A stretch of 64,000 nt of DNA from Gallionella sp. (GTDB lineage: Bacteria > Pseudomonadota > Gammaproteobacteria > Burkholderiales > Gallionellaceae): assembly GCA_030700315.1 (NCBI GenBank), contig JAUYJO010000096.1, forward strand, positions 51,201-115,200. The letters are read 5' to 3'. The translations under genes were made by a program, and so were the position numbers. Each line of letters opens with the position of its first letter. Position 1 is the first letter of the stretch. The notes under the pieces were generated by a model, which searched no databases, was not told the DNA's origin, and saw only the letters and a program-made list of their open reading frames with translations. Of the stretch, positions 1 to 64,000 are shown in pieces.

Positions 1-1
1 T

Positions 2-133
2 GCCAAAACCGGCGCTATCCGTTTTTACCCCGACGGCAGCTCTACCGGCGGCCGGGTGACGCTTTCCCTGGGCGAGCGCAAATACCTGGTGGATGTGGAC
101 TGGATGACCGGGCGGGTCAAGATACTGGACTGA
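2..133 (+). CDS. gspH: Type II secretion pseudopilin GspH, C-terminal fragment (5' end outside window)
   Basis: Open frame from the window edge, ...GGRVTLSLGERKYLVDVDWMTGRVKILD*, directly upstream of and overlapping gspI. Confidence 0.6.
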   Translation, partial: AKTGAIRFYPDGSSTGGRVTLSLGERKYLVDVDWMTGRVKILD

Positions 134-570
134 TGATGAAACGCGCATCCGCAGGTTTTTCCTTGCTTGAATTACTGGTGGCTTTTGTGATTCTGGCGCT
201 GACCCTGAGCGTCATGATGCGGATTTTTTCCGGCGGCCTGCGCAACGTCGGCTTGGCGGATGACTATAGCCGCGCGACATTGCTGGCAGAATCCCGGCTG
301 GCCGAACTGGGTGTGCAGCCTGTCGAGGGTGAGGCGCAAGGCGAATTCGATCAGAAATTCCGCTGGCACAGCACCATACGCCCATGGGCCGATGATGCCG
401 ATGCGCAGGGCCCAGAAGCACAACCAATGGGAGCGCAACTCATGGAAGCGCAACCCCTGCCGGTCAGGCTGATGGAAATCGAAGTCAGGGTTGCGTGGGG
501 GGAGCCGGGCGGCAAGTCGCGGGAAGTCGGCCTGAGCACGCTGCAACTGGCGTCCGCACCCGCGCCATGA
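133..570 (+). CDS. gspI: Type II secretion minor pseudopilin GspI
   Basis: Prepilin motif AGFSLLELLVAFVILALTLS; gene order. Confidence 0.85.
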   Translation: MMKRASAGFSLLELLVAFVILALTLSVMMRIFSGGLRNVGLADDYSRATLLAESRLAELGVQPVEGEAQGEFDQKFRWHSTIRPWADDADAQGPEAQPMGAQLMEAQPLPVRLMEIEVRVAWGEPGGKSREVGLSTLQLASAPAP

Positions 571-1226
571 GCATGGGAGCCGCACGTCAAAATGGCTTCA
601 CCCTGCTGGAGTTGCTGATCGGCATGGTGTTGCTTGGCATGATGCTCACGCTGCTGTTTGGCGGTTTGCGCCTCGGGTCGAGAAGCTGGGACAGCGGCGA
701 GCAGCGTGCCGATGAGACAGCCCAGTTGCGCGCCATTCAGGGTTTTATACGGCGCGAACTCGGCCAGGCACTACCCCTGCGCTGGAAGAAAGAGGTCGAT
801 ACCCGGCTGGCCTTTGAAGGGACATCTGACACCCTGAAATTTGTGGCACCCCTGCCGGCACAGGTCAGCGTGGGCGGGCTTTATTTGCTCGGGCTGGAAC
901 TGGAAAATGCTGATGAGGGACAACGCCTGATCATGAAGCGCGCGCTGACCGAGGCTGCGACCCAGGATTTTTCCGGCCTTGAGCAGGGTGAGAAATCGGT
1001 GCTGGTCGACCATGTCGAAAATATGACTATTTCCTACTTTGGTTCGGCAACGGCGCAAGGCGCACCGGATTGGCAGGACAAATGGGATGACCCGCAACGC
1101 CTGCCCTTGCTGGTGCGCATTCAGGTAGAATCAAGCGTTGGGCGCGGCTGGCCCGATCTGGTGATACCCGTGATAATGGAAAAAGGGTGTACTTGGGATT
1201 CCTTTCACAAGCGCTGCGTGAACTGA
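567..1226 (+). CDS. gspJ: Type II secretion minor pseudopilin GspJ
   Basis: Prepilin motif QNGFTLLELLIGMVLLGMMLT; start trimmed to the ATGA overlap with gspI. Confidence 0.85.
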   Translation: MSMGAARQNGFTLLELLIGMVLLGMMLTLLFGGLRLGSRSWDSGEQRADETAQLRAIQGFIRRELGQALPLRWKKEVDTRLAFEGTSDTLKFVAPLPAQVSVGGLYLLGLELENADEGQRLIMKRALTEAATQDFSGLEQGEKSVLVDHVENMTISYFGSATAQGAPDWQDKWDDPQRLPLLVRIQVESSVGRGWPDLVIPVIMEKGCTWDSFHKRCVN

Positions 1227-1231
1227 CGGAC

Positions 1232-1341
1232 ATGGCAAATGCCGCACTTGATGATGAAATCCACTATGCCCGTTTCCCCCATCCCAACCTTCCCCCGCCA
1301 GCGAGGGAAGGGGCAAACGAATCGCTGCGCGAGTTTCGCGG
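1232..1341 (-). repeat. Family A structured repeat, copy 1 (gspJ-gspK gap)
   Basis: Reverse of GTGAAACTCGCGCAGCGATTCGTT...GGGAAACGGGCAT..; contains GAAGGGGCAAACGAATCGCTGCGCGAGTTTCGCGG. Confidence 0.7.
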
Positions 1342-1346
1342 TAAAG

Positions 1347-2252
1347 ATGCGGCCGAAAAATGAGCGGGGCATCGCCCTGGTGATCGTGCTGTGGTCGGTG
1401 CTGCTGCTGACCGTGATCGCGGGAAATTTCGTTTTTGCCATGCGCACCGAAACCCTGGTGGCGCGCAATGCGGTATCGGCGGCACAGGCGGAAGCCGTGG
1501 CCAACGGCGCGGTGCACCGGGCGCTGTATGAAACCTACAAGCCGGCGGCGAATGCCGACACCTGGAAGACGGACGGAAGAGAGCGGCAATGGGAACGAAA
1601 TGGCGCAAAAATTAGAGTCGTGATGATGGATGAATCCGGTAAAATTGATATCAATGCAGGCTCAGATGATCTGCTCAGAGGTTTGCTCCTGTCCGTCGGC
1701 GTGGATGCTGAAAAGTCCGAACAACTGCTCGATGCCATCCTCGACTGGCGCGACGCGGATACGCTACCGCGCCCAAAGGGCGCGGAAAGCGAGGCCTACC
1801 GGGCGAGTGGCCTGAAATATGAACCTGCCAACGCCCCCTTCGATGCGGTGGAACAATTGCAACAAGTGCTGGGAATGTCCCATGATATTTATTTACGCGT
1901 CGCCCCCCTCCTCACTGTCCACTCCAGGCAGCCCGGCATCAACACGCTGGTTGCGCCGAGAGCCGTGCTGATGGCCATTCCCGGCGCGGACCCCGCCCAA
2001 GTGGACGCTTACCTTGAACAGCGCAAGCAAAGCTTGGCCGATGGCCAGATACCGTCGCCTTTTCCAGCCGGAGCTGCCTTTACCTCTGCCGCGATAAATT
2101 CCGTAATCAACGTCCGCGCCGAGGCGCGCATGGCGGACGGAGCCGTCTTCGTGCGCGAGGCGGTGGTACGCCGGAGCGGAGAAGCGAAACGCCCGGTCGC
2201 GTTTCTGGCATGGAAAGAAGGGCGTCCCGCGCCTGCCGCCGAGGTCCGATAA
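1347..2252 (+). CDS. gspK: Type II secretion minor pseudopilin GspK
   Basis: ERGIALVIVLWSVLLLTVIAGNFVFAMRTE and helix-hairpin regions typical of GspK; first 36 codons of the listed ORF are repeat-derived, so start trimmed. Confidence 0.9.
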   Translation: MRPKNERGIALVIVLWSVLLLTVIAGNFVFAMRTETLVARNAVSAAQAEAVANGAVHRALYETYKPAANADTWKTDGRERQWERNGAKIRVVMMDESGKIDINAGSDDLLRGLLLSVGVDAEKSEQLLDAILDWRDADTLPRPKGAESEAYRASGLKYEPANAPFDAVEQLQQVLGMSHDIYLRVAPLLTVHSRQPGINTLVAPRAVLMAIPGADPAQVDAYLEQRKQSLADGQIPSPFPAGAAFTSAAINSVINVRAEARMADGAVFVREAVVRRSGEAKRPVAFLAWKEGRPAPAAEVR

Positions 2253-2257
2253 ATCAA

Positions 2258-3646
2258 ATGGCCGGGATCAATTACCGAGAAAATTTGCGGCATTTTGGGC
2301 AACGGCTCGGGTTGAACGATTTTTTCGACTGGTGGCTTGGCGAATTGTCCGCCCTGCTCAGACAGCTCCTGCCCGGCACATCCCAACCTGCACTGGCGCG
2401 CCAGGTGCTGGTTAAAATCAGCGGCTCTCTGGTCATTTTCTTCCGCGTGGTACACGGGAAAGCGGCCGAAGTGGGGCGGCTGGACATGGCCTCACTGGAA
2501 GCCACCGGGCAAAAACACGCCTTTCAATCCGAATTTAATCGGGTCGCCCCGCAGAAAAGTGAGATCGCGCTATATCTGGCGCAGGAGCAGGTGCTATGCA
2601 AAAAATTATCTTTGCCGCTGGCTGCCGAGGAAAACCTGCGCCAGGTGATCGCTTTTGAAATGGATCGCCATACCCCCTTCAATCCCGGCCAGGTGTATTT
2701 CGACTACCGGATTGTGCGGCGCGACAAGCAGCTTGACATAGCGCTGGCCGTTGCGCCACGCGACACGATCAATGAGCCGTTGCGCCAGCTTGCTGCCTGG
2801 GGGGCGCAGACGGTTGCGGTGCGGGTAGCCGGCGATGCGGGGAATGACACCCCGTGGAATCTGCTCCCCGGCGAACTGCTGCCAAACAGCGGGGGTGCGC
2901 GCCTGCCGCGCCTCAATAGCGCACTGGCGGTCGGCTTGGCGGCTCTGCTCTGCGCCGCGCTGGCATTGCCCATCTGGCAAAAACGGGAGACCGTCCTAGC
3001 GCTGCAGCCCCAGGTGAGCAAGGCTCACGAGCAGGCGGAAGCGGCGGAGAATTTGCGCCGCCAGCTCGAGGCGCTGCTGGCCGAATACAACTACCTGCTC
3101 GACAAAAAACGCGAGTCCCCGCCGGTTGTGGCTGTGCTGGAAGATGTCACGCGCCTCCTGCCGGATGATACCTGGGTGCAGCAGTTCGATCTGAAGGGCA
3201 AGGAAATGCGCATTCACGGGGAGACTGCATCGTCCTCCAAACTGGCCGGTTTGTTCGAGCAGGCGAAAACCCTGCATGATGCCAGTTTCCGCGCGCCGCT
3301 GACCAAAGGCCAGGGGGCGAACAGCGAACGCTTCCAGCTTGCGGCCGAAACCCGCCCCTTGCCGCGCACCGAAACCGAATCACACCCCACCACACCTGCA
3401 TCTCCCGTAGCGCAACCGCAACAACTGCCACAGCCAGTTGCACCGCCAGCGCCGAATCAGGCGGCAGCTCCAGATAGCGCCGGCGCTGCGGCGGCGGCGC
3501 AGAAAAAAAACAAGGATGGCAAGCTGCCTGCCCTGCTCGAAGCGATTAAACCCAAAGCGATAAAACCCGACCCGCAGCCCGCTGCCGCAAAAACCGGGAT
3601 CGAACCAGGCGCTGCCCCGGCTGCCCGCGCGGAGAAGCGACCATGA
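2258..3646 (+). CDS. gspL: Type II secretion protein GspL (PilN/fimbrial-assembly-like C-terminus)
   Basis: Actin-like N-terminal half, TM near ALAVGLAALLCAALALPIW, PilN-like C-terminal half; position in operon. Confidence 0.82.
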   Translation: MAGINYRENLRHFGQRLGLNDFFDWWLGELSALLRQLLPGTSQPALARQVLVKISGSLVIFFRVVHGKAAEVGRLDMASLEATGQKHAFQSEFNRVAPQKSEIALYLAQEQVLCKKLSLPLAAEENLRQVIAFEMDRHTPFNPGQVYFDYRIVRRDKQLDIALAVAPRDTINEPLRQLAAWGAQTVAVRVAGDAGNDTPWNLLPGELLPNSGGARLPRLNSALAVGLAALLCAALALPIWQKRETVLALQPQVSKAHEQAEAAENLRRQLEALLAEYNYLLDKKRESPPVVAVLEDVTRLLPDDTWVQQFDLKGKEMRIHGETASSSKLAGLFEQAKTLHDASFRAPLTKGQGANSERFQLAAETRPLPRTETESHPTTPASPVAQPQQLPQPVAPPAPNQAAAPDSAGAAAAAQKKNKDGKLPALLEAIKPKAIKPDPQPAAAKTGIEPGAAPAARAEKRP

Positions 3647-4224
3647 AAATGCGCACCTTGCCCCCGCAGCAAAGCAGAACACTGGCGCTCTCCCTGTTGC
3701 TGGGATCAATTGTGCTGCTCGGCGCCCTCATTGCCGTGCCGGTGTTTTTAATGAGCCGCCATTATGACCGTGCCATCGAGCAACAGCTCGACTTGTTGAC
3801 GCGCTATTCGCGGATAGGTGCCACCGCGCCCAGCCTGGCACAACAACTCGAGACGCTGAAAGCCAAGGGCACGCGCGGTTTTTTCCTGAAAAGCCCGGTT
3901 CCCGCTTTGGCCGCATCCGAAATGCAGGAAATTGTCAAAGGCATAGCCGAAAGCAACGGCGGAAAAGTCTCCTCCATGCAGATTGCCGAACCCAAGGACG
4001 AAGGCAATTATCGCAAGGTGACGGTCAATATTCAGATGAGCGCCAGAGTCAGCGCCGCACAGAAAATTTTTTACATCCTTGAAACCCAGCGCCCTTATTT
4101 AATGCTGGACAACATCAGCATCCGTGCCACAGCCTGGCAGCCGCAGCGTGATGTGAATGCGCCGGAGCCAGAATTCCTCGTGCAATTTGATGCGGCCGGT
4201 TACGCCGTGCTGGGAGCCAAATAA
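3643..4224 (+). CDS. gspM: Type II secretion protein GspM
   Basis: One N-terminal TM, size and gene order L-M; overlaps gspL by 4 nt. Confidence 0.75.
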   Translation: MKMRTLPPQQSRTLALSLLLGSIVLLGALIAVPVFLMSRHYDRAIEQQLDLLTRYSRIGATAPSLAQQLETLKAKGTRGFFLKSPVPALAASEMQEIVKGIAESNGGKVSSMQIAEPKDEGNYRKVTVNIQMSARVSAAQKIFYILETQRPYLMLDNISIRATAWQPQRDVNAPEPEFLVQFDAAGYAVLGAK

Positions 4225-4892
4225 TGGCAGGCGCGAAGATGAATCCGGGCATCTGGATGGCGATCATCTGGGGGCTACCTTATCTTGCCCTGGCTGGCGT
4301 GATCGGACTGGAACTGGACTGGGGGCGGCATATCCTCCCGCACCCGCCCGCGCCCAAACCCATACTGGCGGCGCGCGCGGACTACCCGATCCAACCCGAA
4401 TTCACCCTGCCCGCGCTGGAACAGGGCTTTGCCGAAACCACGGCGCGCCCGGTGTTTACCCCCGCCCGCCGCCCGCCGCCGCTTCCCGCGCAGGCGCAAT
4501 CCGCGATGCAAAAAGGCCAGTTTATCCTGCTGGGAGCACTGATCATCCAGGGTAAAAGTATCGCCCTGCTGCGCGAGGTCGCCACCGGAAAATCCACGCG
4601 AGTGGAGCAAGGCAAGGAAATCAAGGGCATTACGGTGGCCAATATTTATCCCGAAAAAGTGCTTCTGACACAGGGCGGCGAAACAGAGGAATTGGTGCTC
4701 AAGATTCAGCCGTCGGCCAAGCAGCCCGCTGCCCCGAAAGTCATGCCGGTTCAACCGCAGGCACAGGCAGCGCCCCAGGCCGCTCCGGGCGCACCGCAAA
4801 ACAGCGCGCCATCTGCCGCCAGCCCCGGCGGCAATGACCCGCAATCGTTAATCAATCGCCGCCGTGCCGCGCGCGGGCTGCCGCCAGTTTGA
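4224..4892 (+). CDS. GspC/GspN-like type II secretion protein (HR-type domain)
   Basis: N-terminal TM, RPVFTPARRPPPLPAQ, then QFILLGALIIQGKSIALLREVATGKSTRVEQGKEIKGITV; Pro/Ala-rich tail; between gspM and gspD. Confidence 0.55.
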   Translation: MAGAKMNPGIWMAIIWGLPYLALAGVIGLELDWGRHILPHPPAPKPILAARADYPIQPEFTLPALEQGFAETTARPVFTPARRPPPLPAQAQSAMQKGQFILLGALIIQGKSIALLREVATGKSTRVEQGKEIKGITVANIYPEKVLLTQGGETEELVLKIQPSAKQPAAPKVMPVQPQAQAAPQAAPGAPQNSAPSAASPGGNDPQSLINRRRAARGLPPV

Positions 4893-4980
4893 ACATGACG
4901 CAAAACCTGAACATATCAACATGCTCGGAACGGACATTTGTTTATGCGGCAACTTTACGCCGCTATGCCAACCACTTGCG

Positions 4981-5102
4981 TAACGTGAAACTCGCGCAGC
5001 GATTCGTTCGCCTCCTCGCCCGCTTGCGGGAGAGGATTGAGGTGAGGGAAACGGGCATGGCGAGTTTCATTATCAGGGGTGGCCGCTGCCATGCCCGTTA
5101 AC
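4981..5102 (+). repeat. Family A structured repeat, copy 2
   Basis: AACGTGAAACTCGCGCAGCGATTCGTT...ACGGGCATGGCGAGTTTCATTATCAGGGGTGGCCGCTGCCATGCCCGTTA. Confidence 0.85.
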
Positions 5103-5280
5103 GTGAAACTCGCGCAGCGATTCGTTTGCTCCTTCCCTCGCTTGCGGGGTAACCAGCGACTTGGCTGCGGCCTTTGGCAGCTTAGTCGAATGGCTAGTTG
5201 TTTCATCCAGAAGGTTGGGAAGGGGGAAACGGGCATGGCGAGTTTCATTATCGGGTGTGGCTACTCGCCATGCCCGTTAG
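5103..5280 (+). repeat. Family A structured repeat, copy 3 (tandem with copy 2)
   Basis: GTGAAACTCGCGCAGCGATTCGTTTG...GGGCATGGCGAGTTTCATTATCGGGTGTGGCTACTCGCCATGCCCGTTAG. Confidence 0.85.
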
Positions 5281-5325
5281 GCAGGGTGACGTGATGGAAA
5301 CTATCGAAAAATGGGAGTCAAGAAT

Positions 5326-7482
5326 ATGAATATCAATCACTGGCTGTTGCCGCTGGCAGTTGTAGCCTTGCTCGGCGGATGCGCCACCCACGGCGAGGTG
5401 AAGAATGGAAAAATCGCCACGCCAGCCAAGTCTCATGCTCTCGGCAACGGTATTGAAAACACTGCTGCCCATAAAAAAGATGGTTTGGCGGAAAAACCCA
5501 AAACTGCCGATACCGAGGAAAATTTCAAGCTGTATCCGGGAACCGGAGTTTTCGTCAAGCCCGCGTCAACGCTGGCTGCTGGCGCAGCAGGCGGCGAAGA
5601 GGTCATGCTCAACTTTGACGGGGCAGACCTGCGCGAAGTGGTCAAGATCGTGCTGGTGGATATCATGAACGAGAGCTACGTCATCGACCCCAGGGTGCAG
5701 GGTACCGTCAACATCCACTCCAGCCATCCGATCAAGCGCAGCGCGCTGCTGCCCACGCTGGAAGCGGTGCTGCGCATGAATGGCGCGTCAATGGTGCGCG
5801 AATCGGACGGCGTGTTCCACGTCACCCCCCTCGCCACGGTAGCAAAGGGCGCATTGACGCCGCAGGTGAGCGACACGAGCAAGCCGTTGCCATCCGGCTA
5901 CAGCGTGCAGATTTTTCCCCTGAAATTTATTTCCGCACGCGAAATGGTCAAAATCCTCGAACCGTTCACTCCCGATGGCGGCATCGTGCGCGTGGACGAT
6001 GCGCGCAACATGCTGTTCCTTGGCGGCAACACCCGGGAACTGCGCCATCTCATGGAAACCATCGACATTTTCGACGTGGACTGGATTGCCGGGATGTCCG
6101 TCGGACTGTTTACGCTCAAAAGCGTCGATGTCAAAACCGCCTTCTCCGAGGTCGAGAAAATTATGGGCGACAAGACTCTGGGCCCGCTGGCGGGTGTGCT
6201 GCGTATCATCCCGATCGAACGCCTGAATGCCCTGCTGGTGATCACACCGCAGCCAAAGTATCTCGAACAGGCACGCGTCTGGGTGGAACGCCTGGATCGC
6301 TCCGGCGCAGGCGACGGCGGAGTGCAGCTTTACGTTTATCAGGTACAGAATGGCGACGCCGTCAAAATGGCAGCCTTGCTCGGGCAAGCATTCAGCAAAC
6401 AAACTTCCCAGAGCGCTGCGCCGCCCTCGCTGGCTCCCGGATTAAAGCCGGCTGAAATCAAATCCCCCGGACAGGCCGAGGGAGGGGTGCAAACGGGAAG
6501 CTCTGCAGGCGTATCCGTGTCGGTCGGCGGAGCGACGCGCATTATCGCGGACAAGGAAAACAACGCCCTGCTGATCCTGTCGACCCCATCGGAATATGAA
6601 CTCATCACCAGTGCGATCCGCAAGCTAGACGTGGTGCCGCGCCAGGTGCTGATCGAGGTGACCATCGCCGAAGTGACCCTGAGCGACGAGTTTTCCTTCG
6701 GCCTGGAATGGTATTTCAGCAACGGCCCCAACCGCAAAGGCTTCCTCGATACCGGCGCTGCGGGCATCTCCCAGTTGAGTCCCGGCTTTTCCTATGCCTG
6801 GCTGGACCCCGCAGGTTCCATCAAGACCGTGCTGAACGCCATGGCCGCCAACTCCAAGCTGAACATCATCGCCTCGCCCCATATCATGGTATCGGACAAC
6901 CATACCGCCAAAATTCAGGTTGGCGACCGGGTGCCCACGGTGAGCCAGACCCAGGCGCTGGCGACCGCAATCGCCACGACGGGAACAACCGGCGTGATCA
7001 GTTCCGTGCAGTATCTCGACACTGGCATCATGCTGTCCGTGACACCGCATATCAATGCCGGCGGCCTGGTCACCATGGAGATCAGCCAGGAAGTCAGCAA
7101 CGCCTCCAAAACGGTGACCTCCGGCATCGACTCGCCCACCATCAGCAAGCGCTCGGCGCAAAGCACGGTCACGGTGCAGGCGGGCGAAACCATGGTGCTG
7201 GGTGGACTGATCAGCGACAAAAAATCCGATGCCAGCAGCGGGCTGCCGTACCTTTCCGAAATTCCCGTGCTGGGCGCGCTGTTTGGTGCGCAGAATAAAA
7301 AAGATGACCGCACCGAACTGGTCATGCTGATTACCCCCAAGCTGGTGGCAAACTCACAGCAAGCGCGCGAAATTACCAGCGAGTTCCGCAAAAAAATGGG
7401 CAACGTGACGCTGGATTCTGCGAAAAATACCGACGCACGCGATAATAGCGGCACGGGAGAAATAGAACGCGAAGGGCAATAA
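5326..7482 (+). CDS. gspD: Type II secretion secretin GspD
   Basis: Lipobox LLGGC; N-domains; secretin domain (VPRQVLIEVTIAEVTLSDEFSFGLEW, GETMVLGGLISDKKSDASSGLPYLSEIPVLGALFG). Confidence 0.97.
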   Translation: MNINHWLLPLAVVALLGGCATHGEVKNGKIATPAKSHALGNGIENTAAHKKDGLAEKPKTADTEENFKLYPGTGVFVKPASTLAAGAAGGEEVMLNFDGADLREVVKIVLVDIMNESYVIDPRVQGTVNIHSSHPIKRSALLPTLEAVLRMNGASMVRESDGVFHVTPLATVAKGALTPQVSDTSKPLPSGYSVQIFPLKFISAREMVKILEPFTPDGGIVRVDDARNMLFLGGNTRELRHLMETIDIFDVDWIAGMSVGLFTLKSVDVKTAFSEVEKIMGDKTLGPLAGVLRIIPIERLNALLVITPQPKYLEQARVWVERLDRSGAGDGGVQLYVYQVQNGDAVKMAALLGQAFSKQTSQSAAPPSLAPGLKPAEIKSPGQAEGGVQTGSSAGVSVSVGGATRIIADKENNALLILSTPSEYELITSAIRKLDVVPRQVLIEVTIAEVTLSDEFSFGLEWYFSNGPNRKGFLDTGAAGISQLSPGFSYAWLDPAGSIKTVLNAMAANSKLNIIASPHIMVSDNHTAKIQVGDRVPTVSQTQALATAIATTGTTGVISSVQYLDTGIMLSVTPHINAGGLVTMEISQEVSNASKTVTSGIDSPTISKRSAQSTVTVQAGETMVLGGLISDKKSDASSGLPYLSEIPVLGALFGAQNKKDDRTELVMLITPKLVANSQQAREITSEFRKKMGNVTLDSAKNTDARDNSGTGEIEREGQ

Positions 7483-7529
7483 CGCCGGCCAAGCCAGGCG
7501 CAACAGCCCGTGCGGCAGAGGAGGAGAAT

Positions 7530-8009
7530 ATGCGTAAATTCGGATACTTTCTGGCACTGCTGATCGGCATCACAGTCACGCTTCCCTCTCAGGCGCCCAC
7601 CCTTTCTCAAGCGACCTGCGCGGCGTATCTTGCCAATAACACCAACCCCGCCGGCATCCCCTCTGTTTCAGGACCCGGTGTTGCCGTTTCTATGGCAGCC
7701 AATCTCCCGTGGCCCAATTCGCATTTCTACACCGCTGACGCGGAAGAATGCTCATACCTGAAACAACTCGAGGCTACCATTCCAGCAACCGAGAAACGAT
7801 GGAATTTCGAAAGCATGGATTTTTCCACAACCGCGCCGACCAACAGCCTATGCCCCGATGGAACGACACCCATCTACCACGCCTACAATAACGGATTCGC
7901 ACGCAGTATCGACAGCAACCACCGCATCACCAGCAACACAACCGCCCTGCAAGAGTTCGCAGCACGCGGCTGGATCGATGAGGGCGTGGTCATGTGCGCG
8001 CCACAGTGA
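7530..8009 (+). CDS. Predicted secreted DUF5648-like protein
   Basis: Signal peptide; PNSHFYTADAEECSYLK...EKRWNFES...PIYHAYNNGFAR..DSNHRITS...GWIDEGVVMC pattern. Confidence 0.65.
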   Translation: MRKFGYFLALLIGITVTLPSQAPTLSQATCAAYLANNTNPAGIPSVSGPGVAVSMAANLPWPNSHFYTADAEECSYLKQLEATIPATEKRWNFESMDFSTTAPTNSLCPDGTTPIYHAYNNGFARSIDSNHRITSNTTALQEFAARGWIDEGVVMCAPQ

Positions 8010-8082
8010 AATTACAGGTTTTTCAATAGTGCTTGTTTTTTGCATCACTCATTTATTTATGCCCGGACCAGTTATTCCATTT

Positions 8083-8182
8083 CTCCTTCAATAGGAAAAT
8101 AATCCGTAGGTCGGGCTTCGCACGACATCTTTATCCGGCGGGTAGAACCCGCCCTACGATATTGCTCTATTGATAGGGAATT
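8083..8182 (+). repeat. Family E 100-bp TIR element, copy 1
   Basis: CTCCTTCAATAGGAAAATAATCCGTAGGTCGGGC...GGCGGGTAGAACCCGCCCTACGATATTGCTCTATTGATAGGGAATT. Confidence 0.85.
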
Positions 8183-8208
8183 GAAATTAAACGCAAAGGA
8201 GAGGAAGC

Positions 8209-10212
8209 ATGAAATTACAGAAAATCTGGCTACCATGCGTGGCCGGGATGTGGGTGGGTATCACACCTATGGCTTATGCGTTGGATTCCATCACAGTCTA
8301 CGAGTTTTACCATGCCGGGCTGGATCATTATTTCCGCACTGCCGATACAGGCGAGGCTGCGGCCATCGACAATGGTGCTGCGGGGCAGGGCTGGAGCCGC
8401 ACCGGCGATGACTTCCTCGCCTATTCCGCCACCGCCACATCCGGCAACGCCGTTCCGGTTTGCCGCTTTTATGGTTCGATGTCGCCCGGCCCGAATTCGC
8501 ATTTCTACACCGCCAGCCAGGAAGAGTGTGACAGCCTCAAGGCGCTTCAGCTAATCACCCCTGACAGCGAGAAACGCTGGAATTATGAAGGGCTGGCTTT
8601 TGCCATCGCACTGCCGGCGACCGGCGTCTGTCCGTCAGGCTACACCTCCATTTACCGTCTCTACAACAATGGGTTTTCCAGGGGCGAAGATTCGAATCAT
8701 CGCTATACCAGCCTGACTGGCGAATACCAGAGGCTGCAATCGGCGGGCTGGGACGGCGAAGGTGTTGTGATGTGTTCACCTTCATCGTCATCGCTCTCAC
8801 CGCCCGTGAATGTCGCCGTGACCAACGCTGGCAGCCAAACGGTCGGCAGCAGCACGTTTTCTTCATCGACCCAGTTGGTCGTGTCGTGGGCGGCGCCAAC
8901 GGATTACACGGTGGATCATTATGCGATCAGCGCGTCCGAGACGGTCGGCAATACCAGCCTCAGCTACAGTGCGGCGGCAAGCGGCACCTCTGCCACCTTG
9001 ACCGGACTGAAGTCTGGCACGAGCTACAGCGTGGTGGTCTCCGCCTGCAAGGATGCCGCGTGTGCCGAAGCGGGCAGCGCGGCGGCGGTGTCCGGCACAA
9101 CCTCCGAAGAGTATTGGCAGATTCAGGGAACAGGAAATACATGGAACACGGCCATGGAAGTCATTTCCGACAGCAACACGAAGGCCTGGGCTTTCGTATA
9201 TGGTCCCGGTGCCGGTGGAGGCTTGGATGGAACGGCAAAGCTTTTTTATGACCCTGATTTTTCTGATCCGGCACAGAAAGGAGTGAAGATCGGATATACA
9301 ACTTCAGCCGCCACTATCAATCCCTCCTCCGTGAGCTCGTTCGCCCCAGCCACCGGTTACGGATTAAGATATAAAGGTTCGAATAACTACGAGCTTGCAA
9401 CGTCACAGCCTGTGCCGCTTTCTTCGGCAATGGGCAGTAAAATTCGCCTGTTTTTTGAATTTTCCTACATAGGCCCGGGGAACAAAGTCGGTATTTACTA
9501 CCTAGACAGCCAGGATGGCTACACAGGTTTAGATTACAACAGAGGCAGCGCCACTGTCTGCTCCACCGATGCCGAATTCGCTGTGGGTGGCGATTGTGCG
9601 CCCACACTTGCCGTTGGAAGCAGTTCGCAGGAATTTACAGGGATTGACTCCGCCAGGCAGTTTAAAATCGGTTACCCGATCCTCAACGATTGGAGTTGGG
9701 ATGGAGATGCAGGCACTTTTATGTTGTTTTCAATGAACACGGCAGCGGGAGCTTGCGCGTCGGATATAAGCGGTGTCGGACACGCGCAGTGGAATGGAAG
9801 CGCGTGGACCATTTCCAACACAGCGGGTTGCCCGAAATATTGGAAAAACATGCAGGCGCCCGTGCCAATCCACCTGGGCGGCGTCAGATATAAAATGTAT
9901 TACGGCAACACCAATCCGGATGATGCAACATGCACCGCCTCCTCTCCCGTACCGGGCACCAAGAAAGTTCTTTACGCCGATGGCGCCATTTCAGGAAACG
10001 CCACAACCGTGGAATACGAGGATTGGGAGACAATGGCAAGTCAAAGGGACATTACCTTCCTTTGGCCCGATGGCACTGAAGTGGACAGTTGCAGCGAGAA
10101 GAAAATGGATGATTTCGTAGTATATATGCCGACCCTGTCAACGGACTTCCAAGTCATGTACATGGTTAACGAAAATCTGTGGGTCGCTATGGCTGTGCTT
10201 CTAAATCCGTAG
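8209..10212 (+). CDS. Predicted secreted protein: DUF5648-like + fibronectin type III-like + uncharacterised C-terminal domain
   Basis: Signal peptide ending PMAYA; YEFYHAGLDHYFRTAD, PNSHFYTASQEEC, NHRYTS, GEGVVMC; FN3-like segment VNVAVTNAG...GTSYSVVVSACKDAACAEAG. Confidence 0.68.
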   Translation: MKLQKIWLPCVAGMWVGITPMAYALDSITVYEFYHAGLDHYFRTADTGEAAAIDNGAAGQGWSRTGDDFLAYSATATSGNAVPVCRFYGSMSPGPNSHFYTASQEECDSLKALQLITPDSEKRWNYEGLAFAIALPATGVCPSGYTSIYRLYNNGFSRGEDSNHRYTSLTGEYQRLQSAGWDGEGVVMCSPSSSSLSPPVNVAVTNAGSQTVGSSTFSSSTQLVVSWAAPTDYTVDHYAISASETVGNTSLSYSAAASGTSATLTGLKSGTSYSVVVSACKDAACAEAGSAAAVSGTTSEEYWQIQGTGNTWNTAMEVISDSNTKAWAFVYGPGAGGGLDGTAKLFYDPDFSDPAQKGVKIGYTTSAATINPSSVSSFAPATGYGLRYKGSNNYELATSQPVPLSSAMGSKIRLFFEFSYIGPGNKVGIYYLDSQDGYTGLDYNRGSATVCSTDAEFAVGGDCAPTLAVGSSSQEFTGIDSARQFKIGYPILNDWSWDGDAGTFMLFSMNTAAGACASDISGVGHAQWNGSAWTISNTAGCPKYWKNMQAPVPIHLGGVRYKMYYGNTNPDDATCTASSPVPGTKKVLYADGAISGNATTVEYEDWETMASQRDITFLWPDGTEVDSCSEKKMDDFVVYMPTLSTDFQVMYMVNENLWVAMAVLLNP

Positions 10213-10322
10213 CATTGCGAGCGAAAATGATCTGGGGCGAGCCTTGCGTCTGGCTGTTAAGAATAGTGTCCCGCCAATTTTGTGAGCGTATTATTTCGAC
10301 CTGAGCCGTTGATTAAGTCAAA

Positions 10323-10664
10323 TTACATAGACAGAATAAAGTCAACCAGAACCTTGCGGTTCACTTCGGTGAGCAATGACTCGGGGTAGCCGGGCATTTC
10401 CCGGTTGATCCATGCTCCGCTACCGCCATTGGCGATTTTGTTCATCAGGTGCGCTTCGGCATCCGGATTGTTTCTGTATCGCTCGGCTACATTCTCCCAT
10501 GACGGGCCCAGCAGATTCTTGCCGGTTTGGTGGCACATGAAGCAGCCGGTTCTGTCCGCCAATTGCCACTCGGTAGCCTTGGCGGCATATTCCTTGGGCA
10601 CTTTCGGCTGGCAGCCGCTCAGCGCAATCAACAGCGATGCCAGCAAGATGTTTCGAGTACTCAT
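10323..10664 (-). CDS. c-type cytochrome, small lipoprotein
   Basis: Lipobox LSGC; CFMCH haem motif; C-terminal MPGYPESLLTEVNRKVLVDFILSM. Confidence 0.78.
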   Translation of the reverse strand: MSTRNILLASLLIALSGCQPKVPKEYAAKATEWQLADRTGCFMCHQTGKNLLGPSWENVAERYRNNPDAEAHLMNKIANGGSGAWINREMPGYPESLLTEVNRKVLVDFILSM

Positions 10665-10717
10665 GATGTTCCCTGTCCAGGCTTTCTGATTTTCCAAGCT
10701 TTCTTGTTTTAAAGTAA

Positions 10718-11629
10718 CTACAGCGGTTCGGCGCGGTATTCAACGACAAGAGTGTGTCGGGTTCCCGCCGCGACATGCACCGCATTGTCGATAGCATTGG
10801 CCGATTCCACGCACAGCATTTCGCGCCAGCCATCCGGTTGTCCCAGATCGCCCATCCTGTCGGCTTTTGCCGTCCACGGTGTCCACACGATAGTTGAAAG
10901 GCTGCCGGATTTGGCAACATGAATGCGCCGCTTCAGCGCGTCGTCCTCAATCGTGCATTCTGCGGCGGTATTGATGTATACGCGGTCGGTCTCTCCCGCA
11001 AACCGAATTATGCCATCTTGCTTTTTGAGCGTCGAGCCGCCCGCCTTGTCCCAGTAAGCGCAATCCGCCAGGCCGGTCACCTGTGCCGCACCGATGTCGC
11101 CGATACGAAAATAGGTATGCAGCGCTTCGCCGATTACAAAATCGGCTGCCCCGGTATTTTCGGTGCATAGCTCCATACGCAACGTCTCGCCGACGCTCAC
11201 GGTCAGCTCAAGCCGCGCATCGTGCGGCCAGTGCGCGCGTGTTTTTTTGCTCTCGACCAGGCGCAGCGTCAGTCGCGTCGCACCGCTCGGTTCAATACTG
11301 GATTCAATTACTTTCCAAGGTGTGGTGCGCGCATAGCCGTGCGCTGGAAAGCCCGGCTCGGCAGCATGTGCGCCGAACCATGGCCAGCATACCGGCACGC
11401 CGCCGCGTATCGACTTGCCCGCCGCCAATTGCGCGTCGCGCGACAGCCACACCACCGGCACGGCCTGGCTTTTGGGTTGCCAAGCCATCAGGTGCGCACC
11501 CTGCAAACACAGCGTTGCGCTCGCCTGCGGGTTGTCGATTTCCGCGACGACCAAGCCGCTATCATCCTCATGGAAAGCCAGTTGCCCGGCGATGCCGAAT
11601 TGCGCGTTCAATTGCTGTGCGCTGGTCAT
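10718..11629 (-). CDS. D-hexose-6-phosphate mutarotase / aldose-1-epimerase-like
   Basis: [29 protein letters not shown]-like motifs. Confidence 0.86.
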
Positions 11630-13482
11630 GTCGGCTTTCTCTCGATTTGCGTCACGTCGCGCACCGCGCCTTTGTCGGCGGAAGTTGTCATGGCGGCGTA
11701 GGCGCGCAGTGCCGCAGACACTTGGCGATCCCGGCTGACCGGTTGCCAGGCCTTGCCGCCTTTCGCCTCCATCGCGGCGCGGCGTCGCGCCAGTTCTGCA
11801 TCGGGAATCGCCAGCGCGATGCTGCGTTGCGGAATGTCGATCTCGATGGTGTCGCCTTCCTCCACCAGCCCGATTGCGCCGCCTGCTGCGGCTTCCGGCG
11901 AGACGTGGCCGATACTCAAGCCGGAGGTGCCGCCGGAAAAACGCCCGTCGGTGAGCAGCGCGCAGGCCGCGCCCAGCCCCTTGGACTTCAGGTAGCTGGT
12001 CGGATAGAGCATCTCCTGCATGCCCGGCCCGCCCTTCGGCCCTTCATAGCGGATCACCACCACGTCGCCCGCCACGACCTTGTCGTCGAGAATCGCCGCC
12101 ACCGCATCGTCCTGGCTTTCGAATACGCGCGCGCGTCCGGTAAATTTCAGGATGCTGTCGTCCACCCCGGCGGTCTTGACGATGCAGCCGTCTGCGGCGA
12201 TGTTGCCGTGCAATACCGCCAGGCCACCGTCCTGCGAATAAGCATGCGCCTGATCGCGGATGCAGCCGTCGCTGCGGTCGGTATCCAGTTCCGGATAGTG
12301 CATGGATTGCGAGAAGGCGAGGGTGGTGACGACCCCGCCGGGCGCCGCACGGAAAAGCTTTTTCACTTCTTCGTCGCCGGTCTGCACGATGTCCCACTGT
12401 TTGAGCGCATCGCGCAGGGTCGGGCTGTATACCGTTCCGGCATCGGCGTGCAACAGCCCGGCGCGATCCAGTTCGCCGAGAATCGCTGGAATGCCGCCGG
12501 CGCGATGCACATCTTCCATATGGTATTCGGAGGACGGCGCGACCTTGCACAGGGTCGGCACATGGCGTGACAGGCGATCCATATCCTTCATGGTGAAATT
12601 CACGCCCGCCTCCTGCGCGATTGCCAGCAGGTGCAGCACGGTGTTGGTCGAACCGCCCATCGAGATGTCCAGCGTCATGGCGTTTTCGAATGCGTCGAAG
12701 GTGGCGATGGAGCGCGGCAACACGCCTGCGTCATCCTGCTCGTAATAGCGTTTGCACAGCTCGACGACCAGGCGTCCAGCGCGCAAAAATAATTGTTTGC
12801 GTTCGGCGTGGGTCGCCACCAATGTGCCGTTGCCGGGCAACGACAACCCGAGCGCCTCGGTCAGGCAGTTCATCGAATTGGCGGTGAACATGCCGGAGCA
12901 GGAGCCGCAGGTCGGGCAGGCAGAACGCTCGATGGCATCCACTTCCGCATCGCTGCAATGGCTGTCGGCGGCGGCGACCATCGCATCCACCAAGTCCAGC
13001 CCACTGGTCTTGCCCTGCCAATCGACCTTGCCCGCTTCCATCGGCCCGCCGGAGACGAACACCACCGGAATGTTCAGGCGCATCGCCGCCATCAGCATGC
13101 CCGGCGTGATCTTGTCGCAATTGGAGATGCACACCAGCGCGTCGGCGCAATGCGCGTTGACCATGTATTCCACGCTGTCGGCGATCAGTTCGCGCGAGGG
13201 CAGCGAATACAGCATCCCGGCATGTCCCATGGCAATGCCGTCGTCCACCGCGATGGTGTTGAACTCCTTGGCGATGCCGCCCGCCTTCTCGATCTCGCGC
13301 GCCACCAGTTGCCCCATGTCCTTCAGGTGGACATGGCCGGGAACGAACTGGGTGAACGAGTTGGCGATGGCGATGATCGGCTTGCCGAAATCGCTATCGG
13401 TCATGCCGGTGGCGCGCCACAAAGAGCGCGCGCCGGCCATGTTGCGGCCATGCGTGGAGGTGCGGGAACGGTAAGCGGGCAT
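11626..13482 (-). CDS. ilvD: Dihydroxy-acid dehydratase
   Basis: [73 protein letters not shown]. Confidence 0.97.
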
Positions 13483-13545
13483 GTTGTCTCTCTGAAAAAT
13501 AAAAGCACACGTATAATCGGGGCATCGATTTTACCCGATTCGCCC

Positions 13546-14328
13546 ATGCTCGTTCATCCGCAATTCAATCCCGTCGCCCTGCAACTCGGCCCGCTGGCCA
13601 TCCACTGGTACGGGCTGATGTACCTCGCCGGCTTCATGGCCTTCCTCTGGCTGGGGCGCAAGCGCATCGCCGTGCTGAACCACCCGCAGATCGACAGGAA
13701 GCTGCTCGACGACCTGTTATTTTACGGCGTGCTCGGCGTGATCCTCGGCGGGCGGCTGGGTTATGTGCTGTTTTACAAAGCTTCCTATTATTTCGCCCAT
13801 CCGCTGGAAATTCTGGCCGTGTGGCAGGGCGGCATGTCGTTCCACGGCGGCTTTCTCGGCGTGCTGGTGGCGATGGCGTGGCTGGCTCGTAGACAGAAAT
13901 TGCGCTGGCTGCAAGTAACCGACTTCATCGCGCCGTTGGTGCCGCCCGGGCTGGCTTTCGGGCGGCTCGGCAATTTCATTAACGGCGAGCTCTGGGGAAG
14001 GCCGACCGATGTGCCGTGGGCGATGGTTTTTCCGCAAGCGGACAGCCTGCCGCGCCATCCTTCGCAGCTTTATCAGTTTGCGCTGGAAGGCGTGCTGTTG
14101 TTCGCATTGCTCTGGCTGTATGCGCGCAAGCCGCGCCCCGTGGGCGCAGTATCCGGGCTGTTTCTGATCGGCTACGGCAGTTTCCGCTTTCTCGCCGAAT
14201 TCGCCCGCGAACCGGACGATTTCCTCGGCCTGCTGTCGTTCGGCATGAGTATGGGGCAATGGCTGAGCCTGCCGATGGTGATCGCCGGTGCACTGCTGAT
14301 GGTTTTCAGCACCCGGCGTCCCGCTTGA
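13546..14328 (+). CDS. lgt: Prolipoprotein diacylglyceryl transferase
   Basis: [61 protein letters not shown]. Confidence 0.96.
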
Positions 14329-14384
14329 CACTCGCGCCCCTCTCGCACACTATTCCCGCTATCAAATATCACTGAAACCTCACC

Positions 14385-15695
14385 TTGGACGAAATTTCTT
14401 TAGGCTGGCTGTTCGGTATCCTGCTGTTGTTATTGGTTTGCAGCGCGTTCTTTTCCGGCTCGGAAACCAGCATGATGGCGATCAACCGCTATCGCCTGAA
14501 CAACCTGGTTCGCAAGGGCAACCGCAGCGCCAGGCTGGTCAACCGCCTGCTGTCCCGTGTGGACAAGTTGCTCGGTTCCATCCTGTTCGGCAACACGCTG
14601 GTCAATGTCGCCGCCGCAGCGCTGGCCAACATTATTATCCTGCGCCTGTTCGGGCAAAACGACTGGGCGATCCTGCTGGGCACGCTGGCGCTCACCTTCG
14701 CGATCCTGGTGTTCAGCGAAATCCTGCCGAAAATACTGGCTGCCAGCCACCCGGAGCGCATCGCGCTGCCGGCGAGTTATGTGCTCGCGCCGCTGATCAC
14801 CCTGTTCCACCCGGTAGTCTCGGTGGCGACATCCCTGGTGAAAGGCATGCTGTGGCTGCTGCGCATCAGGATAGAAACCGATCAGAGCAAGCAGAAGATG
14901 TCGCTGGAAGAATTGCGCGGGCTGGTGCTGGAGGCAGGAGACTTCCTGCCGCGCAAGCACCAGAAAATGTTGCTCAACCTGGTCGATCTGGAGCGCATCA
15001 CCGTGAACGATGTGATGGTTCCGCGCAACCAGATCGAGGCGCTGGACATCAACGCCAGCGCGGATGAGCTGCGCCAGCAAATCATCACCTGCCACCACAC
15101 CTTGCTGCCGGTTTATGAAGGCAAGCCTGGCAATATCATCGGCATCCTGCACATCAAGCGTGTGCCGGCCTTGTTTCAGGAAGCGGGGCTGGACGTGACG
15201 CAACTGCGCGAAATACTCCATGAACCTTATTTCATCCCCTCCGACACGCCGCTGCTCAAGCAATTGCAACAATTCCAGGAACGCCACGCGCGCCTGGGGC
15301 TGGTGGTGGATGAATACGGCGAACTCCTCGGCCTGGTGACGCTGGAAAATATCCTCGAGGAAATCGTCGGCGAATTTACCACCCAATCCCCCGCACAAAC
15401 CGGAAAGTTCCTGCGCCAGGAGGATGGCAGCATCCTGCTGGAAGGCGCCAGCAGCCTGCGTGAGCTGAACCGCAAGCTGGGATGGCATCTGCCGCTGGAC
15501 AGTGCTAAAACGCTGAATGGGTTGATTCTGGAGCATCTGGAAGATATGCCGGAAGCCGGCGTCAGCCTGAAAATTGCCGGCTATCCGATCGAAATTATCC
15601 AGACGCAGGATCGTATTGTTAAAGTGGCGCGTATTTTTCCGGCGCAACCGGATAGGCAGGATGGATCGCGAATTGCCCCTCCTGCTTTACAATAG
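14385..15695 (+). CDS. HlyC/CorC-family (CNNM + CBS) transporter/hemolysin-like protein
   Basis: CSAFFSGSETSMMAINRYRL, CBS region VMVPRNQIEALD, CorC_HlyC C-terminus; TTG start. Confidence 0.87.
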   Translation: MDEISLGWLFGILLLLLVCSAFFSGSETSMMAINRYRLNNLVRKGNRSARLVNRLLSRVDKLLGSILFGNTLVNVAAAALANIIILRLFGQNDWAILLGTLALTFAILVFSEILPKILAASHPERIALPASYVLAPLITLFHPVVSVATSLVKGMLWLLRIRIETDQSKQKMSLEELRGLVLEAGDFLPRKHQKMLLNLVDLERITVNDVMVPRNQIEALDINASADELRQQIITCHHTLLPVYEGKPGNIIGILHIKRVPALFQEAGLDVTQLREILHEPYFIPSDTPLLKQLQQFQERHARLGLVVDEYGELLGLVTLENILEEIVGEFTTQSPAQTGKFLRQEDGSILLEGASSLRELNRKLGWHLPLDSAKTLNGLILEHLEDMPEAGVSLKIAGYPIEIIQTQDRIVKVARIFPAQPDRQDGSRIAPPALQ

Positions 15696-15751
15696 ACGCA
15701 AAGCTCGGCATGATGCCCATCAACATTAGATAGTGACCCAAGGGAGACGCT

Positions 15752-16969
15752 ATGGCTACTGCACCTAAGGCCGCAAAGATAAAAGAATATTCCTATCTCT
15801 GGGAAGGTAAGGACAAGACCGGCAAGCGGGTCAAAGGCGAGATGCGCGCACCCGGCGAGGCCAACGTATCCGCTGTCCTGCGCCGCCAGGGCATCAATGT
15901 CTCCAAGGTCAAACGGCTGCGCGCCAGCACCCAGAAAGTCACCGAAAAAGATATTTCGCTGTTCACCCGCCAGCTTGCCACCATGATGAAATCGGGCGTG
16001 CCCATGCTGCAGGCTTTTGATATCGTCGGCAAGGGTCACAGCAATCCGTCCGTGGCAAAACTGCTGTTCGACATCAAGACTGACATAGAAACTGGCAGCA
16101 GCCTGCAACAGGCATTCAAGAAATATCCGCTGTATTTCGACGACCTGTATTGCAACCTGATTGGTGCGGGCGAGGCGGCCGGTATTCTGGACACCTTGCT
16201 GGATAGGCTGGCAACTTACAAGGAGAAAATTCAGGCGATCAAAAGCAAGATCAAATCGGCGCTGTTCTACCCGGTTTCCATCATCGTGGTGGCGTTTGTC
16301 ATCACCGCCGTGATCATGATTTTCGTGATTCCGGCGTTCAAAGAGTTGTTTACCAATTTTGGCGCGGATTTACCCGCACCGACCTTGGTCATCATGGGTA
16401 TTTCCGATTTCTTCGTGACCTACTGGTATCTGATCTTTGGCGGGATAGGCGGCGGTTTTTACACGTTTTTCTATTTCTGGAAACGTAGTACAAAGATGCA
16501 GGCTGTCATGGACCGGTTGTTACTGAAGGCGCCCATTTTTGGTGAACTGGTGCGCAAGGCCAGCATCGCGCGCTGGAGCCGCACGCTTGCCACCATGTTC
16601 GCAGCGGGTGTGCCGCTGGTCGAGGCTTTTGACTCGGTGGCGGGAGCGGCGGGCAATGCGGTGTATTACGACGCCACAAAGTATATTCAACGCGAAGTCA
16701 CCACCGGCAGCAGCCTGACCGTCGCGATGCAGAATACCGAAGTATTTCCGAGCATGGTGCTGCAAATGGTGGCGATCGGTGAAGAAGCCGGTTCGCTGGA
16801 TTCCATGCTGAGCAAGGTGGCCGATTTCTACGAGGCCGAAGTCGACGATGCTGTGGATGCGCTGTCCAGCCTGATGGAACCGATCATCATGGTGGTGCTC
16901 GGCACACTGATCGGTGGCATGGTGGTCGCGATGTATTTGCCGATCTTCAAGATGGGCTCGGTGGTTTAA
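15752..16969 (+). CDS. pilC: Type IV pilus inner-membrane platform protein PilC
   Basis: FTRQLATMMKSGVPMLQAFDIV, two T2SSF-type repeats, LMEPIIMVVLGTLIGGMVVAMYLPIF. Confidence 0.93.
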   Translation: MATAPKAAKIKEYSYLWEGKDKTGKRVKGEMRAPGEANVSAVLRRQGINVSKVKRLRASTQKVTEKDISLFTRQLATMMKSGVPMLQAFDIVGKGHSNPSVAKLLFDIKTDIETGSSLQQAFKKYPLYFDDLYCNLIGAGEAAGILDTLLDRLATYKEKIQAIKSKIKSALFYPVSIIVVAFVITAVIMIFVIPAFKELFTNFGADLPAPTLVIMGISDFFVTYWYLIFGGIGGGFYTFFYFWKRSTKMQAVMDRLLLKAPIFGELVRKASIARWSRTLATMFAAGVPLVEAFDSVAGAAGNAVYYDATKYIQREVTTGSSLTVAMQNTEVFPSMVLQMVAIGEEAGSLDSMLSKVADFYEAEVDDAVDALSSLMEPIIMVVLGTLIGGMVVAMYLPIFKMGSVV

Positions 16970-16973
16970 TGCA

Positions 16974-17100
16974 TCAGAGGACAGAGGACGGAGGACAGAG
17001 GACAGATTGGTTGTGTGCCGCTGTGCGGCACACTATATCAAGCACGCGGCGCAGCCGCGACAAAACCTCTGTCCTCTGTCCTCCGTCCTCTGTCCTCTGA
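16974..17100. repeat. Perfect 32-bp inverted repeat with 63-bp loop between pilC and pilD
   Basis: TCAGAGGACAGAGGACGGAGGACAGAGGACAG (16974-17005) and CTGTCCTCTGTCCTCCGTCCTCTGTCCTCTGA (17069-17100). Confidence 0.95.
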
Positions 17101-17972
17101 TGATGAGCTTTCTCGAACTCCTGCAAACGTTTCCCGCCGCTTTCATCGGCGTGTGCCTGATTCTCGGCCTGATGGTCGGCAGCTTCTTGAACGTAGTCAT
17201 CCACCGCTTGCCGAAAATGATGGAGCTTGGCTGGCGGCAGCAATGCGCCGAACTGCGCGGCGAGGAACCGGCTGCTGCCCCTACCTATAATCTCGTTGTT
17301 CCGCGTTCCGCCTGCCCGCATTGCAACCATGCCATCAGCGCGTGGGATAACATTCCCGTCGTCAGTTATCTGCTGTTGCGCGGCAAGTGCAAGGGCTGCG
17401 GCGCGGCCATCTCGCCGCGCTATCCGATCATTGAGGCAACCAGCGGCCTGTTGTGCGCCTACGCGGCCTGGCACTTCGGCTTTGGCTGGGCGGCAGGCGG
17501 CGCGTTGCTGCTTATCTGGGGATTACTGGCGCTCACGGCAATTGATTTCGACACGCAACTGCTGCCGGACGACATCACCCTGCCGCTGCTCTGGGCAGGC
17601 TTGCTGTTCAACCTGTCCGGCACCTTTACCGATTTGCATGGCGCGGTGCTGGGCGCGGTGTTCGGCTATCTCGCGCTATGGAGCGTGTACTGGCTGTTCA
17701 AGCTCGCCACCGGCAAGGAGGGCATGGGTTACGGCGATTTCAAACTGCTCGCCGCGCTGGGCGCCTGGCTTGGCTGGCAAATGCTGCCGCTCATCATCCT
17801 GTCGTCTTCGCTGGTGGGCGCGGTGGTCGGCATTACGCTGATTGTTGCGACCAAACAAGGCCGCAATATCCCCATTCCCTTTGGCCCTTATCTGGCGGGC
17901 GGCGGGCTGATCGCGCTGTTCTGGGGGCAAACATTGACACAGGGTTACCTGCAGTTGCTCGCAGCTCCATGA
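17100..17972 (+). CDS. pilD: Prepilin peptidase / N-methyltransferase PilD
   Basis: GSFLNVVIHRLP, CPHCNHAI/CKGCGAAIS zinc motifs, GYGDFKLLAALGAWLGW. Confidence 0.94.
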   Translation: MMSFLELLQTFPAAFIGVCLILGLMVGSFLNVVIHRLPKMMELGWRQQCAELRGEEPAAAPTYNLVVPRSACPHCNHAISAWDNIPVVSYLLLRGKCKGCGAAISPRYPIIEATSGLLCAYAAWHFGFGWAAGGALLLIWGLLALTAIDFDTQLLPDDITLPLLWAGLLFNLSGTFTDLHGAVLGAVFGYLALWSVYWLFKLATGKEGMGYGDFKLLAALGAWLGWQMLPLIILSSSLVGAVVGITLIVATKQGRNIPIPFGPYLAGGGLIALFWGQTLTQGYLQLLAAP

Positions 17973-18601
17973 TCCTTCGACAGGCTCAGGACAGGCGGCT
18001 GATCGTTGGGCTCACCGGCGGGATCGGCAGCGGCAAGAGCACCGTCGCCGCGCTGTTTGCGCAGCATGGCGCGGGCATCATCGACACGGACGCTATCGCC
18101 CATTTTCTGACGCGGGCCGGCGGCGAGGCCATTGCGGCGATCCGCGCCGCCTTTGGCAGCGATTACCTCACGGATGACGGCGCGCTGGATCGCGCTAAAA
18201 TGCGCGGGTTGATTTTTTCAGATGCCACGGCCAAACAGCAGTTGGAGCAAATTTTGCACCCGCTGATATTCGAACAGGCAGAGGCGCAGTTGCGGCAGTT
18301 GCAGGACAAACCTTACATCCTCGCCGTCGTGCCGTTGCTGCCCGAAAGCCGCACCTTCAGGCCATGGGTGCGGCGCGTGCTGGTGGTGGATTGCGATGAA
18401 AATATCCAGGTTGCGCGGGTCATCGGGCGCAGCCGTCTGGGCGAGGCGGAGGTGCGTGCCATCATCGCCCTGCAAACTTCGCGTGCCGGGCGTCTGGAGT
18501 TGGCCGACGATGTCATCCGCAACGAGGCCGGGCTGGATAGTCTGGCCCGGCAGGTGGACATCTTGCACGAACGCTATTTAAATACTGCAAACAACAATTG
18601 A
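17969..18601 (+). CDS. coaE: Dephospho-CoA kinase
   Basis: IVGLTGGIGSGKSTVAALFAQHGAGIIDTDAIAH; ATGA overlap with pilD; first ~9 residues repeat-derived. Confidence 0.92.
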   Translation: MILRQAQDRRLIVGLTGGIGSGKSTVAALFAQHGAGIIDTDAIAHFLTRAGGEAIAAIRAAFGSDYLTDDGALDRAKMRGLIFSDATAKQQLEQILHPLIFEQAEAQLRQLQDKPYILAVVPLLPESRTFRPWVRRVLVVDCDENIQVARVIGRSRLGEAEVRAIIALQTSRAGRLELADDVIRNEAGLDSLARQVDILHERYLNTANNN

Positions 18602-19419
18602 CGATACAAGGAAATTCCGTATATCTTTCGCAATTGAAATTATCCGCCCATGCCGCCGTGATCGACTACGAGTTTCCTATTAACGAAAAAGTGCGCACTT
18701 TGTTGCGCCTGGAAGACTTGTTCGCGCGCACGCAGCACTTTATCGGATACACGCACGGCTTGGATCACCATGCCGCGCTGCTTACCCTGTTTGAAATTCT
18801 TGAAGTAGCCAGCCGCGCCGATCTGAAATCCGAATTGTTGCAAGAACTGGAACGCCAGAAACGCGCCCTTTCTCAGTTGCATAACAATCCGGCAATTTCC
18901 CAGGATGCACTGGACGTCATACTCGCCGAGATTGACGTGGTGTCTGAAAATATTCTTGCCATGGCCGGCAAAACCGGGCAGCACTTGCGTGAAAACGAAT
19001 GGCTGATGGGCATCAAGCAGCGTGCCGTCATGCCCGGCGGCACCTGCGAATTCGACCTGCCTTCCTATCACTACTGGCAGGAGCAGGATGCCGGCGCGCG
19101 GCGCGAACACCTGCAAACCTGGCTGGAGCCCTTTATGCCGCTGCGCGCTGGCCTGGAAATCGTCCTGCGCCTGTTGCGCGAAAGCGGCAAGGAGTATCAC
19201 TTCATCGCGCATCATGGCACTTTTCAGCAAATGCAGGGCGGGCGCACCGCGCAGTTGCTGCGTGTCAGCATGAGCAGTGAACTGGCGTGCATACCCGAGG
19301 TGGGCGCCAATAAATATGCCATCAACATCCGTTTTATTATCGCCGACTATGCGCCAAAAACCACCCTGTTTGATCAGGATGTGCCGTTTGATCTGACCTT
19401 CTGCAGCCTGCCTTCATAA
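18598..19419 (+). CDS. zapD: Cell division protein ZapD
   Basis: YEFPINEKVRTLLRLEDLF, LPGGTCEFDLPSYHYWQ-type motifs; coaE-zapD-yacG order. Confidence 0.87.
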   Translation: MTIQGNSVYLSQLKLSAHAAVIDYEFPINEKVRTLLRLEDLFARTQHFIGYTHGLDHHAALLTLFEILEVASRADLKSELLQELERQKRALSQLHNNPAISQDALDVILAEIDVVSENILAMAGKTGQHLRENEWLMGIKQRAVMPGGTCEFDLPSYHYWQEQDAGARREHLQTWLEPFMPLRAGLEIVLRLLRESGKEYHFIAHHGTFQQMQGGRTAQLLRVSMSSELACIPEVGANKYAINIRFIIADYAPKTTLFDQDVPFDLTFCSLPS

Positions 19420-19575
19420 CGGGCATGACAGTAGCCACACCTGATAATGAAACTGTCATGCCCTGAACCCTCGCTACGCTCTCCCTCTCCTCAATCCTCT
19501 CCCGCAAGCGGGGAGAGCGAAGCGAGGGGGGCGGAGCCAGGCGAACGAATCGCTACGCGAGTTTCACGTTAATCA
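19418..19575 (-). repeat. Family A structured repeat, copy 4
   Basis: GGGCATGACAGTAGCCACACCTGATAATGAAACTGTCATGCCC hairpin ... AACGAATCGCTACGCGAGTTTCACGTTAA. Confidence 0.85.
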
Positions 19576-19577
19576 AC

Positions 19578-19775
19578 ATGCCAGCCCAAGCACCGCCCAT
19601 TGTCACCTGCCCGCATTGCGGCAAAGAACATCAATGGGATAGCGGCAACCGCTTCCGCCCATTTTGCAGCGAACGCTGCAAGCTCATCGATTTGGGTAAA
19701 TGGGCGAATGAAGAATATCGCGTGGCATCGCCTGACAGCGAAACAGAATTCAGCGCACCCCCTCACCAGGCCTGA
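19578..19775 (+). CDS. yacG: DNA gyrase inhibitor YacG
   Basis: CPHCGK...[23 protein letters not shown]. Confidence 0.88.
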
Positions 19776-20719
19776 CGCAGCATGGCGATGCCATGCGCGC
19801 CATGCCGCTGCGCGATTGGCAAATCTGCAGCCGTCAAACCGCCCAGCGCATAAACCGGGAGCGTCGTACTGGCCGCATATTCCGCAAATTTTTCCCAGCC
19901 GAGATGCGCCGCGCCGGGGTGGCTCCGCGTCGGCAGCACCGGGCTGAGCAGCGCGCAATCGAACCCCAGCTCACCGGCGCGTTGTAGTTCTGACGCGTTA
20001 TGGCAGGAGACGGAACACCATGCGCAAGCCGGCCTGCTCCGGCAATCGTGCAATTGCGCGCCGGTAAAATGCACGCCGTCCGCATTCACGCGCCGCGCTA
20101 ATTCTGCATCGCCGTTCAACAGCACCTTGGCATCATAACGGTGCGCCAACTGCACCGCCTGCGCAGCAAAATGTGCCAGAGCTTCGCCCGATAAGTTTTT
20201 TTCGCGCACTTGCAGCAGTCGCAAGCCGTTCTGCAACGCGCGCTCCAGCCGCAGCATGAACCCTTCGCAGCCCAGTTCGGCAGCGTTGCTGATCGCATAC
20301 CAATCGGGCAGTTCCAGTGCGCGCAGGATCGGCGTATTGGCGGGCAACAGCGGGGCAACGGACAGCCCCGGAGCAACTGACAGCAGCGGCAAGCGCTGCC
20401 AGCTCAGTTGCTGGCCTTCGTGGCCGTGCGGCTCGCCTTGCCAGGCGAACACGCGGAAGAAATGCAGTCTGACTGTGGCGTGCGGGTAAGTGAATACCCG
20501 CGCCAGCCAAGGGTGGGCGGTAATGCCGGTAATGCCCAGCTCCTCATGCAGCTCGCGGCACAGCGCATCCAACGGCGTCTCGCCCGCTTCGATCTTGCCG
20601 CCGGGGAATTCCCAATAGCCCTCGTATACCTTGCCTGGCGGGCGCTGCGCCAGCAGAAATGCGCCGTTTTCGCGCAACAATACCGCTGCGGCAACCTCGA
20701 TAATTTTTGCCGAGGTCAT
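19763..20719 (-). CDS. Nudix hydrolase fused to thiamine-phosphate synthase-like (ThiE/TenI) domain
   Basis: Nudix box [24 protein letters not shown]; ThiE-like [24 protein letters not shown]. Confidence 0.86.
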
Positions 20720-20765
20720 TATTGCGTCAAGCGGAGACAATTCAATAATCTGAAAATCGACATGC

Positions 20766-20890
20766 GCGTTAACATGAAGCTCGCGCAGCGATTCGTTTGC
20801 CCCTTCCCTCGCTTGCGGGGGAAGGTTAGGATGGGGGAAACGGGCATGGCGAGTTTCATGATCAGGGGTGGCTGCTCGCCATGCGCGTTA
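20766..20890 (+). repeat. Family A structured repeat, copy 5
   Basis: GTTAACATGAAGCTCGCGCAGCGATTCGTTTG...GGCATGGCGAGTTTCATGATCAGGGGTGGCTGCTCGCCATGCGCGTTA. Confidence 0.85.
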
Positions 20891-21057
20891 GGGATGCAGA
20901 AATTGTAAAAGTACCTTTTATGAACCGGGGGTGGTTTTCGTAGGTCGGGATTCATCCCGACAGAGCGCCGCATAACCCAACCCCGTCGGGATGAATCCCG
21001 ACCTACCTCATCGTGAGGTTCATGACTAAACGGCACGTTTGTGATTTCTGCCTCCCT
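20890..21057 (+). repeat. Family B 168-bp TIR element, copy 1
   Basis: AGGGATGCAGAAATTGTAAAAGTACCTTTTATGA...TCATGACTAAACGGCACGTTTGTGATTTCTGCCTCCCT with GTAGGTCGGGATTCATCCCGAC core. Confidence 0.92.
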
Positions 21058-21080
21058 TGGTTGTTTCATCAGGGCAGCCA

Positions 21081-21902
21081 TTACCAATGTTTGGCCACCG
21101 GGTTGTTGCAGGTCACCTGAAACAAGTGGCGGTCATCCAGCCGGACGGCGCTCATCGGGCCGCCCCACAGGCAGCCGGTGTCGAGCGCCATGACGTTTTC
21201 TCTGAGCACCAGACCGAGCGCCGACCAGTGACCAAAAATCACGGTTGAATCGGCGCTGGCACGATTGGGGACGTCGAACCACGGCAGGTAGCCGGGCGGG
21301 ATGTTGTGTATTTCGCTCTTGAACTTGAATTCCATTTCGCCCGCCAGCGTGCAGATGCGCATGCGCGTGAAGGTGTTGATGATGACGCGCAGGCGCTTGT
21401 AGCCGGTGAGGTCGTCGCTCCAGCCGCGCGGGGTATTGCCGTACATGCGTTTGAGGAAGGTGACGTAGTCGTTGCCGCGCAGCGCGGTTTCGGCTTCGTG
21501 CGCCAGGCTTGCGGCACGCGCCACGCTCCATTGCGGCAGCAGTCCGGCATGTACCAGCACGTAGTTGTCTTCGACGTGCAGCAAGGGGCGGTTGCGCAGC
21601 CAGTGCAACAGTTCGTCGCGATCCGGCGCGTTGAGAATCTCGTCCAGCGTGTCGGTGCGGTGCAGCTCTGCGATGCCATTTGCGACGGCGAGCAAGTGCA
21701 GGTCGTGGTTGCCGAGCACGGTGATCGCGCTATTTCCCAGAGATTGCACCAGCCGCAGCACCGCCAGCGAATCCGGCCCGCGGTTCACCAGGTCGCCGAC
21801 CAGCCACAGCTGATCCTGAGCCGGATCGAAGCGCACCTGCTCCAGCAACTGTTGAAGTTCGGCATAGCAGCCCTGCACATCGCCTACCGCATAAATCGCC
21901 AT
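21081..21902 (-). CDS. apaH: Symmetrical bis(5'-nucleosyl)-tetraphosphatase
   Basis: YAVGDVQGCYAELQQLLEQ, LVGDLVNRGPDSLAVLR, LGNHDLHLLAV. Confidence 0.95.
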   Translation of the reverse strand: MAIYAVGDVQGCYAELQQLLEQVRFDPAQDQLWLVGDLVNRGPDSLAVLRLVQSLGNSAITVLGNHDLHLLAVANGIAELHRTDTLDEILNAPDRDELLHWLRNRPLLHVEDNYVLVHAGLLPQWSVARAASLAHEAETALRGNDYVTFLKRMYGNTPRGWSDDLTGYKRLRVIINTFTRMRICTLAGEMEFKFKSEIHNIPPGYLPWFDVPNRASADSTVIFGHWSALGLVLRENVMALDTGCLWGGPMSAVRLDDRHLFQVTCNNPVAKHW

Positions 21903-21927
21903 GGTGTTTTTTCGCCGTGTTGGTTTG

Positions 21928-22149
21928 TCAAGTGCGTTTCAAGTACACCGCCATGTCGTGACCTTTGTTTAACAGGACGGCGAAGATGTTCAAGAGCTCA
22001 CCCGCCAATTTTGCACTGCGATAAATCGGGTTGGCGCAGTCGCCTTTTTCGCAAAAGTGCACCCCGCGAGTGCGCACCGCCGCCATGCTCCAACTGTCCG
22101 TGTTTCCTGTGCCGATCAACAGGATGCGCCGACACTTCTTATCGCTCAT
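21928..22149 (-). CDS. Small hypothetical protein (73 aa)
   Basis: ORF overlapping the 3' end of the upstream glycosyltransferase gene by 4 nt; no family recognised. Confidence 0.4.
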   Translation of the reverse strand: MSDKKCRRILLIGTGNTDSWSMAAVRTRGVHFCEKGDCANPIYRSAKLAGELLNIFAVLLNKGHDMAVYLKRT

Positions 22150-23195
22150 TTCAAATCAGCCTCAAAAATATTGCGGTAGATTGTCTCATATTCGCGCGCC
22201 ACATCGTCCCAGCCGCGCGCGAATTGCGGCGGTGCATCGCTGCGGCACAGTTGTTTTTCGATTTCATCCGCCCACCGATCGGCGGGTGCATCAAGCGGTA
22301 CGATCGCACCGGCATCCGGTGTGATCTGCGCGGCGGCACCGCACACATCGGAAACGACAACCGGTACGCGCGCGGACATCGCTTCGCTGATGACCATGCC
22401 ATACGGCTCGGCTCTGGCCGGATGCAACAGCACATCAAACTCGGCGAAACAGGATAGCTCGCGCCAACCCAATAAACGGTAACCGCCTTGCCAGCCGGCA
22501 AACAAATGCCTGATTTCTTCGGGCTGCGGCCCGACTATCCACAACTCGAGACCGGGGCGGGTGCGGCGCAGCCGCGCGACGATTTCGACCGCAAGCGGCA
22601 ACCCCTTGCGCCGCCATTCTTTGCCGACAAAACCGATGATTCCGCCGCCTGCCGGTATAGCGTGCCAGGCACGCACCGTGCCGGGCTGTACGCCGGGAAC
22701 AATGGGGCCTGACAGTTTTCCGGCAAATTGCGGATAATAATGTGCCAACTGCTTGCTGATCGTCTGTGAGTTGGGGACGATGCAGGATGGCTGGGCCAAT
22801 TCGCGCCGCTCCAGATACAGTTGCATCAGCACGCGTATCGACAGCAGGCGCCAGAATGGTTTTTCAAACACATGTGCAAAGGGCGGGCCATGAAAGGTCG
22901 TGACGTGATGCACGTTGACGCGCTCGTGGCTATGAATCAGCCAGCCGGGATGCGGATGCGCCTTGAGCCAGCGGGTCACTCGCCCACCGAAGCGCAACAG
23001 CGACAGCCAGCGCGGGCGCTGGGTGATTTTGCCCAATTCATATACCGCAATATTTTCAGGTTTGCCGGCAAGGCAGACCTCGCACAACACCTCGACTTCA
23101 TGCCCCAGGCCGCGCAGCTCGTGCGTCAGCTCCCAGACATAACGTTCCATGCCGCCAACCGGGCCGTAGCGGCGCACCACATACAGAACTTTCAA
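22146..23195 (-). CDS. Glycosyltransferase, GT4 family
   Basis: GPVGGMERYVWELTHELRGLGHEVEVL, FVGKEWRRKGL, LLHPARAEPYGMVISEAMSARVPVVVSDVCGAA. Confidence 0.87.
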   Translation of the reverse strand: MKVLYVVRRYGPVGGMERYVWELTHELRGLGHEVEVLCEVCLAGKPENIAVYELGKITQRPRWLSLLRFGGRVTRWLKAHPHPGWLIHSHERVNVHHVTTFHGPPFAHVFEKPFWRLLSIRVLMQLYLERRELAQPSCIVPNSQTISKQLAHYYPQFAGKLSGPIVPGVQPGTVRAWHAIPAGGGIIGFVGKEWRRKGLPLAVEIVARLRRTRPGLELWIVGPQPEEIRHLFAGWQGGYRLLGWRELSCFAEFDVLLHPARAEPYGMVISEAMSARVPVVVSDVCGAAAQITPDAGAIVPLDAPADRWADEIEKQLCRSDAPPQFARGWDDVAREYETIYRNIFEADLK

Positions 23196-23334
23196 GAAAT
23201 ATTCCTCACGCTAAGGGCATGGCCAAGTATGGCGCTCCAGATAAATTGCAACAACATTCGTGCACTATAGAGTATCACCGCAACATGGTAAAATCCGCGT
23301 CTTTCCCGCTTTCAACAATTCAGGAATTAACGCC

Positions 23335-24582
23335 ATGTTCTCCAGAAAAAACACTATCGCTACTGCCGACCCGGAGCTGTGGGCCGCGATTCAAAACGAA
23401 AACCGCCGCCAGGAAGATCATATCGAATTGATCGCCTCGGAAAATTACGCCAGCCCTGCCGTGATGGAGGCGCAGGGCTGTCAGATGACCAACAAGTATG
23501 CCGAAGGTTATCCGGGCAAGCGCTATTACGGCGGTTGCGAATTTGTGGATGTCGCCGAGCAGTTGGCGATTGATCGCGTGAAGGCGCTGTTCGGCGCTGA
23601 ATACGCCAATGTGCAGCCGAATTCCGGTTCGCAGGCAAATCAGGGGGTGTACATGTCGGTGCTGAAACCCGGCGACACCATCCTCGGGCTGTCGCTGGCG
23701 CATGGCGGGCACTTGACGCACGGCGCGTCGGTCAACGCCAGCGGCAAGTTGTACAACGCCATCCAGTACGGCCTGGACGCAAACGAGGAGATCGATTACG
23801 ACCAGGTGCAGGCACTGGCGACGGCTCACAAGCCGAAGATGATCGTGGCGGGCGCATCGGCCTATGCGCTGGTAATCGACTGGAAACGTTTCCGCGCAAT
23901 TGCCGACAGCGTCGGCGCATATCTGTTCGCGGACATGGCGCATTACGCCGGATTGGTTGCGGCGGGCGTGTACCCGAGCCCCGTCGGCATCGCGGATTTC
24001 GTCACCACCACCACCCACAAGACGCTGCGCGGCCCGCGTGGCGGCGTGATTCTCGCCAAGGCGGAATATGAGAAGGTGCTGAACTCGGCGATTTTTCCCG
24101 GCATTCAGGGCGGCCCGCTGATGCATGTGATAGCCGCCAAGGCGGTGGCGTTCAAGGAAGCGGCCAGCAAGGAATTCAAGGTCTACCAGAAGCAGGTGGT
24201 GGACAATGCGCGCGTGATGGCGATGGTGTTGCACGAACGCGGCTTGCGCATCGTGTCCGGGCGCACCGATTGCCATTTGTTCCTGCTGGATTTGCAGGCC
24301 AAGAACATCACCGGCAAGGATGCCGAAGCCGCGCTGGGGCGCGCGCACATCACGGTGAACAAGAACGCCATCCCCAACGACCCGCAAAAACCTTTCGTGA
24401 CCAGCGGCATCCGCATCGGCAGCCCGGCGATCACCACACGTGGCTTCAAGGAATTGGAGGCGGAGAAATTGGCGCACCTGATCGCCGACGTGTTGGACGC
24501 GCCGAACGACGATGCGGTGATCGCGCGCGTGGTGGGCGAAGTGAAACTGTTGTGCGACAAGTTTCCGGTGTACGGCGACTAA
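23335..24582 (+). CDS. glyA: Serine hydroxymethyltransferase
   Basis: [55 protein letters not shown]. Confidence 0.98.
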
Positions 24583-24694
24583 AGCGAGAAGAGAGAAGGG
24601 TTTAAGGGGGAAGGGTAAAAGCGGCGACAGCCCCGCCTTCACCCTTAAGCGCCAAAGGCGCGCACCCTTCACCCTTCACCATTATCCCTTCCCT

Positions 24695-25189
24695 ATGAAA
24701 TGCCCATTCTGTAAAGGCGACAACACCCAGGTGGTGGATACCCGCGAAAGCGAGGAGGGCGACAGCATCCGCCGCCGCCGCCGCTGCCAGACGTGCGACA
24801 AGCGCTTCACCACTTACGAGACGGTGGAGCTGCGCATGCCGCAGGTGGTCAAGCAGAACGGCATGCGCAGCGAATTTGATGCGGCCAAGCTGCGCACCAG
24901 CTTCAGCCGTGCGCTGCACAAACGCCCGGTATCCACGGAGTTGGTGGATGCTGCGATCGATCACGTAACGCAGAAGGTTTTTGCCTTGGGCGAGCGCGAA
25001 GTTGGCTCGCGCCTGATCGGCGAGATGGTGATGAAAGAATTGCTGAAACTCGACAAGGTCGCCTACATCCGCTTCGCTTCGGTATATAAAAGTTTTCAGG
25101 ATGTCGGCGATTTTGCCGAAGCGGTCGAGGCGGTAAGCCAGTCGCCGGCGCGCAAGGGTGCGGAAATCGACGGGAAGCGGGCGGTTTAG
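24695..25189 (+). CDS. nrdR: Transcriptional repressor NrdR
   Basis: [42 protein letters not shown] + ATP-cone. Confidence 0.97.
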
Positions 25190-26308
25190 ATGTTTTCTGC
25201 GCAAGACAGCATAGGGATGGCGCAGGCGCTGCGCTTGGCGGAGCAGGGCTTGTACGGCACCAGCCCGAATCCGCGCGTCGGCTGCGTGCTGGTGCGTGAT
25301 GGCGAGGTCGTCGGCACGGGCTGGCATCAACGCGCCGGCGAACCTCATGCCGAAGTGCATGCGCTGCGTGCAGCGGGTGAAGCGGCGCGCGGCGCGACGG
25401 CGTATGTCACGCTGGAGCCGTGCAGCCATCATGGCCGCACGCCGCCCTGCGCCGAGTCGCTGATCGAAGCGCGCGTGGCGCGCGTGGTGGTGGCGGTGCA
25501 AGACCCGAATCCCGAGGTGGCGGGGGCAGGCATCGCCCGGTTACGCGCGGCAGGCATCGCGGTGGAATGCGGGTTGATGGAAACGGAAGCGCGCGAATTG
25601 AACATCGGCTTCTTCGCGCGCATGACGCGCGGTATGCCGTGGCTGCGTAACAAAATCGCGATGAGCCTGGATGGGCGCACTGCGTTGGGCAACGGCAAGA
25701 GCCAGTGGATCACCGGCGACGCGGCGCGACAGGATGTGCAGCATTGGCGCGCGCGCTCCTGCGCGGTGCTGACCGGCATAGGCACCGTGCTGGCGGACGA
25801 TGCGCGGCTCAACGTGCGAGGGATTGCTCATCCCATGGCAATGGGGAGCCGGGAGGGGCTGCGCCAGCCGTTGCGCGTGGTACTCGACAGCCGCTTGCGC
25901 ATTCCGCTGGAGGCGCGCGTGTTGTATGACGGTGGCGATACGCTGGTTTATACCGCGCTGCCGGATGCGCGGAAGGCGGCTCTGTTGCAGAATTTGGGTG
26001 CGACGGTGGCCGTGGTGCCGGACAGCAAGGGGCAGGTGGATTTGCCGAACGTCCTGCGCGACCTCGCGCAACGCGGATGCAACGAGGTATTGGTGGAAGC
26101 GGGCAGCACTCTGAATGGCGCATGGTTGCGCGCCGGGTTGGTGGATGAATTGCTGCTGTATCTCGCGCCGCAGTTGCTCGGCGACATGGCGCGCGGCATG
26201 GCGCAATTGGGCGAGCTGACCAGCCTGGAACAGCGTGTTGGTCTCAAGTGGCAGGATGTGCGCCAGGTCGGAAACGACTTGCGCATCACAGCACGAGTGA
26301 AGAAATAA
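25190..26308 (+). CDS. ribD: Riboflavin biosynthesis bifunctional deaminase/reductase RibD
   Basis: PNPRVGCVLV, HAEVHALRAAGE, TLEPCSHHGRTPPC; C-terminal reductase. Confidence 0.96.
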   Translation: MFSAQDSIGMAQALRLAEQGLYGTSPNPRVGCVLVRDGEVVGTGWHQRAGEPHAEVHALRAAGEAARGATAYVTLEPCSHHGRTPPCAESLIEARVARVVVAVQDPNPEVAGAGIARLRAAGIAVECGLMETEARELNIGFFARMTRGMPWLRNKIAMSLDGRTALGNGKSQWITGDAARQDVQHWRARSCAVLTGIGTVLADDARLNVRGIAHPMAMGSREGLRQPLRVVLDSRLRIPLEARVLYDGGDTLVYTALPDARKAALLQNLGATVAVVPDSKGQVDLPNVLRDLAQRGCNEVLVEAGSTLNGAWLRAGLVDELLLYLAPQLLGDMARGMAQLGELTSLEQRVGLKWQDVRQVGNDLRITARVKK

Positions 26309-26359
26309 GGCCATTATCGCCACTCAAGCGGGAATAACGGAATATCGAAGGAGTTGGAA

Positions 26360-26956
26360 ATGTTCAGTGGAATCATTGCCGATGTCGGCCTCATCACACG
26401 TGCGGAAGACCGCGATGGCGGACTGCGTTTGAGCGTAGCAACCGAAGCTCTGGGTATGGATGACGTGGGGATCGGCGACAGCATCGCGGTGAACGGCGTA
26501 TGCCTCACCGTGGTGCAAAAAGACGGTGCGGTTTTTACCGTGGACGTGTCGCGCGAGACGCTGGATTGCACTGTCGGGTTGGAGCGGCAGGACGGCCATG
26601 TCAATCTTGAGAAGGCCTTGCGTCTGTCGGATCGTCTGGGCGGGCATCTGGTCAGCGGGCATGTGGACGGCGTGGGCAAGGTCGTCGCGTTCAACGACAT
26701 CGGCGAGAGCTGGAGGCTGGTGGTGCGCGCGCCGCACGCGCTGGCGAAATACATCGCGAACAAGGGGTCCATCACCATCAACGGCGTGAGCCTTACCGTA
26801 AACCATGTCGCCGGCTCCGAGTTTGATGTGAACCTGATCCCGCATACGCTGGAGGTGACCACGCTGAATGAGTTGCAGGCGGGAGTGAAAATAAACCTGG
26901 AAATCGACCTGATTGCAAGGTATGTTGAGCGAATGTTGACGGCGGAGAATGGTTAG
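26360..26956 (+). CDS. ribE: Riboflavin synthase alpha subunit
   Basis: MFSGIIADVG, DSIAVNGVCLTVV, GGHLVSGHVDGVG; TAG stop abuts/overlaps a 168-bp repeat. Confidence 0.95.
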   Translation: MFSGIIADVGLITRAEDRDGGLRLSVATEALGMDDVGIGDSIAVNGVCLTVVQKDGAVFTVDVSRETLDCTVGLERQDGHVNLEKALRLSDRLGGHLVSGHVDGVGKVVAFNDIGESWRLVVRAPHALAKYIANKGSITINGVSLTVNHVAGSEFDVNLIPHTLEVTTLNELQAGVKINLEIDLIARYVERMLTAENG

Positions 26957-27122
26957 GGATGCAGAAATTGTAAAAGTACCTTTTATGAGCCGGGGGCGGG
27001 TTTCGTAGGTCGGGATTCATCCCGACAGAGCGCCGCATAACCCAACCCCGTCGGGATGAATCCCGACCTACATCATCGTGAGGCTCATGACCAAACGGTA
27101 CGTTTGTAATTTCTGTATCCCT
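26955..27122 (+). repeat. Family B 168-bp TIR element, copy 2
   Basis: AGGGATGCAGAAATTGTAAAAGTACC...GGTACGTTTGTAATTTCTGTATCCCT; same length and core as copy 1. Confidence 0.92.
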
Positions 27123-27344
27123 TAGCAAGAAGCAACATCAAACCCACCAACCTTCACATTTCAAAGTGGAGAAATAACTCCCCCTTTGAAAAAAGGGGGA
27201 GGAGCGAAGCGGATGGGGATTCGCATTTTGTATCATTTATTCAGCTTGGCTAATGCCATGCACACAAGGCTCTGCAATACCGAGGCATCTCCTCGACAAA
27301 AAATTGATGCGCATATCGAACTGTAAGTCGACACCGGATTGCTG

Positions 27345-28097
27345 ATGCCCAACCTGTCCATCATCCTCATTGCCAGGAACGAGGCGGCGAATATTCGCGC
27401 CTGCCTCGAATCGGTCGCGTGGGCGAACGAAATCATCGTGGTGGATTCCGGCAGCACGGATCAAACCGTCGCCATCGCGCGCGAATTCACGCCGCATGTT
27501 TACGAGCATGACTGGCCGGGATTCGGCGCGCAGAAAAATCGCGCGCTGGGATATACGACACATGAATGGGTGTTCTCTATCGACGCCGACGAGCGCGTCA
27601 CGCCCGAATTGCGCGCCGCCGTCGAAGCCGTGTTGCGCAGGGAGGATGACGCTTGCGTGGCCTATCGCATCTCGCGTCAGTCCAGCTATTGCGGGCGTTT
27701 CATGCGCCATTCCGGCTGGTATCCTGACCCTATCGTGCGTCTGTTCAGGCGCGATGCGGCGCATTTTTCCGACGATCTGGTACATGAGCGGCTGCTGGTG
27801 GAAGGGCAAATCGGCCAGCTCGATGGTGAGTTGCTGCATTACGCTTTCGACAATCTCGAGGAAGTATTGCACAAGGTGAACCACTATTCATCAGCGGGCG
27901 CCGCGATGATGCAACAGCGCGGGCGGAACGCCTCGTTAAGCGGCGCGGTGCTGCGCGGCCTGTGGAGTTTTTTTCGCACCTATGCCCTGCGCGGCGGCTT
28001 CCTCGACGGGCGCGAAGGCTTCATGCTGGCGGTATCCAACGCGGAAGGCACTTATTACCGCTACCTGAAGCTGATGCTGCTGAACAAGAAACCATGA
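27345..28097 (+). CDS. Glycosyltransferase family 2 (WaaE-like)
   Basis: NLSIILIARNEAANIRACLESVAWANEIIVVDSGSTDQT, ADERVTPELR. Confidence 0.86.
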   Translation: MPNLSIILIARNEAANIRACLESVAWANEIIVVDSGSTDQTVAIAREFTPHVYEHDWPGFGAQKNRALGYTTHEWVFSIDADERVTPELRAAVEAVLRREDDACVAYRISRQSSYCGRFMRHSGWYPDPIVRLFRRDAAHFSDDLVHERLLVEGQIGQLDGELLHYAFDNLEEVLHKVNHYSSAGAAMMQQRGRNASLSGAVLRGLWSFFRTYALRGGFLDGREGFMLAVSNAEGTYYRYLKLMLLNKKP

Positions 28098-28906
28098 TGC
28101 GCATCGGCCTGATCGTTACCACCTATAACCGCCCCGATGCGCTGGCCGCCGTGCTGGAAGGCTGCCTGACACAAACCGACACGAATTTCGAAGTGATCGT
28201 GGCGGACGACGGATCGGCGCAGGAAACAGCCGCGCTGATAGACGGGTACGCGACGCGCGCACCGTTTTCCATGCGGCACGTGTGGCAGGAAGACCACGGC
28301 TTTCGCGCCGCCGCGATCCGCAATCGCGCACTGGCCGCCACCGCTGCCGACTACATCATCTTTATCGATGGCGACTGCGTGCCGCCGCCGGGTTTCGTCG
28401 CCAGCCACCGCAGGCTGGCGGAGCCCGGATGGTTCCTGTCCGGCAACCGTCTGATGCTCACACAGGCGTTCAGCGAACAAGTATTGCGCGACCAACTACC
28501 GATTCATTTATGGAGCATGGGTGATTGGTTGCAGGCGCGCCGGCTCGGGCAGATCAAGCGCCTGCTGCCGTTGCTGCGGCTGCCCAATCTGTGCTGGCTG
28601 CGCAAACGGCTGCCGCAGCGCTGGCAAGGGGCGAAAACCTGCAACCTGTCGGCATGGCGGGAGGACTTGCTGCGGGTAAACGGCCTGGATGAAAACTATA
28701 CCGGCTGGGGATTGGAAGATTCCGACCTGGTGATACGCCTGCTGCGTGCCGGGATTTTCAACAAGTCGGCACGTTTTGCCGCGCCGGTATTCCACCTCTG
28801 GCATCGCGAAAACGACCGCTCGCAACTGGCGGAAAACCGGCAGCGTTTGCAGGAAGCATTACAGGCTACCCACATTCGCGCGTCCAAAGGCGTAGATCAA
28901 TATTGA
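28094..28906 (+). CDS. Glycosyltransferase family 2
   Basis: LIVTTYNRPDALAAVLEGCLTQ, VIVADDGS, FIDGDCVPPPGF; ATGA overlap with preceding gene. Confidence 0.85.
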   Translation: MMRIGLIVTTYNRPDALAAVLEGCLTQTDTNFEVIVADDGSAQETAALIDGYATRAPFSMRHVWQEDHGFRAAAIRNRALAATAADYIIFIDGDCVPPPGFVASHRRLAEPGWFLSGNRLMLTQAFSEQVLRDQLPIHLWSMGDWLQARRLGQIKRLLPLLRLPNLCWLRKRLPQRWQGAKTCNLSAWREDLLRVNGLDENYTGWGLEDSDLVIRLLRAGIFNKSARFAAPVFHLWHRENDRSQLAENRQRLQEALQATHIRASKGVDQY

Positions 28907-28919
28907 AGAACCAACCGAA

Positions 28920-29339
28920 TTATTTTGCCTGGTTCTGCGTGGTGAAAGTGATGCGTCCGTATCCCGCCAGCCGCGCCGCTTCCATCACGTTGATCACAGA
29001 CTGGTGCGGCGCTTTGGCGTCGGCGTTGATGACGATGGTGGGGTCGGTCTGCTCGCCTGCGGCATTTTTCAGGGAGGCGGCCAGGGCTTCCACGCCGGAG
29101 TAGGGTAGCCCCTGGTTGTTGATGGCGTAGTGTTCCGAGGCATCTATCGCGATATTGATCGGCTGGGCCGCTTCTGGGGACACTTCGCCGCCGGCTTGCG
29201 GCAGGTTGATCTGCAGCTCGGAGAACTTGGCGTAGCTGGTGGTCACTACCAGAAAAATCAGGATCACCAGCAGCACGTCGATCATCGGGATCAGGTTAAT
29301 TTCCGGTTCTTCGCGGGCGCGCCCGCGCTGGAAATTCAT
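28920..29339 (-). CDS. exbD: ExbD/TolR family biopolymer transporter
   Basis: EPEINLIPMIDVLLVILIFLVVTT. Confidence 0.92.
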   Translation of the reverse strand: MNFQRGRAREEPEINLIPMIDVLLVILIFLVVTTSYAKFSELQINLPQAGGEVSPEAAQPINIAIDASEHYAINNQGLPYSGVEALAASLKNAAGEQTDPTIVINADAKAPHQSVINVMEAARLAGYGRITFTTQNQAK

Positions 29340-29342
29340 GAT

Positions 29343-29951
29343 CTAATCCTTGCGCTGGCCGTGCATGATTTCCACCAGCTTGACCGCTTGCTGTTCCATT
29401 TCGATGGCCAGGCTGTCTACCTGGGCGCGGAAATGCCGGTAGGCAATCATGCTGGGGATGGCTACGATCAGGCCGAAAGCCGTGTTGTATAGCGCCACCG
29501 AAATGCCGTGGGCCAGCATGGCCGGGCTATTTCCCGTGGGCGTTTGTGCGCCGAAAATTTCGATCATCCCCACCAGCGTGCCGAACAACCCCAGCAACGG
29601 GCTGATGGAGGCGATCGTACCGAGGGTGGTGAGAAAGCGCGCCAGGTCGTGTGCGACCGCACGTCCGGCTTCCTCGATGGATTCTTTCATCGCCTCCGGC
29701 GGGCTTTTGATATTCTTGAGTCCGGCGGCAAAAATGCGCCCCAGCGGCGAGCTTGCTGCCAGTCTGGCCAGCATGTTGTCGCTGACGCCGCGTTGCTTCA
29801 GCTCCTTGATGACCTCATCCAGCAACGCGGGAGGAGCGACGTGGTTGCTGCGCAGACCAATCGAACGTTCGATGATCAAACCGACTGCAATGATGGATGC
29901 GAGAATCAAAAACCAGATCGGCCAGCCGGCCGCTTCTACAATTGCAAACAC
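29343..29951 (-). CDS. exbB: MotA/TolQ/ExbB proton channel
   Basis: LTTLGTIASISPLLGLFGTLVGMIEIF, ISVALYNTAFGLIVAIPSMIAYR. Confidence 0.92.
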   Translation of the reverse strand: MFAIVEAAGWPIWFLILASIIAVGLIIERSIGLRSNHVAPPALLDEVIKELKQRGVSDNMLARLAASSPLGRIFAAGLKNIKSPPEAMKESIEEAGRAVAHDLARFLTTLGTIASISPLLGLFGTLVGMIEIFGAQTPTGNSPAMLAHGISVALYNTAFGLIVAIPSMIAYRHFRAQVDSLAIEMEQQAVKLVEIMHGQRKD

Positions 29952-30313
29952 GCGGATTCTCCAAATGTGCTTAAATTAAACAGGCTTGAAATTTCAGGGC
30001 GCAACTGTATCTTGTCGCACCGAGTTGAGCAACATTTCTCAAGGTTTACTTCAGCTATATTTCGCTAAGCTGCCATTCGATAAAGAGTATTTCCATTTAC
30101 CCACAAAATCTGTGGATAACTTTGTGGATAGTTGATCTGAATAACGCATTAAAGTGGCGTTTGATAAAGGTTTTTGTTACTTTGCCTATTTTTTGTTTTT
30201 TGATAAATATCATATAAAACAATATGTTATCGTAAGTTGTTGGTTTGGTTGTGGGGCGGATCGCCGAGAAGCGGCGAATTTACTGGTTTTGTGGATTATT
30301 TAGAGTTGTCAAT

Positions 30314-31678
30314 ATGTCTTTCGGCCTAATTTTCGAAAAAAAATCCCGCGTTTTACGCATCGCGGAACTCAACTTTGCAATCAAGCAGTTGCTGGAAAGC
30401 AACGTCCCGTTGTTATGGGTGCGAGGGGAAATTTCCAATCTGGTGAAGGCAACTTCCGGCCACTGGTATTTCGCGCTGAAGGACGACAAGGCGCAGGTGC
30501 GCTGCGTGATGTTCCGCAACAAGAACCAGTTGTTGAGTAATTTAATCGGCAATGAGCAGCAGGTCGCCAATGGTCAGCAGGTAGAAATACTGGCCGCCGT
30601 CACGCTGTACGAACAGCGCGGCGATTTTCAGCTGACCGTCGAGCAGATGCGCCCGGCGGGGCTGGGGGCGCTGTATGAACAATTCGAGCGGCTCAAGCAA
30701 TTGCTGGAAAGCGAGGGGCTGTTCTCCGCCGCACGCAAACGCGCCTTGCCCTCCTTCCCCAAACGCATCGGCATCGTCACCTCGCCGCAGGCCGCCGCGT
30801 TGCGCGACGTGCTGGCCACCTTGAAGTTACGCCTGCCCAGCGTGCCGGTGCTGCTGTACCCCGCAGCGGTGCAAGGGGCGGGCAGCGCGGAAAAGATCGC
30901 TGCAGCCATCGCGGCGGCCAACCGGCGCGCGGAATGCGACGTGCTGATCGTTTGCCGTGGCGGCGGCAGCATCGAAGACCTGTGGGCCTTCAACGAGGAA
31001 GTTGTCGCGCGCGCCATCGCCGCCAGCGACATCCCCATCGTCAGCGGCGTTGGTCACGAGACCGACTTCACCATCGCCGACTTTGTCGCCGACGAGCGCG
31101 CCCCGACACCCACCGCGGCCGCGCAGCGCGTCGCCCCGGATCGCCACGCGTTGCTGGGAGGTCTGCGCGGCATGGCGCAACATCTGCAACGCGCACAGCG
31201 CAACCGCCTGCGCAACGCCATGCAGGCGGTGGATTATTTGCAGCGTCGCCTGGTGCATCCCGCGCAGCAGTTGCAACACCAGACCCGGCAATTAAACCAA
31301 CTGCAACAGCGCATGCAGCGCGCTTTCATTTATCGCACTCAACAGCAACACTGGCAGTGGCAATCGCTGGCGCAGCGACTGCGCGCGGCGGGCAGCGACT
31401 TTGCGCGCCTGCGCGAGCGGCAAGCCAATTTGGCGCAACGGCTGGACAAGGCGATGCGCGCGCTGCAGGCGATGCGCTCGGGGCGGATAGAAAACCTCGC
31501 GCAGCATTTGATCTTGCTCGACCCGAAACAGGTGCTGGCGCGCGGCTACAGCCTGGTGCAGGATGCGGGCGGCAGCGTGGTGTCGGATGCGGGGCAGGCG
31601 GCGGTTGGCGCGGAACTGCGCATCACCTTTGCGCAAGGGTGGGCGCGGACCGAGGTGAAAGAGCGCAGCGGGGAATGA
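30314..31678 (+). CDS. xseA: Exodeoxyribonuclease VII large subunit
   Basis: WVRGEISNLVKATSGHWYFALKD, GGGSIEDLWAFNEEVVARAI, SGVGHETDFTIADFVAD. Confidence 0.97.
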   Translation: MSFGLIFEKKSRVLRIAELNFAIKQLLESNVPLLWVRGEISNLVKATSGHWYFALKDDKAQVRCVMFRNKNQLLSNLIGNEQQVANGQQVEILAAVTLYEQRGDFQLTVEQMRPAGLGALYEQFERLKQLLESEGLFSAARKRALPSFPKRIGIVTSPQAAALRDVLATLKLRLPSVPVLLYPAAVQGAGSAEKIAAAIAAANRRAECDVLIVCRGGGSIEDLWAFNEEVVARAIAASDIPIVSGVGHETDFTIADFVADERAPTPTAAAQRVAPDRHALLGGLRGMAQHLQRAQRNRLRNAMQAVDYLQRRLVHPAQQLQHQTRQLNQLQQRMQRAFIYRTQQQHWQWQSLAQRLRAAGSDFARLRERQANLAQRLDKAMRALQAMRSGRIENLAQHLILLDPKQVLARGYSLVQDAGGSVVSDAGQAAVGAELRITFAQGWARTEVKERSGE

Positions 31679-31887
31679 CGCTGTGCCGGCTGCAAATAAT
31701 GGTGAGCCTGTGATGGTGAGGATGTGACGAAGGAAGGCTTGAAATATCTAGAATTGCAGTATTACCAACTTGATTGAATGGTATTGAACCCGAGAAGCTG
31801 ACAATATTCGCTAACATTTAACATAGAGATAATGCAGAATAGAAACAGAATTCTTGCCATAATTCGAGATCATTTGACGGGTAAGAG

Positions 31888-32008
31888 ATTATCCCGGATT
31901 TTCCATTAGCCCTTGGGCTTTCAAAAATCAAGGGGTTGTAGGTCGGGTTTTAACCCGACATGTCGGGCTGAAGCCCGACCTACGCTCTAATGGAAAATCC
32001 GGGATTAT
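31888..32008. repeat. TIR-bounded repeat with REP-like GTAG core (family F)
   Basis: TIRs ATTATCCCGGATTTTCCATTAG (31888-31909) and CTAATGGAAAATCCGGGATTAT (31987-32008); core GTAGGTCGGGTTTTAACCCGACATGTCGGGCTGAAGCCCGACCTAC (31938-31983). Confidence 0.85.
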
Positions 32009-32077
32009 TGGAAATTATGCCGAATGTCTTTCGCATACCCAAATTTCAACATCACCCAACCAATTACTGGAGACACC

Positions 32078-32419
32078 ATGAGCGGTTTACCAAAATGCCC
32101 GAAATGCGATTCGGTATTCACTTACGAAGATGGCGACAATTATGTTTGCCCGGAGTGCGGATACGAGTGGCCGAAGGATGCGCCCGCCGAGGGCGGCGAG
32201 CAGCAGCGCGTGTACAAAGATGCCTTTGGCAATGTGCTGGCCGACGGCGATTCGGTCACGGTGCTCAAGGACTTGAAGGTCAAGGGTTCGTCTTCGGTCG
32301 TCAAGGTGGGAACCAAGGTGAAGAATATTCGCTTGGTGGATGGCGACCACGACATCGACTGCAAGATCGATGGTATTGGCGCGATGCAACTGAAAACCGA
32401 GTTCGTGAAAAAAGCTTGA
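32078..32419 (+). CDS. Zinc-ribbon YjdM/PhnA-family protein
   Basis: [27 protein letters not shown] ... [45 protein letters not shown]. Confidence 0.9.
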
Positions 32420-32431
32420 TGGGATGCTGAT

Positions 32432-32632
32432 ATGGGTGGCTGGGGTTGTCCGCACGAAGTTGAAGGCAAATGTCAGAAGGTGAATAACCTGCCCTGCGAC
32501 CCGGCGATGAAAGGCTGTGTGTTGTTCGGTCGTTTTGTCTGGGGGGATCAGAGCAAGAACCGCCCCGCCGGGGGGTGGGGCGGGAATGAGCCGGAGCTGC
32601 CGCCGGATAAAAACGATGATTTGTCGGGTTAG
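32432..32632 (+). CDS. Small Cys-containing hypothetical protein (66 aa)
   Basis: MGGWGCPHEVEGKCQKVNNLPCDPAMKGCVLFGRF; 4 Cys; stop codon supplied by adjacent repeat. Confidence 0.5.
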   Translation: MGGWGCPHEVEGKCQKVNNLPCDPAMKGCVLFGRFVWGDQSKNRPAGGWGGNEPELPPDKNDDLSG

Positions 32633-32699
32633 CGCAGCGTAACCCGACAATAACATTGAAGGAAGAACGTCGGGTTACGCTGCGCTAACCCGACCTACG
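32625..32699. repeat. REP-like inverted repeat
   Basis: GTCGGGTTAGCGCAGCGTAACCCGAC ... GTCGGGTTACGCTGCGCTAACCCGACCTAC. Confidence 0.8.
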
Positions 32700-32708
32700 G
32701 GATTTTTA

Positions 32709-33374
32709 TTGATTCATCCACATTCGAATTACACTCCGCCTCACGATGACGGCCTCGATTTCATCTATCTGGACGCATCCCTCGTCGTGGTGAACAAGCC
32801 CGCCGGGCTGCTTGCAGTGCCGGGGCTCGGTGCGGACAAACAGGATTGTCTGGCGAGCTGTGTGCGGGCCGAGTTTGCCGATGCGCTGGTGGTGCATCGC
32901 CTGGACATGGCGACTTCCGGCCTGCTGCTGTTCGCGCGCGGGACGGAGATGCAGCGCCGCTTGTCACAGCTATTCCGCGAACGCGAAATTCAAAAACGCT
33001 ATGTGGCGGTAGTCGCGGGAAAATTGGAGCCGTTGTCCGGCGAGATTGACCTGCCGCTGATTGGCGACTGGCCGAATCGCCCAAGGCAAAAGGTGGACCC
33101 CTTATCTGGCAAGCGCTCGCTCACGCGCTATCGCTTGCTGGCGCATGACGCGGGCGCAGGCGCTAGCCGTGTGGAGCTGGAGCCGATCACCGGCCGCACC
33201 CACCAGTTGCGGGTACACATGGCAGCCATCGGGCATCCGATTGTGGGCGATGCGTTGTACGGGGGAGATGCCGGCAGCGGAGTGGGGCGCTTGCTGCTGC
33301 ATGCCAGCGCGCTGAGCTTTGCCCATCCGCTCAACGCGGAGCCGTTGAGCCTGGCAAGCGATGCGCCGTTTTAG
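32709..33374 (+). CDS. RluA-family pseudouridine synthase
   Basis: DASLVVVNKPAGLLAVPG, VHRLDMATSGLLLFARG, PITGRTHQLRVHMAAIGHPIVGD. Confidence 0.92.
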   Translation: MIHPHSNYTPPHDDGLDFIYLDASLVVVNKPAGLLAVPGLGADKQDCLASCVRAEFADALVVHRLDMATSGLLLFARGTEMQRRLSQLFREREIQKRYVAVVAGKLEPLSGEIDLPLIGDWPNRPRQKVDPLSGKRSLTRYRLLAHDAGAGASRVELEPITGRTHQLRVHMAAIGHPIVGDALYGGDAGSGVGRLLLHASALSFAHPLNAEPLSLASDAPF

Positions 33375-33420
33375 TGAGCCAGAAAAAGTGGCTTTTTCGG
33401 CAATTCTCCGTGCTTATTCT

Positions 33421-33520
33421 AATTCCCCATCAATAGAGGCATATCGTAGGGCGGGTTCTACCCGCCGGATACAAATGTCGGGCGCAGCCCGACCTACGGA
33501 TTATTTTCCTATTGAAGGAA
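33421..33520 (-). repeat. Family E 100-bp TIR element, copy 2 (inverted)
   Basis: Reverse complement of copy 1 with few substitutions. Confidence 0.85.
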
Positions 33521-33535
33521 ACATGGAATTACATC

Positions 33536-35008
33536 CTACAACCCCACCCTCAATACCAACCCCTTTAAATAAGCCCCTTCCGGAAAACTGAGCAGCACCG
33601 GATGGTCGGCGCTGGCGTGCAGGTGATGGACGATCTGCGCATCCACGCCGGCATCGAGCGCCGCGCCGGCGATGATTTTCTGGAACAGGTCTGCGCTGAT
33701 GCCGCCGGAGCAGGAGTAGGTGGCGAGCAGGCCACCCGGTCTGAGCAGTTTGAAAGCGAGCAGGTTGATATCCTTGTAGCCGCGCGCGGCTTTTTCGGCG
33801 AACGCGGCAGTGGGGGCGAACTTGGGCGGGTCGAGGATGATGAAGTCGAAGCTGCGCCCCTGGTCGCGCAGTTTGCGTAGCGCCTGGAACACGTCCGCTT
33901 CCAGCCATTCGGCGCGCGCCGTATCCCGCGACACGTTACTGGCGCAGCCAGCCGATTGCGGGAGCGGGTACGAGGCGGCTTTTCCCGCACCGGATGCTTC
34001 GCAACACCGTGTCAAAGCCGCCGCATCCATACCGTTGTTGGCTAGATTCTGTGCGGCGATGCGCAACGCGTCGCCCGACGCGTCGATCGACAGCACCGAT
34101 TTCGCGCCGCCGCGCAACGCATACAGCGAAAAGCCACCGGTGTAGCAGAAGCAGTTGAGTACATCCTTGTCGCGCGCCAGGGTTTCGGTCAGCGCGCGAT
34201 TGTCGCGCTGGTCGAGATAGAAGCCGGTCTTCTGCCCCGCCGCCACATCCACCTTGAAGCGCAGGCCGTGTTCGATGACCTCGACGCTTTCCGGCAAGAT
34301 GCCGCGCAACACGCCGTTGCGGAGCTCCAGTCCTTCCAGTGCGCGCGAGTCGGAATCGGAGCGCTCGTAGATGCAGGCGGGGTTGCACAATTGTTGCAGG
34401 ATGTCGGCGAGGGTGTCGCGCCAGCATTCCGCGCCCGCGCTGCCGATCTGTATCACCAGCGTATCGCCGTATTGATCGACGATCAGTCCCGGCAGGCCGT
34501 CGGATTCGGCGTGGATCAGGCGCATACCGGTGTTCACACCCTCGCCTCCAGCCCCGCTTGCGGGTGAGGTGAGCAGAGCACGTCTCGCCGCAAGTGCATG
34601 GGCAATACGGCGGCGGAAAAACTCCGCGTCGATGCTTTCGTCTTCGCGCCACGACCAGACGCGCGCGGTAATTTGTGAACTGGCGTTGTAGGCCGCCCAC
34701 GCGAGAAAATTGCCTGCGGCATCGCGCACTGCCAAAGTATCGCCACTGAGCGGCGCACCATCGACGCGTTCGACCGCGCCGGAGAATATCCACGGATGGC
34801 GGCGCAGCAGGGATTTTTCCCGCCCCGCCTTGAGGAGGATGGCGGGTTGCGCAGCCGCATTGCCAGCGGGCTGTTGCAGCGCGCTGCGCGGTAGATTCTT
34901 CTGCTCGCCCGACTGCTTGCCGTCGCGTTTGGTGCGGTTGCGAAAATCTCGGTTGCCTTGCGCGGGGCGGTGCGGCGTGGAGGGCGATTTGGGTTTCTGG
35001 CTGGTCAT
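33536..35008 (-). CDS. rlmI: 23S rRNA (cytosine) methyltransferase, RlmI-like
   Basis: PUA-like N-terminus (HPWIFSGAVERVDG), DQRDNRALTETLARDKDVLNCFCYTGGFSLYALRGGA, DFIILDPPKFAP; start at MTSQKPKS. Confidence 0.88.
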   Translation of the reverse strand: MTSQKPKSPSTPHRPAQGNRDFRNRTKRDGKQSGEQKNLPRSALQQPAGNAAAQPAILLKAGREKSLLRRHPWIFSGAVERVDGAPLSGDTLAVRDAAGNFLAWAAYNASSQITARVWSWREDESIDAEFFRRRIAHALAARRALLTSPASGAGGEGVNTGMRLIHAESDGLPGLIVDQYGDTLVIQIGSAGAECWRDTLADILQQLCNPACIYERSDSDSRALEGLELRNGVLRGILPESVEVIEHGLRFKVDVAAGQKTGFYLDQRDNRALTETLARDKDVLNCFCYTGGFSLYALRGGAKSVLSIDASGDALRIAAQNLANNGMDAAALTRCCEASGAGKAASYPLPQSAGCASNVSRDTARAEWLEADVFQALRKLRDQGRSFDFIILDPPKFAPTAAFAEKAARGYKDINLLAFKLLRPGGLLATYSCSGGISADLFQKIIAGAALDAGVDAQIVHHLHASADHPVLLSFPEGAYLKGLVLRVGL

Positions 35009-35925
35009 ATTTTTTCTGGTGTTTTCTTCTTGGCGCGCGGATGCGCCGCGTCGTAAATCTTGCTTAGATACTGGAAATCGAGATGCGTGTAAACCTGTGT
35101 GGTGGAGATGCTGGCGTGGCCGAGCATTTCCTGTACCGCGCGCAGGTCGCCGGAAGATTGCAGCACATGGGTGGCAAACGAATGGCGCAGCAGGTGCGGA
35201 TGAACGTTGCTGGTGATGCCCTGTTTGATGCCCCATTGTTTCATGCGCAGTTGCACCACGCGCGGCGAGATGCGGCAGCCGCGCTGCCCGACGAACAGCG
35301 CGGTCTCGCCCGGCTTGGCAAGCTGGTCGCGTACCGCCAGCCACACCTGCAACGCGGCGCCGGCAAAAGTTCCGAGCGGCACGATGCGCGTCTTGCTGCC
35401 CTTGCCGGTGACGCGCACTTCACCGGCATGAAGGTCGGCTCGCATAGGCTCAAGATCAAGACTGACCAGCTCGGCCAGGCGCAGACCGGAGGAATAGAAC
35501 AACTCAAACATCGCCTTGTCGCGCATCGCTTCCGGGGTGTCGGCAGGCAGATCGACCATGCGCACCGCCTCGTCGGGCGACAGGGCTTGCGGCAGATTTT
35601 TCGGCGATTTGGGCGCGCGCAGGCCGACGCAGGGATTGTCCGCCAGGCCGTGATCGCGCATCAGGTAGGTAAAAAATCCGCGCCACGCCGACAACATGCG
35701 CGCCAGTGACCGCCCACCCAGCCCCTTGCTATGCAGTTGCGCGATGAAACGGCGGATGTGATGGATTTTGAGATGGGAAAGCGGCGTGCCTGCTGCCAGC
35801 TCGAACAGATGCCGGAGGTCGCGCGCGTAATTCTCGACGGTCAATGCGGAGTATTGTTTCTCGTTGCGCAGCCACGCCAGATAGCCGTTTAGATATTGCT
35901 GATTAGGTGCTGCGGCATCGGTCAT
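35005..35925 (-). CDS. xerC: Tyrosine recombinase XerC
   Basis: SGLRLAELVSL, HPHLLRHSFATHVLQSSGDLRAVQEMLGHASISTTQVYTHLDFQYLSKIYDAAHPRA. Confidence 0.95.
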   Translation of the reverse strand: MTDAAAPNQQYLNGYLAWLRNEKQYSALTVENYARDLRHLFELAAGTPLSHLKIHHIRRFIAQLHSKGLGGRSLARMLSAWRGFFTYLMRDHGLADNPCVGLRAPKSPKNLPQALSPDEAVRMVDLPADTPEAMRDKAMFELFYSSGLRLAELVSLDLEPMRADLHAGEVRVTGKGSKTRIVPLGTFAGAALQVWLAVRDQLAKPGETALFVGQRGCRISPRVVQLRMKQWGIKQGITSNVHPHLLRHSFATHVLQSSGDLRAVQEMLGHASISTTQVYTHLDFQYLSKIYDAAHPRAKKKTPEKI

Positions 35926-35950
35926 AACGAATTGGCAATTCCAATAATTC

Positions 35951-36023
35951 TGTAGGGGCGCGATTCATCGCGCCCTGATTCATTCGTATATCCCAAAAGG
36001 GCGCGATGAATCGCTCCCCTACG
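35951..36023. repeat. REP-like GTAG...CTAC inverted repeat
   Basis: GTAGGGGCGCGATTCATCGCGCCC ... GGGCGCGATGAATCGCTCCCCTAC. Confidence 0.8.
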
Positions 36024-36645
36024 ATATGAGATGCGGGTGCAGTGCGGCACTTGCCGCTTCGGCGATGCGCTGCAGAAATACCGTGCCCATCTCCGGGTAA
36101 AAGCGCTGCTTGTCTTCGCTGGCCAGTACCAGCAGACCGATGGTTTCGCTGCCCGCGTGCAGCGGCAGATAGGCGAACGAATGCAACTGCGCAGCTTGCT
36201 CACCGAACCAGTCGGTGGTGTCGTGCGCGGCGTGATGCAGGCACACCGGATGCGCCTGGGTGTCGGCGAACGCCAGCACTTCCGCGCTGGGCGGAGCGCC
36301 CTGCCACAGGCGCAATGCCGCGTGCGGCACCGCAAAGATTTCGCGCAGCAGATGCGGGATCATTTCTTGCAAGGTGGCCAGGTCGCGTGAAGCGAACAGC
36401 GCGACGACGAACTCATGCACTTTGTGCTGCAGCGCGTCGTTTTCCTTGGCGAATTCGATCAGTTCGTGCAGCTTCCTTTCCAGTTCCTTGTTCTTCTCGC
36501 GCAGCGCCAACAGTTGCCGCTCGCCCAGCGAAATGGTGCGCCCGCCGTGCGGGTGCGGCAGACTGATCTGCGCCAGCAGGTCGGCATAGCCTTCGAAAAA
36601 TTGCGGGTTGCTCTGCAAATATTGTGCGACGTCTTCTGCTCTCAT
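36019..36645 (-). CDS. DUF484 family protein
   Basis: VAQYLQSNPQFFEGYADLLAQISLPHPHGGRTISLGERQLLALREKNKELERKL. Confidence 0.9.
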   Translation of the reverse strand: MRAEDVAQYLQSNPQFFEGYADLLAQISLPHPHGGRTISLGERQLLALREKNKELERKLHELIEFAKENDALQHKVHEFVVALFASRDLATLQEMIPHLLREIFAVPHAALRLWQGAPPSAEVLAFADTQAHPVCLHHAAHDTTDWFGEQAAQLHSFAYLPLHAGSETIGLLVLASEDKQRFYPEMGTVFLQRIAEAASAALHPHLIS

Positions 36646-36654
36646 CGTGACTCC

Positions 36655-37485
36655 CTATAAATTTATTTCACCTTCGAATACCGTGATGGCCGGCCCGGTC
36701 AGCAGCACCGGCGCGCCATCGCCGCCCCAGGCGATAGTCAGCAGCCCGCCGCGCGTGGCGACGCTCACCGGGCTGTCCAGCAGGCGGCGGCGGATGCCCG
36801 CCACCGCCGCCGCGCAGGCGCCGGTTCCGCACGACAGCGTTTCGCCCGCGCCGCGCTCGTACACGCGCAGACGGATATGGCGGCGATCCATGATCTGCAT
36901 GAAGCCGGCATTGACACGCTTGGGAAAGCGCGGGTGATGCTCGATGAGCGGCCCCAGTTTTGCCACCGGCGCCCGCTCGACATCCTCTACCACTTGCACC
37001 GCGTGCGGATTACCCATCGACAGCACGCTGATTTGCAGCGTTTCATTTGCCACATCCAGCGGCACGCTTACCGCGCCACTGTCGCCGTCGAACGGAATGA
37101 GCGCCGCATCGAAAATCGGCGCGCCCATATCCACCGTGACGCGCCCGTCATCCTCAAGACGCGGTCTAATCAGGCCGCCCATGGTTTCCACCACGATCTC
37201 GCGTTTGTGCGTGAGTTTCTGGTCATACACAAAACGCACGAAGCAGCGCGCGCCGTTGCCGCATTGCTCGACCTCGCCGCCGTCCGCGTTGAAGATGCGG
37301 TAACGGAAATCTGCGTCGGTGCGCCGCGCCTTTTCCACCAGCAATATCTGGTCGCAGCCCACGCCAAAATGGCGGTCGGCGAGCAGGCGCAATTGCTCGG
37401 GCGACAGCTCTATCTTCTGGCGTACCCCGTCCAGCACCACAAAATCGTTGCCGGCGCCGTGCATTTTTGTGAATTTCAGGTTCAT
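36655..37485 (-). CDS. dapF: Diaminopimelate epimerase
   Basis: [46 protein letters not shown]. Confidence 0.98.
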
Positions 37486-38051
37486 GTTTGCAATTCTTTA
37501 TATCGGAAGCAATCGGTCGTGTGGTCGTTGACCATGCCGGTCGCCTGCATCAGGGCGTAGCAGATCGTCGTGCCGGCAAACTTGAAGCCGCGCCGCTTCA
37601 GCTCGCGGCTCATTGCGTCCGACTGCGGCGAACTGGCCGGCACGTCGGCCAGGCTGCGCCATGCATTCTGCCTGGGCTTGCCGTCGACGAACTGCCAGAT
37701 GAACGCGTCGAAACTGCCCGACGCTTCCTGCACCTCCAGGAATTTTTGCGCGTTGACAACGGCTGCTTCCAGTTTTAAACGGTTGCGCACGATACCCGCA
37801 TCCTGCAGCAGCGATTCTATTTTATTCGCGTCATAGCGGGCAATGCGCGCCGCGTCGAAATTATCGAAGGCGGCGCGGTAATTTTCGCGCTTGCGCAAAA
37901 TGGTGATCCAGCTCAGTCCCGCCTGCGCACCTTCCAGAATCAGAAATTCGAACAGGCGGCGGTCATCGTGCAGTGGCACACCCCATTCGCAGTCGTGATA
38001 AGTTTGGTAGAGCGCATCACCGCCCGCCCAAGCGCAACGCGGCTTGATCAT
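37482..38051 (-). CDS. tag: DNA-3-methyladenine glycosylase I
   Basis: [44 protein letters not shown]; start trimmed. Confidence 0.94.
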
Positions 38052-38091
38052 GATGCCCCGCCCGTGCCGGTTGCCATCATGTCGGTTGCTA

Positions 38092-38517
38092 TCATGCTGG
38101 GCGCGCACCAAGTTTTGATGCGTCGCGCCACATGCAGCGATCCATCACCACCGTGATGCCCGCTTCCCTGGCATGCTGCGCGGCGGCCTCGTGAACTACG
38201 CCCTCCTGTAGCCACAGTTTTTTGATACCAAGCCTGATGCAGCTCTCCACGATAGCGGGCACATGCTCCGCCGCGCGGAACACGTCCACGATATCCGGCA
38301 ATGCGGGCAGGCTTTCCAGATCCGGAAACGCTTTTTCGCCCAGCACCGCATCAATCATCGGCCGCACCGGAATGATGCGATAACCCAAATCCCGCAATCC
38401 GCTCGCCACGCGAAAGCTGGGGCGCGACGGTTCGGGCGACAGTCCCACCATCGCAACGTTGCGCACGTTTTGCAACAGTTCGAGAATTTGCTCCGGTTCG
38501 GGATTGCTGAAAGTCAT
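38092..38517 (-). CDS. CoA-binding protein (YccU-like)
   Basis: VAMVGLSPEPSRPSFRVASGLRDLGYRIIPVRP ... KKLWLQEGVVHEAAAQHAREAG. Confidence 0.88.
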   Translation of the reverse strand: MTFSNPEPEQILELLQNVRNVAMVGLSPEPSRPSFRVASGLRDLGYRIIPVRPMIDAVLGEKAFPDLESLPALPDIVDVFRAAEHVPAIVESCIRLGIKKLWLQEGVVHEAAAQHAREAGITVVMDRCMWRDASKLGARPA

Positions 38518-38626
38518 GGCGTGCTTGGGATTGTTGTCATTGCAGGCGGCACGATAGCATTTTTCCGGCGCACTGTGGCGTGGACGATACGGCCAAAAAC
38601 CGTTATGCTGCGCGCCTTCACAGAAT

Positions 38627-38703
38627 GCGCTCGTAGCTCAGCTGGATAGAGTATTGGTTTCCGAAGCCAAGGGTCGTGGGTTCGACTCCCGCCGAGCGCA
38701 CCA
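38627..38703 (+). tRNA. tRNA-Arg (CCG anticodon)
   Basis: GCGCTCGTAGCTCAGCTGGATAGAGTATTGGTTTCCGAAGCCAAGGGTCGTGGGTTCGACTCCCGCCGAGCGCACCA; cloverleaf, encoded CCA, anticodon CCG. Confidence 0.97.
38659..38703 (+). repeat. attL-like repeat (tRNA-Arg 3' end)
   Basis: 45-bp TTCCGAAGCC...GAGCGCACCA identical to 40905-40949. Confidence 0.9.
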
Positions 38704-38716
38704 CATAAACAATAAG

Positions 38717-39713
38717 TTAGCCAGAAAGCCTTTTGCCTTGCTTATCACCTGTAGTAAAAAACGTACCACTTTCCGGTACGATTTCAGGCAAAACTGCTGG
38801 CCTGCGATCAACCCATTGCGCAAGATGCTCATTGGATAGGTGCGCATACCTCTGCACCATATCCGAACCTGACCATCCACCCAACTCCTGCAATACGTGC
38901 TGCGGAGTGCCTTCTTGAATGTGCCAGCTTGCCCAAGTGTGTCTGAGGTCATGCCAGCGAAAATTCTCGATGCCTACCCGCTTTAACGCTTTGCCATGCC
39001 TTGGTGTTCACCTGATGCACAGGATTACCCCTGAAGCTGAACACATTGGCCTGATGCTTGCCGATCTGTTTGCGCAGCACTGCAACCGCTACGCTCGACA
39101 GTGGAACGGGAATCGCTTTTCTAGCCTTGGCTTGGTCTGGATGTATCCATGCCATTCTGCGGGCTAAATCCACCTGCGACCATTGCAAACCAGTGACATT
39201 GGAACGACGCAAACCTGTTTCCAGGCTGAAGCGCACCATGTCAGCCAGATGCGACGGTAATTCGGCAATCAGCCTGTCGGCCTCATTCCGCGTTAACCAG
39301 CGCACCCGCTTGGTTGGTTCCGGCAACATCCTGATCGACGGAACACGATCCAGCCATTCCCATTCATTGCAGGCTTTCATAAGTACTGCACGAACAATTT
39401 CCAACACACGATTAGCTGTGGAGTTTTCCACCCCTTCGGCTTTTTTGGCAGTCAGAATCTTGTCCAGCAAATCCCGCTTGATTGCCTGCAACTCGACACC
39501 GTTCAGATATTGATCCAGCCAGCGTAACCGCGAAATGTCGCTAGCCTGTGACACCTTATGCTGTGTCTCACGGATATGCCACGGCTCGCCATGAATGAGG
39601 TGATGCCGCCCAAGCCATGCACGAACATAAGCGGTCAGGATTATGGCCTGCCCAGCGGAAACTAATATCCCAGACGGAAAGATCATCGACGAGCAATGGC
39701 ATTTTTTCTCCAA
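38717..39713 (-). pseudogene. Phage-type tyrosine integrase, frameshifted
   Basis: Frame 1 ...LTRNEADRLIAELPSHLADMVRFSLETGLRRSNVTGLQWSQVDL...VNTKAWQSVKAG..; C-terminal ALKRVGIENFRWHDLRHTWASWHIQEGTPQHVLQELGGWSGSDMVQRYAHLS read in another frame. Confidence 0.87.
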
Positions 39714-39799
39714 GAAGGTTCGTTTAAGGGGCGGCTATACCGGAGCTGGCTGAATACTATACACTTGCGCGCAAATTAAAAAACAAAGGGAGAAACAGC

Positions 39800-40804
39800 A
39801 TGACGCTTAACGAGTTGCTGACAAAAGCAAACGCCCAGCTTTCACTTTCAGTATTCGACACGAAAAGTATTGCAGCCATCGAAGCAGCACTTACCGAGAA
39901 GAATGGTAAACACTATCTGAAGTGCCTTGCTCGCGGGAAAGATATACAAGCCAAGCCAGAAGAAATTGTGCGTCAGCTTTGGCTGCACCGGCTGATTCAT
40001 CACTATGGCTATCCGGTTTCGCGCCTTACCGTTGAGTATCCCATTACCTTCGGGCGCGATAGCTCTAAGCGTGCCGACGTTGTGGTGATGGATGCTGACC
40101 GTCCTACAGTGCCTTTTCTCATCGTCGAAGTAAAGCAGCCCACCGCAAAGGGTGGGAAGGAACAATTGCGCTCTTACACTCACGCCACGGGTGCGCCGCT
40201 GGCCTTGTGGAGTGACGGGCTGCAAGCCGTTATCTGGCATCGAAAAAATCCCAACTACTTTGTCGAAATCCCCGATCTTCCTACTGCCGGTCAAACCATT
40301 GACGACATCGCTGGTCAGCCTTGGACGGTGCAAACCCTGATCGACGAGGAAAAAAAACGTGAAGCCAGGGGCGAGAAGGCGCGGAACCTGCGCCAGTTGA
40401 TCGAGGACATGGAAAACGAAGTGCTCGCCAACGCGGGTGTGGACGTATTTGAGGAAGTTTTCAAGCTCATTTTCACCAAACTCTACGATGAACTGGCCTG
40501 CTATCGGGGTCGTTACAAATACCTGCGCTTCCGCAACACCAACACCGCCGCGCAGCTCAAGGCCAACATTCAAAGCCTGTTCGACGATGCCAAGCAAGAA
40601 TGGGAAGGCGTTTTCGCCGATGACGAAAAGATCAAGCTTTCCGCCGACCACCTGCCACAACAGCGACGCGCTTGTGATGATGCTGACACAGACCGGGCAA
40701 AGCCAGGCTGCATATTGTTTGATTGGCACAACAGCGATGCTATTGTGCAAAACAAAGTCACAGACTTGCTGCGCAAGACTGTAGTCAAAACCGTACCACT
40801 TTGA
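39800..40804 (+). CDS. Type I restriction HsdR_N-like protein, probably truncated
   Basis: EEIVRQLWLHRLIHHYGYPVSRLTVEYPITFGRDSSKRADVVVMD..PFLIVEVKQPTAKGGKEQLRSYTHATGAPLALWSDG; no methyltransferase domain after KIKLSADHLP. Confidence 0.65.
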   Translation: MTLNELLTKANAQLSLSVFDTKSIAAIEAALTEKNGKHYLKCLARGKDIQAKPEEIVRQLWLHRLIHHYGYPVSRLTVEYPITFGRDSSKRADVVVMDADRPTVPFLIVEVKQPTAKGGKEQLRSYTHATGAPLALWSDGLQAVIWHRKNPNYFVEIPDLPTAGQTIDDIAGQPWTVQTLIDEEKKREARGEKARNLRQLIEDMENEVLANAGVDVFEEVFKLIFTKLYDELACYRGRYKYLRFRNTNTAAQLKANIQSLFDDAKQEWEGVFADDEKIKLSADHLPQQRRACDDADTDRAKPGCILFDWHNSDAIVQNKVTDLLRKTVVKTVPL

Positions 40805-40904
40805 AACTTTGATGGGCTTCCTCTAGCTGTTTGAGACTATTTATGAGTGTGGCGAACACTGGTAAGGTATTGATAAATAATGATACACCTTATGATTGAT
40901 ACTC

Positions 40905-40949
40905 TTCCGAAGCCAAGGGTCGTGGGTTCGACTCCCGCCGAGCGCACCA
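40905..40949 (+). repeat. attR-like repeat (copy of tRNA-Arg 3' end)
   Basis: 45-bp identity with 38659-38703. Confidence 0.9.
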
Positions 40950-40983
40950 GAAGGTAGTTTTTAGCATACCTGAAACGCCCTCC

Positions 40984-41020
40984 AAACCCGCATGTTTAAA
41001 CGCATAGCGGGTTTTTCTTT
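40984..41020 (+). terminator. Rho-independent terminator, probably the original tRNA-Arg terminator
   Basis: AAACCCGC-N15-GCGGGTTT followed by TTCTTT. Confidence 0.65.
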
Positions 41021-41094
41021 GCCTAGATATACCCCACTATACCCGTAGTATCCTGCAATAAATTGGGGTATATTTTGAGGTATATCCTAACGGT

Positions 41095-41430
41095 CATTGC
41101 AGTTGCAGCCACCCCTGATGATGAAAGAAACTGCGGGGTGGAAGGTGGCAGGTTGAGGTCGCGCAATTTTTTGGCGGTTTGACCCCGAAACCTAACGTGA
41201 CCAGCCGAACTGACTCGTACCCCGGATTGCTTCCATAGAGAGCGCACGTTAATGGACATGCCCTGGACTTACAGACACCCCCGATGATGAAAGAAAATTG
41301 GAACGCGGCGCGCGGTTGCCAGAGGTCATTCATTTTTTTGGGAGCTTTGACTCCGCACGTTAATGTGACCCAAGCACACCACTCGCACCCCATATTGTTG
41401 CCTTTGAGCACGCACGGTAAACAGGCCACT
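41095..41430. repeat. Degenerate tandem duplication of a ~170-bp unit
   Basis: GCAGCCACCCCTGATGATGAAAGAAA / ACAGACACCCCCGATGATGAAAGAAA; CAATTTTTTGGCGGTTTGACCCC / CATTTTTTTGGGAGCTTTGACTCC; repeated GCACG(T/G)TAA segments. Confidence 0.65.
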
Positions 41431-41719
41431 TATCTTCGTAGATTCGTAGGCATTTTGGTTTGCTTGGCAATGAAGTTGCGCGCCGCCGCCATCATCTGCT
41501 GCACTGAAGCAAATTCTCTTTTAAATCGCCATGTTCGCGGGGAGGGGGAGGGTTTGTCCTTCAGTGCATTTCTTTCACGGTAAATATTCCGGCTTTGTTC
41601 GCGATGGTGTTCCACCACCCACGAATGTGAAAATCTCCCCGAGCGGCATCATCGGCCACTGGCTCACGCAGCCTTCTCCGCTGGCATCACCCGCAGCACT
41701 TCCGCACAGACAACCGGAA

Positions 41720-42103
41720 TCATGCAGCGAACGGATCAATGACCACCAAACCAGCGATGCGTTTGAAGTCTCCGGTGTTGCACGTCATCAGAGGCAGGTT
41801 CTCAGCCAGCGCACTGGCGGCGATGATGGCATCGGGTAGCTTGATCGTGATGGTAGAACGGATGTCGATAACCAGCGCGACGATGGCGGAAGTGAGGGTG
41901 ATTTCCATCAGTTGGGCCAGCAGTGCTTCGGTTTCGCGCCGACTGTCCGCCGTGTGGCCGTTCCAGCCCAACAATTCCATGCGGGTGACCACCGAATAGC
42001 GCGCTTGGTTGGCAATGGCGTCGTCTATGCGTGACAAAATCGGCGCTTGGGCATTGCCACTGAGCGCATGAATCAGGACATTGGTGTCAATCAGGCAGTG
42101 CAT
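41720..42103 (-). CDS. PIN-domain toxin, VapC-like
   Basis: MHCLIDTNVLIHALSG ... KLPDAIIAASALAENLPLMTCNTGDFKRI. Confidence 0.87.
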   Translation of the reverse strand: MHCLIDTNVLIHALSGNAQAPILSRIDDAIANQARYSVVTRMELLGWNGHTADSRRETEALLAQLMEITLTSAIVALVIDIRSTITIKLPDAIIAASALAENLPLMTCNTGDFKRIAGLVVIDPFAA

Positions 42104-42366
42104 CAGCTACGGCTTTCCCAACCACGACCATCCCATTCGGCGCGCATGTCGGCTGCCATCTGACCTATTTGTGCCTCCCCCGTTTTTGGCCAGGCACCTC
42201 GCGCTGACGCGAGAGCCGCCAAGACGCGCTTTTTGCGTTGATCTTCATCCTGCGCTTCGGTGACATTGCTTCTTGTCGCGATGAATTCAACAAAGTCATA
42301 CACCTCGGCCTGCTTTTCCTGCGGCAAAGTTTGTAGCCGCTGATGAATCAATTCGGCGTAGCCCAT
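42103..42366 (-). CDS. Antitoxin (DUF2281-like) paired with PIN toxin
   Basis: RLQTLPQEKQAEVYDFVEFIATRSN; 1-nt overlap with PIN gene. Confidence 0.7.
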   Translation of the reverse strand: MGYAELIHQRLQTLPQEKQAEVYDFVEFIATRSNVTEAQDEDQRKKRVLAALASARGAWPKTGEAQIGQMAADMRAEWDGRGWESRS

Positions 42367-42377
42367 ATTTTTCTCCT

Positions 42378-42499
42378 CTAATCAACAGCGTTCAGATTGG
42401 CATTAGACAACGCCGACCGCAATTCTTCAACCTCTTCGACAATCTCCGCCTCAATTGCCGCCAGTTCGTCCAGCAGTTCACGCGGGTCGCGATGCGCGA
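42378..42499 (-). pseudogene. Possible C-terminal remnant of a type I HsdM-like methyltransferase
   Basis: Frame QTAVAHRDPRELLDELAAIEAEIVEEVEELRSALSNANLNAVD*, no upstream gene. Confidence 0.3.
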
Positions 42500-42532
42500 C
42501 GGCGGTCTGACCTCATCATCCAGCGTCAAGTA

Positions 42533-42693
42533 TCATCGGCGCGTGTGGCCATCCATCTGGCGCACCAATGTGGTTTTGCCAGCCTGCCTTGGCCCGCTCA
42601 ACAAAACGACCGGTGTATCCGCCAGCGCATCCAGCACTCGCGGCTGGATGTTTCTGGGAAAAATAGCTGGATTTATATCGGCATCAGGCACGG
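42533..42693 (-). pseudogene. Truncated AAA ATPase (AAA_14-like) N-terminus
   Basis: PAIFPRNIQPRVLDALADTPVVLLSGPRQAGKTTLVRQMDGHTRR* - Walker A present, remainder missing. Confidence 0.6.
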
Positions 42694-42833
42694 TAATAGG
42701 CTCTGTCTAATTGGGAAAATAGTATAGTTTATTTGGGATTCAAGGCGCTTTTACTGTATTCGCGCACGCTGCCCGGCCTTGATCGCGGCAAGGCAGCGGA
42801 TGGCAGCTCCCGACTCGATTTATAAGCAGATTC

Positions 42834-42953
42834 GTAACTATTCAGGTCGAAGCAGTACCCCCTTTGCAAAATGGGGGAAGCGAAGCGCTCGGCGCGCGGG
42901 GGCGGTTGGGCATTGGTATCTGGCAGGGAGTTTTTTTCGACCTGAGTAGTTAC
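42834..42953. repeat. Family D TIR element, copy 1
   Basis: GTAACTATTCAGGTCGAA ... TTCGACCTGAGTAGTTAC; another GTAACTACTCAGGTGCT at 42966. Confidence 0.75.
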
Positions 42954-43274
42954 GAATTTTGAAAAGTAACTACTCAGGTGCTACGATACAATCAGCAATT
43001 TCGCTTTTAGTCAGTCAGCCAGAGATGGGCATGCCACTTTACCAGCGCCCGGATTTATCGCTCCGAGCGCACCCTATCGAGATGTTGTCGCCAACAAGGC
43101 CATGCGGAAATTGCCGCCGTGGCAGCGGTTAATCTGGCTTGCGCCGCCATTCCAGAGAAGCGCCAAAAATCCCTGTGAACCGATTGAAGCGGTATTTGTC
43201 TGTAACGAAATTCTAAAACTTGCTACCCGTTGCGCCGTCGGGCGTCTCCGGTTGCCTTATTCGGGAGATTCTTA

Positions 43275-44351
43275 ATGCTGGTCCAGCTTGCCATTATCGG
43301 ATTGATTGTTGCCATGCTGCCGTTGTCGGTCGTCTGGGTATCCGACGACCCGGACAAATACCGCAAGCTGGTCTGGGTCACCCTGTTCCTGACTTTTGAT
43401 CTGATCATGTTCGGCGCTTTCACGCGGCTGACCGATTCCGGCCTCGGCTGCCCGGACTGGCCGGGCTGTTACGGGCAGGCTGACCCGGTGCGGGCGCATG
43501 CGGACATCAGCGCCGCCGAAGCCGCGATGCCGACCGGCCCGGTGACGGTCATAAAAGCTTGGATCGAAATGATCCACCGCTACCTGGCGATGGCTATCGG
43601 CGTGCTGATTATCGCACTGCTGGTGAGCGCCTGGCGCAAGTGGTGGAAATCGGGGCGCAAGGAAACCCGGTTCGCGCCGGTGTTTGTCACTATGCTGCTG
43701 GCTTTCATCTGCCTGCAAGGCGCTTTCGGCGCCTGGACGGTCACGATGAAACTGCAACCCATCATCGTCACGATTCATTTGTTGCTGGGCATGGGGCTGC
43801 TCGGATTGCTGGCCTGGCTCGGTGCGCGCCAGACCGATCACCCGCCGGTAATGCGGGCCGCAGCGGCGCTGCGCCTGCCCGCAATGTTGGCTCTCGCGTT
43901 GCTGACCATCCAGATCGCGCTCGGTGGCTGGGTCAGCAGCAATTATGCGGCCTTGGCCTGCCAGGACTTCCCGCTATGCCAGGGCATGTTGTTGCCGCCG
44001 ATGGATTTTCAACACGGATTTGCGCTGTGGCGCGACCTGGGCATGACCGTCGGCGGCGAATATCTGCCCTTCGCGGCCTTGACCGCGATTCACTGGGTGC
44101 ACCGCATTTTTGCTTTTGCGGTCATCGCGCTGGTCGCCTGGGTTGCGCTCAAAGCGCTCAAAATGGACGGCTTGCGCAAGACGGCGCGCTGGCTGGCAAT
44201 CCTGATCGCTTTTCAGTTCGCGACCGGCGTGTTCACGGTTTTCCTGGATTTCCCGCTGGCGCTGGCAGTGATCCACAACGGCGGCGCGGCGCTTCTCGTG
44301 CTGCTGCTGACCATGCTGAACTACAAAATCCGGCTCGCCGGAAAGGCATAA
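43275..44351 (+). CDS. ctaA: COX15/CtaA-family haem A synthase
   Basis: FGAFTRLTDSGLGCPDWPGCYGQ, WIEMIHRYLAMAIG, LGGWVSSNYAALACQDFPLCQG, HWVHRIFAF. Confidence 0.92.
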   Translation: MLVQLAIIGLIVAMLPLSVVWVSDDPDKYRKLVWVTLFLTFDLIMFGAFTRLTDSGLGCPDWPGCYGQADPVRAHADISAAEAAMPTGPVTVIKAWIEMIHRYLAMAIGVLIIALLVSAWRKWWKSGRKETRFAPVFVTMLLAFICLQGAFGAWTVTMKLQPIIVTIHLLLGMGLLGLLAWLGARQTDHPPVMRAAAALRLPAMLALALLTIQIALGGWVSSNYAALACQDFPLCQGMLLPPMDFQHGFALWRDLGMTVGGEYLPFAALTAIHWVHRIFAFAVIALVAWVALKALKMDGLRKTARWLAILIAFQFATGVFTVFLDFPLALAVIHNGGAALLVLLLTMLNYKIRLAGKA

Positions 44352-44416
44352 CGCTGAGGGAGACTTGCGGCCCGCATGCGTACCTGTTGCTTGAATGGGT
44401 ATGGCATTAGCCGCTA

Positions 44417-44584
44417 AGGGATGCAGAAATTGTAAAAGTACCTTTTATGAATCGGGGGCGGGTTGCGTAGGTCGGGGTTAATACCCACAGAGCGCCGCAT
44501 AACCCAACCCCGTCGGGATGAATCCCGACCTACATCATCGTGAGGTTCATGACCAAACGGTACGTTTGTAATTTCTGTATCCCT
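44417..44584 (+). repeat. Family B 168-bp TIR element, copy 3
   Basis: Same ends and length; core left arm mutated (GTAGGTCGGGGTTAATACCCACAG). Confidence 0.9.
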
Positions 44585-44641
44585 AAGGCAACGCGGATTA
44601 TTCGTCTTCCTTGGGGGTAAGGTGCTACATGGAGCGCTTCT

Positions 44642-45043
44642 TTAGATCACCAGCGGCCCGTCGTAATCGTCGTTCTTGAGAGTGGCTGCCGTTGCACCGG
44701 AAGAAATGTTGGCGAGCTGGCGCTCATGGTCAGACTGGACTTGCAGCAGCGTGAGGACGCAGGTATCGAGGTTGTCGTATTCCTCTCGGCCTGTGCCGAA
44801 TTGCTCTGCCTCGGAATAGAAGAACAGGCAGCGGTAGCGGCTCTCACCGACTTTGCACAGGACAAAGTGCGCGCCGCGTTCGTTCCAGTAAATTGTCGGG
44901 CAGAGGCTGAGATCTGCCGGATCAATACCGAGTTGCAGCTCGCTGTCGGCAAGCTGAATCGGAACAAGTTTGCCGTAACGCTCCAGCAGGATGGCATTGA
45001 CACCCTTGCGCTCGGCTTCGGTGAAATCGGGAATGGCGGTCAT
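44642..45043 (-). CDS. Hypothetical protein (133 aa)
   Basis: Full-length ORF with codon usage like neighbours; family not recognised. Confidence 0.5.
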   Translation of the reverse strand: MTAIPDFTEAERKGVNAILLERYGKLVPIQLADSELQLGIDPADLSLCPTIYWNERGAHFVLCKVGESRYRCLFFYSEAEQFGTGREEYDNLDTCVLTLLQVQSDHERQLANISSGATAATLKNDDYDGPLVI

Positions 45044-45068
45044 GGCGTCCTCTATAGATTCATTATGC

Positions 45069-45265
45069 GTAACTACTCAGGTGCTGCCGCTTTTCTCCTT
45101 CCCCCTTGCCGGGGTAAGGCTGGGAGGGGGGTAGAAAGGTGGGGTATTAAAGACACTTTGCGATGACTCCACCCTCCCACCCCCATCCTAACCTTCCCCC
45201 TCACAGGGGGAAGGGACTGGCGTTGTGGCTATTTTCGAGCATACTACTTTGACCTGAGCAGTTAC
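45069..45265. repeat. Family D TIR element, copy 2
   Basis: GTAACTACTCAGGTGCTGCCGCTTTTCTCCTTCCCCC ... GACCTGAGCAGTTAC. Confidence 0.8.
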
Positions 45266-45413
45266 CGAATCTGAATAGTTAAAGCTTCAAACTCCCGCCA
45301 TGCTCCCTCGCAAGCTCTCCCCCTTGTCAGGGGGAGAGACAAGCCTGCTCCTCCCCTGACAAGCCTGTCCTGAGCTTGTAGAAGGAGGGAGGTTGGGAGG
45401 GGTTTGATTGCAA

Positions 45414-45800
45414 TTACGTCTGCGCCCAGGGCAGGCCTTCAAAGCGCCAGCCGTTGTGCGAATTACGATGATGGTTACCGTCGAGGTCGCCTTCGAAGCC
45501 GTGTTCAATGTTGTAGATATCGTGCATCCCGGCTTTTTCCAGTGCTTCACCGGCCTCGGCGGAACGACGCCCTGAACGGCAGATGAGCAATACCGGGCGG
45601 TTGACGCTGGCGGCCTTGCGCACATGCGCGACGAACATCGGGTTAACCTCCCATTCCGGGCCGTCCACCCATGGGATGTGGATGGAACCGCGCGGATGGC
45701 CGACGAACATGTATTCCATTTCGCTGCGCACGTCGATGAACACCGCTTCGGGGTTGGCTTGCAGGAAGTCGAAGGCTTCCTTGGGGGTAAGGTGTTGCAT
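45414..45800 (-). CDS. Rhodanese-like domain protein
   Basis: AVFIDVRSEMEYMFVGHPRGSIHIPW ... PVLLICRSGRRSAEAGEALEKAGMHDIYNIEHGFEGDLD. Confidence 0.92.
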   Translation of the reverse strand: MQHLTPKEAFDFLQANPEAVFIDVRSEMEYMFVGHPRGSIHIPWVDGPEWEVNPMFVAHVRKAASVNRPVLLICRSGRRSAEAGEALEKAGMHDIYNIEHGFEGDLDGNHHRNSHNGWRFEGLPWAQT

Positions 45801-45889
45801 GGTCGTTCTCCTTAATCTTGATCTGATCTGTATGCCGGGATTATAGCGTTCAGAACAAAGGGTGTGCCAGCCTCTTCTCGATCGTCGGG

Positions 45890-46483
45890 CTACGCCGCCA
45901 ATGTCGCCTCGATCTCGGCAAAGGTCTTGGCGACATCGAACACCTCCAGCGTCATGCCGAGCTGGCGTCCGATCTGTGTGATCGAAAAAATACCGCGAAT
46001 CAATTCTTCGCCGTTTGCGCCGGTGTCGACGACGATCGCGTGCTGGCGACCGGAATTCTTGAGCGTGGCAACGATGTGGCCGACCTCGGCACGCTGCACT
46101 TCGTTAAGCGAAAGCACCTCAATTTTGCTGGCCGGTGTCATGCAGTCACGCACCGTCAGGTCGCCATGTTTTCCACCGTTCTGCTGGATAAGCTTGATCG
46201 GGCGTTCGCCCATGGTGTCCCGTGCGGTGATGAGGCCGAGTATCTCGCCGAAAAGATTGTTCACCAGCAACAGCCTCACTCCGCGCGCCACCATTTTTTG
46301 CGTGGCCTGAGACAGCGTCGCATCAATTGGTATGGTGGCGATTGCAAACTTCTGCAAGTCGGTCATTACCTCGATGGCCGGAGAGTCAGCCTGTACGGGC
46401 TTGTAGGTGCTGCTTGGCCGGTGGTAGCCGGCGCCAGTTTTGAGGGGGCGCGAAGACAGCGGTTTGTAGTTCGTGCGTATCAT
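45890..46483 (-). CDS. CBS-domain protein
   Basis: ATQKMVARGVRLLLVNNLFGEILGLITARDTMGERP ... VRDCMTPASKIEVLSLNEVQRAEVGHIVATLKNSGRQHAIVVD. Confidence 0.82.
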   Translation of the reverse strand: MIRTNYKPLSSRPLKTGAGYHRPSSTYKPVQADSPAIEVMTDLQKFAIATIPIDATLSQATQKMVARGVRLLLVNNLFGEILGLITARDTMGERPIKLIQQNGGKHGDLTVRDCMTPASKIEVLSLNEVQRAEVGHIVATLKNSGRQHAIVVDTGANGEELIRGIFSITQIGRQLGMTLEVFDVAKTFAEIEATLAA

Positions 46484-46545
46484 GTATTGCCTCTTGTCTT
46501 GGGGGTTGACCAACGATACCTGCGAAAATCCTGCCTGCGCAACGC

Positions 46546-47445
46546 CTACTTGCCCGCCAACTTCTCTAGTTTATCCGCACGGATCAACTGACCGTTGAGC
46601 CCTGCCTCTTTGGTCGAGCCGCCGTAGGCCACCGTCAGCAGTTGCGAGTAATACACCACCGGCATCGTGAACTGGGTGCCCTGCTTTTTGTTGATCTCGG
46701 ACTGATAAATCTCGACGTTGGCCTGGCATAACTGGCAGGGCGTGACGATCATTTCCGCGCCGTGATCGTAGGCAGATTCGACGATGTCGCGTATCTGTTT
46801 CTGCGATTTATCCGGCTCCGAGAAGGCCAGCGCGCCGCCGCAGCAGGTGACTTTCTGATCGTAGCTGGTAATGGCCTCAGCGCCCATCGCCTCGACCATC
46901 CTGTCCAGATACTGCGGGTTCTCGAACGACTCTCCGGCGATGCCGAACGGGCGGTTGGTCTGACAGCCGACGTAGCCCGCGATCTTCAGCCCTTCGAGCG
47001 GCTTGACCACCGCGTCTTTCATGCCCGCGAAGCCGATGTCCTCGATCAGCACTTCGACCATGTGACGCGGCTTGACCGAACCTTTCAGGTTGAGTCCGAC
47101 TTCCTTGAGCGCCTCATTGGTCTCGGCCATCAGGTCGCTATGCTGATTGAGCCGCTCCGCCGTTTCGCGCGAGGCGAGCCAGCATGCCGGGCAGCCCGAC
47201 ACCATGTCCTGTCCCGGCAGGTGCTGTTCGACCAGCGCGAGGTTGCGCGCGCTGATCGCCAAACGCGGCAATTCGCCGCCTTCGGCGTAGCCGATGGACG
47301 CGCCGCAGCAGTTCCAGTCCGGAATTTCGTTGAGTTGGATATCCAGCTTGTTGCACATCACGCCGAGCGAGGTCAGGTAGTTGGAAGCCGACGCGCCCTT
47401 TTGCGAGGAGCAGCCGGGGTAAAACGCGTATTGTTTTTTTGCCAT
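46546..47445 (-). CDS. hdrB: Heterodisulfide reductase subunit B-like (CCG domains)
   Basis: YAFYPGCSSQKGASASNYLTSLGVMCNKL..DWNCCGAS; VGCQTNRPFG..KVTCCGGAL. Confidence 0.93.
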   Translation of the reverse strand: MAKKQYAFYPGCSSQKGASASNYLTSLGVMCNKLDIQLNEIPDWNCCGASIGYAEGGELPRLAISARNLALVEQHLPGQDMVSGCPACWLASRETAERLNQHSDLMAETNEALKEVGLNLKGSVKPRHMVEVLIEDIGFAGMKDAVVKPLEGLKIAGYVGCQTNRPFGIAGESFENPQYLDRMVEAMGAEAITSYDQKVTCCGGALAFSEPDKSQKQIRDIVESAYDHGAEMIVTPCQLCQANVEIYQSEINKKQGTQFTMPVVYYSQLLTVAYGGSTKEAGLNGQLIRADKLEKLAGK

Positions 47446-47489
47446 TACTTTTTCTCCAAAGGAGTTGTCGGGTTGAAACCCGACCTACA

Positions 47490-48113
47490 TCACTGCGTGA
47501 AACCTTTTTTGCGGTCTTCGATCTCGCGCGCCTTGGCGATCATCTTGCGCAGGCCACCAGTATCCTTGCACTTGTGCCCGCCGAACAGCTCCATCGGGTT
47601 GAGCCGTTTGGCTTTCACCAAGCCGAGGCCGACTCCCTGCATCGCCAGCGCATTTTTGATGCCCTGGACGAAGCCGTCCTTGAAATACATCGCCAGCGAG
47701 AATTTCAATTCGTTGACGCGCCCGGTTTTGGCGAGATTCTTCCAGAACAGGATGGCGATCTCGCGCGTGGGCTGGCCTTTCGGCGCGAGGTTCAGACGGT
47801 GCGCGTAGCTCGCCAGCCCGTGCATGATGTGGGTGATCGGAAGTTTGCGCGGGCAGCGCACGATGCAGTTGTAGCAGGACGTGCACATCCACATCGAATC
47901 GGAGGTCAGCACCTCTTCGCGCTTGCCGGCGCGAATCATCATGAACAGTTTTTGCGGGGTGTGCTGCCAGGCGTCGCCCAGCGGACATGAACCCGCACAC
48001 ACGCCACACTGCATGCACATCTTGACCCACTCGCCATCTTCGACATGATTTTCGACCTCCTTCAGGAAGTCGTTGTGATAGCGCGCGACGGCTTGTTGAT
48101 TGTGATCGCTCAT
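47490..48113 (-). CDS. hdrC: Heterodisulfide reductase subunit C-like (two 4Fe-4S motifs)
   Basis: CMQCGVCAGSCPLG ... CTSCYNCIVRCPRKLPITHIMHGL. Confidence 0.93.
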   Translation of the reverse strand: MSDHNQQAVARYHNDFLKEVENHVEDGEWVKMCMQCGVCAGSCPLGDAWQHTPQKLFMMIRAGKREEVLTSDSMWMCTSCYNCIVRCPRKLPITHIMHGLASYAHRLNLAPKGQPTREIAILFWKNLAKTGRVNELKFSLAMYFKDGFVQGIKNALAMQGVGLGLVKAKRLNPMELFGGHKCKDTGGLRKMIAKAREIEDRKKGFTQ

Positions 48114-48140
48114 ATTTGCTCCTTAGCCGAAGCTCAGCAT

Positions 48141-48215
48141 GTAGGGCGGAAAAGCGTAGCGCCTTCCGCCGTATGAATCCCATTCGGCGGATAACGCTAC
48201 GCTCATCCGCCCTAC
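48141..48215. repeat. REP-like GTAG...CTAC inverted repeat between hdrC and qmoB
   Basis: GTAGGGCGGAAAAGCGTAGCGCCTTCCGCC ... GGCGGATAACGCTACGCTCATCCGCCCTAC. Confidence 0.8.
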
Positions 48216-48250
48216 GGCCAATTGATTTTGTTCGCTCATGGCTTTTCTCC

Positions 48251-50506
48251 TTAACCAAATCCCTTCATCGGCGACGGCCCCATCTCCACCAACTGCGCAA
48301 CATAATCGTTGATGAACTTGGCGACACGCTCGTTATCGGTGATTGCCACTTCGAAGCTTGCCACGCGCTCCGGTTCCAGGCTCATCTGGGTCAGCGTGTC
48401 GCCGATTTTGCTCATGCGGTAACCGGCCAGTTCCGAGCCCTTGACGAAATGGCACTGGTAATCGTCGCCCTTCTTGCAGCCCATCATCATCACGCCGTCG
48501 TAGCCCGAGTTCAGTGCGTCGGTGATCCAGATCGTGTTGACCGAGCCGAGGCAGCGCACCGGAATGATGCGCACAAACGCCGAGTAGACGGTGCGCGACA
48601 GGCCGGCCATATCGAGCGCCGGGTAGGCATCGTTTTCGCAGGCCAGGATCAGTACGCGCGGTTTCTCGGAAAATTCATCCGGAATTTCTACCGCCTTGAT
48701 CTGGTTGCCGACGGTATCCACCGAATAATTCTCGAACGAGATCACCCGCACCGGGCACGCGCCCATGCAGGTGCCGCAACGGCGGCAGCGCTCCTGGTTG
48801 AATACCGGGAAGCGCCGCTCGTCCTCGTCGATCGCGCCGAACGGACATTCCACCGTGCAGCGTTTGCATTGGGTGCAACCTTCCAGTCGCACGATCGGAT
48901 AGGAAAGGTCGCCCGAGCGCGGGTGGGCGGCACGCCCGAGGCTGGCGTTCTCGACTGCTTGGATCGCCTTGAGCGCCGCGCCGGTGGCGTCCTCGGTCGC
49001 TTGCAGCATATCCATCGGGCGGCGCACCGGGCCGGCGGCGTAGATGCCGGTGCGGCGCGTCTCATAGGGGAAGCAGATGAAATGCGAATCGGCAAAGCCG
49101 TGCTTGAACTGCGGCATGTCCGGCCCCTGCCGGTAGGACAGGTTCAGGATGGAGATTTTCTGCATGTCGGATTTGTTCTGCTTTCCTGCTTCCGAGCCGC
49201 CATCGGCTTCGGTAACGGCCTTGTCCCAGGATTCGAGATTCACCCCCGCATTCGGCACCTGCCCGGTGGCCAGCACGACCAGGTCGGCTTCCAGCGCAGT
49301 CTCTTCGTCGAGAATCAAATCTCTAAAATTTACCTTGCACCCATTCCCCGCAGCCTCAACCCCAGTGGCTTTGCCCTTGGTGAAGATGACGCCCTTGTTC
49401 TGGGCGCTGCGGTAAAAATCCTCGCCCATGCCCGGCACGCGCAAATCGGTGTACATCACCACGGTATCGGTTTCGGGATTGGCGTCCTTGAAATACATCG
49501 CCTGCTTGATGCTGGTGGCGCAGCAGTGGCCGGAACAGTAAGGCAGATGTGTGCCGGTTTCGTCGCGCTGCCCCGCGCATTGCAGGAACACCACGGATTT
49601 TATTTCCTTGCCGTCGACGCGTTTCAGAGCGCCGCCGTTGGCGGCTTGCGCCAAGGCTTCGAGGCCCGCCTGATCCACGACGTTGGCCTGCCCGCCGCCC
49701 AGCTCGGGCAACTTGGCGATGTCGTAAGTGTTGAAGCCGGTCGCCTGAATAATCGCGCCGATCATTTCTTCCGTGACCGCGCCGGATTCCTGCGCGACCT
49801 TGACGGTGAAGCGCCCCGGCGCCCCGGCTGTTTCGGCAACGGTCGAATTGAGATGCACTCTGATGCGCGGGTGCGCGCTCACTTTGGCGGCCAGCTCGGC
49901 AACACCGGTGCTCTGCGGTTCGACATAAGGCGCCTTGAACGGCACGCGCTTCCACAATTTGTTGGCCCAGCCGCCAAGCTGCTCCCGCTTCTCGACGATG
50001 ACCACTTCGTAGCCGGCCTCGGCAGCTTCGAATGCGGCAGTCAAGCCGGACATGCCGCCGCCGACGACGAGGATGCGTTTCTGCAAATCGGCATTCGGCT
50101 TGCCTTGCGGCAGCTTGATTTTTTTCAGCTCGGCGCAGCCCATGCGCACATAGTCGTCGGCCATTTCCTGGCGCACTTCGTCATGCTCGCCGCCTTCGGC
50201 GACCACCCAGATCACGCCCTCGCGCAGGTTGGCGCGGGTCATCGCTACCGTCGGAAAATAGAACGCCTCGGTCTTGGCGCGGCGTGAACAGGCGGCGATG
50301 CAGACATGCGTCACACCCTCCTTCTCGATGTCATCGCGGATCATCTGCACGCCTTCGCTGTTGCACAGGAAAGCGTGTTCGCGCACCAGCGCCATCTTGC
50401 CTTCCTTCTGCGCGATCTTGCCCAGTTGCGCGATATCCAGCTTGTCGCCCAGGCCGCAGCCCGAGCAGATGTAGGCGGCGGTCTTTACTTGAATTTCATC
50501 AGCCAT
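48251..50506 (-). CDS. qmoB: QmoB / HdrA-like flavoprotein with MvhD-like C-terminus
   Basis: RILVVGGGMSGLTAAFEAAEAGYEVVIVEK, CTQCKRCTVECPFGAIDEDE, CRRCGTCMGACPVRVISF; C-terminal ILACENDAYPALD..DGVMMMGCKKGDDYQC. Confidence 0.88.
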   Translation of the reverse strand: MADEIQVKTAAYICSGCGLGDKLDIAQLGKIAQKEGKMALVREHAFLCNSEGVQMIRDDIEKEGVTHVCIAACSRRAKTEAFYFPTVAMTRANLREGVIWVVAEGGEHDEVRQEMADDYVRMGCAELKKIKLPQGKPNADLQKRILVVGGGMSGLTAAFEAAEAGYEVVIVEKREQLGGWANKLWKRVPFKAPYVEPQSTGVAELAAKVSAHPRIRVHLNSTVAETAGAPGRFTVKVAQESGAVTEEMIGAIIQATGFNTYDIAKLPELGGGQANVVDQAGLEALAQAANGGALKRVDGKEIKSVVFLQCAGQRDETGTHLPYCSGHCCATSIKQAMYFKDANPETDTVVMYTDLRVPGMGEDFYRSAQNKGVIFTKGKATGVEAAGNGCKVNFRDLILDEETALEADLVVLATGQVPNAGVNLESWDKAVTEADGGSEAGKQNKSDMQKISILNLSYRQGPDMPQFKHGFADSHFICFPYETRRTGIYAAGPVRRPMDMLQATEDATGAALKAIQAVENASLGRAAHPRSGDLSYPIVRLEGCTQCKRCTVECPFGAIDEDERRFPVFNQERCRRCGTCMGACPVRVISFENYSVDTVGNQIKAVEIPDEFSEKPRVLILACENDAYPALDMAGLSRTVYSAFVRIIPVRCLGSVNTIWITDALNSGYDGVMMMGCKKGDDYQCHFVKGSELAGYRMSKIGDTLTQMSLEPERVASFEVAITDNERVAKFINDYVAQLVEMGPSPMKGFG

Positions 50507-51827
50507 TATTTTGCTCCCCTTCGACAAGCTCAGGACATGCTTCGGCGGCGGCAGTTTTATGCACCACCTGGATCGCGCGCAGCGCCGCAGCCGTGGCGCT
50601 TTGCACCGAGCGGTTCACGTCGAGCGGGCTGCTTGCGGCGCCCGCGCCGAACATGCCTTCACTTCCCGCAGGGACGTTCGAGCCTTCGATAAAGCCCGAC
50701 GAATCGAGCAACAGGCCATCCGGCAACTTGACGCCGTTGGTTTCCGGCTCCATGCCGACCGCCAGCACGACCAGGTCATGGGCCGTGGCGTAGCGGTGGT
50801 AGCCCTCGGTGTCCACGCCATGCAGCACCGGGTTGCCGTCCTTGTCCTCGGCGATCCTGGCAACCTTGGATTTGACGAAGCTGACCGTCGCATCCTGAAG
50901 CGCTTTCTGGTAAAAATCTTCGAGCCGGTCGATGACACGGATGTCGATGTAGTAAATCGTCGATTTTCCGGAGTCGCCATGCGCCTCGCGCACGTAATGA
51001 GTCTGCTTCAGCGAAGCCATGCAGCAGACGCGCGAACAATGGCGCAGATGGTTTTCGTCGCGCGAACCGGCGCACTGGATGAAGGCGATGTTTTTTGCTT
51101 CCTTGCCGTCGGAGGGGCGCAGCAGCTTGCCGCCGGTCGGGCCGTGCGGGTCGGCGAGCCGCTCGAATTCCAGGCTGGTGATCACGTTGGCGAAACGGCC
51201 ATAGCCGTAGGGCTGGATTTTTGCCGCGTCGTAAGGCTTCCAGCCGGTCGCCCAGACGATGGCGCCGACTTTCAGCTCGACCGTTTCGGTCTGCATGTCG
51301 AGGTCTATCGCGTCGTATTTGCACGCCGCCTTGGCTTTCTCGGCATCCGCCGTGCCGATGATCGAGGGATCGAGCACATAGTGCATCGGATACGCCATCG
51401 CGTGCGGCAGGTAGGCCGCGCGCATCTTGCTCAGGCCATATTCGTAAGGGTTGGCAATCTCCGTTTCGACCGCAGCGGCGCAGGCACCGCAGGCGGTGCA
51501 GTTCGCGTTGACATAGCGCGGCATCAGCTTCAGCGTCACCGTATAGTCGCCGCGCTGCCCGGTCACGCCGCTCACCTCGGCGAGGGTCATCACGCGCACG
51601 TTGCGGTTTCCCTTCAGGCGGCGCAGGTTGATCTCCAGCCCGCAGGTCGGGTGACACATCTTGGGGAAATAGCGGTTCATCAGCGCAGTGCGCCCGCCCA
51701 GGGTGGCGTTGCGCTCGACGAGGATCACCTGTTTGCCGCATTCGGCGGCTTCCAGCGCCGCCGTCATGCCGCTGATGCCGCCGCCGACGACGAGGATGGT
51801 CTGGTTGGTTGCAATAGAAGCGTTCAC
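50499..51827 (-). CDS. qmoA: QmoA / HdrA-like flavoprotein
   Basis: TILVVGGGISGMTAALEAAECGKQVILVERNATLGGRTALMNRYFPKMCHPTCGLEINLRRLK; CTACGAC; IAFIQCAGSRDENHLRHCSRVCCMASLKQ. Confidence 0.88.
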   Translation of the reverse strand: MNASIATNQTILVVGGGISGMTAALEAAECGKQVILVERNATLGGRTALMNRYFPKMCHPTCGLEINLRRLKGNRNVRVMTLAEVSGVTGQRGDYTVTLKLMPRYVNANCTACGACAAAVETEIANPYEYGLSKMRAAYLPHAMAYPMHYVLDPSIIGTADAEKAKAACKYDAIDLDMQTETVELKVGAIVWATGWKPYDAAKIQPYGYGRFANVITSLEFERLADPHGPTGGKLLRPSDGKEAKNIAFIQCAGSRDENHLRHCSRVCCMASLKQTHYVREAHGDSGKSTIYYIDIRVIDRLEDFYQKALQDATVSFVKSKVARIAEDKDGNPVLHGVDTEGYHRYATAHDLVVLAVGMEPETNGVKLPDGLLLDSSGFIEGSNVPAGSEGMFGAGAASSPLDVNRSVQSATAAALRAIQVVHKTAAAEACPELVEGEQNNG

Positions 51828-51852
51828 TCAAACCTCCGGTATATATCTAAAT

Positions 51853-51963
51853 ACTCGCGCAGCGAGCCGTTCGCCCCCCTCCCCCGCTTGCGGGGGAGGG
51901 TTGGGGAGAGGGAAACAGGCATGACAGTTTCATTATCATGGGTGGCTACTGTCATGCCCGTTA
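51853..51963 (+). repeat. Family A structured repeat, copy 6 (upstream of qmoA)
   Basis: CTCGCGCAGCGAGCCGTTCGCC...GGCATGACAGTTTCATTATCATGGGTGGCTACTGTCATGCCCGTTAA. Confidence 0.85.
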
Positions 51964-52490
51964 AATTGTTGCAAGGTGCGTATTTCAAAATTCATCCGCT
52001 CCAAGTCCCCGAGTATCCAGGTCGGGACGGCATCCACGCCAGGCGCGTCGATGCCCGCGACCGAACCGGGGTTGACCAGCCAGCACTGCCCGCCGTTGAC
52101 ATCGGCTTGCTTCCCGATATGGGCGGCGTGACTGTGGCCGTGGCAGACCAGATCATAGTCGCCGGTACACGCAAAAGCCTGACCGTGATGCGGCATATGG
52201 GTGACGAATATCCTGCGCCCGCCGAGTTCCAGCACCGCTTCCTGCCCGTGGTAGGTGAACAGGCCGGCGGTTTTTTCCATCATGCGGTATAGCGCCGCGA
52301 CATCGCCGATATTGTTGCCATGCACCGCATGGATCGGAATTTCAAGCTTGATGGAAGCGCGCAAGGTATTGACGCCGATCAGGTCGCCGCAGTGAATCAC
52401 GGCCTGCGCCCCGCAAGCCTGAGCTTCCATAATCGCTGCCGTCAGCGGAGGTGCGCGGTCATGGCTGTCGGAAACGATGCAGATTTTCAT
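51936..52490 (-). CDS. YfcE/MJ0936-family metallophosphoesterase
   Basis: CIVSDSHDRAPPLTAAI, VIHCGDLIG, HAVHGNNIGD, CHGHSHAAHIG. Confidence 0.88.
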   Translation of the reverse strand: MKICIVSDSHDRAPPLTAAIMEAQACGAQAVIHCGDLIGVNTLRASIKLEIPIHAVHGNNIGDVAALYRMMEKTAGLFTYHGQEAVLELGGRRIFVTHMPHHGQAFACTGDYDLVCHGHSHAAHIGKQADVNGGQCWLVNPGSVAGIDAPGVDAVPTWILGDLERMNFEIRTLQQFNGHDSSHP

Positions 52491-52759
52491 GTCTTTATAA
52501 TTTCTTTATCGCGGGTTTTTTTATTAGCGCGTTATCGTGGAGACTTCGCCGCATTAGACAGAATTCGCGTGCCGGGTGTCTATAATCACATCGGGTAACG
52601 CCACGTATAACCCTAATGGGTTGGCATGGTAGAATCCGAGTCGATTTAGGGCACAGGCATTCGGGCACGGGTAGTTTCAGGCAAGGAACGCTTCATAACC
52701 CAACACGCGGCATCAGGTTGCCGGATGCATTTGTCGAACGCGATAAACAAACCGATGCG

Positions 52760-53974
52760 ATGAGCAAAATAATGGAGTGTGCGGACAAAACAGACAATAC
52801 CGCGTTTTTCTGGACGCGCGACCCCGAGTTCGCGCTTTCCTGCATGAACGGCGGTGCGGATTGCGATGCGCCGCAGGAACCCCGTGCCGGCGAGCTCAAT
52901 GCGTTGCTGAACAGTTATCTGGATACCGCGCTGTGCTTCACACATGCCAGGGCCGGCGTGGTGCGCGTCCTTCTGCCCGACGCGCAGACCTTGCAAGTCA
53001 TCAGCGCGGTCGGGTTGACCGGGGAAGAACTGGAAGCCGAGCGCATCGTGGAACTGGCCTGCGAAGATTGCGGTAAAGATTCCTTCAGGCTCGGTCTTTG
53101 CGTTGCCGACACCGAATTCTGCGAAACGCGGCACGGTAGCCAGCCGCACCGGCAGTTTCGCTCGGTGATTTCCATCCCGCTGAAAAGCCGCAAATCGCCC
53201 GAAACCCTGCTCGGTGTTTTCACCCTGTTTTTCGATACGCCGCAATCACCCTCCGGCAATGCGGCCAACATGGCGGTCAGCTTTGCAGAGCTGCTGAGCG
53301 GCCTGATCGAGCACATCAAGGCCGGTCGCGAAATGAAACGCGCGGAGCTGTTGATGGAACGACAAACCATCGCCAACGAGATCCATGATTCGCTGGCGCA
53401 GACGCTGAACTATGCGCGCATGAACACCACGCTGCTGAGCGATGCGGTGCGCAACAGCAACGGGGCGATGGCGGCCAAATATGCGGGCGACATCGACGAG
53501 GCGCTGGAGATCAGCCAGAAGGCGGTGCGCGCGTTAATCACCGATTTTCGCAGCGAAATGGACCCGGCAGGGCTGTTGCATGCCCTGCAAACGCTGGCCG
53601 AACAGTTTCGACGGCAGCATGGTATCGTGCTGGATTGCCTGATTCGCATCGCCGATCTCGACCTGCCGCTGGAGCATGAGATACAGGTTTTCAACATCGT
53701 GCGCGAGGCGCTTTCCAACATCGCCCAGCATTCCAGCGCCAGCCATGCGCGCCTGATCGTCGATCGCCTGTGCGGCTATTACGTATTCGCGGTGGAAGAC
53801 AACGGCGTCGGAACCTTCTCGCAGGTAGAAGGGCATTACGGGATCATCATCATGCGCGAACGCGCGCAGCGCATCGGCGGCGAAATCAGGCTGGAAAGCG
53901 CGAAGGGGCTGGGAACATGCGTACAATTATTTTTCCCGGAACCGGGAACAAACTGGAGAACGGTGCATGACTGA
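52760..53974 (+). CDS. NarX-type sensor histidine kinase (soluble, GAF-like + HisKA_3 + HATPase)
   Basis: ERQTIANEIHDSLAQTLNYARMNTTLL (H-box), VREALSNIAQHSSASHARL (N-box), DNGVGTFSQVEGHYGIIIMRERAQRIGGEI. Confidence 0.9.
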   Translation: MSKIMECADKTDNTAFFWTRDPEFALSCMNGGADCDAPQEPRAGELNALLNSYLDTALCFTHARAGVVRVLLPDAQTLQVISAVGLTGEELEAERIVELACEDCGKDSFRLGLCVADTEFCETRHGSQPHRQFRSVISIPLKSRKSPETLLGVFTLFFDTPQSPSGNAANMAVSFAELLSGLIEHIKAGREMKRAELLMERQTIANEIHDSLAQTLNYARMNTTLLSDAVRNSNGAMAAKYAGDIDEALEISQKAVRALITDFRSEMDPAGLLHALQTLAEQFRRQHGIVLDCLIRIADLDLPLEHEIQVFNIVREALSNIAQHSSASHARLIVDRLCGYYVFAVEDNGVGTFSQVEGHYGIIIMRERAQRIGGEIRLESAKGLGTCVQLFFPEPGTNWRTVHD

Positions 53975-54632
53975 CAAGCTGAAAATCGTATTGGTGGACG
54001 ACCAGGGACTGTGCCGGCGCGGACTGAGCGAGTTGCTCACAAACTGCTACGATTTCAACGTGCTGGGTGCGGTAGGCACCCTTGACGAGCTGCGCCCCCT
54101 GCTGAACGAGCAACCCGATCTGCTGGTCATCGACCTGCGCATGAAACCCATGGACGGGCTGGCGATGCTGGAACAGTTGCGCAAGGAAGGTTGCACCGTC
54201 CCCGCCGTGATGCTGACCATGAGCGATTCGGAGGTGGATCTGGGGAACGCGATCCGCGCAGGCGTGCGCGGCTACCTGCTCAAGGACATGGCGCCGGAAG
54301 ATGTCGTCGACGCGATCCGCCGCGTTGCCGCCGGCGAACTGGTGGTCGCGCCGACCCTGACGGTCAAGATGATCGAAATGCTGCGCGGCGACCAGCCCGG
54401 CCAGGAAACCAAAAATTCGCTCAAGCTGCTCACCGACCGCGAACGCGAAATATTGCAGTTGTTGTCGCGCGGCGAGAGCAACAAGGCGATCGCGCTGGAG
54501 TTGCATATCAGCTATGACACGGTAAAACAGCATGTCCGCCATATATTGAACAAACTCAACCTGTCTTCGCGGGTGAAGGCCGCCGTCCTGTTCGCCAAGG
54601 AACAGGGCCCGGACAGCGATGATAATAATTAG
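53967..54632 (+). CDS. NarL/LuxR-family response regulator
   Basis: KIVLVDDQGLCRRGLSELL ... LTDREREILQLLSRGESNKAIALELHISYDTVKQHVRHILNKL; overlaps kinase gene. Confidence 0.95.
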   Translation: MTDKLKIVLVDDQGLCRRGLSELLTNCYDFNVLGAVGTLDELRPLLNEQPDLLVIDLRMKPMDGLAMLEQLRKEGCTVPAVMLTMSDSEVDLGNAIRAGVRGYLLKDMAPEDVVDAIRRVAAGELVVAPTLTVKMIEMLRGDQPGQETKNSLKLLTDREREILQLLSRGESNKAIALELHISYDTVKQHVRHILNKLNLSSRVKAAVLFAKEQGPDSDDNN

Positions 54633-54748
54633 AGCCTGATTCAGCAGGCTTCATGGCCGCGAAATTTGCCGCAGAGAATATTGGAAAAAGACGATAGCGA
54701 GCCTTCGTCATTTCTGTGGCCTGAGTGGCAGCTTCAGGTAACCAGGCA

Positions 54749-56389
54749 ATGTACTTCATCAAACCCACCGACCCGCACCCGATCACCCCCGGCAAGGCGG
54801 TGCTGCTCGGGCTGCTGTGCTTGATCTGGCTGGGCACGGGGCTGGTCGGACACGACCCGTGGAAGCCGGACGAGGCGACCAGCTTCGGGCTGATTTACTC
54901 GATACTGCAAAGCGGCGACTGGCTGGTTCCCACTCTGGCGGGTGAGCCGTTCATGGACAAACCGCCGCTGTTCTACTGGACCGCCGCGCTGTTCGCCAAA
55001 CTGTTCTCCCCGCTGCTGCCGCTGCACGACGGCGCGCGCCTCGCCAGCGGTTTCTACATCGCGTTGACCCTGCTGTTCACCGGCCTCGCCGGGCGCAAGC
55101 TGTACGGCGAAAATCGCGGCTGGGCGGCGGCGATCATCCTGCTCGGCTGCGTCGGCATGCTGGTGCGTTCGCACCAGATGATCACCGATCTCGTGCTGCT
55201 CGCCGGGTGCGCGATGCTGCTGTACGGCTTCACCCTGAGCCAGGAGCGTGCGGTGCGCGCCGGCCTGCTGATGGGCACCGGCATCGGCATCGGCTTCATG
55301 GCCAAGGGCTTTATCTCGCCGGTGTTATTCGTGTTCATCGCCGCGCTGCTGCCCGCGCTGTTCCAGAATTGGCGGGTGCGCAATTATTTTTCCAGCCTGG
55401 GCATCGCCGCCTTGTGCGCGCTGCCGTGGCTCATCATCTGGCCGCTGCTGTTGTATCAACATTCCCCGCGCTTGTTCGCCGACTGGGCATGGGCGCACAA
55501 CATCGGCCATTGGCTGGATTACGCCAAAAGCGGGCCGAACCGTGAATCGTTCTACTACCTGAAAAATTTGCCGTGGATCGCGTGGCCCGCCCTGCCGCTC
55601 GCGGCCTGGACGATCTGGCAATCGCGCAAGCGCCTCGCGCAACGCGACGATCTGCATCTGCCGCTAATCGCATTCGGCGTGATGTTCGTCACGCTCAGTC
55701 TCGTGCCGCACATCAAAGAAGTGTTCGCGCTGCCGATGCTGCTGCCGATCGCCCTGCTCGCGACCGCATCGCTGTCGTCGCTGAAACGCGGCGCGGCCAA
55801 CGCGCTGGATTGGTTCGGCTTGACGACCTTCGCGCTGTTTGCCATCGCGATGTGGTGGGGCTGGGCGGGTCTGCTGCTCGACAACCACGCCAAGATCACG
55901 CTCTGGCTGAAGGACTACCAGCCGGGCTTCGAGCCGGAGTTCCACACCGCGCCGTTTGTCATCGCCATCCTTGCCACCGTGCTGTGGTTGGTGCTGGTGT
56001 GGCGTGTCGGCCGCTCAATGCGCCGCGCGGTGACCAACTGGGCGACCGGCATCACGCTGGTGTGGATACTCGCGATGACGCTGTGGCTGCCGTGGCTGGA
56101 CAGCGGCAAGAGCTACCGCGGCATGGTCGCCTCGCTGAAGCAGGCGATGCCGCAGCATTACCGGTGCATCGGGCGCGATTACCTCGGCGACGGGCAGCGC
56201 GCCATGCTGCATTATTTCGGCGGCCTCATCACGCAACCCGACCGCAACGAACACTGTGACCTGCGCCTGATCCAGGGTGACCGGCTATCCAAGCCACTGC
56301 TCGACGAAACGCGCTGGAAGAAAATCTGGGAAGGCAGCCGCAAGGGCGACAAGGGCGAGCATTACCGGCTGTATCGGCGGGTTGGATAG
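54749..56389 (+). CDS. GT39/ArnT-like glycosyltransferase
   Basis: HDPWKPDEATSFGLIYSILQSGDWLVPTLAGEPFMDKPPLFYWTAALFAKLFSP; multi-TM. Confidence 0.88.
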   Translation: MYFIKPTDPHPITPGKAVLLGLLCLIWLGTGLVGHDPWKPDEATSFGLIYSILQSGDWLVPTLAGEPFMDKPPLFYWTAALFAKLFSPLLPLHDGARLASGFYIALTLLFTGLAGRKLYGENRGWAAAIILLGCVGMLVRSHQMITDLVLLAGCAMLLYGFTLSQERAVRAGLLMGTGIGIGFMAKGFISPVLFVFIAALLPALFQNWRVRNYFSSLGIAALCALPWLIIWPLLLYQHSPRLFADWAWAHNIGHWLDYAKSGPNRESFYYLKNLPWIAWPALPLAAWTIWQSRKRLAQRDDLHLPLIAFGVMFVTLSLVPHIKEVFALPMLLPIALLATASLSSLKRGAANALDWFGLTTFALFAIAMWWGWAGLLLDNHAKITLWLKDYQPGFEPEFHTAPFVIAILATVLWLVLVWRVGRSMRRAVTNWATGITLVWILAMTLWLPWLDSGKSYRGMVASLKQAMPQHYRCIGRDYLGDGQRAMLHYFGGLITQPDRNEHCDLRLIQGDRLSKPLLDETRWKKIWEGSRKGDKGEHYRLYRRVG

Positions 56390-56476
56390 ATTCCGTTGGG
56401 TCGAGCTTGGTGATAGCTATCCTGCGTTTGCTGATATAAACTAGCCGGACGAAATCAATTTAAGAGGGGCTTGGAG

Positions 56477-56710
56477 ATGAATGCAATAGTGGCAATCAGG
56501 CCAGACCTGAAGACACAACTAGGTAGCCTCGCAACTGAAATGCATCGCAGTGAATCGGAGCTGGTGAATGAGGCGCTGGAATCCTATTTGCAACGCACCC
56601 AACTTTACATCAAGAAATTAAAACAGCGTGTCGCCGAAGCGGATGCGGGTCAATTTGCAACGGAAGAAGAAATGGAGAAATTCTTCCTCACGCACAGCGA
56701 ACCAGACTAA
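56477..56710 (+). CDS. Ribbon-helix-helix antitoxin
   Basis: AIVAIRPDLKTQLGSLATEMHRSESELVNEALESYL; 1-nt overlap with toxin. Confidence 0.78.
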   Translation: MNAIVAIRPDLKTQLGSLATEMHRSESELVNEALESYLQRTQLYIKKLKQRVAEADAGQFATEEEMEKFFLTHSEPD

Positions 56711-56994
56711 TGCGCCTGCGCTACCTCGCCAGCGCCTACCATGACCTGCAGTTGATCTTCGAGTACATCGCCCGCGAAAACCCTGTTGCTGCGCGCCGTG
56801 TCATCACGGCACTGCAAAAGAAAGCACAGACTCTCACCGAACACCCGCATATCGGCAGACCGGGTCAAGTTGAAGGAACACGCGAGCAAGTGCATGGGCG
56901 CTATCCGTATATCATCGCCTACCGTATCAAGAACGACGAAATACAGATACTCGGCATTGTTCACAGCTCACGCAAATGGCCGGAGAATTTTTGA
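56710..56994 (+). CDS. RelE/ParE-family toxin
   Basis: MRLRYLASAYHDLQLIFEYIARENPVAARRVITALQKKAQTLTEHPHIGRPG...YPYIIAYRIKNDEIQILGIVHSSRKWP. Confidence 0.88.
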   Translation: MRLRYLASAYHDLQLIFEYIARENPVAARRVITALQKKAQTLTEHPHIGRPGQVEGTREQVHGRYPYIIAYRIKNDEIQILGIVHSSRKWPENF

Positions 56995-57015
56995 AGGCGG
57001 TATCCGCCAGACTGA

Positions 57016-57600
57016 TTATAAAATCTGCGCCGCTTCCTCGAACGGCAGGCGCGGGCTGCGCGGGAACAGTTTGCTGCTGTCGCCGTAGCCGAGGTTGATC
57101 ACGAAGTTGGATTTAACCTTGGTGCCCGCAAAAAATTCCTGGTCCACTTTCTCGTTGTCGAAGCCGGACATCGGCCCCGCGTCGAGCCCGAGCGCGCGGG
57201 CGGCAAGCAGCAGATAAGCGCCCTGCAACGAGCCGTTGCGGAACGCGGTCGCGTCGATCAGCGGCTGGTTGCCTGCGAACCATGAACGCGCATCGGCTGG
57301 CGGATACAGCTTCGGCAGCTTTTCGTAAAATTCCATATCGTAGCCGACGATGACCGTCACCGGCGCGGTGCGCGTCTTTTCCACGTTGCCCGGCGCCATC
57401 AACGGTAGCAGACGCCGCTTCGCCTCCGCGCTGCGCACGAACACGAAGCGCGCCGGACAGCAGTTGGCGCTGGTCGGCGCCCATTTCATCAGGTCGTAAA
57501 TCTGGTGCAGCAGCGCGTCGCTGACCGGCTTGTCCAGCCAGACGCTGTGGGTGTGTGCTTCACGGAAAATAATGTCCAGGCTACGGTCGTCGAGTTGCAT
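57016..57600 (-). CDS. Nitroreductase-family protein (RutE-like)
   Basis: [27 protein letters not shown] ... [20 protein letters not shown]. Confidence 0.9.
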
Positions 57601-57852
57601 GGTGTTCTCCTTTGTTGGTTTTTTCAGGTTACAACACTACACCAATTCGGCTGCATCGGTGTTTCGTTGGCGTGGTAGCCCTCTTCGGCGAAGAAGCATG
57701 CGTCGCGGTTGTGCTCACGCTGAACGATGTGCAGGGGCAGTCCGGCGAGATGGATGCGGGGGCGGCGGGGCATGGCAGGCAGTGTAGTAAATCAATTGAA
57801 CTTGGCCCCTTTGATTTCCCTGATTGGGGTGGAGCAATAACAGGATGGCAGG

Positions 57853-57872
57853 AAAGAAATCGACTCCGGTAC
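57853..57872 (+). repeat. 20-bp direct repeat, copy 1
   Basis: AAAGAAATCGACTCCGGTAC, identical to 58701-58720. Confidence 0.85.
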
Positions 57873-57884
57873 TTGGGGTTACAA

Positions 57885-57941
57885 TGAGTCCCTTCCCCCT
57901 TCCAGGGGGAAGGAGAAAAGCGGCAGCACCTGAGTAGTTAC
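57885..57941. repeat. Family D element, partial copy 3
   Basis: CCCCTTCCAGGGGGAAGGAGAAAAGCGGCAGCACCTGAGTAGTTAC, reverse complement of the left half of copy 2. Confidence 0.75.
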
Positions 57942-57993
57942 CCCGTTTGTTTATACAAAATGTCGTCGCGATTTTGAACTGAAGGAGAACGCC

Positions 57994-58233
57994 GTGAACA
58001 CCGCCATAGAAACCAGCATTCTTGAACACCTTCATCGGTTGGACGAGCGCCGCAAGGCAGAGGTGCTCGATTTTGTGGAATACCTAGCCACTAAATCCAA
58101 TGCGGTCTCCCTTGCCGTTAGTTGGCCCATTCTTGACCCGGTGCAAGACCTTGCGCGTTTCCAGGGCGCGCTGCAATTCGATGAAGATGCCGTCGCCTAC
58201 CAACGCCGTATACGCGATAGCGAGTGGACATGA
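57994..58233 (+). CDS. Antitoxin (DUF2281-like)
   Basis: ILEHLHRLDERRKAEVLDFVEYLATKSN; overlaps PIN gene. Confidence 0.68.
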   Translation: MNTAIETSILEHLHRLDERRKAEVLDFVEYLATKSNAVSLAVSWPILDPVQDLARFQGALQFDEDAVAYQRRIRDSEWT

Positions 58234-58610
58234 GATACGTCCCCGACACCAACGCACTGATTTATCTGCTTGACAATCGTCTGGTGCAGCCCTTTCCGTC
58301 AGGGCAATACGGCTACTCGGTCATCACTGAAATCGAACTGCTTTCATGGCCGAAGATGCGGCCGCAAACCGAAGGTGATTGTCGCGACTTGTTGGCCACC
58401 ATGCACCGCATCGAACTCGATGCGCCCATCCGTGAAACCACCATCACTCTGCGCCGCGAACACCGTCTAAAACTGCCCGACGCGCTCATCGCCGCCTGCG
58501 CCATTCATTTCGATGCCGTCTTGCTTACTAACGACCAGCGGTTCAGCAACATTCCGGGCTTGCATTGTCAGCCACTTGAACTCAAAAGTGTGCAAAGAAA
58601 TAACCCCTGA
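58224..58610 (+). CDS. PIN-domain toxin, VapC-like
   Basis: RYVPDTNALIYLLDNRL ... RLKLPDALIAACAIHFDAVLLTNDQRFSNIPGL. Confidence 0.88.
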   Translation: MDMRYVPDTNALIYLLDNRLVQPFPSGQYGYSVITEIELLSWPKMRPQTEGDCRDLLATMHRIELDAPIRETTITLRREHRLKLPDALIAACAIHFDAVLLTNDQRFSNIPGLHCQPLELKSVQRNNP

Positions 58611-58700
58611 CAAGGGCGCAAGGATGCACCCATCGTTCGCGTATCAGCTTGGCTGGCTACCCGCAGCAGGTGGTTCAGTGAGGAGGATTGCAAGGTGTGA

Positions 58701-58720
58701 AGAAAAGAAATCGACTCCGG
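58701..58720 (+). repeat. 20-bp direct repeat, copy 2
   Basis: AAAGAAATCGACTCCGGTAC, identical to 57853-57872. Confidence 0.85.
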
Positions 58721-58727
58721 TACCAAT

Positions 58728-58862
58728 GGCAGTGCAAGCTCCCTTTGGGCAATAGGGTGAACACCAGGCTGGTCAGCAGCAGCATGCCGAGTAGCATGGG
58801 CAGCATATTTTCGAACGCTCGCAGGGCCTTGTTTAGGGAGGGGATGAGTGGCGCTCGCATGG
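58728..58862 (-). pseudogene. N-terminal remnant of a membrane protein/permease
   Basis: MRAPLIPSLNKALRAFENMLPMLLGMLLLTSLVFTLLPKG... one TM then loss of homologous-looking sequence at the 20-bp repeat. Confidence 0.35.
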
Positions 58863-58864
58863 TT

Positions 58865-59798
58865 TCAATTCCGGCGCAGGCGCCGGACGTAGAAGACTTC
58901 GCCGCCGTGGCTGATTTGTCGCAGCTTGCCGCTGTCCACCAGCTCCTGCGCCAGCGCCATGTCCAGGCCGGCGTGCGCCAGCAGGGCTTGCACAGCCGAC
59001 TCGCGCATGGGGTGCACGGCAGTGACGGCAAGCAGTTGTCCGCGCGGATCGTCCAGTGGCGGAAAGGCGTCACCCTCGTAGGCGGTGAGCAGTTCCACCT
59101 GAGTCACCCGTTGTGCCAGGGTGTGCCAGGCGCGTGTCACCGTTGCCTCGTCCGGACAGGCCACTTTCGAATCGGCGGGCGGCCGGTGAGGAATGGCCAG
59201 ATAGGCCAGGCGGATGCCGGCCTCGGCAATGAAGCGCGCCACCGCCTCGACTCCCGCTGCATCATCGTTGATACCCGCCACCAGCAGGGTTTCGCTGGTC
59301 AGGGTGCCGCGATAACTCGCTGCGAAGGTGCGGATGCCGTCGAGGATGTCGGGTAGCTTCAAATCCGGGTGCGGCTGGTTGATGCGCCGCCAGGTGGCCT
59401 CGTCGACGCTGTCCACTTTGACACTGACCCAGTCGGCCCGGCCCAGTACCTCGCGCACCGCCGGTCGCCAGATCAGCGAGGCATTGCTGATCACCGCGAT
59501 GGGCAGGCAGTGCGTCGATGGACTCGCCCAAATGGACATCCAGCGTGGGTTCGCCGTCCGGCACGAAGGTGAGGTAATCCACTGTCTCGCCTTGGACGCG
59601 TACCGCCTCGAGGCGCAGGCTGACCTCACGAACTATCGTTTCTGGTGAGTAGAAAACGCGCGGAGTGATTTCCTGGGCGGCCGTGGGGCCAACCTGGCAA
59701 TAGATGCACGAGTAGCTGCAATGCTTGGGCGGGATGTTGTTAATCCCCAGGCTGCGGCCGAGACGGCGGGAGGGGACGGGACCGAAAGTGATTTCCAT
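58865..59798 (-). pseudogene. Radical SAM protein, frameshifted
   Basis: MEITFGPVPSRRLGRSLGINNIPPKHCSYSCIYCQVGPT...LGESIDALP in one frame, LPIAVISNASLIWRPAVREVLGRADWVSVKVDSVDEATWRRINQPHP in the next. Confidence 0.78.
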
Positions 59799-59804
59799 GA
59801 TCTG

Positions 59805-60542
59805 TCAGTGTCCGAAACGGAAAAAAGCGATGGTGGCTATACCCGCCAGGATCAGTAGCGTCTGGCTGATGACCGCTCTGGCGCCGGTGCGACGATGCAG
59901 CCCCGGCACCAGGTCGGCCACGGCAATGTAGATGAAGCTGGCGGCAGAAATGGCCAGCACGTAGGGAATAGCCTGGCGTACCTCTGCCAGCCAGAACCAG
60001 CCGATGACGGCTCCAGGCAGGGTGGCGAGCGAGGACAGCAGGTTGTAGGCGAATGCCCGTGCCTTGGACAAGCCGCTATGCAGCAGGATGGCGAAATCGC
60101 CCAGTTCCTGAGGGATCTCGTGGGCGATGACGGCCAGCGCCGTCGCCACGCCAAGCGCGGGGGAGGTCAGAAAGGCGGCGGCAATCACCACCCCATCGAC
60201 GAAATTATGAAAGGCATCACCCACCAGGATCAGCGTCCCGCCCTGATGGCTGTGCTCCTCGCAATCTTCATCATGGCAATGGCGCCAGATGACCAGTTTC
60301 TCCAGAATGAAAAAGGCGATGAGTCCGGCCAGTACCGTTCCGGAAATGGCCAGCGCCGGTGCCTTTTCCAGTGCTTTCGGGATCATGCCCAGAAAGGCTG
60401 CACCCAGCAGGGTGCCTGTGGCATAGGACAGCAGGCAGGGCAACAGCTTTTGTCGCAGTGCGTCAGGAAAAGCCAGCAGCAGCGCGGCACCAATGATGGC
60501 GCCGACGCTGCCGAGCAGACTGAAGAGAATGACGAGGGCCAT
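59805..60542 (-). CDS. ZIP-family metal transporter
   Basis: GDAFHNFVDGVVIAAAFL, AVIAHEIPQELGDFAILLHSG. Confidence 0.92.
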   Translation of the reverse strand: MALVILFSLLGSVGAIIGAALLLAFPDALRQKLLPCLLSYATGTLLGAAFLGMIPKALEKAPALAISGTVLAGLIAFFILEKLVIWRHCHDEDCEEHSHQGGTLILVGDAFHNFVDGVVIAAAFLTSPALGVATALAVIAHEIPQELGDFAILLHSGLSKARAFAYNLLSSLATLPGAVIGWFWLAEVRQAIPYVLAISAASFIYIAVADLVPGLHRRTGARAVISQTLLILAGIATIAFFRFGH

Positions 60543-60926
60543 GTATTTATCCTGGGAACTTCAGTACATCATTGAGTAACGGTGGGGGAAGGCGGGTGAG
60601 AAGCGTTGCTATCCAGCCCCTTCAATCGCCAAACCAAAACCCACCTCACCCAAGACGAAAGATAGCAGATTTTAGTGCTCCATAAAGCGAGGCATAAGCA
60701 AAACGTCATAGCCAAATTGGCTTGGTCAATTCAACCTGTCAAACTGATGAATCGGTGGCAAATTAATTTGTCAGGTTAATGGACAAAGTGCTCGCAACCG
60801 ACATCTCCTGCCATATATCGGTATGGGGTTGCTGTCCGTGAGCGGATTGGCGATCAATGCCATAGGGGTCAGGTTCGATTTGTTTTTCAACTTACGTAAA
60901 CCGTGCAGTTAAGGTTTCAACATCCA

Positions 60927-61268
60927 TCAACTACGAAGTTTACAGTCCAGCCTCACGCAGATTTCTCCGTGGATGCGCTCGAACGCCTCGGGTTTGAGAT
61001 TGCCCAATTTAAGAATGACAGCGCCTCGATTCAGGGAGAATAGTCTCGTGGCGCGCACCCAGCTTGCTTTCGGCAAGCGACCTTGGGTGATGTCGTCGTC
61101 TTGCAGCGGAATGGCATCGTCATGCCCCGGCTGCGATGTAATTGCCACGGCCAGAAAATCGCCAAAAACATCCGGGGCGGTAAGCAGCAATACCGGGCGG
61201 CGTTTTTGGTGGGCGAGATCGGAAAATGGAAACGGAATTTGAACGAGGTCAGAGGGTTTTAACATCAT
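60927..61268 (-). CDS. MazF/PemK-like toxin
   Basis: DLVQIPFPFSDLAHQKRRPVLLLTAPDVFGDFLAVAITSQ. Confidence 0.85.
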   Translation of the reverse strand: MMLKPSDLVQIPFPFSDLAHQKRRPVLLLTAPDVFGDFLAVAITSQPGHDDAIPLQDDDITQGRLPKASWVRATRLFSLNRGAVILKLGNLKPEAFERIHGEICVRLDCKLRS

Positions 61269-61455
61269 TCCAGACCTCGTCTTCTTGATTGTCCCAGACG
61301 TGTTTCATCACGGTTTCTTGCGCGCGTGTCAGGTCGGTTATTTCGGCGCGATCCGCTGCCTTGCTGCTCAGGTATTCGATGTAGTGCAATGCTTCCAGCG
61401 CCAGAGGTTCCGGCAGCGGTTTGGCGACTTCATAAATTTGTTCGGCGATTGACAT
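61249..61455 (-). CDS. Antitoxin partner of MazF-like toxin (DUF2281-like)
   Basis: IAEQIYEVAKPLPEPLALEALHYIEYLSSK; overlaps toxin start. Confidence 0.62.
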   Translation of the reverse strand: MSIAEQIYEVAKPLPEPLALEALHYIEYLSSKAADRAEITDLTRAQETVMKHVWDNQEDEVWNDVKTL

Positions 61456-61810
61456 CAACATTCCCCCTTGGCTTTGCCTTGCAACATGTACATAGCTGTT
61501 GCCAGAATTGACAAATTATGCCATCGATCATGACACTACGCCGTTCATTTATCAGGGTCAGGTGTGTGTGACGCCTGGAATCAAAGTGCCAGAGCCCAAT
61601 GGCACTAACTTAAGCGTAAAAACACCAGATGCTGCACAAATCGACATACTTCCCATCACCCCCAAAAATCGGGTGGAGCTATCGTCCCTTCCCCTTCAAG
61701 GGGAAAATTAAAGGGGCCAGGCTCGCATTAAAAGCCTACCCTACGCTCAAGCGGGGCTGCGCAAAAGCGCGTAGCCCCTCAATTTGAACATTGGGCATTG
61801 AGGGGGTGAT

Positions 61811-62146
61811 ATGGCGGAATTCGGTGAGTGGACAAAAAAAGGGGCTACCCTGAGCGATGCAACGGCTCACAAAGAATATGGCGTGAGCCGAGACTTCATC
61901 GTGAATGGTATTCAATCCGGCAAACTTGAATATCGAGAAGGGGCAATATGGGGCAACCCATATCTCAGAATCCTGAAGAGCCAGCTTGAAAGGTACATTG
62001 CTGAAGAGCTTGGCTCTAATTATCTGGAGAGTAGAAAAAACAAAACAGAATTGCGCAAGGTTAACCAAGAGATCGCCGAAGCGAAGAAAAAACTGGCAGA
62101 GCTTCTGGAGCGAAAGGCTAAAATTGAAAAATCCGAGGCAATCTGA
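61811..62146 (+). CDS. Hypothetical protein, HTH-like N-terminus + coiled coil
   Basis: GATLSDATAHKEYGVSRDFIVNGIQSGKLEYREGAIWGNPYLRILKSQLERYIAEELG then Lys/Glu-rich coiled coil. Confidence 0.55.
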   Translation: MAEFGEWTKKGATLSDATAHKEYGVSRDFIVNGIQSGKLEYREGAIWGNPYLRILKSQLERYIAEELGSNYLESRKNKTELRKVNQEIAEAKKKLAELLERKAKIEKSEAI

Positions 62147-62282
62147 ATCAAATGCCAAAACCGGCAGTCAAGAGGGACGGCGAAATAGCGCGCTGCCCCT
62201 GATTTTACGTTGTGCATCAGCGGTTGCTTATTGCAAGGCATAGAATGATAATCACGGCTCCTAATGTATTTTGGAGTCCGCC

Positions 62283-62492
62283 ATGAAAGTCTATTCAGCG
62301 GTAATTGAACGGTGTCCACAAACTGGCCTGTTCGTTGGTTTTGTCCCAGGTTTTCCCGGCGCTCATTCCCAAGGGGAAACGCTGGACGAGGTTAATCACA
62401 ACCTGCACGATGTCATCACAATGCTTCTGGAGGATGGCGAACCTGTGCTGGAATCCGAGTTTGTCGGGGTTCAAAATGTCGCTGTCGCTTGA
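62283..62492 (+). CDS. HicB-like antitoxin
   Basis: MKVYSAVIERCPQTGLFVGFVPGFPGAHSQGETLDEVNHNLHDVITMLLEDG. Confidence 0.8.
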   Translation: MKVYSAVIERCPQTGLFVGFVPGFPGAHSQGETLDEVNHNLHDVITMLLEDGEPVLESEFVGVQNVAVA

Positions 62493-62495
62493 ATC

Positions 62496-62720
62496 ATGGG
62501 CAATATCCCCGTCCTCAAGCCCAATGAAGTCATAGCCATTCTCATCAAACTCGGCTTCACTGAAATTCGCCAACGTGGATCACACAAACAATTCCGCGAT
62601 ACAGCAGGGCACTGCACAACGGTTCCATTCCATAAAGGCCGTGACATCTCCCCGATCTTACTCCGTCAAATTGCCAAAGACATCGGCCTTGCACTTGATG
62701 AGTTTCTCAAGCACAGATAA
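62496..62720 (+). CDS. HicA-like mRNA interferase toxin
   Basis: KPNEVIAILIKLGFTEIRQRGSHKQFRDTAGHCTTVPFHKGRDISPILLRQIAKDIGL. Confidence 0.9.
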   Translation: MGNIPVLKPNEVIAILIKLGFTEIRQRGSHKQFRDTAGHCTTVPFHKGRDISPILLRQIAKDIGLALDEFLKHR

Positions 62721-62968
62721 AGCCAGCCGCCCCACCAAGCATTTACGATCATCGGATAATCGAAAGATTCCGCCACCTGCGGCAGCAGTCGTTCCATGTG
62801 GCGCGCTTCCTGAGCCTCGATCAATCGCTTGGACACATCCTGTGCGATCTCGATCGTCTCCTGAATTGTACGCCCTTGGGCGATCAGCCCCTGCACCTCA
62901 TCGGAGGTAGCCAGATATAGCCCTTCCGGCAACTTCTCAATATGCAAATTCACAATGCGTTCCATCAT
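62666..62968 (-). CDS. DUF1902/HicB-like antitoxin with aberrant C-terminus
   Basis: MERIVNLHIEKLPEGLYLATSDEVQGLIAQGRTIQETIEIAQDVSKRLIEAQ; tail antisense to hicA 3' end. Confidence 0.55.
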   Translation of the reverse strand: MMERIVNLHIEKLPEGLYLATSDEVQGLIAQGRTIQETIEIAQDVSKRLIEAQEARHMERLLPQVAESFDYPMIVNAWWGGWLYLCLRNSSSARPMSLAI

Positions 62969-63278
62969 TTCTCCTTCACGATAGCGGCCATGAGTAGCCC
63001 ACGCAGGGCGCAATTATATTGCGCCAAATGTCTTTCACATTTCACCGAATCTTCGGTGTCCCGCAAACCACGTCCCCATTCTGCCCGCGAAGGCGCCGCG
63101 TATGAATAAAAGGTTCCGTGTTCGAGTTTTCCAAATCATTTTCCATTTTATTTCCTCAAGCGATCAATACGGCAAGTCAGGCGGCCAGCATCTTCGGGCT
63201 TTACAGTGTTCGTTGAGAATCGCAGCGCCCGGTTAGCGGGTATGCCCAGCGCTTTGGCAAAAGCATTACACAGAAATA

Positions 63279-63494
63279 TCAGGCCGCTTCTAATTCAGAA
63301 AAGGGCAGGTGGTTTATTGCCAGATGGCGAATGTCTGCCTTGCGGCTGGCATGTTGTACGTCGATGCCGACCAACGCGCCATCCTTGGCATAATCCAGCA
63401 CAACACCCTCCACGACTTCGTCGGAATCTACCGCTGGAATATCCGTCAGGTGGATGTACAGGGAGTCGGTCGCTACGTCATAACTGAGTCTCAT
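63279..63494 (-). CDS. DUF2283 protein
   Basis: MRLSYDVATDSLYIHLTDIPAVDSDEVVEGVVLDYAKDGALVGIDVQHAS. Confidence 0.83.
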   Translation of the reverse strand: MRLSYDVATDSLYIHLTDIPAVDSDEVVEGVVLDYAKDGALVGIDVQHASRKADIRHLAINHLPFSELEAA

Positions 63495-63733
63495 GGCTTG
63501 AATCTCCGGTCAGGAAAGGCGTTGTACAATGTTATACCATCTGCCAGCGTAACCACCCTCAAAAACTTGCCAAGTTCGGGGACAAATATCCAATGGCGAA
63601 TTCTGCCATCTTCTGGCTGTGTTTCTTTATACACTGGTGAAGTAATAGCCGCTTGGCACCATTCCAAACGAATGTACGTGCGTTTTGCCAGCACGTCATT
63701 CTTGAAATAATCAGTCATCAGCAAGCCGCTCAT
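63491..63733 (-). CDS. Hypothetical partner of DUF2283 (putative TA-like pair)
   Basis: TDYFKNDVLAKRTYIRLEWCQAAI..YKETQPEDGRIRHWIFVPELGKFLRVVTLADGITLYNAFPDRRFKP; overlaps the DUF2283 start. Confidence 0.6.
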   Translation of the reverse strand: MSGLLMTDYFKNDVLAKRTYIRLEWCQAAITSPVYKETQPEDGRIRHWIFVPELGKFLRVVTLADGITLYNAFPDRRFKP

Positions 63734-63856
63734 GCTCGGATTATAGCCGGTTCATCATCTGCCCAAGTAAACATCAGCGACCGACATGACAAGGGGCGTA
63801 GCAAGTTTTACCGCATGGTTAAAATTCACTCAAACCCGGCGGATAACGCCTGCGAA

Positions 63857-64000
63857 CTAAATCTTCGGCGTCCCGCAAACCACATCCCCATTCTGTCCCC
63901 GCTGCCGCAACGCATGGTCGATCAACACCAGAGCCATCATCGCTTCGGCAATCGGCGTGGCGCGGATGCCGACGCAGGGGTCGTGGCGGCCTTCGGTGGA
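63857..64000 (-). CDS. aroC: Chorismate synthase, C-terminal part (5' end outside window)
   Basis: [47 protein letters not shown]. Confidence 0.88.

Follow-up and report, generated by a model that had tools for sequence, protein, structure and literature searches.

A stretch of 64,000 nucleotides from a Gallionella sp. genome (the window) carries several copies of a hairpin-bearing repeat, here called family A, two of which stand side by side, and the locus raises the question of what kind of element this repeat is. A preliminary description had reported six copies with a shared 5′ box and paired changes in the upper stem, and had considered a protein-recognised single-stranded DNA hairpin, an RNA motif or a mobilised element. 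All six copies were recovered, five by covariance model match to the window and the sixth by a model match to the genome (Table 1), and their layout needed correction: those at 1224 and 19417 are minus-strand copies. The shared 5′ box was found five times at two mismatches or fewer, compared with no occurrence in shuffled sequences, and the paired upper-stem substitutions (GGCATGGCGAG/CTCGCCATGCC versus GGCATGACAGT/ACTGTCATGCC) are present as described. The two neighbouring copies form an exact, abutting tandem with one common CGTT/AACG junction, and the second is longer because a repeat of another type, family B, sits inside its central hairpin. The copy at 1224 runs into the stop codon of a gene (495-1226) that is pseudopilin-like and has an N-methylation motif, beside the gene for T2SS protein K (1239-2252). 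Reading outward, (T)AAC is found at each end of family A (window 1224-1226 and 19417-19419), so insertion tends to give a TAA stop to the interrupted or adjacent gene, as in zapD, whose stop codon TAA is formed by the end of the copy that follows it. One further weak model match on the minus strand (45132-45243, E 4e-4) was rejected as a family A copy, being a different G/C-rich hairpin repeat (CTTCCCCCTGTGAGGGGGAAGG...GGTGGGAGGGTGG).

Table 1. Family A copies in the window and their parts.
Feature	Position	Model match	Strand	Score	Remarks
Family A copy	1224..1342	1224-1344	-		between T2SS genes
Family A copy, short form (AACGTG...CCCGTT)	4982..5099	4980-5100	+	150 bits	T ends the 5′ flank; next copy begins directly at the 3′ side
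3′ hairpin with conserved loop TTTCATTATCAGGGGTGGC	5051..5099		+		part of copy 4982-5099
Family A copy, long form	5100..5278	5098-5279 (G000:C222:56298-56479)	+	111 bits	3′ flank AGG; tandem with 4982..5099
Nested family B element (TAACCAGCGACTTGGCTGC...GCAGCTTAGTCGAATGGCTAGTTGTTTCATC)	about 5149..5208		+		in central hairpin of copy 5100..5278
Family A copy with GGCATGACAG/CTGTCATGCC stem	19418..19570	19417-19572	-		directly after zapD
Family A copy	20771..20889	20769-20890	+		flanks GCGTT / AGGG
Family A copy, GACAG/CTGTC stem	51848..51962	51843-51963	+		5′ end decayed

Family A is non-coding and measures about 118 bp, reaching about 200 bp with nested inserts. In its short form, the conserved 5′ end AACGTGAAACTCGCGYAGCGATTCG is followed by a central palindrome (e.g. 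CCTCTCCCGCTTGCGGGAGAGG) and then by a stably folding 3′ hairpin, AACGGGCATGGCRAG-TTTCATTATCAGGGGTGGC-NN-CTYGCCATGCCCGTT. The two ends differ in their hairpins, which comprise a strong one of 15 bp at one end and only 4 bp (TCGC/GCGA, within TCGC-GYA-GCGA) in AACGTGAAACTCGCGYAGCGATTCG at the other. These ends persist, and the central part varies, being swapped among lineages and made longer by nested repeats. The element is a mosaic, since plasmids of other genera (Pantoea, Cupriavidus and Mitsuaria) carry a related central palindrome by itself, the only part matched there.

The preliminary description had proposed to test covariation with a covariance model and genome-wide copies, and the signal proved to be strong. 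The model was built from 28 sequences, and in an alignment of 91 distinct copies fitted to it, 20 of 21 pairs showed two-sided changes, compared with a shuffled mean of 6.6 (0/500 shuffles), with 94.6% of cells paired. Both stems covaried, the central hairpin included, and the signal was lost when the partner was slid. A loop-anchored check on 214 hairpins gave a mean of 13.8 paired positions out of 16, compared with at most 13.2 when the arms were re-dealt among copies, indicating that arms fit better within than between copies. Compensatory change had been taken as a sign of selection on structure; the covariation itself stands, but repeats can keep covariation in other ways. Palindrome correction by template switching could contribute to it and, because it can give the same pattern, the covariation supports structural selection rather than proving it.

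Within the source genome (3.5 Mb, 243 contigs), the model gave 132 matches at E≤1. Among the 61 genomes searched, source included, matches were present in 33 out of 37 Gallionella genomes versus 1 out of 24 genomes belonging to the order's other families. Matches per genome of the genus ranged from 0 to at least 58, and copy number between sister species from 0 to more than 100. The single genome from another family (G050) carried 44 weaker matches (best E 3e-12), which suggests a sister family or transfer. When the exact loop pattern was searched in 84,980 species genomes, matches came almost only from Gallionella, Gallionellaceae and Nitrosomonadales MAGs, and from the names of these genomes we infer that the genus concerned is Gallionella in the broad sense. 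No full copy was found in the plasmid and phage collections searched, and one viral contig carries an exact loop match.

In order to find unoccupied sites, the joined flanks of 181 copies were searched against the collected loci, several of the resulting alignments being too diverged for use. The clearest case was the L098 copy, which lies inside an unrelated third repeat: the site reads TCGCTT^AGTATTTTG when empty (L026 and L260) and TCGCTT[AATG..CCGTT]AGGATTTTG when filled. The L059/L257 and L076/L088 comparisons agreed with it in showing exact junctions, and no target-site duplication was seen at the informative empty sites. TT preceded 155 of the 181 copies and RG followed 138 (AG in 116), whereas the background rate of RG after TT is 7%. 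The target is TT^RG, mostly TT^AG (CT^AA on the other strand), and on the opposite strand the element stands directly after CT or CC (CY^AACGGGC). The 37 youngest copies, defined by a sister at least 98% identical, showed TT and then A at the 5′ side, and T-AG (23 copies) or T-GG (8 copies) at the 3′ side. The empty sites and the target specificity show that the option of a mobilised element is the right one of the three, and that family A is mobile can be regarded as very probable. Family A is best described as a genus-restricted, non-autonomous mobile DNA element.

What moves it is a less certain matter. The best explanation overall, for which we see about an even chance, is that family A is moved in trans by an HUH single-tyrosine enzyme at TT^RG; the assignment of the mobiliser to the Y1/HUH class is itself tentative, if plausible. 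A transposase supplied in trans would act on single-stranded DNA, where it would recognise the 3′ hairpin together with the conserved loop and cut next to CY on that strand. The enzyme would be an HUH single-tyrosine transposase of the RAYT/IS200-like kind, comparable to TnpA_REP at C|T. For TnpA_REP, cleavage occurs at C|T and a GTAG motif contributes to site choice (PMC8266576); this makes Y1 the likeliest class of enzyme. Also in favour of this class are the lack of target-site duplication, a one-sided target with strand polarity, and a hairpin end that combines a constant loop with a covarying stem. Genes for Y1 tyrosine transposases are common across the genus, and family A copy number correlated with the number of Y1_Tnp genes (rho 0.55, p 5e-4, with kinship ignored and copy counts above 58 being lower bounds); the number of IS91-type Y2 transposase genes showed no association with copy number. 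All nine genomes lacking a RAYT-like gene had nine copies or fewer, and 23 of the 28 genomes with one had at least 12, a cut-off picked after the data were seen, again with kinship ignored and counts above 58 as lower bounds. This association may mirror shared ancestry or general repeat load.

Other observations fit the Y1 reading less well. The associated transposase that the preliminary description proposed to look for did not appear: no copy examined encloses a transposase, and neither an autonomous copy nor a partner gene was found. Family A was not enriched near Y1 genes, lying within about 1.5 kb at 2 of 50 Y1 loci (strong scores), and most of the 25 HUH-motif ORFs examined were flanked by different, mostly GTAG repeats. 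At the conserved end, no room is left for an IS200-style guide between cut and stem, as the hairpin directly adjoins the junction. Replication-strand bias is known for IS608 and ISDra2, but family A showed none (40/81 copies, judged from GC skew in stretches of 20 kb). The option of a protein-recognised single-stranded DNA hairpin is plausible in view of the missing duplication, the strand-specific target and a copy number that tracks tyrosine-transposase genes, but is weakened by the absence of strand bias and of a partner.

The strongest competitor is another class of recombinase that leaves no duplication, such as a serine IS607-like enzyme with a TT core, an IS110-like enzyme or an undescribed one, which we consider possible but less likely. 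The near-invariant TT at both junctions could serve as a crossover core, and no Y1 partner is linked to family A; however, L076 and L088 carry GT and CT, not TT, at the 5′ junction and the empty site. To our knowledge, a covarying hairpin end is not a requirement of the serine IS607-like or IS110-like classes, which also counts against this alternative.

A classical MITE with short terminal inverted repeats (TAACG...CGTTA), mobilised with TA duplication by a DDE transposase of the IS630/Tc1-like type, is very improbable. Many copies do read TA-ACG...CGT-TA at their ends, and the family resembles a MITE in size and copy number as well as in its intergenic position, but the alternation of T-AG and T-GG at the 3′ side of the youngest copies excludes a TA duplication. 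Moreover, TG stands at the empty site in L088, the inverted repeat amounts to just 5 bp, and the strong preference for RG after the site would be left unexplained.

An equally small chance is given to a structured RNA (riboswitch-like element, attenuator or sRNA) selected for its fold, for which the strong covariation, the constant loop and the stable fold would speak. With a crude gene caller, 92 copies were placed in intergenic regions, 31 overlapping the end of an ORF and 11 inside ORFs. Orientation relative to co-directional neighbour genes was random (36 same, 49 opposite), and sites were rarer between divergent than between convergent genes, the latter being nonetheless occupied. Intergenic location and random orientation fit a passenger element better than they fit a regulatory RNA. 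The copies in the window share no neighbour genes, and empty sites and patchy copy number also argue against this alternative. Searches of Rfam at the gathering score returned only a tRNA in the whole window, and matches at a relaxed threshold were at chance level, so that the RNA motif envisaged in the preliminary description found no backing in either Rfam or gene orientation.

Integron attC sites or cassette remnants at GTTRRRY sites are hardly credible. In their favour, GTT-RG at the 3′ junction is similar to the R′ box GTTRRRY, the sequence at the 5′ end is TTAAC, and 21 of 41 genomes of the genus, the source genome among them, have an integron integrase. Against them, only 9 of the 37 young copies carry the G that is expected before the 5′ TT, integrase presence and copy number were unrelated (p 0.60), the integrase loci matched nothing beyond the shared central palindrome, and attC anatomy has no 15-bp perfect hairpin beside R′. 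The integrase gene of the source genome lies at G000:C87:67101-68039, and the gene is also present in 20 other genomes of the genus.

The claim that the repeat is not a named family held across Rfam and the literature searched, in which no description of family A was found. In behaviour it is a passenger element of the REP/PATE type, but it lacks defining features of REPs (the tag and linkage to RAYT genes), of TA-type MITEs (the duplication) and of attC sites (the 5′ G). PATEs, miniatures derived from IS200/IS605, make no target-site duplication, use a short, fixed, one-sided target, carry end hairpins and are non-autonomous. Family A shares the missing duplication, the kind of target and the non-autonomous nature, and it has a strong hairpin at one end with only a 4-bp one at the other. 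It differs from them in that its end hairpins are unlike each other, with one abutting the junction, and in that neither a parental IS around the copies examined nor replication-strand bias was found. Bacterial MITEs (Correia/NEMIS, ERIC-like) are similar to it in size, copy number, intergenic spread and imperfect inverted termini; unlike classical MITEs, family A has no TA duplication, targets TT^RG and has nearly no terminal inverted repeat. Its likeness to REP/REPIN sequences with their RAYT (TnpA_REP) enzymes lies in the palindromic, high-copy, mostly extragenic nature, the species-specific abundance, the hairpin, a CT that adjoins it on one strand and the presence of RAYT genes in the genus. 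However, it has no GTAG/GTGG tag (no conserved GTAG was present beside the stem in the aligned copies), it spans 118-200 bp compared with 20-40 bp for a REP unit, its loop is long and constant, and the Gallionella RAYT genes carry other (GTAG) repeats. The CGTC-tagged REPs, a palindromic family without a dedicated transposase (PMC3733652), resemble family A in both respects, although family A has no CGTC tag, is larger and has distinct ends.

Family B is a hairpin element of about 60 bp (AT-AACCAGCGACTTG-variable stem-TAGTCGAATGGCTAGTTGTTTCAYC) with conserved flanks, found nested in long family A copies and also free-standing, with 110 sites in the source genome (e.g. L278, L311-L317). Its insertions at ^AG leave no duplication and frequently lie within palindromes, for instance CCCGCTTGCGGG^AGAGG. 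Its stem is hypervariable and covarying, with 18 different left arms among 58 copies, 45 of which were fully paired compared with a shuffled maximum of 27, and its lower stem shows a G-C to C-G swap. The third repeat (GCGCCTTGTCTCGCTTAGTATTTTGAATTTATAGAGGC...), present in L098, L278, L026, L254 and L260, received a family A copy (L098) and a family B copy (L278) at the same TT^AG dinucleotide, in different repeat copies. Families A and B, which are unrelated and insert at the same dinucleotide, may share a mobiliser. A broader proposal, possible but doubtful at present, is that RAYT-type or other HUH transposases of Gallionella mobilise both large, GTAG-less mosaic families in trans via single-stranded DNA, recognising the loop and the CT^ target. 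If so, single-strand mobilisation would reach well beyond short REPs.

Bacterial palindromic repeats are a poorly understood class whose mobilisers are mostly unknown, and family A joins it as a mobile hairpin family that is well defined, numbers hundreds of copies across the genus and has known empty sites and a precise target. The wide range in copy number between sister species provides a natural experiment for identifying the transposase that moves elements of this kind, and the family may help to bin or type MAGs of Gallionella. GTAG-type REPs of several families (GTAGGTCGGGATTCATCCCGAC, GTAGGGCGGG.., GTAGCCCGGATG..) were also observed, each flanking different RAYT genes (flanks in L284-L303), with sites at 20940-21000 of the window and elsewhere.
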